From positions 1 through 34,949 of the forward strand of contig JACMPL010000034.1 in assembly GCA_014377525.1 (NCBI GenBank): a stretch of DNA of 34,949 nt, written 5' to 3'. The notes under the pieces were generated by a model. It was given only the letters and a program-made list of their open reading frames with translations, was not told the origin of the DNA and did not search any database. Numbering within the stretch: the stretch's first letter is position 1; every line of letters begins with the position of its first letter. This document shows positions 1 through 34,949 of this stretch, one piece after another. The position numbers were made by a program, and so were the translations under genes. Source of the stretch: Candidatus Saccharimonadota bacterium. Its GTDB lineage: Bacteria; Patescibacteriota; Saccharimonadia; Saccharimonadales; UBA4665.

Positions 1-2
1 AC

Positions 3-275
3 ATTGTGGCAGCTGGCCTGGCTACAAAATGTGAGGTTGGACTGGCCTACGTTATCGGTCAACCGTTGCCACTGATGCAGACCATCGAAACGTTCGGTAC
101 GGCCACGGTCAGCGACCAGGAACTATACGATTTCAAAGATAAACTTATTGATACTTCCGTAAAGGGAATCATCGAAAAATTGAATCTGCGTCGGCCGATC
201 TATTCGGAAACCAGCGCCTATGGTCACTTCGGCAAAGCTAACTTACCGTGGGAACAGCTAGCGGTAAATATTTGA
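3..275 (+). CDS. metK: S-adenosylmethionine synthetase, C-terminal part (partial at window edge)
   Basis: Only the last 90 residues are in the window; the true start lies upstream, so the GTG at position 6 is an internal valine codon. MetK makes S-adenosylmethionine from methionine and ATP in the cytosol. The text IVAAGLATKCEVGLAYVIG, followed later by YSETSAYGHFGK, is the typical MetK C-terminal domain, in which a Y-G-H-F-G motif lies near the end. The tail after it is short (NLPWEQLAVNI). The gene ends with TGA at 273-275. This supports UGA being a real stop in this genome. The end overlaps by a few bases the decayed minus-strand reading frame described next. Confidence 0.9.
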   Translation: MVAAGLATKCEVGLAYVIGQPLPLMQTIETFGTATVSDQELYDFKDKLIDTSVKGIIEKLNLRRPIYSETSAYGHFGKANLPWEQLAVNI

Positions 276-788
276 TATTCGCAGCAGTAGCAAAGAAAAC
301 ACAAAAATCGCCCCGATGTACAACCGAATATAGTTGCGATACACCTAGCGGTGGAGCACTAGATAGAGTGCTTTCAACACTGAGTAAGCTAAAAAATATC
401 GCGCTAACCGCACCAAAATTGCTAGCGCAATAAATTCAATAATTGCAAAATGTTCATGGGCAGCTTGGAACGTAAAAACTTTGTATGGCACGCCAGAAAA
501 TGGTTGGTAGACTAAGCCAAATACGCCAAGCTGCTCGAACCAAGCTTGTACTTGCGCCAACATCATCGGCTTTATGAACGCTAGATTACTTATCTGGCTG
601 GCGCTTAAATGAATATTGATAGCTATCAAAGTTTCAATAATCATACCGTAAATATCGTAGAGCACGAGCTGAAATTTTCGTTCAGCGTGCATCAACAATA
701 CAATCATCAGTTAGAATTCTGGAATTTCGAACCAGATAGTTGCTTCGCCCAACGCCCATAGAAATACCAGTTCATTTGCCTCGGGGCT
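258..788 (-). pseudogene. VTT/DedA-like small membrane protein, broken by two in-frame stops
   Basis: Reading one minus-strand frame from 788 to 258 gives a continuous membrane-protein-like sequence with stops only at TAA 711-713 and TAG 345-347. Before the first stop are LVFLWALGEATIWFEIPEF. The middle has LGVFGLVYQPFSGVPYKVFT. After the second stop comes VYRNYIRLYIGAIFVFSLLLL. The G-V-P-Y-K-V-F-T core and the early E-A...P motif resemble VTT/DedA-type proteins, a family of integral membrane proteins linked to lipid scrambling or membrane homeostasis. Hydrophobic text on both sides of each stop in the same frame argues for nonsense mutations, not for a real 120-residue gene. A further in-frame TAA at 789-791 may mark the original N-terminal side or a third lesion. 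Family assignment is by eye. Confidence 0.55.
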
Positions 789-873
789 TTAAAGAAAGTT
801 CTCTAAACTTACGTTTATTCCACCAAGTTCGGTCGATCGTTTGTGGAATCTAGATGAATCAATTTTGACAATC

Positions 874-2745
874 TTATGGTAAATTATTGGGTCGAACGAT
901 AGTTCCAGGCTCATGCAAACCTTGGCTAGGTGTTGTTAAGATGTCGCCGTGTGATCGTGGTGCAACATCTTGCAATTGGCCTTTGCTCTTCGGACCGGTC
1001 ACTGGTATGTGGTGCTGAGCGTAGAGTCGGCGATTGCGAATAATATTTGCAAAGTAAAACCCAAATATTGATGTCAGCAGTACTAGCAATGTGCCACCGC
1101 CGAAGTATCCCACCTGCCGGGCATTTATGACGTGGCCAGCGACGCTGAATAATTCAGCAGGAACTGTACTCGTTTTCTGTGATGGGTTTTTAGATTCACT
1201 GAGCGTTGCTCCTTTATCCGACGCTGCCCGGCTACTTGGTGAGGATGCGTTTAAACTACTTGATGTAGTAGATCCAGCCTTTATTTTAGTAACTGGTGCT
1301 GGACGGCTACTAATACTACTCGATATACTAGCCTTCAAAACCGGGTCGGCAATATGTTCTTTAAGCCCGAATTGGGCTGCTTGCGCGGCAGTAGTATCAC
1401 TAACAATCGCGGTGCTTCCAACTGGCTGCAGAACAACCGGTGATGGCGTAATCGGCGTAGGTGGGGATGGTGTCGTAGCCGAGTTTTTAACTGTGGCGCA
1501 GTTGGAGGCTGAATAGTCGCCAGTAAATGTAGCAATCGCCGGTCTATTATGCCCTGCTGCCCAGATGTCGGCACCCATCTGGCTAAAACTAAAACCGGGT
1601 TGTACACCAGTTTTGTTCGAATTCAATAAATTGTAAAAGTTTGGTTTGCCCGAATAAGCTCCTGATGGTAGGGTTATACCCCCTGCAGGTGAGCCTAATA
1701 TTAGATTATCGGCAAACGTGGCGTGCCAGACGAGCGAACCAATTCCATAATCCTTGGCGTAGTTGATGGATGCATACACACCATTGGCGGCATGAATGTA
1801 GTAATCATTACCGATCGTTTTAGCATCGGACGCGGGATCGGTTGACACGACCTTGACCATTCCATTAGATTGTGTTTGAAAAGCTAGCCGGTAGTCCATA
1901 CCAAATTCGCCAATGACCATGGCAAGGCTAGCGGCTTGCACATTTTTCCAATAATCCTGGTAAGCGCCTGGCTGCATTATGTCATCGGGACTATTTGCTT
2001 GGCCACCGTAGTTGTGTAGTGACAACAGGACGTTGCATTGCCCACTTACTAATGCCGGCCCCATTGAAGGGTCATATATTTTTTTGGCGCCGCTCCAACC
2101 AGCATCGTTACCGGCGTTCATAACGTCAGCTACGAAAATATTTTCAGCGCCAATGCTACGGATTAAAGCTAGCCAGCGCTTTTGTTCTGTTATCCATTTA
2201 TCATTGTCGCCCCACTCCGGTTCGTTGGCGTAATTAAACCAAACATAGGGGTTGTTTTTGTAGGTAGTTGCGACATCGGTCCAGAACGTGGCAGCATCGT
2301 TGTCGTTGAGGTTGGCATCCTGACACTCCAACATGACGACAATTTTTTTTGCAGTGTACTCTGGTATTATTCTTGCAATATCGGCTAGCAGAACTTTATC
2401 ACCGTCACTGGCGTTAACTCGGGAATAGCTTTCGGCAGTGGTGCAGTAAACATTTAACCGAACTGTATTCCAACCCCATGACAGGGCTGCATCTGATTGT
2501 CCATTTGCTGCGCCAGCCCAATCAAAGTTATTTGGATTACTGCCGACATTAGCGCCATTTGGAACAAAGACCTTGCCATCCGGATCGACGATTTTTGTGC
2601 CAACTATGTAAAACTGATTGGCTCGCGTTGAGCTGGTATCAGCGTGAGAAATTGTCTGTTTGAAAGTCCCGACATAAGCGCAACTAACAACAAACATCAG
2701 AGAAGTAAATACTATTAGTGATTTTTTGCTATGTTTGATATTCAT
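874..2745 (-). CDS. Surface-anchored GH5-type glycoside hydrolase (endoglucanase/mannanase-like)
   Basis: This is a 623-residue secreted enzyme. Residues about 8-35 form a signal peptide, possibly retained as an anchor. Residues 40-410 look like a GH5 (beta/alpha)8 barrel: WGWNTVRLNVYC near 90-101, acid/base Glu175 in FNYANEPEW, LHNYGG at 243-248, and nucleophile Glu280 in VIGEFGMDY. The family hydrolyses beta-1,4 glucans or mannans; substrate cannot be told from sequence. A Ser/Thr/Pro-rich linker (about 420-530) precedes a second transmembrane helix (546-568) and a short basic tail with NRR, so the enzyme is probably tethered to the cell surface. No LPxTG motif is seen. A -10-like TTAATT lies 7 nt before the ATG. 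Base composition is similar to its neighbours. The fold call is firm; the subfamily is not. Confidence 0.85.
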   Translation of the reverse strand: MNIKHSKKSLIVFTSLMFVVSCAYVGTFKQTISHADTSSTRANQFYIVGTKIVDPDGKVFVPNGANVGSNPNNFDWAGAANGQSDAALSWGWNTVRLNVYCTTAESYSRVNASDGDKVLLADIARIIPEYTAKKIVVMLECQDANLNDNDAATFWTDVATTYKNNPYVWFNYANEPEWGDNDKWITEQKRWLALIRSIGAENIFVADVMNAGNDAGWSGAKKIYDPSMGPALVSGQCNVLLSLHNYGGQANSPDDIMQPGAYQDYWKNVQAASLAMVIGEFGMDYRLAFQTQSNGMVKVVSTDPASDAKTIGNDYYIHAANGVYASINYAKDYGIGSLVWHATFADNLILGSPAGGITLPSGAYSGKPNFYNLLNSNKTGVQPGFSFSQMGADIWAAGHNRPAIATFTGDYSASNCATVKNSATTPSPPTPITPSPVVLQPVGSTAIVSDTTAAQAAQFGLKEHIADPVLKASISSSISSRPAPVTKIKAGSTTSSSLNASSPSSRAASDKGATLSESKNPSQKTSTVPAELFSVAGHVINARQVGYFGGGTLLVLLTSIFGFYFANIIRNRRLYAQHHIPVTGPKSKGQLQDVAPRSHGDILTTPSQGLHEPGTIVRPNNLP

Positions 2746-2849
2746 ATTTATTAATTAACAGTTATGCTCAGAATACGACAATACTGGCTAAACCGCAATA
2801 ACTTCAAGATAGTATCTACTTTTCAAATCGCACCAGCAACCCAACATAA

Positions 2850-3600
2850 GGATTACACCGGTCGGCTGGTTCTCGCAGGCACTTGGCGGCAACTGCTGAT
2901 AATCTCGTAGATAGGTAGAATGTGATGACAGAATTATCCTTTTTTTGATTGCGCTTTTCCAGGTATCTACAACTAGGCTATCAATAACTATTGTCAGTAG
3001 AAATATGACATTGTTGCTGGGCGCCGACTTTTGAGAATATCAATTAAGAGTGCTGTAATGCAATCTTTGTAGCCAAGTAAGTATTCGTCGAATCCGGGAA
3101 GCAGATAGCTATTTGCTGAAGCTGCGAATCGGTACAACGGATCTTTTGGTACCAGTAATTTTTTCCTGCAGCGGTTGTTAATCCTAATAGCGAACGATTG
3201 GCGGTACGGCCAGCTTTAGCGTCCGAATACGCAAGCCATGTCCACTACATAAAATCTTGAATATGGCCGGGCCGTGGCTACTAAAGTAGCGTCGGGTATG
3301 TTCGGCAACGTCCTCCTATCGGGTCAGTGCTGTTGGTCGATCCGCGAGTCGCTGACCCGTCCGATGATCTATGGATAGATAGCCTGCCATTATGTATCAC
3401 CTGACTGCATAAATCGAATCGTTTCACGCTGTGGCCAGGTTCTGAGAATTTCTTCTGTTTTAATGCTGCGGAGTATCTTGTTTAATGTTCATTAAATATG
3501 CAAACCAAGTGCCTGTAAACTACCGTTATAGATTAAAGCTTGCATAGCTCCATGCGTTCTTACGCCGTTAGTGGCGCAGCCTAGTCATCATCAGCGATCT
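2850..3600 (-). pseudogene. Decayed winged-helix DNA-binding protein (HTH_42 / DUF1006 family)
   Basis: No long ORF exists here, but minus-strand frames still carry family text in the right order: GAMQALIYNGSLQALGLH (3551-3498), TEEILRTWPQRETIRFM (3458-3405) followed by a stop at 3392-3390, HTRRYFSSHGPAIFKI (from 3300), LLPGFDEYLLGYKD (near 3110-3069) and TIVIDSLVVDTWKSAIKK (2994-2941). These match landmarks I know from the HTH_42 family: a Q-A-x-D-Y-like start, I-x-R-T-W-x-M-R-G-T, R-Y-F-x-S-H-G-P-A, L-L-P-x-x-D-E-Y-L-x-G-Y-K-D-R, and V-I-D-G-x-V-V-G-T-W. Several frameshifts and stops separate them, so the gene is dead. Family members bind DNA, some acting in alkylation or crosslink repair. 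The exact ends cannot be fixed. Confidence 0.7.
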
Positions 3601-3707
3601 GTTAATTAATTAATTTGAGGTTAGTGGACGACACTATACTCTTTGACTTCGAAAGGCTGGTTTTACATAAACATATATTTTCAGAAAACCAAGAATATCA
3701 TTACCGA

Positions 3708-3716
3708 TGTTACACT
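3708..3716 (+). promoter_or_regulatory. Extended -10 (TGT-TACACT) for the Lys-rich membrane protein gene
   Basis: TGT followed by TACACT lies about 53 nt before the ATG at 3770. This leaves room for an untranslated leader that contains the ribosome site GATAGGAAA near 3752. No convincing -35 is seen. This is a weak call from spacing and consensus only. Confidence 0.35.
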
Positions 3717-3769
3717 GTATTTTAGAAACTATTACCACCATATTTAATTTCTGATAGGAAATACCTTAC

Positions 3770-4969
3770 ATGGCAACTGCTAAACTTCGTAAATCCCCGA
3801 ACGCTAAGCCAAATACTAAAGCTAAGAAAAAGCAATTCAGTAAGCCTGCGAATAATCCCAAAAAGCTCCAAAAAAAATCGATATCTAGTAACAATATTTC
3901 TAAAAATCCAGCAGTTAGCGCAGCAAGGTCGAGATCGAGTAAGCGCGCCAAGCAACCGGTGCAGCAAGTCAGAAAAAAATTACTGATGGTGGCAGGGCTG
4001 GTTATTGTTATAGGCATCGTGGCTACAGTCATTGCTCAAAATACCAATAGTTCTAATCCAAAAGATAGCTACGCTCAAGCCGTCGTAAGTTGGAAAAAAA
4101 CTAGCCTTCGTTCAGTCGTACAACAGATCAAAGTTGTTGAATTCAGCGACCTGATGCTAACTAATCCCAGTTTGGCTACCGACCCGCAAATTACTGCCAT
4201 TACCGGACGCTGTACGACGCTCAAAGCTGTGCAAGATTCACTTTCAAAGCTTGCAGTCCCTGAGCTCACAAAGTCGATGCTTAGATCGGCAGGCGTTAAT
4301 GCTGATTCAGCTCAGCAACAACAATTACAGTTACAGGCGTCACTCAGTAGCTATCGCCGGACAGCCAATAGCGGCCTTAACGAGATTATCAGTTATTGTA
4401 ATTTCGCTGGCAAAAACGCCCAAGTTGCTACAAGGCAGATTGCTGACGAAGCCGCGCTACAATCGGCAAAAGTTAAGAAAGGTGCATCGACGAGCGTCAC
4501 GAACGCGGACGGTTCAACTACCACGACGTCATGCAATTTCGATGACGGCTGTATCCCGACTGAACTGAATGCCCTGAAAGTGTACATCAGCGCATATACT
4601 ACGGCTCGTCAGGATTATACAGCCTCGTTATACGCCCTATATGGCGGCGAAAATAATAGCTGTCCTCTAACCGACTTGCAGCCAGTCTGCACGGTATATG
4701 CCAGTCTAAAAGCAAGGGCGACCGCAGTCCGACAAGTCTTTATTTCAGCCGTTAGCAGCTCCACCAATACGGCTACCGACCCGGCAATCAGCAGCGCCGA
4801 TGCTGCTATAACAGCCGATGACAGCGCCAGCACCAGTCAGATCCTAACATCATATGAAAAAACGTTCCCTAAAGTTGATACGCAGGCCGCCGATTATGCC
4901 CGGGTCAACGAAACTACGCTTCTAAAAAAATACGAAGCTGCACTATCAAATCTCTCTTTCAAAAACTAG
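3770..4969 (+). CDS. Membrane-anchored protein with Lys/Ser-rich N-terminus, function unknown
   Basis: I do not recognise a family. Residues 1-70 are very rich in Lys, Asn, Ser and Pro and lack bulky hydrophobics, so they are probably disordered and cytosolic. Residues 71-89 (LLMVAGLVIVIGIVATVIA) form one transmembrane helix. About 310 residues follow, presumably outside, rich in Ala, Ser and Thr, with predicted long helices. The ectodomain has about six cysteines, in GRCTTL, SYCNF, SCNFDDGC and NNSCPL...PVC, which could form disulfides. The start is supported by AGGAAA about 9 nt upstream. It is followed by 170 nt that hold the typA promoter, so it is probably monocistronic. A surface or cell-contact role is conceivable for a host-associated cell but is only a guess. 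Confidence 0.75.
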   Translation: MATAKLRKSPNAKPNTKAKKKQFSKPANNPKKLQKKSISSNNISKNPAVSAARSRSSKRAKQPVQQVRKKLLMVAGLVIVIGIVATVIAQNTNSSNPKDSYAQAVVSWKKTSLRSVVQQIKVVEFSDLMLTNPSLATDPQITAITGRCTTLKAVQDSLSKLAVPELTKSMLRSAGVNADSAQQQQLQLQASLSSYRRTANSGLNEIISYCNFAGKNAQVATRQIADEAALQSAKVKKGASTSVTNADGSTTTTSCNFDDGCIPTELNALKVYISAYTTARQDYTASLYALYGGENNSCPLTDLQPVCTVYASLKARATAVRQVFISAVSSSTNTATDPAISSADAAITADDSASTSQILTSYEKTFPKVDTQAADYARVNETTLLKKYEAALSNLSFKN

Positions 4970-5001
4970 CTACTGCTAGCTCGCTAACAGACTGAAATTA
5001 A

Positions 5002-5030
5002 TTGCTCATTTGACTGGCTTATGCTATAAT
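5002..5030 (+). promoter_or_regulatory. typA promoter: TTGCTC-17-TATAAT with extended -10
   Basis: TTGCTC at 5002-5007, a 17-nt spacer, and TATAAT at 5025-5030 preceded by TGC (extended -10). The ATG of typA is 110 nt further on, so this transcript would have a leader of about 100 nt, unlike the many leaderless genes in the window. I saw no known riboswitch in the leader. Confidence 0.65.
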
Positions 5031-5139
5031 TATAGTAATAGCGTAAGTGCAAACGCCGGCACTTACAATTATTGATTGCATCAAACAGTTTTTATTAATA
5101 AAAACAAGTAAGCCAACCAGCAGACGAAAGTAGTGCCTC

Positions 5140-6957
5140 ATGAACACCCAAGATCCTAGTAAAATTCGAAATATTGCCATTATTGCGCACGTTGACCACG
5201 GAAAAACCACCCTCGTCGACGGCTTGCTTAAGCAATCGCACTCGTTCCGTGACAACCAGGCCGAAATGACCCAGACACTGATCATGGATTCCGGCGATCA
5301 GGAGCGGGAACGCGGCATTACCATTACTGCCAAAATTACGGCCGTGCAGCACGAAGATTACCGCATTAACATCATCGATACCCCCGGGCACGCCGATTTC
5401 TCTGGCGAGGTTGAACGAACACTCAACATGGCCGATGGCTGTATCCTAATCGTCGATGCCCAGGAAGGCCCGATGCCACAGACCAAATTCGTTCTTGGTA
5501 AGGCGCTTGCCGCTGAGCTTCGACCTATTGTGATTATCAATAAGATCGATAAGCCTGGTAGCCGTATTTCGGAAGTCGAAGACGAGCTGGCTGACTTATT
5601 CTTGGAGCTAGCTATCCACGAAGATCAATTGCACTACCCCGTTTACTACGCTAGTGGTCGAGCCGGCAAAGCATGGACTTCGCCGCCAGCTAGTTTCGAG
5701 GATGAAGCCGATCTCTCGGTTATTTTCGATGCGATTATCAAAAAAATTCCTGCTCCGACTGTCGATATTGGCAAGCCGTTTCAGATGCTTGTTACCGCCC
5801 TCGCTTTTGACACGTTCAAAGGCAAGTATGCAATTGGGCGAATCACTCGCGGTAACATAAAGCCCGGCGACCAAGTGGTGCTCTGTAAAAAAGATGGAAC
5901 TTTCGTTAAGGCGAAAATCGATAACGTATACATGAGTCATGGTACAAGCAAGGCCGAAGCCGACGAAGGTATTGCCGGCGATATCGTTCAGCTAACCGGT
6001 GTCGGTGACGCTCAAATCGGCGAAACCGTAGCTGATGCGGCTAACCCCGACCCGTTGCCAATTATCGAGGTCGAAGCACCGACGCTTCGAATTTATTTGG
6101 GACCTAATACGTCACCGTTCAAGGGTCAAGAAGGTGAATTCAACACCTCACGCCAGATTAGCGAGCGCCTTCAAAAAGAAATGGAAACCAATGTTGGATT
6201 ACTCGTCAGCGACGACGGCATCGGCTTCACGGTTGCTGGTCGTGGTGAACTTCACCTCGGTGTACTCATCGAAACAATGCGCCGCGAAGGTTACGAATTC
6301 GAAGTCGGTCGACCGCAAGTTGTCACCACTGAAAAAGATGGCCAAACTTACGAGCCGATCGAGGAATTACAAATCGAAGTGCCGGCCGAACAAGTCGGTT
6401 CGGTTCAAATGGAGCTCGGTCAACGCCGCGCAATTTTAAAAGAACAATTTGCCAGCCCTAAGGGCGTCACCAAACTCGTCTACGAACTGCCAACTCGCGC
6501 CCTGCTTGGTCTTCGCAACATCATGATGACGAATACCAAAGGCACGGCGGTTATGAACAGCCTAGTCGTCGACCACCAGCCGCAAGGTTCGGCCTTGCAG
6601 CAGCTCCGCAACGGCGTGTTGATTGCCTTTGAAAATGGTATTACTACGCCGTATGCATTGCAGAGTGCCGAAGCTCGCGGCACGACCTTTATTGGGCCAG
6701 CCGAAAAAGTGTATGCCGGTCAAATCATCGGTCTGAATACCCGACAAGAGGACATGGAAATGAACGTTTGCCGAGCAAAACACCTCACGAACATGCGTAG
6801 TTCTTCGAGTGACGGCGTCGTGCAGTTAACGCCGCCAATCATCTTTAGCTTAGAGCAATGCCTCGACTTTATTGAGAACGATGAGTTACTGGAAGTCACC
6901 CCAAAAACACTGCGACTGCGCAAAAAAGAACTCGATCCGAAGAAACGTAAACGATAA
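5140..6957 (+). CDS. typA: Ribosome-associated translational GTPase TypA/BipA
   Basis: TypA (BipA) is an EF-G-like GTPase that acts on the 50S subunit, helping ribosome assembly and stress adaptation. All GTPase motifs are present: G1 AHVDHGKTT (16-24), switch region RERGITI, G3 DTPGH (80-84) and G4 NKID (134-137). EF-Tu-like domain II follows (about 205-290), then the domain III and V equivalents and the TypA-specific C-terminal domain ending in a basic tail [11 protein letters not shown]. The 605-residue length is normal for the family. The next gene starts 39 nt downstream with its own -10 box. Identification is firm because the order and spacing of motifs match TypA rather than EF-G or LepA. 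Confidence 0.97.
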
Positions 6958-6984
6958 TACGACCAGAAACAACTAACGGCGCGC

Positions 6985-6990
6985 TATACT
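6985..6990 (+). promoter_or_regulatory. -10 box TATACT, 6 nt before ATG (leaderless type)
   Basis: TATACT ends 6 nt before the ATG at 6997, so transcription would begin at or next to the start codon. No Shine-Dalgarno site can fit. It lies between typA and the membrane protein gene. Confidence 0.6.
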
Positions 6991-6996
6991 AGCTAC

Positions 6997-8046
6997 ATGA
7001 AAATCCGTATTTTTTATCGTAATGTTAGGGCCCGTGACCACCTTGAACTTTTCTTGGTATTCTCGATCGCCAGTTTGCTATTGTTACGATTCTTGTTGTA
7101 TTTAACTGGCTATCCGCAGGTTGGCGGCGGCACCCTGCACATCGCACATATGTTGTACGGCGGTCTGCTCATGATGATTGCAATCATCATGATGTTGGCA
7201 TTTTTGGGAGCACGCATCCAACGAATCGGTGCGATAGTCGGCGGTATAGGATTTGGTATTTTTATTGACGAACTTGGTAAATTTATTACCAAGGACAATA
7301 ATTATTTCTTTCGGCCAACGATCGGTATTATTTATGCAATTTTTATGTCGTTGTACTTGATATTTAACTTTATTAGTCGAGGCTCAAAATACACCAGCCG
7401 TGAATATCAATTAAATGCCCTTAATCAATTCGAGGAAGCCGTATTGTCGGACCTCGATAAGTACGAAAAAGCCACTATTTATCGGCTACTTGATAGGGCC
7501 GATCAGCACAGCCCAGTCACCCGTGAACTGCGGTCGCTACTCCGTGGTATCGATGCGGTCGAACCGTCAAAACCAAATCTTTTTTACCGCGCAGTCGCTA
7601 AGGTCGACAGCTGGTATCGGCAGTTCTGGCTCAGCCGAAATTCAAATCAACTTGTATCAATATTGCTCATTCTGCAAGCGGTGGCTTTTCTTGGCATATC
7701 GGTGTACACCGTGGCTGATAATTTTGCTGATGTTTCGCAAATGTTAACTTCCACCGATTACGCTAGCAAATTATTGATCGGCGAACTGGTGTCATCGGTA
7801 TTGGCGGCCGGTTTTATTATTTACGGGGCTATCAGAATTACTTCATCACGTGTTATAGCGTTCGAACAGTTTCGGCGGGCAACATTGATTAATTTATTTT
7901 TAACAGAATTCTTTTCATTCAGCCGGATTCAGTTCGGGGCGATGCCCGGCTTTATCGGAAACTTATTGCTACTCGGTGCTTTGCAATACGTACTATACCA
8001 GGAGAAACGGCTGCACTCGATAAGCTACAAAGCAAACTCGAAGTAA
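6997..8046 (+). CDS. Polytopic membrane protein, function unknown
   Basis: This is a 349-residue protein with about seven predicted transmembrane segments in two blocks: roughly residues 17-37, 48-70, 76-95 and 107-126, then a soluble stretch rich in charged residues (about 128-215), then 218-237, 252-277 and 312-332. The first block contains the polar motif GIGFGIFIDELGKFITKDNNYFF, whose acidic and lysine residues next to a membrane segment are striking. The C-terminus (YQEKRLHSISYKANSK) is basic and probably cytosolic. I do not recognise the family. It is transcribed from its own near-start -10 box and ends 109 nt before the next gene. It may be a transporter or a membrane sensor, but nothing in the sequence decides this. 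Confidence 0.8.
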   Translation: MKIRIFYRNVRARDHLELFLVFSIASLLLLRFLLYLTGYPQVGGGTLHIAHMLYGGLLMMIAIIMMLAFLGARIQRIGAIVGGIGFGIFIDELGKFITKDNNYFFRPTIGIIYAIFMSLYLIFNFISRGSKYTSREYQLNALNQFEEAVLSDLDKYEKATIYRLLDRADQHSPVTRELRSLLRGIDAVEPSKPNLFYRAVAKVDSWYRQFWLSRNSNQLVSILLILQAVAFLGISVYTVADNFADVSQMLTSTDYASKLLIGELVSSVLAAGFIIYGAIRITSSRVIAFEQFRRATLINLFLTEFFSFSRIQFGAMPGFIGNLLLLGALQYVLYQEKRLHSISYKANSK

Positions 8047-8155
8047 CTTTACATGGCTTGCGCCGTGCATATTACTACTACGCCGCCGCCCCGGTAATAG
8101 CTTCGTCATTGTCCAAGCTGAAATAGCGTATAGTGGTAGTAATAAAGGAGGCAGT

Positions 8156-8656
8156 ATGCCAGGATTTTTTCAGTCACTAAAGCGAATTGTTAAAGGCGAG
8201 CCGGTCTACCGGCCAGACGAGTACGATGGCCCGGTCGCGGGGTCAAGTCGGCCCGAATCAAGTGATGCGCCCGAAGCTATTGGTGCCAAACAAGCCTCTG
8301 GGTACAAACTTTTACCGCGGGTGTATATCGACGAAATAAAGTGTGAAGAACGCGGCGATCGTATGGAATGTTGGGCCAAAATCCGAAACGAGTCAGAATA
8401 CGAAGTTTTTCTTGATAAAATTCATGTATTTGGTGCGCGTCGCGAGCTCGATACCAATCTTCGAAAAGACGAGCGCCGTGAGTTCCTAATTTTTAGTGAT
8501 CGCCGCCCAACCAATGCGTATAACAAAGTCGAGCTACAGTACCGCGATCTAGAGGGCGATTATTTTGTCGGTATGCACGACCTGGAAGCCCGTAAGCAGG
8601 GCGATGGCAGCTACACGATTCACCGAATCAAATACATCGGCCTCAAAGACATTTAG
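8156..8656 (+). CDS. Small soluble protein of unknown function, possibly Ig-like beta domain
   Basis: A 166-residue protein with a very strong ribosome site, AAAGGAGG, 7 nt before the ATG. There is no signal peptide. Residues 1-50 are Pro/Ser-rich and probably flexible. Residues 55-166 alternate hydrophobic and charged positions (VYIDEIKCEERGDRMECWAK, YEVFLDKIHVFGARREL), suggesting a beta-sandwich. The two cysteines in KCEERGDRMEC are close together. The short phrase WAKIRNESEYEVFLDKI recalls Ig-like or LEA-type domains that describe attachment to a partner, but that is weak. It stands alone, convergent with the DUF1801 gene 22 nt downstream. I do not recognise a named family. Confidence 0.75.
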   Translation: MPGFFQSLKRIVKGEPVYRPDEYDGPVAGSSRPESSDAPEAIGAKQASGYKLLPRVYIDEIKCEERGDRMECWAKIRNESEYEVFLDKIHVFGARRELDTNLRKDERREFLIFSDRRPTNAYNKVELQYRDLEGDYFVGMHDLEARKQGDGSYTIHRIKYIGLKDI

Positions 8657-8678
8657 TCCCGAAAATGGCTGGCCAAGA

Positions 8679-9029
8679 CTAATCAGCCAAAGCAGCTTGT
8701 TTAATGAGAACTGCTAATTCTTCCGTGCGAACAACATCGGCTTCGGCAAAGTTAATTGATCGATGGTGCTTAGAGGTCAGACCACTGTTGAAAAGAGCGT
8801 CAGGATCATCAAGTTCGACACCTTTGAAGAAATTTATTTTTACATGATCTTTGAACTGGCTTACTGCACAGACATTGGTCTGTAATTTCCAAACCGCAGT
8901 ATCCCATTTCCAATCTTCTTGTAACTCCGGTGCCGCCTGATGAATCAGCGCCCGCAGCTCAGCGTATCGCTGCCCCCGCCAGTCGGTTAGCTCAGCGATT
9001 CTTTGGTCAATTTTTTTAGACGGATTCAT
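8679..9029 (-). CDS. DUF1801 / YdhG-like small protein
   Basis: A 116-residue protein resembling the DUF1801 (YdhG/YjbR-CyaY-like fold) family. Typical landmarks are the start RIAELTDWRGQRYAELRALIHQAAPEL, the W-K-W-x-T-A-V-W segment in the middle (residues 40-48), a phenylalanine-rich strand with HVKINFFKG, and a closing K-H-H-R-S-I-N-F. The family has no settled biochemical function; some members have been linked to iron or to binding small molecules. A -10 box TATGAT (9036-9041), with TTGTAC 18 nt before it, ends 6 nt before the ATG, so the transcript is probably leaderless. It lies just downstream of, and on the same strand as, the alpha/beta hydrolase but has its own promoter. Confidence 0.75.
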   Translation of the reverse strand: MNPSKKIDQRIAELTDWRGQRYAELRALIHQAAPELQEDWKWDTAVWKLQTNVCAVSQFKDHVKINFFKGVELDDPDALFNSGLTSKHHRSINFAEADVVRTEELAVLIKQAALAD

Positions 9030-9035
9030 ACTGCA

Positions 9036-9041
9036 ATCATA
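9036..9041 (-). promoter_or_regulatory. -10 box TATGAT, 6 nt before ATG (leaderless type)
   Basis: On the minus strand, TTGTAC is followed by 18 nt and TATGAT; the box ends 6 nt before the DUF1801 start codon. Both promoter elements are present, which makes this one of the better leaderless cases. Confidence 0.6.
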
Positions 9042-9098
9042 GTCTACTACTTAGTAAACGTACAATTATTTACTAAGTCTATAATAAATAGAGATCAA

Positions 9099-9869
9099 TT
9101 AGATATGCATAGTGATTGCCGACGGAGTCGACATCGGCAGGTGATGGCCGCCGACGATGTTCTTTATCGAAACGTGTTTACCAAGACTAAGCGTTGCAAG
9201 ATTCTCTAAGTATATGGCTCGATCATCGATACCCGATACCAGGACGGTTTGGACACTTATCGCTTGCAAGTCGATTTCGATCTGTGGCGTAAATACGACA
9301 TTCCGCAGTGAGCGTAGACGTGATGTCATGGTGTTACTAAAGGCCAATCGGTTGCGAACAACGGCGTTGTGCCGAGCTTTTCGAGATAACAATTGTAGCA
9401 ATGTCACGGCCCGGAATAATGGCCATACAATGCCGTTAATGCCATTTCGAAGGCCCAATCTATACAGACGGTTGGTACCCAAAATTTCGGCGCGAGCTTG
9501 GTCGCTGGTCAGTAATATCGGCATGTTCGATAGGATCAATTTTTTGACATCGGTTTTATGGGTTTTGGCGTACCGCAGTGCCAAGAGTGACCCCATTGAA
9601 TGGCCTACTAGAGTAAACGGTTTAGTCACTTCGGCTTTTTTGAGTGTCGCCGCAATACTAAGCAATTGGGCGTCGTAATCATAGCGGCTACGAACTGGCT
9701 TGGGCGATTTGCCGAAACCAAGCAAGTCAATATTAATAACGCGGTGTTTGCCAGTTAACTGTGGCAGAACATTGCGCCAGTAGGTTGAATTTGAGATAAA
9801 TCCGTGCAGAAGTACAACGGTTGGCCCGCTGCCGGTATCACTGTAACTTAAGATTGGAGTTTTTTTCAC
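9099..9869 (-). CDS. Alpha/beta hydrolase (GTG start)
   Basis: A 256-residue alpha/beta-hydrolase-fold protein without signal peptide. The oxyanion region is VVLLHGF (18-24), the nucleophile elbow is GHSMG with Ser91, the likely acid is an Asp in SGIDDRA (about 213-219), and the His is in VGGHHLPMS near the end. The cap is small and basic. Substrate cannot be inferred; such proteins include esterases, epoxide hydrolases and haloperoxidase-like enzymes. The start is GTG at 9869, preceded by TACGAT with a 6-nt gap, so leaderless translation from GTG is predicted. It resembles the hydrolase at 13400-14260 in shared phrases such as D-L-L-G-F-G and G-H-S-M-G, followed by an L-x-x-x-M-P segment, so the two are probably distant paralogues. 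Confidence 0.88.
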   Translation of the reverse strand: MKKTPILSYSDTGSGPTVVLLHGFISNSTYWRNVLPQLTGKHRVINIDLLGFGKSPKPVRSRYDYDAQLLSIAATLKKAEVTKPFTLVGHSMGSLLALRYAKTHKTDVKKLILSNMPILLTSDQARAEILGTNRLYRLGLRNGINGIVWPLFRAVTLLQLLSRKARHNAVVRNRLAFSNTMTSRLRSLRNVVFTPQIEIDLQAISVQTVLVSGIDDRAIYLENLATLSLGKHVSIKNIVGGHHLPMSTPSAITMHI

Positions 9870-9875
9870 TTTATC

Positions 9876-9881
9876 ATCGTA
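9876..9881 (-). promoter_or_regulatory. -10 box TACGAT, 6 nt before GTG start
   Basis: TACGAT on the minus strand ends 6 nt before the GTG of the alpha/beta hydrolase. The same spacing as at ATG genes in this window supports choosing this GTG as the start. Confidence 0.5.
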
Positions 9882-9939
9882 GCGTAAAAGCTTAATTTAG
9901 TTAAGTATATTTAAGCATTTCACTCAGGTTAGCTTAAGA

Positions 9940-10392
9940 ATCGAAGCTACAAGGTTGGCCTTAGCCCGCTACAACTGTTATGGCGCATCGACCGTGGTTA
10001 TGATTTTGGCTGGTTTAGCGATTGGTTTTCGCACCAGTGCTGCTCTGATGGATTGGTTAGCGATTGTTGGCCTACTTGTATTGTTCACATTAGCATTTTC
10101 GTAGCTGGATGCAATTGTCGGCGTCCTGGCCAAAAGTGTCAAAGCGGTCCAATGGTTAACAATCGTTATTATTTTTCTGCTGACATTCGCTAGTAGCGCT
10201 TTTACGCCGACGGATGTGGTGAACAGTGTGCTTCGAGCTTTTGCCGAAAATCAACCGATAACGCACTTCATTAATGCCCTGCGAGCGCTGTTACTTGGCA
10301 TACCTCTACATAATTACGGGTAGTACTCCTTGGCCTGGGGTGTTGGCACGCTAATTGTTTCGATTCCGCTAGCGAGTCGTTATACTGCTAGT
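9940..10392 (+). pseudogene. C-terminal remnant of an ABC-2 type (DrrB-like) permease with two amber stops
   Basis: One plus-strand frame here reads as the last ~140 residues of an ABC-2 permease of the DrrB type: VVMILAGLAIGFRTSA, GLLVLFTLAFS, then TAG (10102-10104), then LDAIVGVLAKSVKAVQ, TFASSAFTPTDVV, LRAFAENQPITHFINALRALLLG, then TAG (10321-10323), then YSLAWGVGTLIVSIPLA. The S-S-A-F-x-P-T and A-E-x-Q-P-(I/V)-T landmarks are diagnostic of drug/lipid exporters of this family. Both stops stand where relatives I remember often have tryptophan, consistent with TGG to TAG. The N-terminal half and any partner ATPase gene are missing. The remnant runs in frame straight into the DUF2130 gene and contains that gene's -10 box. 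Confidence 0.75.
10381..10386 (+). promoter_or_regulatory. -10 box TATACT, 6 nt before the DUF2130 start
   Basis: TATACT ends 6 nt before the ATG at 10393 and lies inside the last codons of the permease remnant. It decides the start of the DUF2130 gene: the longer in-frame reading from 10330 would add only permease text. Confidence 0.65.
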
Positions 10393-11694
10393 ATGACAAT
10401 TACTTGTAACCACTGTGGCCGCGAGGTTGAACTGACCGAGGCGCTAACTAAAGATATTCAAAAGACAGTCATGGCTGCCCAGCACGAGAAACACCAAGCT
10501 GAGCTTACGACAGTTCGGGCTGAAGCCGAAGCGGGCGCTAAGCGTTTAACAGCCGCCGCTGCCGACCAGGCCCGCAAAACTCTTGACGTTGAGAAAGCCT
10601 TGTTGCAGCAGCGTAGCGAAGCCGACATCGAGATCCTCAAAAAGCAACTTACGGCCGAGGCAGAAAATACCCGTCGTAAAACGTTTGCCAACCAGGAGCT
10701 CACAACCCAAGCCTTAAAAGCTGATGCCGAGGCCGCTAAGAACGATAGCAACGGTTTACGGACCCAGCTAACTGACATGATGAAACTACTACGCGACGAA
10801 AAGCAGGCCAGGGCAAATGTTGAACTCGAGGCTCAAAAGAAATTTAACGCCGAGGAATCAAAAATTCGTGATGAATCGACTCGTCTTGCCGAAGAACGAT
10901 TCCGCCTAAAGATTGCTGAAAACGAAAAGAAATTAGCCGATACGCAGAAAGCATTGGTGGACGCTCAGCGCAAAGCCAATCAAGGTTCCCAGCAAAATCA
11001 GGGCGAAGTATTGGAACTTGATTTAGAGAATCGTCTCCGCGAAGAATTTCCGTTCGACGAAATTCAAGAAGTTAAAAAGGGTGCACGCGGTGCCGATATG
11101 AAGCAGCTTGTTCGCAATCAATCCGGTATCAACTGCGGTATGTTGCTGTGGGAAACCAAGAATGGTAAGTGGCAGCCAGCTTGGGTTACCAAGTTCAAAG
11201 CCGATATTCGCGAAGCAAATGCCAACATCGGTGTTATTGTCTCACAGGAATTACCACATGATATCCAGGACTTTAAGCAATTAGAAAACAATGTCTGGGT
11301 GGCCAGCCCAAGTTTTGCAACTCGGCTCGCCGTCGCACTACGCGCAATTATCTTACAGGTTGACGCCGCTAATAAGATGAACACCAACAAAGATACCAGT
11401 ATGGAGTATTTATACCAATATCTGGTCGGGCCGGAATTTCGCCACCGAGTCGAGGCAATCGTCGAAAACTACGGAACCCTGCAAGCAGAAATTGAGAAGG
11501 AGAAACGGGCGGCCGCTTTGCGTTGGGCTCATCAGGAAAAAGCGATTCGTAACGTGATTGATAATACGATTGGAATGTACGGCGATTTGCAGGGAATCAC
11601 CAACCGGGCGCTGCCATCGATTAAGACGTTAGAGCTCGATATCGGCGAAGATGACGTCGATAGCGGTAGTTCGTCGCAGTCGTCGCTACTATAG
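10393..11694 (+). CDS. DUF2130 family coiled-coil protein
   Basis: A 433-residue cytosolic protein. It starts with a short CNHCGREVEL zinc-knuckle-like motif, then a long coiled coil rich in Ala, Glu, Lys and Gln (about 25-215), and a globular DUF2130 domain (about 225-400) with LDLENRLREEFPFDEI, KKGARGADM, CGMLLWETKNGKW and WVTKFKADI. The E-x-K motif in WETK, together with the upstream D, recalls a PD-(D/E)xK-like nuclease core, so a DNA or RNA nuclease role is plausible but unproven; rmuC at 15264 has a similar architecture. The start at 10393 is chosen over the upstream in-frame GTG or ATG-like start, because MTITCNHCG begins the family domain and the -10 box precedes it. It ends 71 nt before the MscS gene. 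Confidence 0.88.
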   Translation: MTITCNHCGREVELTEALTKDIQKTVMAAQHEKHQAELTTVRAEAEAGAKRLTAAAADQARKTLDVEKALLQQRSEADIEILKKQLTAEAENTRRKTFANQELTTQALKADAEAAKNDSNGLRTQLTDMMKLLRDEKQARANVELEAQKKFNAEESKIRDESTRLAEERFRLKIAENEKKLADTQKALVDAQRKANQGSQQNQGEVLELDLENRLREEFPFDEIQEVKKGARGADMKQLVRNQSGINCGMLLWETKNGKWQPAWVTKFKADIREANANIGVIVSQELPHDIQDFKQLENNVWVASPSFATRLAVALRAIILQVDAANKMNTNKDTSMEYLYQYLVGPEFRHRVEAIVENYGTLQAEIEKEKRAAALRWAHQEKAIRNVIDNTIGMYGDLQGITNRALPSIKTLELDIGEDDVDSGSSSQSSLL

Positions 11695-11765
11695 CTGATC
11701 GACTAATACTGGTTCCGGGGAAAGACATTCTTGCCAGACGTTAGCAACTCCGTTACTGTTTGTGT

Positions 11766-12662
11766 ATGATTGCAAACACTTCTTCCTCCGACCTACATAA
11801 ATTATTTAACAATTCATTAGTTCAGGTAGTAGCCATACTGCTTATTGCTTACTTGATGCAGCGGGTTAGCCATACTTTCATCGAACGACTGGTACGGCGA
11901 GCCGTCAAAGCCGACCGTTTCGAGTCAAAAATAGACAAAATCAAGCGTGAAGACACCGTAATCCAGATCGCCCGTAAAATGGTATCGTTCGTGCTATGGG
12001 CAACCGTACTACTAGTTGTCTTGTCGCTGCTCGGTATCAATTTAGCGGCGTTAGCAACTGGTGCTGGTGTGTTCGGAGTTGTTTTTGGGCTCGGTGCTCA
12101 AAATACCATCAAAGATTACTTGGCTGGATTTTACATCTTAACCGAAAACCAATACCGAGTGGGTGACATCGTGACACTCAGCGGTGGTACTACGACGCAA
12201 CTTGGTACTTCGGGCGTCGTCGAGGAAATATCGCTGCGAATCACAAAACTTCGAGACTTGGATGGGACACTGAATATTGTTCGTAACGGCGAAGCCGGTA
12301 TTATTACCAATCGGACGTCGAAGTATTCGAGCGTGGTTGTTGATCTTGGCGTCGACTACAAAAGTGACATTGATGTCGTCGAGGCGGTTATCAACCAAGT
12401 TGGTATCGACATGCTGGCGGACGAACGCTATACGTCGCTCATTACCGAACCGATAAAATTCCTGCGCGTCGAGCAGTTTACTGATTCCGGAGTAACGGTT
12501 CGATCGCTTGGGCGTGTCCGACCAGCATCGCAGTGGGAAATCGCCGGCGATTTCCGCCGCCGCGTTAAAAAGGCTTTGGAGAAAGCCGACATAGCTATGG
12601 CTATGCAGCAACGGATGGTCCACACGGCCAGCTCTCATTATAAAACACGCAGTAACACGTAA
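11766..12662 (+). CDS. mscS: Small-conductance mechanosensitive channel (MscS family)
   Basis: A 298-residue MscS-type channel that opens under membrane tension to release osmolytes. One N-terminal helix (about 13-32) and a second (about 76-98) precede the pore helix TM3, the Ala/Gly-rich LAALATGAGVFGVVFGLGAQNTIKDYLAGFYIL. The beta domain follows with YRVGDIVTLSGG and VVEEISLRITKLRDLDGTLNIVRNG, then the C-terminal alpha/beta domain. The length is typical for the E. coli MscS size class. An in-frame TTG at 11760 is possible, but ATG at 11766 is preferred; no clear ribosome site or strong -10 is seen. A weak hairpin (GTAAGCA/TGCTTAC) overlaps the stop without a U-run. Confidence 0.92.
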   Translation: MIANTSSSDLHKLFNNSLVQVVAILLIAYLMQRVSHTFIERLVRRAVKADRFESKIDKIKREDTVIQIARKMVSFVLWATVLLVVLSLLGINLAALATGAGVFGVVFGLGAQNTIKDYLAGFYILTENQYRVGDIVTLSGGTTTQLGTSGVVEEISLRITKLRDLDGTLNIVRNGEAGIITNRTSKYSSVVVDLGVDYKSDIDVVEAVINQVGIDMLADERYTSLITEPIKFLRVEQFTDSGVTVRSLGRVRPASQWEIAGDFRRRVKKALEKADIAMAMQQRMVHTASSHYKTRSNT

Positions 12663-12682
12663 GCACAAGCGAAAATGCTTAC
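12659..12682 (+). other. Inverted repeat at the mscS stop codon
   Basis: GTAAGCA (12659-12665) and TGCTTAC (12676-12682) can pair as a 7-bp stem with a 10-nt loop. There is no T-run after it, so it is not a standard intrinsic terminator. It might slow 3' decay or be chance. Confidence 0.3.
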
Positions 12683-12775
12683 AGTCAGCGATAAGCCTTG
12701 TTCACTATGATTAGTTGTACCGCAAGCCAAATGTCGGTAATAGTAACGTAACATCAGGCAGTAATCGGAGGATAT

Positions 12776-13363
12776 ATGGATGCAGCTGAGCTTTTTACCA
12801 AATGCCTCGCCCAAGCAACACTAGTCGTCAAACAGGTTCGGCCAGATCACTACGCAAACCCGACGCCTGATGCCGACTGGACGGCCCGCGACCTGGTTGA
12901 ACATATGGTAACCGAACTCAGCTGGCTTCCCGACTTGCTCGAAGGTCAAACGATTGGCGAGGTCGGCGATAAATACGACGCCGATTTTATCGACGATACC
13001 GTCAGTGACCTAAGTGTTGTTTGGCAAAATGCTGCCGATAGGGCCGATGCAGCTGTGCTTGACGTCGACCCCGAAGAAGTTGCCCACCTAAGTTACCGCG
13101 ACGTAAGTATCGAGAATTACTTGGAACAAGCAGCCAGTGATCAATTAATCCACGCCTGGGACTTGGCAGAGGCAATCGGAATGTCCGTCGTATTCGATGT
13201 AGATGTTATAAGCGCGGTTACAGCTTACGCAAATCGAAACCAATCAAACATGGCGGGTAGTGGTATGTTTGGTGCGCCACTGTCGGTAGATGCCGCAGAA
13301 ACTGCTCAAACTAAATTATTGGCATTATTTGGCCGCTCAGCGAGGTGGGCTGAATCACAATAA
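12776..13363 (+). CDS. TIGR03086-type / DinB-like (mycothiol-dependent isomerase N-domain fold) protein
   Basis: A 195-residue cytosolic helical protein of the TIGR03086 / MDMPI-N (DinB-like four-helix bundle) type. Recognisable landmarks are the start ELFTKCLAQATLVVKQVRPDHYANPTP with a D-W-T-A-R-D-L-V-E-H-M segment (about 38-48), and SDQLIHAWDLAEAIG (about 121-135). In relatives, His from L-V-x-H, plus E and H from the second and third helices, bind a metal; here H46 and the H in LIHAWD are present. Actual substrate is unknown; many members are thiol-dependent transferases. A clear Shine-Dalgarno site CGGAGG (12766-12771) decides the start. It is followed, after 36 nt, by the alpha/beta hydrolase, which has its own -10 box. 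Confidence 0.8.
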   Translation: MDAAELFTKCLAQATLVVKQVRPDHYANPTPDADWTARDLVEHMVTELSWLPDLLEGQTIGEVGDKYDADFIDDTVSDLSVVWQNAADRADAAVLDVDPEEVAHLSYRDVSIENYLEQAASDQLIHAWDLAEAIGMSVVFDVDVISAVTAYANRNQSNMAGSGMFGAPLSVDAAETAQTKLLALFGRSARWAESQ

Positions 13364-13386
13364 GCTTGCAAGATATATCATTACGG

Positions 13387-13392
13387 TATACT
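13387..13392 (+). promoter_or_regulatory. -10 box TATACT, 7 nt before ATG (leaderless type)
   Basis: TATACT ends 7 nt before the ATG at 13400 and lies in the 36-nt gap after the TIGR03086-type gene. It makes 13400 the preferred start. Confidence 0.6.
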
Positions 13393-13399
13393 TAATGGC

Positions 13400-14260
13400 A
13401 TGGACGCTCTATCAATCTTTTGGCACCGGTCGCTTGGCCGGCCGTTTCGACTGGCAAAAACGGTTGATATCGGTAACGGCGAAACAGTAGTGTTACTACA
13501 TGGTATTGGCCGTTCAACTGAGGTCTGGGACAAACTCATCGAACGACTCAAAGGCTCGGCCCGGGTGGTCGCGTTTGATCTATTAGGTTTCGGAGTATCC
13601 GCGAAACCCCATTGGATCGACTACACTACCGAAGACCATAGCCGGTCTGTCATCGCCAGCATTGTTAAACTACGAGCCGGTCGACCAGTTGTAGTAGTTG
13701 GCCATTCAATGGGCTGCTTGGTTGCAGCTCGAGTCGCCCGGCAGCGGCCTGATCTTGTAAAGCAATTGGTATTATTCGAAATGCCATTGTACGACGGTCT
13801 ACCCGACAGACGGTATTATAAACTACGGCTCGACATCTATCGTCGTCTTTATACCAAGGTTATTGCGATGCAACCGACATTCGAACGATCGAATGCTAAA
13901 TTACTAGAGCGACTGGCGAGCCGGATCGTCGCATTTGAGATAAATGAGCAGAGTTGGACGCCGTTTGTCCGTAGTCTTAAGAATACAATTTTGGAGCAAA
14001 CGGCAGCTAGTGATATCAAGGCGCTCCGAATGCCCGTCGACGTTATTTACGGCTCTCGCGACATGCTCGTCATACGTGGTAAGGCACAACAAATATTCGG
14101 GTCTGATTCCAGCTGGGTAACCGCCCATACCATCCGTGCTCGCCATGAGATTTCCAAAAATTCCAGCGACTTTTTGTATGAGCGAATAAAGTTAGGCATC
14201 GACGCAACGCCGAATAAAAGCGGGCATAGTCGCCTCAAAGATCTACTATTGTCGACGTAA
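13400..14260 (+). CDS. Alpha/beta hydrolase
   Basis: A 286-residue alpha/beta-hydrolase without signal peptide. It carries VVLLHGIG (30-37), the nucleophile elbow GHSMG with Ser103, a likely acid in YGSRDMLV, and a His in RARHEISKN. The shared phrases DLLGFGVSAKP and LVLFEMPLYD link it to the hydrolase at 9099-9869 (DLLGFGKSPKP, LILSNMPIL), so the two are probably old paralogues. It may be co-transcribed with the preceding TIGR03086-type gene as well as having its own promoter. An intrinsic terminator 77 nt after the stop ends the unit. Substrate is unknown. Confidence 0.88.
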   Translation: MDALSIFWHRSLGRPFRLAKTVDIGNGETVVLLHGIGRSTEVWDKLIERLKGSARVVAFDLLGFGVSAKPHWIDYTTEDHSRSVIASIVKLRAGRPVVVVGHSMGCLVAARVARQRPDLVKQLVLFEMPLYDGLPDRRYYKLRLDIYRRLYTKVIAMQPTFERSNAKLLERLASRIVAFEINEQSWTPFVRSLKNTILEQTAASDIKALRMPVDVIYGSRDMLVIRGKAQQIFGSDSSWVTAHTIRARHEISKNSSDFLYERIKLGIDATPNKSGHSRLKDLLLST

Positions 14261-14269
14261 GGAGATTGC

Positions 14270-14311
14270 ATGACCAGGCCTTGCAATGGCTACCCGATAG
14301 GCATAAGCTAA
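14270..14311 (+). CDS. Possible 13-codon mini-ORF after the hydrolase
   Basis: ATG at 14270 opens a 13-codon frame (MTRPCNGYPIGIS) ending TAA at 14309-14311. AAGGAG at 14259-14264, overlapping the hydrolase stop, is 5 nt upstream and is a proper Shine-Dalgarno site. It lies directly before the intrinsic terminator. It could be a real micropeptide or leader-type peptide, or only a chance frame within a structured 3' end. Confidence 0.25.
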   Translation: MTRPCNGYPIGIS

Positions 14312-14336
14312 ATGCAGGAAGTGTGAGGCTTCCATC

Positions 14337-14366
14337 AGATCCGGGCTTACACCCGGATCTTTTTTC
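14337..14366 (+). terminator. Intrinsic terminator after the alpha/beta hydrolase
   Basis: A perfect 9-bp GC-rich stem AGATCCGGG / CCCGGATCT with a 6-nt loop, followed by TTTTTC. It is the clearest terminator in the window and separates the hydrolase unit from the ZIP transporter gene. Confidence 0.9.
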
Positions 14367-14493
14367 GTCTAAAATTGTCCAAATAATTGCGACATATTTG
14401 CGAATATTTACATGACAAAGTAGGATGTATTCATGTCTACTATTATCATCTTTACCTACCTAATGCAGCGAATGGCTGAGCGTTAGCACCTGC

Positions 14494-14499
14494 TATACT
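14494..14499 (+). promoter_or_regulatory. Extended -10 (TGC-TATACT) of the ZIP transporter gene
   Basis: TGCTATACT ends 10 nt before the ATG at 14510, so the leader would be only about 3-4 nt. No zinc-regulator operator is recognisable by eye. Confidence 0.55.
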
Positions 14500-14509
14500 A
14501 ATAATCGAA

Positions 14510-15235
14510 ATGGAACCAGTAATCCTCACACTTCTGACCGTACTATCAACCTTTGCCGGCGGTATAGTCGCTATCAAGAACAAAGAGCGGCTGCATTACA
14601 TCTTGGGCTTAACGGCTGGTGTCATACTAGGGTTAATTGCATTTGATTTGTTGCCAGAGATTTTCAGACTGGTAAATACTACTAAAATTGATGCGACCAA
14701 GCCGATGGTAGCCTTAGTGGTTGGTTTTCTCTTGTTCCACATATTAGAAAAAACCCTATTGCTGCATCATGCCCACGAGACCGAATACGGTGAACACCGT
14801 CACCCCCAAGTCGGTGTATTCTCGGCACTGGCGTTAGCCGGTCACAGTTTTCTAGACGGCGTCGGCATCGGGCTTGGTTTTCAGGTTAATTCAACGGTTG
14901 GTGTCGCTGTTGCAATTGCCGTTATCGGACACGACTTTGCTGACGGCCTCAACACGGTTAGTTTGATGATAAATCATAAGAACAGTGTCAAACGAGCTTT
15001 TAGGTTCCTGATCGTCGACGCCCTGGCGCCAATGCTCGGCGTATTATCGACGTTACTGTTCACTCTATCTGACGCGCAATTGATAATTTATCTTGGTTTC
15101 TTTGCTGGTTTCTTGCTGTACATTGGTGCCAGCGATATATTGCCGCAAGCCCACGAAAAACATTCATCACGAATTACGATCGGACTGACCGTCTTTGGAA
15201 CGTTCGCCATGTTTGTTATTACGAGATTTATTTGA
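14510..15235 (+). CDS. ZIP family divalent metal transporter
   Basis: A 241-residue inner-membrane transporter of the ZIP family, which brings zinc, and sometimes iron or manganese, into the cytosol. About eight hydrophobic segments are visible. The metal-binding centres of TM4 and TM5 are present as GHSFLDG (His112, Asp116) and GHDFADGLN (His141, Asp145). The His-rich loop HHAHETEYGEHRH (86-98) between TM3 and TM4 is typical of the family and may collect metal. The length is at the short end for bacterial ZIP proteins. It has its own near-start promoter after the terminator. ZIP identity is firm; the ion cannot be decided. Confidence 0.92.
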   Translation: MEPVILTLLTVLSTFAGGIVAIKNKERLHYILGLTAGVILGLIAFDLLPEIFRLVNTTKIDATKPMVALVVGFLLFHILEKTLLLHHAHETEYGEHRHPQVGVFSALALAGHSFLDGVGIGLGFQVNSTVGVAVAIAVIGHDFADGLNTVSLMINHKNSVKRAFRFLIVDALAPMLGVLSTLLFTLSDAQLIIYLGFFAGFLLYIGASDILPQAHEKHSSRITIGLTVFGTFAMFVITRFI

Positions 15236-15251
15236 GCTGTGCCAACGATGG

Positions 15252-15257
15252 TAGAAT
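15252..15257 (+). promoter_or_regulatory. -10 box TAGAAT, 6 nt before the rmuC ATG
   Basis: TAGAAT ends 6 nt before the ATG at 15264, the same spacing as at other genes here. It lies in the 28-nt gap after the ZIP gene. Confidence 0.55.
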
Positions 15258-15263
15258 AAGCTT

Positions 15264-16349
15264 ATGACTATTGCCGTTATCATTCTGGGTGTGCTGGTTC
15301 TAGTACTGATGGTCACCCTCATTCGGCAAGGTAGCTCGAAGGAGGTTAGCAGCGCCTTACTGCTCAAACAAGATCTGACAAAACTAAGCGCCGATATTGG
15401 CAATCTCAAAGACGGTTTACAGACGCAAATGACCGAACGGTTCGATCGTAATCAAGCGATGATGCTGGGCGGCCTGCAGAAACAGTTCAGCGAAAGTAGC
15501 AAGATTATTAGTGAAGTTACTCGTAGCTTGACTGAGTTAAAAGAAACTAATAAACAAGTTTTTGCAGTCACCGATGAACTTAAGACTCTTCAAAATGTGT
15601 TGCAAAACCCGAAGCAGCGCGGGGTGCTTGGTGAGTACTATCTACAATCCGTACTAGAGAACGTGCTGCCGCCAGAACGGTTCCACTTGCAGCACAAAAT
15701 TGGCAAGGACGATGATGGCAAGGATTTAATCTGTGATGCAGTCGTCGTGCTCGATAAGGGCATAATGTTACCGGTCGACTCGAAATTTAGCCTAGAAAAT
15801 TACAACCGGCTGGTCGAGTCAAAGGATAAAGCCGAACGCATCGAGCTAGCTAAGCTATTCAAAAATGATCTCAAGAACCGCATCGACGAAACTGCCAAAT
15901 ATATTCGCCCCAAATACGGTACCATGGATTTCGCGTTCATGTTTATTCCCAGCGAAGCAATATACTACGACCTATTAATTAATAAAGTCGGTACGACCGG
16001 TACCTCGGCCCGCGATCTTATCGAATATGCCTTCCGCGAAAAAAAGGTTATTATCGTCAGTCCAACTAGTTTTATGGCGTACTTACAAACAGTCCTACAA
16101 GGACTCCGTAGCCTACAAATCGAAGAAACGGCTAAAGAAATTCAGCAACGCGTCGGAGAACTTGGCCGTCACATCGGCACCTACGAGATATTTATGCAGA
16201 AACTAGGCAACAGTCTGGGTACGACAGTAAACCATTACAATGTTGCCCATAAAGAACTCAAAAAAATTGACAAAGACGTCATGAAAATCGCCGAAACCAG
16301 CCCAAGCATCGAGCCCCTAGTGCTCGACCGCCCACAACTAGACGACTAA
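15264..16349 (+). CDS. rmuC: DNA recombination protein RmuC
   Basis: A 361-residue RmuC-family protein. Residues 2-20 form one transmembrane anchor, 30-110 a coiled coil, and about 115-320 the RmuC domain with a PD-(D/E)xK-like nuclease core. Landmarks are QNPKQRGVLGEYYLQSVLE (about 115-133), ICDAVVVLDKGIMLPVDSKF (152-171; the D...DSK pattern is the presumed catalytic core), and KYGTMDFAFMFIPSEAIYYDL. RmuC limits recombination between inverted repeats; its precise reaction is not settled. Its partner genes are not adjacent. It ends convergent to the glycosidase gene. Confidence 0.93.
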   Translation: MTIAVIILGVLVLVLMVTLIRQGSSKEVSSALLLKQDLTKLSADIGNLKDGLQTQMTERFDRNQAMMLGGLQKQFSESSKIISEVTRSLTELKETNKQVFAVTDELKTLQNVLQNPKQRGVLGEYYLQSVLENVLPPERFHLQHKIGKDDDGKDLICDAVVVLDKGIMLPVDSKFSLENYNRLVESKDKAERIELAKLFKNDLKNRIDETAKYIRPKYGTMDFAFMFIPSEAIYYDLLINKVGTTGTSARDLIEYAFREKKVIIVSPTSFMAYLQTVLQGLRSLQIEETAKEIQQRVGELGRHIGTYEIFMQKLGNSLGTTVNHYNVAHKELKKIDKDVMKIAETSPSIEPLVLDRPQLDD

Positions 16350-16441
16350 CGCCTGACCTATCATCGGTGGCGAAGAATAATTACTGGGTCAGACATTGCT
16401 TCGCTTAGACCTGCTCTGAATCCAATTGATGAGCGCTTTAT

Positions 16442-16512
16442 AATAAAAAGGTAGGTTCCAAAAGCGATATTTCTTGCCTGAAAATAATTAACACTTTTAC
16501 TTTTTGGGAACC
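16442..16512 (-). terminator. Possible terminator of the MGH1-like glycosidase gene
   Basis: On the minus strand, GGTTCCCAAAAAG (16512-16500) can pair with CTTTTGGAACC (16464-16454), followed by TACCTTTTTATT. The 35-nt loop is long for an intrinsic terminator. It lies in the 214-nt gap between convergent rmuC and the glycosidase; nothing else is visible in that gap. Confidence 0.35.
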
Positions 16513-16563
16513 AGCGTATTATGGCGAAATTCTATGGCCCTTGATACGCTACTTGAGCTTTAC

Positions 16564-17877
16564 CTAGCTTAGTAGGTCAATTACCAGGGCTGCAGTCCAA
16601 CTGAAGTTGGCAGCACCAGCCCCTTCGCCGTTTAGGGGGTCGAAATATTCGTAAAAGCCGCTTTTAGCGACCATTTCAAGAGTGCTCTCGGTCAAGGCGG
16701 CGGCATGTTCGTGGTAACCGTATCGTTTCAATCCATCGATAATCAGCCAGTTTATGTTAACCCAAGTCGGTCCCTGCCAGTATAGCTTGGGATGAAACCA
16801 ATCAGAATTGATTGGAACGCTTGGCGCTGGGTAGGCCGATCCGAACATCTGCTCATCTTCAAGGTACTTAACCAGGATTGCGGCCCGTTCCTTGGAAATA
16901 CTGCCTGCATATAGTGGCAGGAGTGTTGCGACGGTCGGAATCTTTAATAGTCGGTGGGTTATGAAATCTCGTGAATAGTATTGTTTTGTGTAATCGTCAT
17001 ATAACTCTTCGAGAGCTTTCTCGGTTCGTTTCATACTGGTCAGTAGTTCTTTTGGTAATGCTTCGTGAAGGCTTTTTGCGATTTGACGCAGATGCGTGTT
17101 GGCACGAACTAAGATGTAGTTAAACGATAAATCTTCGATAGTCAGCAATGAGTGATCTAAAATTTTATTGATTTCGTACGATTTGCGGCGTAGTCGACGC
17201 TGCATATCGAACAGGGTTAATGCCTCGATTGTCGAAAACCGTTGGTCGATTGGGACTGAGTGTGTGTCACGCCGGAATAAATTTATCACCATATCGAAGT
17301 GAGTGGCTTTTACGGCTGTTATCCAGAACGGTAGCTGATGCATGTGCATTTCATTTATCCAAGGTGGTGTGTTGTCGAGGCCAGTTTCCCAGGGATGGAT
17401 TTGTAAAGTTAGTCCTTCTTTGTGGGGATCACGTTCGTGATACAGCCACTCGTGGTAGGCCAGCAGGGCGGGCCACATACTCCGATACCAAGTCCGGCGT
17501 TCTGGCCAATCGAGTTTTTCACCGATTTTTACAACGGCTTCGGCTAACACTGGTGGCTGAGTGATACCGGTCGTTGTGACATTGCTCGGAGCGAAGGGGT
17601 TAAGCCAACTCCTCCAAATATTTCGATCGGTGCGGTACTGGGAGTCACTGCGGAAAATAATATTGGGAAACATGCCGTTATGCCATTGGCCACGGAGCAA
17701 ACTGAGCAGCTCGGTTTGGGCTCGGGCAATATTTATGTTTCGAATGCCGATTGCCGCAAAACAACTGTCCCATAGCCATTGATGGGGGTAAAGGCCATGT
17801 GCCGGCTGCGTGTAGCTGCCGCGGTCGTTCATGGTGAGAACTTCGGTTGCTCGATCGAGAAGGTTATTATATTGCAT
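16564..17877 (-). CDS. MGH1/GH63-like (alpha/alpha)6-barrel glycosidase
   Basis: A 437-residue cytosolic enzyme, no signal peptide. It resembles mannosylglycerate-hydrolase/GH63-type (alpha/alpha)6 glycosidases: YPHQWLWDSCFAAIGI (about 30-45), IHPWETGLDNTPPW (about 160-173; the Asp of G-L-D-N-x-P is the usual acid), YWQGPTWVNINWLI (about 367-380) and YEYFDPLNGEGAGAANFSWTAA (about 412-433; the Glu in N-G-E-G is the usual second catalytic residue). These enzymes hydrolyse glucosylglycerate, mannosylglycerate or alpha-glucosides. Substrate is not clear. A -10 TATAAT lies 8 nt before the ATG. Together with GH5 it is one of two carbohydrate-degrading enzymes in the window, this one intracellular. 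Confidence 0.85.
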   Translation of the reverse strand: MQYNNLLDRATEVLTMNDRGSYTQPAHGLYPHQWLWDSCFAAIGIRNINIARAQTELLSLLRGQWHNGMFPNIIFRSDSQYRTDRNIWRSWLNPFAPSNVTTTGITQPPVLAEAVVKIGEKLDWPERRTWYRSMWPALLAYHEWLYHERDPHKEGLTLQIHPWETGLDNTPPWINEMHMHQLPFWITAVKATHFDMVINLFRRDTHSVPIDQRFSTIEALTLFDMQRRLRRKSYEINKILDHSLLTIEDLSFNYILVRANTHLRQIAKSLHEALPKELLTSMKRTEKALEELYDDYTKQYYSRDFITHRLLKIPTVATLLPLYAGSISKERAAILVKYLEDEQMFGSAYPAPSVPINSDWFHPKLYWQGPTWVNINWLIIDGLKRYGYHEHAAALTESTLEMVAKSGFYEYFDPLNGEGAGAANFSWTAALVIDLLS

Positions 17878-17885
17878 ATGTTTAC

Positions 17886-17891
17886 ATTATA
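17886..17891 (-). promoter_or_regulatory. -10 box TATAAT, 8 nt before the glycosidase ATG
   Basis: A consensus TATAAT on the minus strand ends 8 nt before the ATG, so the mRNA would be leaderless or have a leader of 1-2 nt. Confidence 0.6.
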
Positions 17892-17948
17892 CGCGAGAAA
17901 GGTGCTAGCGCTAGCCTGCCACCGCAAACGATCCGACCGGGTAAAATG

Positions 17949-18443
17949 TTAGCGAAAATTATCGAAATTGATTGGAAAATCGAAATCCTGAGCCCGTAGT
18001 AATTGCATGACCTGTTGCAAATCGTCCTTACTATTGCTGGTTACACGCACGGCGTCACCCTGGATCTGGGTTTTAACTTTTGGATATTGTTCGCGGATAG
18101 TAGCGGTAATTTTTTTAGCTTTATCCTGATCGAGGCCTTGCTTGAATGGCACGTCTTGGTACGTCTTTAGGTTACTCTCGACGAACTCTTTGCTGGTATC
18201 AAGCACTTTTTGACTCTGTTCACGGGCAGCCAACTTTTTGCGAGTAATATCTAAGATAGCCTCGATCTGCCACTCGCCGCTGCCAGTGATCTTGAAACCT
18301 TTTTTATCTTCAAGCCAGTCGAGATCAGCCGGGGTACCTTTAAAATCGTAGCGGCTGCCAATCTCACGCTGCGCCTGGTCGAAGACGTTGTTCATCTCGG
18401 CTTTGTCGAATTCAGAAACTATATCAAAAGAAAAATTTGCCAT
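17949..18443 (-). CDS. yajQ: YajQ family nucleotide-binding protein (DUF520)
   Basis: A 164-residue YajQ (DUF520) protein with the family's two ferredoxin-like RNP folds. The start FSFDIVSEFDKAEMNNVFDQ, the segment EIGSRYDFKGT (about 27-37) and the end VTSNSKDDLQQVMQLLRAQDFDFPINFDNFR are characteristic, and the full family length is present. YajQ proteins bind nucleotides, tRNA or, in some pathogens, cyclic di-GMP; the role here is unknown. The -10 TACAAT lies 6 nt before the ATG, and the gene starts divergently from the gene at 18497, with only 53 nt between the starts. Confidence 0.95.
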   Translation of the reverse strand: MANFSFDIVSEFDKAEMNNVFDQAQREIGSRYDFKGTPADLDWLEDKKGFKITGSGEWQIEAILDITRKKLAAREQSQKVLDTSKEFVESNLKTYQDVPFKQGLDQDKAKKITATIREQYPKVKTQIQGDAVRVTSNSKDDLQQVMQLLRAQDFDFPINFDNFR

Positions 18444-18449
18444 GCAATC

Positions 18450-18455
18450 ATTGTA
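18450..18455 (-). promoter_or_regulatory. -10 box TACAAT, 6 nt before the yajQ ATG
   Basis: TACAAT on the minus strand ends 6 nt before the ATG of yajQ, within the 53-nt divergent gap. No equally good element is seen for the divergent gene. Confidence 0.6.
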
Positions 18456-18496
18456 ACAAAAAACACCATTGACGTGTCGCTAATGCTTGTGGCTAA

Positions 18497-19192
18497 ATGG
18501 CGGTAATGAAAACTGCGCATCCAGAAACGACCCAAAGCATCTCGAACTTATTAGCAACGACTGAAATGTATGGCACTCCCCACGCAGCTTGTATGGCAAT
18601 GATGATGCAGGCCAGTGGTATTACGGAGGAATTGCCTGACATTCAACACATTGCTTCCTTTGCACGAGTTGATCGCTTTAGACCGGTTACGACAGTCCTT
18701 GGCGCAGCCTGCTCGTTCAATGATATTGGTTTCGACGTGAGATTCGTGGGCGCGCCGGACACGGAGATGCTTAATGAGCAGCCCCGAGCAATGCACGAAT
18801 GGCAACAAATATTGGAGTCTAGAACGAGGACGAGTTTTTCGAGCGTGGCACCGATAGAAGCGGACGTCGTTAAGCTGCTAGCGCCTGGTTCGCGGACGCC
18901 GTGGCTGACAATGCTGTATGTTAATCCGGGCGCCCTTGAGCAGTCATTTGACGGTGTTCATCCGACGCTCGTCCAGAATATAGCGGCTGATCATGCTAAA
19001 GTTGTCGTTTCCGACCCGGGCTCCGAGCATCACGAAGGGCAAACATATCGATCAATTTTGCTTGCACGCGCTCTTGGCAGTAGCACATTGCATAATGGTG
19101 CGATCAGTTTACTGGCTATCCGCCGGCGGACGTCAGCCGACGAACGGGTTGTCATCAGGAACACTCAGCCAGCCGGTGCAAAATATAATTAG
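18497..19192 (+). CDS. Unknown protein, weakly C39-like (cysteine peptidase fold?)
   Basis: A 231-residue cytosolic protein I do not recognise with confidence. The segment YGTPHAACMAMMMQASG (about 25-41) resembles the active-site helix of C39-like papain-fold peptidases (C-G-P-A-x-L-A-M), with Cys32 as possible nucleophile. A later DHAKVVVSDPGS (about 171-182) resembles the His strand and the following D-P of that fold. The middle and the linker between them are unlike any C39 protein I know. It might be a peptidase, a transglutaminase-like enzyme or an inactive relative. An alternative start at the ATG at 18506 (MKTAHPE) is equally possible; neither has a clear ribosome site. It stands divergent from yajQ and 48 nt before pheS, from which it is separated by a good -10 box. 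Confidence 0.6.
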   Translation: MAVMKTAHPETTQSISNLLATTEMYGTPHAACMAMMMQASGITEELPDIQHIASFARVDRFRPVTTVLGAACSFNDIGFDVRFVGAPDTEMLNEQPRAMHEWQQILESRTRTSFSSVAPIEADVVKLLAPGSRTPWLTMLYVNPGALEQSFDGVHPTLVQNIAADHAKVVVSDPGSEHHEGQTYRSILLARALGSSTLHNGAISLLAIRRRTSADERVVIRNTQPAGAKYN

Positions 19193-19220
19193 CAAATCGT
19201 ATCGCCGCTTAAACAGACTT

Positions 19221-19229
19221 TGCTATACT
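19221..19229 (+). promoter_or_regulatory. Extended -10 (TGC-TATACT) of the pheST operon
   Basis: TGCTATACT ends 11 nt before the ATG at 19241, predicting a 4-5 nt leader. It decides the pheS start: the in-frame TTG at 19220 would lie upstream of the transcript. No T-box leader is present. Confidence 0.65.
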
Positions 19230-19240
19230 TGTTAACAGAT

Positions 19241-20290
19241 ATGACATATGCAAACTCCGAAATTACTGCTGCTGCCGAAATTCTGCATACCCGTTTGCAA
19301 ACTTTGGCAATCAAATCAGATATTCTTAGGGCTGTGGAGTTAAAAGCTCTTTATGATCAACTTAAAACGCTACCCACCGACCAAAAGGGTAGTTTCGGAA
19401 AAGAAGTAAACCAGTTACGCAACGAGCTGCAAGCGGTCGTTGACGACGCAAGCAGCCAAACCGAAAAGCTACCGGCAATCGATGTTACGGCTCCCTTCGA
19501 ATGTAATACTAAACCGGAGGATCGTCCAGCCCTGTTGTCCTCCGCAACGGGCAGCGAGCATCCTTTAACTATCGAAATTACGACTATGCTTGATATCTTC
19601 ACGCGCATGGGCTTTTCGGCCATCGAATCACGTGAGTTGGACGACGACTATCACATGTTTGGCGCACTTAATTTTCCTGAAGATCATCCAGCCCGTGGCG
19701 ATTACGATACGTTTATGACCGTCCAAACCGATGCTAACGGCAAGCGATTAATAGCACCCGCTCATACGTCGGTAATGCAGAACCGTATCTTAAAAGCCAA
19801 CAAAATAAATCTTGAGGCCGGAAAACCAATCGCGGCTGTGATGCCAGGCCGTGTGTTCCGCAACGAAGATCTTGATGCTACCCACGAGCATACGTTTCAT
19901 CAGCTCGAAGGCATCTATGTCGACCGAGGCGTCCATGTTGGCATGCTGATCGCGACGATCACGGCGTTTTTGAATGAATATTTCCATCAGCAGCTCACGA
20001 CGAAAATTCAGCCATTTTATTTTCCATTCACGGAACCAAGTTTTGAGTTTGCACTGCAACGTCCAGACGCTCTTAAAAAAGATGATTCCGAAGAACAGAA
20101 ATGGTTGGAGCTAATGGGCTGTGGAATGATTCATCCCAATGTTCTGCGGGAAGCCGGAATCGACCCTGAAATTTACAGTGGCTTCGCCTGGGGTTACGGT
20201 ATCGAACGGTTAGTTATCATGAAATACGGTATCGAGGATATTCGTCATTTCGAAGCGGCTAAGCTTGATTTCCTGAGGCAGTTCGCATGA
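19241..20290 (+). CDS. pheS: Phenylalanine-tRNA ligase alpha subunit
   Basis: A 349-residue class II aminoacyl-tRNA synthetase catalytic subunit, which with PheT charges tRNA-Phe. Residues 1-90 form the coiled-coil arm. The catalytic domain has GRVFRNEDLDATHEHTFHQLEG (motif 2, about 200-221) and GFAWGYGIERLVIMKYGI (motif 3, about 315-332), and the strand with QPFYFPFTEPSFEF between them. Length and motifs are normal. The ATGA at its end overlaps the pheT start by 4 nt, which means translational coupling. The start is set by the -10 box, and MTYANSEITAAAEIL is a normal beginning. Confidence 0.97.
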   Translation: MTYANSEITAAAEILHTRLQTLAIKSDILRAVELKALYDQLKTLPTDQKGSFGKEVNQLRNELQAVVDDASSQTEKLPAIDVTAPFECNTKPEDRPALLSSATGSEHPLTIEITTMLDIFTRMGFSAIESRELDDDYHMFGALNFPEDHPARGDYDTFMTVQTDANGKRLIAPAHTSVMQNRILKANKINLEAGKPIAAVMPGRVFRNEDLDATHEHTFHQLEGIYVDRGVHVGMLIATITAFLNEYFHQQLTTKIQPFYFPFTEPSFEFALQRPDALKKDDSEEQKWLELMGCGMIHPNVLREAGIDPEIYSGFAWGYGIERLVIMKYGIEDIRHFEAAKLDFLRQFA

Positions 20291-22812
20291 AGGTAAGTCT
20301 AAACTGGATTTCGCAGTATATCGGCGCTGAGCTGCCACCAGCCAGTGAACTGATTGACGTAATTGGCAGGCAACTCGGAGCAGTCGAGACGGTGACTGAT
20401 GTCGGCGCTAAGTATCAGGGAGTGATTATTGTGAAAGTCGTCAGTTGCGTTCCCCACCAAGATTCTGATCACCTCAATGTTTGCCTGGTTGATGACGGTG
20501 GTAAGTTGCCGGATATTGACCGCGACAAAGATGGTTTGGTTCAGGTTGTTTGCGGTGCATCGAATGTCCGCGCTGGAATAACGGTTGCTTGGTTGCCACC
20601 GGGCTCGAGCGTCCCCGAAAGTTACGATACCGTACCATTTGTGCTGAGTGCGCGTGAACTGCGAGGGGTGCTCAGCAATGGCATGCTCGCGAGCCCTAAA
20701 GAACTTTCGATCGGTGATAGCCATGATGGCATATTAATTCTCGAAGATGAAACTAAAGCTGGTGCCGATTTCGCTGAAACATACGGGCTCAATGACACGA
20801 TCATTGAGATTGAAAATAAAATGTTCACGCACCGTCCCGATTGCTTCGGGATGCTTGGTGTCGCGCGCGAGATTGCCGGGATTCTTGGGGTAGCGTTCCA
20901 TTCACCGAACGTATTCTTGAATAAGGCGCAGCCAGCAACGGCCGAAGACAGTGGCCGTCTGCTGATTCGTAATAAATTGCCGACGCTGACGCCTCGATAC
21001 TCGGCGCAGATATTCGACAACATCACTGTAGGCTCGTCACCGATTTGGCTACAAACTTATTTGTCACGAGTCGGCATACGGCCGATCAACAATATTGTCG
21101 ACCTAACAAATTATTTTATGATGCTCACCGGCCAGCCAATGCACGCCTACGACTACGACAAAGTTGCCGCGCGTGATGGTAATGCCGAACAGGCCTCCAT
21201 CATTATTCGGTCTCCAACGCCAAGCGAAGAATTAACGTTACTAAACGGTAAAACAATTGTTATCCGTGACGATGCGATAGTCATTGCTACCGAATCCGGT
21301 GCGATTGGTCTTGGTGGCGTAATGGGTGGTCAAGATACGGAAGTCGATGACGGCACGACGAGTATCATTTTGGAATCGGCTAACTTCAACATGTATTCAA
21401 TTCGTAAAACTAGTATGCATCATGGTCTGTTCAGCGAAGCCGTGACTCGCTTCAACAAAGGCCAAAGTCCACTCCAGACTCTACGTGTTCTAAAATGGGC
21501 GTGTCAAGAAATACTAGCTATCACTGGCGCAACAGCGGCTCAAACGATCTACGATGATAATCATTTGCCGGATAATGTATTGGCACAGGATAGTATCCAT
21601 TCGACTGTAACGTTGCCCATTGAACTCCTAACTAGTCGACTTGGCATCGAAATTGACCGTGAGGCAGCTGCGGCAATGCTACGCTGCGTTGAATTCGATG
21701 CATCCGCAAATGATGCGGTTTTACAAGTAAATGCTCCATTCTGGCGCACTGATATCGAGATTCGTGAAGATGTCATCGAGGAAGTTGGCCGATTATACGG
21801 CTACGATAAACTTCGATTAGAATTACCAAGCCGGACGATAGCACCGGCTGCTTACAACGAAACATTGGCACTCAAGGCTAAGATACGAACGTATCTGGCC
21901 AAGGCTGGTGCCAACGAAGTCCTGACCTATAGCTTTGTGCATGGCAACTTGCTCGATAAAGTCGGCCAGGACAGGCAACTGGCATTTTCGTTAAGTAATG
22001 CACTCAGCCCAGATCTGCAGTATTACCGGATGAGCCTTATGCCGAGCTTGCTCGACAAAGTGCACGCCAATAGTAAAGCTGGCTACGATGAGTTTGCCCT
22101 ATTTGAAATTGGTAAGTCACACATCCTGTTGCACGAGGATGACGGCGAGGATGGGCTACCACAGGAGTTTGACATACTTGGGTTTGTCTATGCGTCTAGC
22201 AATAAGCTAAAAAAATCCGGTGCTGGTTTTTACGAAGCCAAACGGTTCTTAAATGGGTTGGCCAGCGAGCTTGGTATTAGGCTTGAATTCGCTGTCTTGA
22301 AAGATAGTCCAGACGTTCCAATAATGAAACCATATGACATTGAGCGCTCAGCCTACATAACCGATGCTGTAACCGGAACGTTCATTGGAATCGTCGGCGA
22401 GTTTACGGCGAGCACCCGCAAAAATCTCAAATTACCACAACGCTCGGCCGGTTTCGAAATCAGCATTAGCGAACTTGTCCGGCTCGCGACCACTGGTAGG
22501 GAATACGTCCCTAAATCCCGTTTCCCAGAAATTTCTCATGATATTTGCTACAAAGTGCCAACGACTACTACCTATGGTGAATTGAATGATTTCTTTAGCG
22601 CTCAAGTAAAAATAAATCGTCCGGAACAAACAAATATTACCATCGAATTAGTCGATATTTATCAGCGGAGCGATGACGCCGATCATAAACAAATTACGTT
22701 CCGTCTGAGGATTACTTCGCGCGTTCGTACGATGACCGACGACGAGGTTTCCCGTATCCTGAGCGTAGTTACGGCCGACGTCATCGAAACATTCGGCGCA
22801 GAAAAGATATAG
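20287..22812 (+). CDS. pheT: Phenylalanine-tRNA ligase beta subunit
   Basis: An 841-residue beta subunit of the heterotetrameric synthetase. In order it has the N-terminal and EMAP-like tRNA-binding domain (about 40-155; VCGASNVRAG is its landmark), B3/B4 editing domain with RYSAQIFDNI and NIVDLTNYFMMLTGQPMHAYDYDKV (about 250-300), B5 domain, the core with SLSNALSPDLQYYRMSLMPSLL (about 560-581), and the C-terminal FDX-ACB anticodon-binding domain from about residue 735 (SRFPEISHDICYKVP). The length is normal. It overlaps pheS by 4 nt and ends 2 nt before the ABC exporter gene, so all are probably one transcript. Confidence 0.97.
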   Translation: MKVSLNWISQYIGAELPPASELIDVIGRQLGAVETVTDVGAKYQGVIIVKVVSCVPHQDSDHLNVCLVDDGGKLPDIDRDKDGLVQVVCGASNVRAGITVAWLPPGSSVPESYDTVPFVLSARELRGVLSNGMLASPKELSIGDSHDGILILEDETKAGADFAETYGLNDTIIEIENKMFTHRPDCFGMLGVAREIAGILGVAFHSPNVFLNKAQPATAEDSGRLLIRNKLPTLTPRYSAQIFDNITVGSSPIWLQTYLSRVGIRPINNIVDLTNYFMMLTGQPMHAYDYDKVAARDGNAEQASIIIRSPTPSEELTLLNGKTIVIRDDAIVIATESGAIGLGGVMGGQDTEVDDGTTSIILESANFNMYSIRKTSMHHGLFSEAVTRFNKGQSPLQTLRVLKWACQEILAITGATAAQTIYDDNHLPDNVLAQDSIHSTVTLPIELLTSRLGIEIDREAAAAMLRCVEFDASANDAVLQVNAPFWRTDIEIREDVIEEVGRLYGYDKLRLELPSRTIAPAAYNETLALKAKIRTYLAKAGANEVLTYSFVHGNLLDKVGQDRQLAFSLSNALSPDLQYYRMSLMPSLLDKVHANSKAGYDEFALFEIGKSHILLHEDDGEDGLPQEFDILGFVYASSNKLKKSGAGFYEAKRFLNGLASELGIRLEFAVLKDSPDVPIMKPYDIERSAYITDAVTGTFIGIVGEFTASTRKNLKLPQRSAGFEISISELVRLATTGREYVPKSRFPEISHDICYKVPTTTTYGELNDFFSAQVKINRPEQTNITIELVDIYQRSDDADHKQITFRLRITSRVRTMTDDEVSRILSVVTADVIETFGAEKI

Positions 22813-22814
22813 CT

Positions 22815-24599
22815 ATGAAAGACCTCTGGCGGATCATAAAATTTACGAGCGAACTTAAACGTTACTATTTTTCGATCAGTTTATTTACCATCATTATTGC
22901 TGGAATCGGCGTGTTGCAGCCAATTTTCACCAAAGGCGCGATCGATCAAATTACAAAGTTAGTGGCCGGTGGTCAAGCCAATGTCAAAACGGTTGCGATC
23001 TTTGCGGGTCTGATCTTTTTAACGGACGTTATCCAAACGCTACTCAATAACGTCAGCGGCTACTACGGCGATATATTAAGTATTAAGATTCAACGCCAAA
23101 TGAGTAAAAGATATTTTGAGCATATGCTCAAACTGCCACAAAAATATTTCGACAATGAGCTTACTGGTACTATTATCAACCGCATGTCACGTGGCATCAG
23201 CCAAATATCCGGTTTCATGCAAACCATCAGTAATAACTTCCTGCAATTTGTTTTTAGTACCGTATTTATACTTGTCGTTGTAGCATTTTATTCGTGGCAG
23301 GTCAGTCTGATGCTGTTCATCTTGTACCCGATCTTTATATATCTGACGACTCGAAGCAGCGAAACTTGGCAGGGATATCAAAAAATTATCAACCATGAAC
23401 AAGATAGTGCGAGTGGTCGGTTCGCCGAAGCAATCGGGCAAGTAAAAGTTGTCAAAAGTTTTATGCAGGAGAAGCGGGAACTAAAACTATTTGATAGTCA
23501 TTACAATACTAGTATCAAAACGACCGACCCACAAAGCCGGTACTGGCATAGGCAAGACATTATTCGTCGTTTAGTTTTGAATGTTATTTTCTTTGCGATT
23601 TTTGCGTTTATTTTTGTTCAGACTGCCCGAGGTGTTTACTCGATCGGTACCATGGTATTGCTGATTCAGTACGCCGTCTTGATCCGCATCCCAATATTTA
23701 GTATCAGCTTTCTTGTCGATCAAACGCAGCGAACCCTGGCTAACACCCGTGACTATTTCGTGGCCATGGATATCGAGCCAGAGATCGTTGATAAGCCACA
23801 GGCCCGACCGTTAACACTTACTGCTGGTGCGGTATTGTTTCAGGATGTCGCGTTCGGATATGACTTGGAAAAAATCGTTCTGCAAAATTTAACATTCAGT
23901 TTGCCACCTAATAAACGGACGGCTCTAGTTGGTGAAAGCGGCGAAGGCAAGACGACGATTACGAATCTGTTGTTACGATTGTACGAAATTAACAGTGGCA
24001 GTATCACTGTCGACGGTCAAGATATTGCCGGAGTGACGCAGCGTTCGTTGCGTGACGCAATCGCCGTGGTGTTTCAAGAGCCAGCCCTGTTTAGCGGTAC
24101 GATCCACGAAAATATTGCCTATGCTCGGTCGACGGCGACCGAGGCCGAGGTAATGGCAGCTGCCAAAGCTGCCAATGCTCACGAGTTCATCGCCAAATTT
24201 GAACACGGGTATCAAAGTGAGATCGGTGAGCGTGGCCTACGGCTTTCTGGTGGTCAAAAACAGCGTATCGCAATTGCCCGGGCAATACTTAAGGACGCGC
24301 CAATTCTTATACTAGACGAAGCGACTAGCAGTCTTGATAGCAAGAGCGAGCGAATGGTTCAGCAGGCACTTGAACGTTTAATGAAGGGGCGCACGACACT
24401 CATCATTGCGCATCGTTTGAGTACTATTCAGTCCGTCGATCAGATTGTCACGCTTCGTAACAAAACCGTTGACGAAATCGGTTCGCCAGCTCAGCTAGCT
24501 CTAAGTGGTGGCATTTATGCACAGTTACTTGCTCTCCAGAGCGCAACCAGCGAAGCAGACAAAAAGAAGCTTCGTGCCTACGAAATGATGGCTAAGTAG
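22815..24599 (+). CDS. ABC exporter half-transporter (fused TMD-NBD)
   Basis: A 594-residue type IV (MsbA-like) ABC exporter half-molecule, which would work as a dimer in the membrane. Six transmembrane helices are visible in about 1-300. The ATPase carries Walker A GESGEGKTT (about 373-381), Q-loop VVFQEPALF, signature LSGGQKQR (about 477), Walker B ILILDEATSSLD (about 494-505), and the switch His in IIAHRLS. All catalytic residues are present; the A-loop Tyr in FGYDLEKIVL is also there. Cargo cannot be read off; lipid or peptide is usual for this type. It follows pheT by 2 nt and its stop overlaps the Nudix GTG by one base. Confidence 0.93.
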   Translation: MKDLWRIIKFTSELKRYYFSISLFTIIIAGIGVLQPIFTKGAIDQITKLVAGGQANVKTVAIFAGLIFLTDVIQTLLNNVSGYYGDILSIKIQRQMSKRYFEHMLKLPQKYFDNELTGTIINRMSRGISQISGFMQTISNNFLQFVFSTVFILVVVAFYSWQVSLMLFILYPIFIYLTTRSSETWQGYQKIINHEQDSASGRFAEAIGQVKVVKSFMQEKRELKLFDSHYNTSIKTTDPQSRYWHRQDIIRRLVLNVIFFAIFAFIFVQTARGVYSIGTMVLLIQYAVLIRIPIFSISFLVDQTQRTLANTRDYFVAMDIEPEIVDKPQARPLTLTAGAVLFQDVAFGYDLEKIVLQNLTFSLPPNKRTALVGESGEGKTTITNLLLRLYEINSGSITVDGQDIAGVTQRSLRDAIAVVFQEPALFSGTIHENIAYARSTATEAEVMAAAKAANAHEFIAKFEHGYQSEIGERGLRLSGGQKQRIAIARAILKDAPILILDEATSSLDSKSERMVQQALERLMKGRTTLIIAHRLSTIQSVDQIVTLRNKTVDEIGSPAQLALSGGIYAQLLALQSATSEADKKKLRAYEMMAK

Positions 24600-25063
24600 T
24601 GAACGCTATCCGGGCCCGTGACACCGCTCGCGGTATAGTGGTTCGTGACGGTAATATACTACTTATTGAACGTTTCCGCGGTGAGCTCCATTACTTCTCT
24701 ATCCCTGGCGGTGGTATAGAGCCAGGTGAAACTCCAGCGCAGACGGCGCTACGTGAGATTGCCGAAGAGACATCACTCAATGTTAGTCTGGTGCGGCAAG
24801 TACTCATAATGCGCGACGGGCCCCGTACGCACTATATTTATCTTTGTACATATGTTTCTGGCGAGCCATATTTGCCACCAGATGCGCCCGAAGCCCAGAT
24901 CTATGACCCGTATAATCGCTTTGAGCCTTGCTGGCTGCCAATCAGCGCACTTGACTCGTCGCCATTCGTATATTGGGAACCATTGCGCGCGGCAATCATC
25001 AATGGCCTTGCCAAAGGGTTTGCTGCAGAACCACTGGTTGTATCTGCGTCGACTTCCAGGTAA
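24599..25063 (+). CDS. Nudix hydrolase (GTG start)
   Basis: A 154-residue Nudix-fold pyrophosphohydrolase. The Nudix box, G-x5-E-x7-R-E-I-x-E-E-x-S-L, reads GGIEPGE...ALREIAEETSL (about 41-63), with Ser where Gly is usual. The box glutamates coordinate Mg2+. Substrates range from oxidised nucleotides to NDP-sugars and cannot be told here. The first turn RDTARGIVVRDGNILLIER is the normal family start, which supports the GTG that overlaps the TAG of the ABC gene by one base (TAGTG). It lies between the exporter and the FKBP gene, 30 nt before the latter. Confidence 0.9.
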   Translation: MNAIRARDTARGIVVRDGNILLIERFRGELHYFSIPGGGIEPGETPAQTALREIAEETSLNVSLVRQVLIMRDGPRTHYIYLCTYVSGEPYLPPDAPEAQIYDPYNRFEPCWLPISALDSSPFVYWEPLRAAIINGLAKGFAAEPLVVSASTSR

Positions 25064-25093
25064 AATGAATAATGAATTACAAGAGGAGAAAAC

Positions 25094-25648
25094 ATGGCAC
25101 GGAAACGTGATCGAGCGTTCGCACTCTTCGGAGCCGGACTATTTTTATTAACATCATCAGCTTTGACTATCGCCGTTGTCTACAGCCTCTTTGAGCAAAA
25201 GAACAAAGATAAAGCCGTTAGCACTCCGACAAGTCCAGCACAGACGCAGGAGAAAACCGTGGATCCATCAGCAAAACTACAAGGTAAACCACTGGCTGGT
25301 TTCACGCCCGTTGCAAGCATCCCTTCATTACAAAAAGTCGACACGACCGAAGGATCTGGTGATGTCGTCAAGTCTAGCGACACCGTAACCGTTGATTACA
25401 CTGGTGCAGTTGCTGCTACCGGCGTCGTCTTCCAAAGCTCAAAAGACTCCGGTCAACATGTCAGCTTTGGACTAAATCAAGTCATTAAGGGTTGGACCGA
25501 AGGTGTCCCCGGCATGAAAGTCGGTGGTACCCGACGCCTACTGATTCCGGCTGCCGAAGCATACGGTGCAAATCCTCCAGCCAGTTCGGGCATTCCTGCT
25601 AACGCTGATCTCGTGTTTGACATTACGCTTTACAAAATTGGCAGTTAG
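25094..25648 (+). CDS. Membrane-anchored FKBP-type peptidyl-prolyl isomerase
   Basis: A 184-residue protein with an N-terminal transmembrane anchor (about 9-32), a flexible Thr/Pro/Gln-rich linker (35-75) and an FKBP domain (about 78-184) facing outside. Landmarks are DTVTVDYTGAVAATGVVFQSS, VIKGWTEGVPGMKVGGTRRLLIP, and EAYGANPPASSGIPANADLVFDITL. The Y-x-G...G-x-x-F, V-I-x-G-W and Y-G pattern of active FKBPs is kept. It would speed folding of exported proteins. AGAGGAGA at 25082-25089 is its ribosome site. It closes the pheST-ABC-Nudix-FKBP run and precedes a good promoter for glutaredoxin. Confidence 0.92.
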   Translation: MARKRDRAFALFGAGLFLLTSSALTIAVVYSLFEQKNKDKAVSTPTSPAQTQEKTVDPSAKLQGKPLAGFTPVASIPSLQKVDTTEGSGDVVKSSDTVTVDYTGAVAATGVVFQSSKDSGQHVSFGLNQVIKGWTEGVPGMKVGGTRRLLIPAAEAYGANPPASSGIPANADLVFDITLYKIGS

Positions 25649-25672
25649 GACGTAGAAAGTCCGTAGCATGAC

Positions 25673-25701
25673 TTGCTTTAGGCATAAACGCTATATATAC
25701 T
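25673..25701 (+). promoter_or_regulatory. Glutaredoxin promoter: TTGCTT-17-TATACT
   Basis: TTGCTT at 25673-25678, exactly 17 nt, and TATACT at 25696-25701. The grx ATG is 47 nt later with a ribosome site AGAGGA, so the transcript has a normal leader. It starts the redox group. Confidence 0.7.
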
Positions 25702-25748
25702 AATAAATACAATCTCAAAACACCATATAAGCTGAAACAGAGGATCCA

Positions 25749-25997
25749 ATGCCAAAAGCCGTCACGATATTTACTACTAACACCTGTGGTTACTGCCAGA
25801 TGGTTAAGAAATATTTGTCAGCCAAGGGTATTGGCTATGAGGAAGTTAATTTAGACATATATCCTCACCGTCAAGCTGAAGCGATCAGCCTGAGTGGCGC
25901 TATGACAGTGCCAGTCACTGTCGTAACCAAAGACGATGACAGCCAAGAGGTAATTGTCGGCTATAATCTGGCGAAGTTGGCGCCGGCAGTCGCGTAG
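25749..25997 (+). CDS. Glutaredoxin
   Basis: An 82-residue glutaredoxin. It reduces protein or mixed disulfides through Cys13 and Cys16 of the CGYC motif; Gln follows, then the usual Met-Val-Lys. The cis-Pro is in MTVPVTVV (about 53-60), and the C-terminal helix is short. Because no glutathione pathway is visible, it may receive electrons from the TrxB encoded next, as NrdH-type redoxins do; the text has the NrdH-like hydrophobic start. The gene stops with TAG at 25995-25997 and the next ATG follows directly at 25998, so the downstream redoxin frame was probably once translationally linked. Confidence 0.92.
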   Translation: MPKAVTIFTTNTCGYCQMVKKYLSAKGIGYEEVNLDIYPHRQAEAISLSGAMTVPVTVVTKDDDSQEVIVGYNLAKLAPAVA

Positions 25998-26255
25998 ATG
26001 GTAACAGTTTACGGCGCCAGCTGGTGCGGTGATTGCCACGCTTCGCGACAGGTGCTCGACTCGCTTGGCATAGTTTACTCCTACAAGGATATCGACAGCG
26101 ATGATGCATTGTAGCAAGAAATGCTTGCGCTCGTCGATGGCCGGAACGTTATACCGACAATCGTGCTCGACAACGGAACAACATTACAAGAACCGAGCAA
26201 TGCTGAACTCACAGCGGCGCTGCAATTAAATGATTCAAAGACAAAGGAATTAACG
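25998..26255 (+). pseudogene. Second glutaredoxin-like gene broken by in-frame TAG
   Basis: ATG at 25998 opens a second glutaredoxin/mycoredoxin-like frame: MVTVYGASWCGDCHASRQVL, with active-site pair C10 and C13. It stops at TAG 26112-26114, but the same frame continues with the rest of the fold: QEMLALVDGRNVIPTIVLDNG, which has the cis-Pro of N-V-I-P-T and normal spacing, to about residue 78. The frame then runs without stop into the thioredoxin reductase. The conserved text on both sides says that one nonsense mutation hit a recently working gene. Readthrough or restart at the Met after the stop (26121) cannot be excluded, but that would lack the active site. Confidence 0.7.
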
Positions 26256-27221
26256 ATGACAGATCAGGCTACTACACCGACACATGACGTAATTATCGTT
26301 GGTGCCGGGCCTTGTGCACTAACAGCAGCAATTTATACCACGCGTGAAGACATAGACACGTTGTTATTCGAACGTGGCGTCGTCGGTGGATTAGCTGCTG
26401 TAACCGAAAAAGTTGATAACTACCCTGGGTTTGCCGACGGTATAGAAGGTCTGACTCTAGCTCAAAACCTTCAAAAGCAGGCTGAACGATTCGGTGCGGT
26501 AATCGAACTCGGTGAAGTTACCGGACTAACTGATGAAGGTAAGTTTAAGCGCTTAGATACTACTAGCGGCGACATGCTTGCTCGTGTTGTCTTGCTAGCA
26601 ACTGGTAGCGATTACAAAAAGATTGGTGTCCCTGGCGAGGATACTTATTACGCTCGGGGCGTTCATTACTGTGCAACATGTGACGGTGCATTTTATCGTG
26701 GCAAAACGCTAGCAGTAATTGGTGGTGGTAACTCAGCTATTCAAGAAGCAATCTTTTTGACTCGTTTCGCAACTCATATCGATCTGCTCGTACGCTCGAC
26801 GGTGAAAGCTAGTGATGTACTCAAGCAGGAGATCATGAAACTTGTTGATGCTGGGAAGATAACGATTCACCTTGGTGTTTCGATTGACGAAATCGCCGGT
26901 GAAAATAACGAGGTCACCAAGGTGCTGGCTACAAAATCAGCGACAGCGGAAAAAGTCGAATTTCCAGTCGACGGTGTCTTTGTCTTTGTCGGTCTCGACC
27001 CGAATTCGCAGTTTATAAAGAACACGACTATTCGCCGCGATGAGATCGGCCTAGTTATCACCGACCAAAATCTTCAGACCAGTATGCCTGGTGTATTTGC
27101 GGCTGGGGATATCCGCTCCGGCGCGACCATGCAGATTGCGAGTGCAACCGGCGAAGGCGCAACTGCTGCTCTCAAGATCCGAGAATATCTTGAAGGTCAG
27201 TCGCACCCACCACAGAACTAA
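26256..27221 (+). CDS. trxB: Thioredoxin reductase
   Basis: A 321-residue FAD- and NADPH-dependent disulfide reductase that feeds electrons to thioredoxin or glutaredoxin-like proteins. The FAD dinucleotide motif is DVIIVGAGPC (11-20), the redox pair is Cys139-Cys142 in YCATCDG, the NADPH motif is VIGGGNSAIQEA (about 154-165), and the second FAD motif is GVFAAGDIRS (about 280-289). The start is set at 26256 because AAAGGA lies 7 nt upstream at 26243-26248 and MTDQATTPTHDVI is a natural beginning. Longer frames from 26121 would add the end of the broken redoxin. GAGPC replaces the usual GAGPA; an extra Cys there is uncommon. Confidence 0.95.
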   Translation: MTDQATTPTHDVIIVGAGPCALTAAIYTTREDIDTLLFERGVVGGLAAVTEKVDNYPGFADGIEGLTLAQNLQKQAERFGAVIELGEVTGLTDEGKFKRLDTTSGDMLARVVLLATGSDYKKIGVPGEDTYYARGVHYCATCDGAFYRGKTLAVIGGGNSAIQEAIFLTRFATHIDLLVRSTVKASDVLKQEIMKLVDAGKITIHLGVSIDEIAGENNEVTKVLATKSATAEKVEFPVDGVFVFVGLDPNSQFIKNTTIRRDEIGLVITDQNLQTSMPGVFAAGDIRSGATMQIASATGEGATAALKIREYLEGQSHPPQN

Positions 27222-27233
27222 CGACGCCCAATG

Positions 27234-27929
27234 TTAATAGCCAGGGAAGTAGTCACTAAGTAATTGGCGCCGGTGTACGCCTTTTTTATAGAGGTCTTCC
27301 GTAAGTGTTTGAATCATGAGCTCAGGTCCTGACAAATAAATCATCGTCTCGTCGTTTGGCTTCTCCAGCCCCAAGATAAAATCGGCCGTTATACGGCCTC
27401 GCTCGCCGCCCCAACTATCTGAGGGTTGCGACACGATGGTCGTGACGTGTTGGCCAGCGGACTCAAAAACGTCTTGAAAAATAATTTCTTCTTCACTCGA
27501 TACGCCGTAGATCATTTTAATGTCCCGCGTATCATTGGTCGCTGCAATCCACTGCAGCATACTACAATAAGGAGTTACGCCAATCCCGCCGGCCACAAAA
27601 ATCAGCGGCGTTTGAACTAGTCGGGGCAGTACGAAATCGCCTAACGGATCGCTCATACTGAGCTTATCGCCAGGCTTGAGCCGCTTTAAGGCATTTTTGA
27701 AGCTACTGCCACGTAAGTCAGCAAACCTCGTCGTAATACTGAGAAGTTTGCTCGTTGGAGACGACGACAATGTAAACCAGCGGCTATCGCCGCGGTCATC
27801 AACATCGTCATGCGGTAGTCTAAATTCAACAAACTGGCCGGCCGTGTAGCGCAGATGCCGTTCGGGTGTAAAAAAGAATGTACTGATGTTGTCCGATTCG
27901 GCTCGCTCACTTAGAAAAGTTACCTGCAT
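27234..27929 (-). CDS. FNR-like FAD/NAD(P)-binding oxidoreductase
   Basis: A 231-residue ferredoxin-NADP reductase-type flavoenzyme without an iron-sulfur domain. The FAD part has GQFVEFRLPH and RWFTLSSSP (R-x-Y-S-type motif with F for Y, about 51-59), the NAD(P) part has FVAGGIGVTPYCSMLQW (about 113-129), IYGVSSEEE, and YLSGPELMI. The last residue is an aromatic, GY, as is common at the flavin stacking position. It would pass electrons between NAD(P)H and an unknown partner. It starts 4 nt after the GDPD gene, so the two form one unit, and it ends convergent to trxB. Confidence 0.88.
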   Translation of the reverse strand: MQVTFLSERAESDNISTFFFTPERHLRYTAGQFVEFRLPHDDVDDRGDSRWFTLSSSPTSKLLSITTRFADLRGSSFKNALKRLKPGDKLSMSDPLGDFVLPRLVQTPLIFVAGGIGVTPYCSMLQWIAATNDTRDIKMIYGVSSEEEIIFQDVFESAGQHVTTIVSQPSDSWGGERGRITADFILGLEKPNDETMIYLSGPELMIQTLTEDLYKKGVHRRQLLSDYFPGY

Positions 27930-27933
27930 ATAA

Positions 27934-28611
27934 TTACCAAATCTTACCCTCGTACCGGTCAGGATAATCGGTAATTACAGCGTAGAGGCCATATTTTTTC
28001 CATCGGCGAGCTTTTGCGGGATCATCGAGCGTATAAGCGGCAATCTGGTAGCCACGTCGACTCATGCCACGTAGGAATCCTGACCACAACCACCAAGAAC
28101 GCATGTTGAAGCGATGCGTGCCCAGCTGCCTGGCGCGCAACTGTGCCCGAACTCCCGACCAACGCTCGATTACGACAATGGCGATAGTTGGGAACAGGCG
28201 GTGCATTTCTAATAAAATACTTTGGTCGAATGATCCAATTGCTAGATTATCACGGCTCCAACCTGATTTGATCTGGGCTGCCAACACCGCTGCGATCGGC
28301 TCAACTGGCTCGGCCGGTTTTATCTCTATGAGAAGCACGCATTTATTCTTGAGTTCCGTCAGTGTTTCGTCCAGGGTTGCTAAATTGGGTTTATGGGCCC
28401 TAAGTTCCGCAAGCGTTAGAGCCGCAATAACCACTTTATTTCCGGCCGGGTCGCTTAGGTAGGGGTTGTGATGCACGATCGCAATGTTGTCGCGCGTTAC
28501 TCGAACATCAAACTCGACCTCGTCAACCTGATGTTCGATAGCTTTATGGAATGATACCAGAGTATTTTCCGGTGCTAAGCCTTTTGCACCGCGGTGACCG
28601 ATTATCTTCAT
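27934..28611 (-). CDS. glpQ: Glycerophosphodiester phosphodiesterase
   Basis: A 225-residue GDPD-family enzyme of TIM-barrel fold, splitting glycerophosphodiesters to glycerol-3-phosphate and an alcohol. The catalytic start HRGAKGLAPENTLVSF (5-20) and EVEFDVRVTRDNIAIVHHNP (36-55; E, D and the second H of the metal and acid-base set) are present, and IEIKP (about 96-100) is kept. No signal peptide is seen, so it is cytosolic. Its -10 TACACT lies 6 nt before the ATG. It may recycle host- or self-derived phospholipid head groups. The FNR-like gene follows it by 4 nt. Confidence 0.92.
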   Translation of the reverse strand: MKIIGHRGAKGLAPENTLVSFHKAIEHQVDEVEFDVRVTRDNIAIVHHNPYLSDPAGNKVVIAALTLAELRAHKPNLATLDETLTELKNKCVLLIEIKPAEPVEPIAAVLAAQIKSGWSRDNLAIGSFDQSILLEMHRLFPTIAIVVIERWSGVRAQLRARQLGTHRFNMRSWWLWSGFLRGMSRRGYQIAAYTLDDPAKARRWKKYGLYAVITDYPDRYEGKIW

Positions 28612-28617
28612 ACTTTA

Positions 28618-28623
28618 AGTGTA
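28618..28623 (-). promoter_or_regulatory. -10 box TACACT, 6 nt before the GDPD ATG
   Basis: TACACT on the minus strand ends 6 nt before the ATG. It drives GDPD and the FNR-like gene away from the pyrophosphatase promoter. Confidence 0.5.
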
Positions 28624-28681
28624 CCAAGAAAATTAACGAGGGGTATGCAAATGGTGTGGTCTCTAGGGGTTAATTGCTGCA

Positions 28682-28690
28682 TGCTACAAT
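28682..28690 (+). promoter_or_regulatory. Extended -10 (TGC-TACAAT) of the pyrophosphatase gene
   Basis: TGCTACAAT ends 23 nt before the ATG at 28714; AAAGGAG (28702-28708) lies in the short leader. No -35 match is seen, as expected for an extended -10. It rules out the longer in-frame starts upstream. Confidence 0.65.
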
Positions 28691-28713
28691 ATGAATTGAT
28701 TAAAGGAGCACAC

Positions 28714-29244
28714 ATGAGCGAAATTACAGAAGTTACGTACGGCGACAATGCGCCCAATACCGTCAATGTCATCATCGAAATCCGCAAGGGTGAACGCAAT
28801 AAGTATGAAGTTGACAAAGCGACCGGAAAATTATTTCTCGACCGCGTCAACGGCACCATGCTCGGCTATCCGGCAGATTACGGTTACGTTCCCAGCACAC
28901 TATGCGACGACGGCGATCCGCTCGACGCGCTCCTCATTATCGACGAATCAGTACCGCACGGCGCAGTTGTACCGGCGCGACCAATCGGTGTTTTATATTT
29001 TGAAGATGACGGCGAAATGGATGAAAAATTAATTGTCGTCCCCGTTGATGATGTTTCCAAAGATCACATCACCGAATTATCTGATCTCGGCGAAAATTTT
29101 AAGCAGATGATTGAGCATTTTTACGCGCATTACAAAGACTGGAAAAAAGGCTGGACCGGTGTCGATGGCAAATTGAAAGGTTGGGGCGACGCTGCCAGCG
29201 CCAAACAAGTTATCCAAGAAGCAATTGACCGCGCCGCTAAATAG
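28714..29244 (+). CDS. ppa: Inorganic pyrophosphatase
   Basis: A 176-residue family I soluble pyrophosphatase, which splits PPi to two phosphates and so pulls polymer synthesis forward. Landmarks are NVIIEIRKGERNKYEVDKATG (about 14-34), YPADYGYVPSTLCDDGDPLDALL (about 51-73, with the metal-binding D-x-D-x-x-D pattern) and VPVDDVSKDHI (about 110-120). The start at 28714 is chosen for the AAAGGAG site 5 nt upstream and the family-typical N-terminus, rather than in-frame starts upstream. The gene is alone, between the divergent GDPD and the gap operon. Confidence 0.96.
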   Translation: MSEITEVTYGDNAPNTVNVIIEIRKGERNKYEVDKATGKLFLDRVNGTMLGYPADYGYVPSTLCDDGDPLDALLIIDESVPHGAVVPARPIGVLYFEDDGEMDEKLIVVPVDDVSKDHITELSDLGENFKQMIEHFYAHYKDWKKGWTGVDGKLKGWGDAASAKQVIQEAIDRAAK

Positions 29245-29327
29245 CTGTTGCTCTCTGGTTTCTACAACTCAGATCAAACCTAACTCCACCGCGTAAGATC
29301 ACTTTTAAGGCTGTGCAGCTACATGGC

Positions 29328-29356
29328 TTGTATTAACGTGCTTAACCTTTTACAAT
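29328..29356 (+). promoter_or_regulatory. gap operon promoter: TTGTAT-17-TACAAT
   Basis: TTGTAT at 29328-29333, 17 nt, then TACAAT at 29351-29356. The gap ATG at 29400 has AAGTAAGGA about 9 nt upstream, so this operon has a leader of about 37 nt, like a strongly translated gene. Confidence 0.7.
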
Positions 29357-29399
29357 GAGATCATAGATATTAAAACTAAAACAAAGTAAGGACTAACGT

Positions 29400-30434
29400 A
29401 TGAAGACACGAATAGCTATCAACGGTTTCGGACGAATTGGTCGCAACGCTTTTAAAGTCGCCTTCGAGCGCAGCGACATCGAAATCGTTGCAATTAATGA
29501 TTTGACGGATACCAAGACACTAGCGCACCTGCTAAAGCACGATAGTAACTATGGAAAGTACCCGAACAAAGTCAGCTTCGACGAAACTGGCATCATAGTT
29601 GACGATCAGCATATCACCGTTTTCGCTGAGATGGATCCTAAAAACCTGCCATGGGCCGATAACGAAATCGACGTCGTTATTGAATCGACTGGATTCTTTG
29701 TCGATCCCGCCAAGGCTCGAGCTCATATCGATGCCGGTGCTAAAAAAGTTATAATTTCGGCTCCAGCCAAAGGCGAGGGAGCTACCACGATCGTACTCGG
29801 CGTTAATGAAGATAAGCTGGCCGATGCCAGCGATATTATCAGTAATGCCTCGTGTACCACGAACTGTATCACGCCAGTTGCCGCCGTTCTTGAAAGTAAT
29901 TTTGGCATCGAAAAAGCCATGATGACGACCATCCACAGCTACACTGCCAGCCAAAAATTGCAGGATGCACCCGCTAAAGATCTCCGCGAAGCACGCAATG
30001 CAGCCGAAAATATCGTCCCAACCACTACAGGAGCAAGCATTGCCGCTGGCCAGGCGTTGCCAGCCCTCCAGGGTATTTTCGGTGGGTTGAGTGTCCGCGT
30101 CCCAACCCCAGTCGTGTCACTGAGTGACTTCGTCGTCATCACCAAGCGAGCGGTGTCTGTCGAGGAGGTCAACGAAGCCTTCAAAAAAGCCGCAGCGGAA
30201 CCGTATTACCAAGGAATTTTGTCTGTCACGGATGAAGAACTCGTCAGTAGCGACTTCATTGGCGACAGCCATAGCTGTATTATTGACCTTAAGCTGACGG
30301 CCGTCGTCGGCGGAAATATGCTAAAGGTTGTTGCCTGGTATGACAACGAATGGGGCTACAGCAACCGTCTTGTCGAAAGCGTTGCTGACATTGGCCAGCT
30401 ACTGCACCGCGGCGAACAGCACGACCACGAGTAG
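29400..30434 (+). CDS. gap: Glyceraldehyde-3-phosphate dehydrogenase
   Basis: A 344-residue GAPDH, oxidising glyceraldehyde-3-phosphate to 1,3-bisphosphoglycerate with NAD(P)+. The Rossmann motif is INGFGRIGRNAFK (7-19), the active site is SNASCTTNC with Cys152, and the catalytic His179 is in TTIHSYT. Residues AINDLTD after strand 2 (D34 position) suit NAD+ use. The C-terminus WYDNEWGYSNRLV is typical, followed by a His/Asp-rich tail. It is first in gap-rpiB-rpe with 3-nt and 1-nt gaps, so the three are co-translated. No pgk follows in this window. Confidence 0.97.
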   Translation: MKTRIAINGFGRIGRNAFKVAFERSDIEIVAINDLTDTKTLAHLLKHDSNYGKYPNKVSFDETGIIVDDQHITVFAEMDPKNLPWADNEIDVVIESTGFFVDPAKARAHIDAGAKKVIISAPAKGEGATTIVLGVNEDKLADASDIISNASCTTNCITPVAAVLESNFGIEKAMMTTIHSYTASQKLQDAPAKDLREARNAAENIVPTTTGASIAAGQALPALQGIFGGLSVRVPTPVVSLSDFVVITKRAVSVEEVNEAFKKAAAEPYYQGILSVTDEELVSSDFIGDSHSCIIDLKLTAVVGGNMLKVVAWYDNEWGYSNRLVESVADIGQLLHRGEQHDHE

Positions 30435-30437
30435 GCT

Positions 30438-30884
30438 ATGAAAATATATCTCGGCGCCGACCATAACGGATTCCAGTACAAGCAAGATATCGCCAACTAC
30501 CTGACGTCGACCAACTATGAAGTCGTAGACAAGGGTAGTTTGAGTATCGACCCGAATGATGATTTCCCGCAATTTGCCGCCCGAACGGTAACCGAGCTGC
30601 TCGGTAATCCCGATCCGGAAGCCAAAGCGATTCTGATTTGTGGTAGCGGCCAGGGAATGGTGATGGCGGCTAACCGGTTCAAAGGGATCCGAGCTTCGCT
30701 ATGCTGGAACGTCGAAGAAGCTCGTGCCTCGCGTAACGATGACGACAGCAATGTGCTGTGCCTGTCATCTCGCTACTTGTCGTCTGAAGAAGTCCAATCA
30801 ATTATTCACACCTTTCTGAATACATCATTTGCGGGCGCTCCTCGCTTTATTCGGCGTATCCAAGCGCTTGACGAACTGAGCTGA
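30438..30884 (+). CDS. rpiB: Ribose-5-phosphate isomerase B
   Basis: A 148-residue RpiB-type isomerase, converting ribulose-5-phosphate and ribose-5-phosphate. Landmarks are IYLGADHNGFQYK (3-15), with the catalytic D and H, ILICGSGQGMVMAANRFKGIRASLC (about 66-90; the catalytic Cys lies in I-C-G-S-G) and R-N-D-D-D-S-N-V-L (about 98-106, family form is H-N-D-A-N). It starts 3 nt after gap, ends with TGA, and the next gene begins 1 nt later, as in a tight operon. A UGA stop here again argues for the standard code. Confidence 0.94.
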   Translation: MKIYLGADHNGFQYKQDIANYLTSTNYEVVDKGSLSIDPNDDFPQFAARTVTELLGNPDPEAKAILICGSGQGMVMAANRFKGIRASLCWNVEEARASRNDDDSNVLCLSSRYLSSEEVQSIIHTFLNTSFAGAPRFIRRIQALDELS

Positions 30885-30885
30885 C

Positions 30886-31512
30886 ATGGCGGTAATCTGT
30901 CCAACTGTAACCGCTTTTAACGAACACGACTTCAAGGAACAGATCCTGCGACTGAAACCGTTTGCCGAGCGGATCCATATCGACCTGATGGACGGTGAAT
31001 TCGCACCGACGGTGTCACCAAGCCTCGACCATATTTGGTGGCCGCATGAGCTACGATCTGACATTCATCTGATGTATCAAAACCCAATGGATTATCTTGA
31101 CGCGTTGATTCGACTAAAGCCACGGATGGTCGTTATACACAATGAGGCTCACGTGCATCATATGCATTTTGCCGCTGAGCTGCATCGCCACGACATCTTA
31201 ACCGGCCTAGCTTTGTTGCATGACACACCTGTCGAGTACGCCTATCAGATTATGCACTCGTTTGATCATATCTTAGTATTTAGCGGCGATCTTGGACATC
31301 ATGGCGGCCATGCCGACTTAGGTTTACTCGATAAAGTAGCAAAAATTCGGGCGCATCATCCAGATGCCGAAATTGGATGGGACGGCGGCATCAACGATGA
31401 GGTCGCACCGCTGCTCATCGCCGCCGGCGGCCAAGGATTAAACGTCGGCGGATTTATTCAGAAAGCCGATGATCCAGCTAAAATGTACGAAATCTTAACA
31501 AGCTTGCGGTAG
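30886..31512 (+). CDS. rpe: Ribulose-phosphate 3-epimerase-like protein
   Basis: A 208-residue TIM-barrel protein of the RPE family, which would convert ribulose-5-phosphate and xylulose-5-phosphate. Metal and catalytic residues are kept: His31 and Asp33 in RIHIDLMDG, His61 in IHLMYQNP, and Asp166 in GWDGGIN. It departs from the usual text: where typical RPE has a V-N-P-G-F-G-G-Q loop, this has SGDLGHHGGHADL (about 133-145), and it is unusually His-rich (HVHHMHF). It may be a diverged but active form. It follows rpiB by 1 nt. Position in the operon with gap and rpiB supports a pentose phosphate role. Confidence 0.85.
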   Translation: MAVICPTVTAFNEHDFKEQILRLKPFAERIHIDLMDGEFAPTVSPSLDHIWWPHELRSDIHLMYQNPMDYLDALIRLKPRMVVIHNEAHVHHMHFAAELHRHDILTGLALLHDTPVEYAYQIMHSFDHILVFSGDLGHHGGHADLGLLDKVAKIRAHHPDAEIGWDGGINDEVAPLLIAAGGQGLNVGGFIQKADDPAKMYEILTSLR

Positions 31513-32246
31513 CTCTAATGGTCGCGCTTTGATTCGGTTTAAAATTGCTTCCGCTGTGTTGTAACCATGCTCTCTTACGTCGCTATAAACATCGCTATTG
31601 TTGGCGTACGCGTCGATAATCTTCGCAGCGAAGGATGGGCATTGGTTAGCAACTATGTATAGACTATCTCACGGATCATGTGCGTCGGCTTCTTCAAGAA
31701 TCTCGACTAGTAGTTTTTCAGTTGAATCCAGCAGCTGGGCAATCTTTGCTGCATCGCAACCTAGTGCGCCGGTGAAGCCTGTTTGCCAGCAATTGTAGCC
31801 ATCGGCAACAATCATTACTTCATGGACCGCTTTAAAGGTTTCCTTTGCGCGCAACTCATGGATTCGATGACGCGCCATATCGACGAGAATCACACCGCTA
31901 TCTGTTCTAGTTTAATCAGATACGCGTACATCTTAGAACTCGCCATTATAAATTTCAGTATGAGCGTATTCACCCTGACGAAGCGTATCAACAACTTCCT
32001 GTAGTTCGCTATCACTGTTAATATAATTGTGTTTGTCGGTAGGCTCAAATACGCCAATTTGTTGGGTAGTGTCCCAGGTGGCTACGGCTGTAGTAGCTTC
32101 TAATAGTACGCTGTGTTTACCGCTCTTAGGTGGACCGGTAGATTACCGGTCACTGAAATACCACCCAAATGACTAGCAGTAGCCTCGCTTAAAGTTAGTG
32201 TTGGCAGCAATGTTTCGACCGTTTGAATTGATTCAATATTTGCCAT
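31495..32246 (-). pseudogene. Guanylate-kinase-like P-loop protein, broken by an 11-bp insertion and three stops
   Basis: From ATG at 32246 the minus-strand frame reads MANIESIQTVETLLPTL... to ISVTG, then loses frame. Removing 11 bp between the ACCGGT repeats (32134-32139 and 32145-32150) restores VTGPPKSGKHSVLLEAT, a P-loop. The downstream frame then has stops at TAA 31935-31933, TAA 31914-31912 and TGA 31671-31669, and ends at 31495 overlapping the rpe end. The order E-L-Q-E-V-V-D...Q-G-E-Y-x-x-x-E-I-Y, DSGVILVDM, KAVHEVMIVADG, LLDSTEKLLVEILEEAD, SLYIVANQ matches that of guanylate kinases. The P-loop is the firm part; the kinase type is an inference. A -10 TATATT 8 nt before the ATG is still present. 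Confidence 0.65.
32134..32150. repeat. ACCGGT direct repeats at the frame-breaking 11-bp insertion
   Basis: ACCGGT occurs at 32134-32139 and 32145-32150, five bases apart. Taking away one repeat plus the spacer (11 bp) restores the P-loop reading frame on the minus strand. This is the signature of a slippage-type insertion or of a target duplication left by an excised element. Confidence 0.7.
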
Positions 32247-32254
32247 ATGATCCA

Positions 32255-32260
32255 AATATA
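32255..32260 (-). promoter_or_regulatory. -10 box TATATT of the broken guanylate-kinase-like gene
   Basis: TATATT on the minus strand ends 8 nt before the pseudogene's ATG. It is divergent from the transketolase promoter 44 nt away. An intact promoter suggests recent death. Confidence 0.4.
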
Positions 32261-32303
32261 GTGTATAAAATTCAACTTACATAAGGCTTATGCCTAAAAG
32301 TGA

Positions 32304-32309
32304 TATAAT
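32304..32309 (+). promoter_or_regulatory. -10 box TATAAT, 8 nt before the transketolase ATG
   Basis: A consensus TATAAT preceded by TGA ends 8 nt before the ATG at 32318. A leaderless or nearly leaderless mRNA is predicted. Confidence 0.6.
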
Positions 32310-32317
32310 TCACGGTA

Positions 32318-33175
32318 ATGACTACTAAACTTTCAACGACAAAACTCGAAACTATTGCTAACGATATCCGCGAAGACATTATCAGAATGCTCGAAGAGGC
32401 GGGAAGCGGCCACAGCGCAGGCCCACTGGGACTTGCTGATATATTCACCGCCTTATACTTTGACGTTATGAACCATGATCCGAAAAACCCTGATTGGCCT
32501 GAGCGTGATATTTTGCTGCTCAGCAACGGCCATTGTGTCCCCGTCCGTTACGCAACTATGGCCCATGCCGGTTACTTTGATAGAAAAGAATTAAAAACAC
32601 TACGTAAGTTCGGGTCAAGGTTGCAAGGCCATCCAGAACGAACCCGATTACCTGGTATGGAAACGACCAGTGGTCCGCTTGGTTGTGGTCTCAGCCAAGC
32701 CTGCGGTATGGCGCTTGCAATGCGCATGGACGGTATCACCAATCGCCGCGTGTTCGTAATCATGGGCGACGGCGAGCTCAATGAAGGTAATGTTTGGGAA
32801 GCAGCCATGCTCGGCGGCAAGTACAAGCTCAATAATGTCATCGGTATCATCGACCGTAATAACATCCAGATCGACGGCCCGACCGAACAAGTTATGCCGC
32901 TCGAAGACCTCAAAGGTAAGTGGGAGTCATTTGGCTGGCATGTGCTCGAAGTGAACGGTAACGACATCGAAGCCGTAATCGATTCGTTGCAAATGGCCAA
33001 AGCAATCGTCGAAAAACCAATTATGATCATCGCCTACACAATTCCGGGCAAGGGCGTCGATTTTATGCAAAGCGATTTCCACTGGCACGGCGCACCGCCA
33101 AATCACGAGCAGGCAAAAATAGCCCTGCATGAACTACGAACCCTCGGCGGCAAAATTAGGAGCGAACATGAGTAA
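32318..33175 (+). CDS. Transketolase, N-terminal subunit
   Basis: A 285-residue subunit holding the thiamine diphosphate pyrophosphate-binding half of transketolase. It moves two-carbon units between sugar phosphates in the non-oxidative pentose phosphate pathway, together with the next gene's product. The ThDP/Mg2+ motif is GDGELNEGNVWEAAM (150-164) with the following NN at 172-173, and His32 and His72 (SGH, NGH) match catalytic or substrate histidines. LQGHPER and the G-P-L-G-x-G-L-S segment are typical. It ends inside the next gene: the last GAACATGAGTAA contains the next ATG. Split transketolases occur in Archaea and many CPR bacteria. Confidence 0.95.
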   Translation: MTTKLSTTKLETIANDIREDIIRMLEEAGSGHSAGPLGLADIFTALYFDVMNHDPKNPDWPERDILLLSNGHCVPVRYATMAHAGYFDRKELKTLRKFGSRLQGHPERTRLPGMETTSGPLGCGLSQACGMALAMRMDGITNRRVFVIMGDGELNEGNVWEAAMLGGKYKLNNVIGIIDRNNIQIDGPTEQVMPLEDLKGKWESFGWHVLEVNGNDIEAVIDSLQMAKAIVEKPIMIIAYTIPGKGVDFMQSDFHWHGAPPNHEQAKIALHELRTLGGKIRSEHE

Positions 33176-34148
33176 TTTACACCTGGCCGACATTACCGGC
33201 GACCTCGAACAAGAACCAATCCGTAAAGGCTTTGGCCGCGGACTGCTCAAAGCTGGTCAACTCGACAAAAACGTTGTAGCCGCCTGCGCCGACTTGACTG
33301 ACTCTACCCAAATGAGTTTATTCAAAGCCGAATTTCCTGACCGATTCGTAGAAATTGGCGTTGCCGAGCAAAATTTAGCCACCGTTGGCGCCGGTCTGGC
33401 TGCTATGGGCAAAATACCGTTCGTGTCGAGCTACGCAGCCTTTAGTCCTGGCCGAAACTGGGAGCAAATCCGTACTACCGCCTGTCTGAACGAACGACCG
33501 GTAAAGATTGTTGGCTCGCACGCCGGAGTCAGTGTCGGCCCGGACGGTGCAACGCATCAGATGCTGGAAGATATCGCGCTGATGCGTGTCCTGCCAAACA
33601 TGGTCGTAATTGTACCGGGTGATGCTTTGGAAGCTGAGCGCGCAACTTTGGCTATGGCTCAGGATGGTCGGCCTAATTACCTTCGATTGGCCCGCGAAGC
33701 CACGCCAATCATCACAACCGATAAGACGCCGTTTGAAATTGGTAGTGCCTACGTCTACGAAAAGGGCAGCGACGTCACCATAATCGCGACTGGAACAATG
33801 ACCTATCAGTCACTAGTGGCCGCTGAACAATTGTATAAAGATGGTATCGACGCCGAAGTCGTGCACGTGCCAACAATCAAACCGCTCGATGCCGAGACAA
33901 TTATCAAGAGCGTCAAAAAAACTGGTTGCGTCGTTACCGTTGAAGAAGGCCAAGTCATCGGTGGCCTCGGCGGGGCGATCGCCGAATTACTTGCCGAGAA
34001 TTACCCAGCGCCAATGCGCCGCATCGGTATGCTCGACCGCTTTGGCGAATCCGGTGAACCGAACCAGCTGCTTGAACATTTTGGCCTCGACGCCAAGCAC
34101 ATCCGCCTGGCGGCCCACGAAGTCACCGACCGAAAAAATCAGAACTAA
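33168..34148 (+). CDS. Transketolase, C-terminal subunit
   Basis: A 326-residue subunit with the pyrimidine-binding and C-terminal domains. Landmarks are ACADLTDSTQM, RFVEIGVAEQNLATVGAGLAA (the Glu of V-A-E-Q activates ThDP), PFVSSYAAFSPGRNWEQIR, GSHAGVSVGPDGATHQMLEDIALMR and VVTVEEGQVIGGLGGAI. The start is ATG 33168, because TTAGGAGCG lies just upstream, the text begins MSNLHLADITG, and an 8-nt overlap with the first subunit couples translation. The longer in-frame start at 33129 is not needed. Both halves have the expected lengths, so the enzyme is a true two-gene form, not a broken fusion. Confidence 0.95.
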   Translation: MSNLHLADITGDLEQEPIRKGFGRGLLKAGQLDKNVVAACADLTDSTQMSLFKAEFPDRFVEIGVAEQNLATVGAGLAAMGKIPFVSSYAAFSPGRNWEQIRTTACLNERPVKIVGSHAGVSVGPDGATHQMLEDIALMRVLPNMVVIVPGDALEAERATLAMAQDGRPNYLRLAREATPIITTDKTPFEIGSAYVYEKGSDVTIIATGTMTYQSLVAAEQLYKDGIDAEVVHVPTIKPLDAETIIKSVKKTGCVVTVEEGQVIGGLGGAIAELLAENYPAPMRRIGMLDRFGESGEPNQLLEHFGLDAKHIRLAAHEVTDRKNQN

Positions 34149-34164
34149 TTCTGTAGTTTACGAG

Positions 34165-34719
34165 CTAGTGTGTGGAGCGAGCTTCGCTATTTAGCCGTGA
34201 GGCTAAACTGGCGGCTACCTCAGCATTCTTTGCCAAGTAGTCAAGATTTGAAACGAGTTTGGGAATTTCAACAGCATACGGGTCAAGTAATAGCCCAGTA
34301 AGTGCGAAGTTGCCAAGTTCTACGACGCGCCGCGTTTTGGCGATTCGGTCGTCATTAAACTGTGCGTCTTCATAGCTACACACACGGCCATAAGCCCGCA
34401 CGATTGGAATGGTTACTTCGGCGCGGAACTTATAGTCTGCTGTAGACTCACCAAACATTGGAGCAGGAAAGCCCGTCGTTTGTTTCGTGTACTCCCTGGC
34501 CGCTTTTGCTGCAACTTCGTACGCTTCAACGGTTAAAGGGTTCAGGTAACGTAGCGTACCGCTAACTAAGTACGAGCTGGCTACGCCAGTGTTCCTATAC
34601 GTCAGCTCTGTCAGTTTAGGATTAAACGGCCGATGAGTCTGTGCTACATACATACCAGCAATTTCCTGGTCCGAATAAAGGTCCATAATGCGAGGATTAA
34701 AATTATTTTGATTTGTCAT
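34165..34719 (-). CDS. Unknown soluble protein
   Basis: A 184-residue protein without signal peptide or transmembrane segment; I do not recognise a family. It starts with a polar stretch MTNQNNFNPRIMDLYSDQEI, has a helix-rich middle (VEAYEVAAKAAREYTKQ), a segment FGESTADYKFRAEVTIPIVRAYGRV, and a long C-terminal Ala-rich helix. Lengths and charges suggest a compact helical protein. The phrase APMFGESTADYKFR appears most distinctive and would be the best search query. A TATAAT (34732-34737, minus strand) ends 12 nt before the ATG, with GAGA in between, so a very short leader. It is convergent with the transketolase C-terminal gene, 16 nt apart. Confidence 0.7.
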   Translation of the reverse strand: MTNQNNFNPRIMDLYSDQEIAGMYVAQTHRPFNPKLTELTYRNTGVASSYLVSGTLRYLNPLTVEAYEVAAKAAREYTKQTTGFPAPMFGESTADYKFRAEVTIPIVRAYGRVCSYEDAQFNDDRIAKTRRVVELGNFALTGLLLDPYAVEIPKLVSNLDYLAKNAEVAASLASRLNSEARSTH

Positions 34720-34731
34720 TCTCTACAGCTC

Positions 34732-34737
34732 ATTATA
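34732..34737 (-). promoter_or_regulatory. -10 box TATAAT of the unknown gene at 34719
   Basis: Consensus TATAAT on the minus strand, 12 nt before the ATG, giving a leader of about 5 nt. Confidence 0.5.
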
Positions 34738-34785
34738 CCTTAATCAATAAAATATGTCAATAGTATGGCTGGCAATAAGCTCAGG

Positions 34786-34791
34786 TATACT
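34786..34791 (+). promoter_or_regulatory. -10 box TATACT of the aldolase gene
   Basis: TATACT lies 29 nt before the ATG at 34821, with AAAGGAA in the leader. No clear -35 is seen. It is divergent from the preceding unknown gene. Confidence 0.5.
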
Positions 34792-34820
34792 AAAGGCACT
34801 TAAGCATTAAAGGAATTACT

Positions 34821-34949
34821 ATGCCACTTACCCTTCGTCAAATACGTATCAATTGTAAGCAAGCCCGCAACCGCATGGCGCAAGCCCGCCAAGAGGGTTG
34901 GGCGTTCGGAGCCTTCAATCTTGACGACCAAGCGACGCTTAAAGCTGTG
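34821..34949 (+). CDS. Class II fructose-bisphosphate aldolase, N-terminal part (cut by window end)
   Basis: Only the first 43 codons are inside the window. ATG at 34821 is preceded by AAAGGAA 5 nt upstream. The text ends GWAFGAFNLDDQATLKAV, which matches the opening of class II aldolases (G-A-F-N-x-x-x-x-x-L-K-A), in which that Asn/Asp segment follows the first strand. Family members cleave fructose-1,6-bisphosphate, or tagatose-bisphosphate in the GatY/KbaY branch. The adjacent transketolase genes favour the fructose-bisphosphate assignment. The rest of the gene, including the zinc histidines, is outside. Confidence 0.75.
   Translation, partial: MPLTLRQIRINCKQARNRMAQARQEGWAFGAFNLDDQATLKAV

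Follow-up and report, generated by a model that had tools for sequence, protein, structure and literature searches.

Does the single in-frame TAG that splits a glutaredoxin-like domain ahead of a thioredoxin reductase mark a gene fusion that has just been broken, a fusion that is still translated in full, or a base that the living genome does not carry? We studied this locus in a stretch of 34,949 nucleotides (hereafter, the window, meaning the whole of the DNA analysed), which makes up contig C16 of a 97% complete draft genome (890,971 bases, 40 contigs). The features of the locus are collected in Table 1. A fusion frame of 407 codons runs from 25998 to 27221, closes with TAA at 27219-27221 and is interrupted solely by the TAG at codon 39. 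An earlier note, made from the letters of the window, had described a redoxin that is complete except for this TAG, with WCGDC before it and an N-V-I-P-T segment after it, in a frame that stays open into trxB. Translation and Pfam and NCBIfam matches bore out this description, and no further stop was found up to the TAA. The interval covered by that note, 25998-26258, ends with the start codon of TrxB (ATG 26256-26258). The CxxC and the cis-Pro segment are thus both encoded, but they are split by the TAG and do not form one translated chain in the window; in 19 relatives they lie in a single chain. The ATG at 25998 directly abuts the TAG of grx1, and no Shine-Dalgarno site was seen before it. 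The separate grx1, the interrupted domain and TrxB share one frame (25749-27221), parted by just two TAG codons, and grx1 is also in frame with the fusion at three other loci (L036, L037 and L117).

Table 1. Features of the interrupted fusion locus, in window coordinates.
Feature	Position	Strand	Remarks
FKBP-type isomerase	25094-25648	+	
grx1, separate glutaredoxin	25749-25997	+	NTCGYC; complete, TAG stop; Pfam Glutaredoxin E 2.5e-16
N-terminal half of mycoredoxin-like domain	25998-26111	+	WCGDC at 26022-26036
In-frame TAG	26112-26114	+	codon 39 of the fusion frame
C-terminal half of mycoredoxin-like domain	26115-26225	+	NVIPT; cis-Pro codon CCG at 26154-26156; undecayed
ATG past the TAG	26121-26123	+	six bases past the TAG; opens the longest mechanical ORF into trxB (366 aa); no Shine-Dalgarno site
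Interdomain linker	26226-26255	+	longer than in aligned fused relatives
AAGGA, Shine-Dalgarno-like	26244-26248	+	7 bases upstream of ATG 26256
trxB, low-molecular-weight thioredoxin reductase	26256-27221	+	intact; redox CATC at 26670-26681

The 38 codons before the TAG, searched alone, matched Pfam Glutaredoxin (PF00462) with 35 bits (E 1.7e-8), and reading across the TAG raised the score to 45.7 bits (E 7.3e-12), past the curated cut-off of 22.9, with a match that extends to residue 58. Because the pre-TAG codons match by themselves and the score climbs across the stop, we consider the glutaredoxin domain to be beyond chance; the post-TAG segment searched alone in Pfam gave no match. The best NCBIfam redoxin family was mycoredoxin, TIGR02200, over residues 2-76 (64.1 bits, below the curated 89.5), and the solved structure nearest to the same domain of the fused relative L004 is Rv3198A (PDB 2lqo, E 5.3e-9). 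The reductase part, in which the CATC pair is present, scored 145 bits against PF07992 (cut-off 26.1) and found its best NCBIfam family in TIGR01292, at 305.5 bits, below the curated 343.45; two intact relatives also fall below this cut-off (L004, 300.7; L005, 320.1). In another intact relative, L064, TrxB is approximately 30-40% identical to solved TrxB structures and its fold matches 1trb with a Z of 34.4. The AhpF family TIGR03140 gave 235.5 bits and fell short of its curated cut-off of 502.9.

The earlier note had proposed that the ancestral arrangement might have been a redoxin-TrxB fusion. We searched for the frame in related genomes (59 of 60 match, the window's own genome included), in genomes of the same family (86 of 93 match at E 1e-30) and in genomes drawn from the order (265 of 392 match at E 1e-60), and compared 94 distinct loci. 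A WCxxC glutaredoxin and TrxB form one uninterrupted ORF in 19 of the 94, a figure that is not a prevalence, as the loci are best matches together with 14 stretches picked because their rows looked fused or interrupted. At 74 loci trxB has no attached domain, and the window is the only locus in which the domain is present yet interrupted. Among five congeners, the fusion is found in G001, G002 and G005 and not in G003 or G004; an intact orthologous ORF also occurs in G072, of the same family. The family search placed an intact fusion in 13 of the 86 matching genomes, namely in 11 stop-free rows and in G085 (L119/L042) and G011 (L022), where the listed stops sit at the 3' end; this count leaves rows with stops from G073, G099, G076, G008, G094, G095 and G078 unmatched to read loci. 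Because the ORF is uninterrupted at 19 of 94 loci, three of the five congeners included, we conclude that the ancestral gene was a real fusion, which gives strong support to that proposal. Separate grx and trxB genes with stop codons between them, the arrangement that the note had set against it, were indeed seen in many relatives, but the glutaredoxin ahead of trxB in most unfused relatives is of the NTCxYC type, like grx1, and is not the interrupted domain. Glutaredoxins of this type adjoin trxB or the fusion in most relatives. We found no description of the fusion in Saccharibacteria in the literature, as far as listings and the opening parts of abstracts cover it.

At the column of the TAG, each of the 18 aligned fused relatives carries a sense codon, most often for K (10 relatives), then for E (4), A (2), G (1) and R (1); L170, which is cut at a contig start, is counted among the 19 fused loci and is absent from this alignment. 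After the TAG, the window is 68% identical to L004, 61% to L006, 55% to L005 and 54% to L034, and over the same segment pairwise identity among these four intact relatives is 54-82%. The window retains all 12 glutaredoxin columns that do not vary among 13 core fused relatives, and 119 of 124 such columns in TrxB. Its GAGPC stretch of TrxB has a Cys at residue 106 of the fusion frame (26313-26315), where all 13 core fused relatives have Ala. Because the invariant columns are kept and the post-TAG identity lies within the range of the relatives, we see no sign that the domain has long been free of constraint, and its undecayed part therefore implies that the stop is very recent, is an assembly error or is read through. 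Relative-rate counts in the pre-TAG half gave 8 changes in the window against 1 or 2 in L004 with L006 or L005 as outgroup, and 4 against 5 with L034; in TrxB the counts were 25-26 against 17-18. We read this unevenness as the speed of the lineage and not as decay, because the window's end branch is also long in TypA (0.16, the longest of seven genomes); going by these proteins, the lineage seems to evolve fast in general. In comparisons of the window with its relatives, synonymous sites have reached or almost reached saturation (pS 0.67-0.96), so that pN is the only usable part of dN/dS, and no conspecific genome was found for comparison.

The lack of decay fits a very recent nonsense mutation, one of the two outcomes raised in the earlier note, and we think it reasonably probable that a mycoredoxin-TrxB fusion gene suffered such a change and kept TrxB through an internal start. 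An undecayed domain would also be expected if the TAG were absent from the living genome or confined to a minority strain, as a base error or a strain mixture, and the real fusion were intact as in the congeners. The genome is a 40-contig draft, most of its near relatives are labelled as MAGs, and the TAG is one substitution away from sense codons for residues that relatives use at the column. However, the TAG does not lie in a homopolymer, the 407-codon frame holds no second stop, and an internal Shine-Dalgarno site with an ATG, absent from most fused relatives, makes a tolerated stop more plausible. We regard an error or mixture, which the earlier note had touched on solely by proposing a read-level check, as a serious possibility, albeit an unlikely one.

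Amber readthrough, the other outcome raised in the earlier note, would have some ribosomes make the full 407-residue fusion, in addition to TrxB from the internal start. The frame is open and conserved on both sides of the TAG, and the base after the TAG is C, which makes for a weak termination context in some organisms. Against this, the genome encodes RF1 (C36; 443.8 bits, cut-off 423.25). The suppressor tRNA(CUA) that the note had proposed looking for did not appear among 32 Rfam tRNA matches; ARAGORN assigned the anticodons of 31 of them, and the remaining one, truncated at a contig end, shows CAT on inspection by eye. The set is incomplete (without, for example, His, Asp and Ile-GAT), and because several ordinary tRNAs are lacking from it, the absence of a suppressor is weak evidence. 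A search for PylS gave two weak matches below the cut-off; in controls, 13 of 14 genomes gave matches, one of them above the cut-off. TAG is also a common terminator here, ending 14 of 33 window genes hand-picked from the ORF list (TAA ends 15 and TGA 4), and in 11 of these 14 cases another stop follows in frame within 15 codons. Behind the gene at 18497-19192, whose stop is a TAG, the frame remains open over 365 codons, across the gene at 19220 (18497-20290 in the window). Conservation of the stop among relatives, with coding on both sides, was not observed, the column being sense in 18 of 18. Predicted folding of the RNA behind the TAG is no stronger than that of shuffled sequences (z +1.04), and an Rfam search of the window returned no match. 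Readthrough thus gained no support from these tests, and we consider it improbable.

The reductase could be made from a start of its own. A Shine-Dalgarno-like site precedes the ATG at 26256; neither the ATG at 25998 nor that at 26121 has one. Over the corresponding 38 codons, 4 of 19 fused relatives have a start in frame with a Shine-Dalgarno match of at least 5 bases (L025, L163, L164 and L170, with ATG in two). Starts of this quality are present in 21 of 74 unfused trxB genes, and control 38-codon stretches inside trxB contain one in 58 of 654 cases, with ATG in 14 of 654. Because of these counts in unfused and fused genes, we judge the window's internal start to be good: by its sequence, it matches many free-standing trxB starts in quality and is unusual for a fused gene. 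In a scan of 25600-27400 we found one promoter-like site, on the opposite strand, which is fewer than in shuffled sequences, and five terminator-like sites (1.7 expected), of which one lies inside trxB and the other four are on the opposite strand.

According to the nonsense reading that we favour, the fusion gene, intact in relatives, would have taken a single change at codon 39 very recently. Translation from the ATG at 25998 would now stop at the TAG and yield a useless 38-residue stub, and TrxB alone would come from the ATG at 26256 with its AAGGA. A reductase serving the remaining separate glutaredoxins would be retained because TrxB would be made from the internal start, and the window would show one step in the loss of the attached domain.

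Two other uses of these start codons can be envisaged. In an old and stable split, two products would be functional, the 38-residue stub and a TrxB extended by half a redoxin; the latter would begin at ATG 26121, which lies six bases past the TAG and opens a 366-aa frame, and termination-reinitiation is possible. Yet this ATG has no Shine-Dalgarno site, the stub is without the cis-Pro half of the fold, the extension is without the CxxC, and the arrangement is absent from all relatives among the 94 loci; we hold it to be the least probable of the explanations. It is also conceivable, though very improbable, that the TAG is a working switch, at which low readthrough gives the full fusion and AAGGA-ATG gives free TrxB in a set ratio. 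In three intact fusions of another family, f24 (L025, L163 and L164), the linker has an in-frame ATG or GTG that is preceded, at nine bases, by AAGGAG. To judge from these sites, TrxB might be made by itself in these three as well, a hint that two products may be characteristic of the gene. If the switch were real, one gene would make two reductase forms.

How the fusion came and went was traced in a TrxB tree of 93 rows, from which one short row, L172, was left out and in which the window was counted as fused. The fused state needs approximately nine changes, against 18 for shuffled labels, and at least six of them fall on well supported branches. Because so many changes are needed, the domain must have been gained or lost many times in the order. 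The window pairs with the fused L004 with support of 80/90 in TrxB and with weaker agreement in TypA (67/77), a placement that has moderate support only. We also looked for remnants of the domain in gaps of at least 60 bases between grx1 and trxB, at 28 of 68 unfused loci with a settable gap, using six-frame translation and a profile of the fused domain; none was found, the best domain E being 1.0. Stepwise decay of the kind that a nonsense change would begin is therefore unseen elsewhere, which counts against the favoured explanation, as does the fact that both domain families score below their NCBIfam cut-offs. The grx1-trxB gaps of L008 and L011 share a block of DNA that includes a small palindrome (CACCGTACT..AGTACGG). 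The translated prints of L034, L049 and L050 resemble this block by eye, and the palindrome is absent from the window.

A stop of this sort is ordinary in itself, but it draws attention to the mycoredoxin-TrxB fusion, which is patchily spread in Saccharimonadia and would give these bacteria, whose genomes are very small, a compact electron chain of the AhpF kind. The window may catch a lineage in the act of dropping the attached domain and keeping the reductase through an internal start, and domain loss of this kind would offer a testable way for fused domains to separate again.

By analogy with AhpF, electrons in the intact relatives would pass from NADPH to FAD, to the CATC pair, to the CxxC of the attached glutaredoxin and on to a substrate. 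The genome encodes one AhpC-TSA protein, which is a possible electron acceptor, and two further intact glutaredoxins; of these, the one on C18 (WCAFC) could replace the lost domain. In AhpF, the N-terminal domain, which consists of two fused thioredoxin folds, relays electrons to the substrate. The likeness to AhpF (TIGR03140; 1hyu, 4o5q and 4xvg) lies in an N-terminal CxxC domain of thioredoxin fold that precedes a TrxB-like flavoprotein. A profile built from the fusion sequences could be aligned over both domains (positions 9-390) with 4o5q and 1hyu. We modelled the intact relative L064 with AlphaFold using 13 fused sequences (mean pLDDT 78.5, pTM 0.57). The model has a glutaredoxin fold at approximately residues 7-80 and a poorly placed linker at 84-90; because of the pTM of 0.57, its domain placement is not trustworthy. 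In VIA-align, the rows covering both domains are those of 4xvg and 4o5q, with large rmsd; for 4xvg the match spans model residues 3-399 with a Z of 32.5 and an rmsd of 16.4, the latter probably owing to a difference in domain placement. AhpF differs in having two N-terminal folds, whereas here there is one of glutaredoxin type, with the window's stop inside it: the L064 model shows one fold before the reductase, and the window frame has one Pfam redoxin stretch.

The attached domain resembles mycoredoxin (GlrX_actino, TIGR02200; Rv3198A, 2lqo), its best NCBIfam and PDB match, with which it shares a WCxxC motif; unlike mycoredoxin it is fused to a reductase, and its score lies under the family cut-off. 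Similarly, TrxB (TIGR01292) is the best family for the reductase part and has the CATC pair in common with it, but a redoxin is attached at the N terminus in the relatives and the score again lies under the cut-off. NTRC, TrxB-Trx fusions and TGR likewise hold a redoxin and its reductase in one chain. NTRC bears its thioredoxin at the C terminus, and TGR joins a glutaredoxin to the high-molecular-weight type of reductase. The Saccharimonadia fusion is thus a variant of the known redoxin-reductase fusions represented by AhpF, NTRC and TGR.
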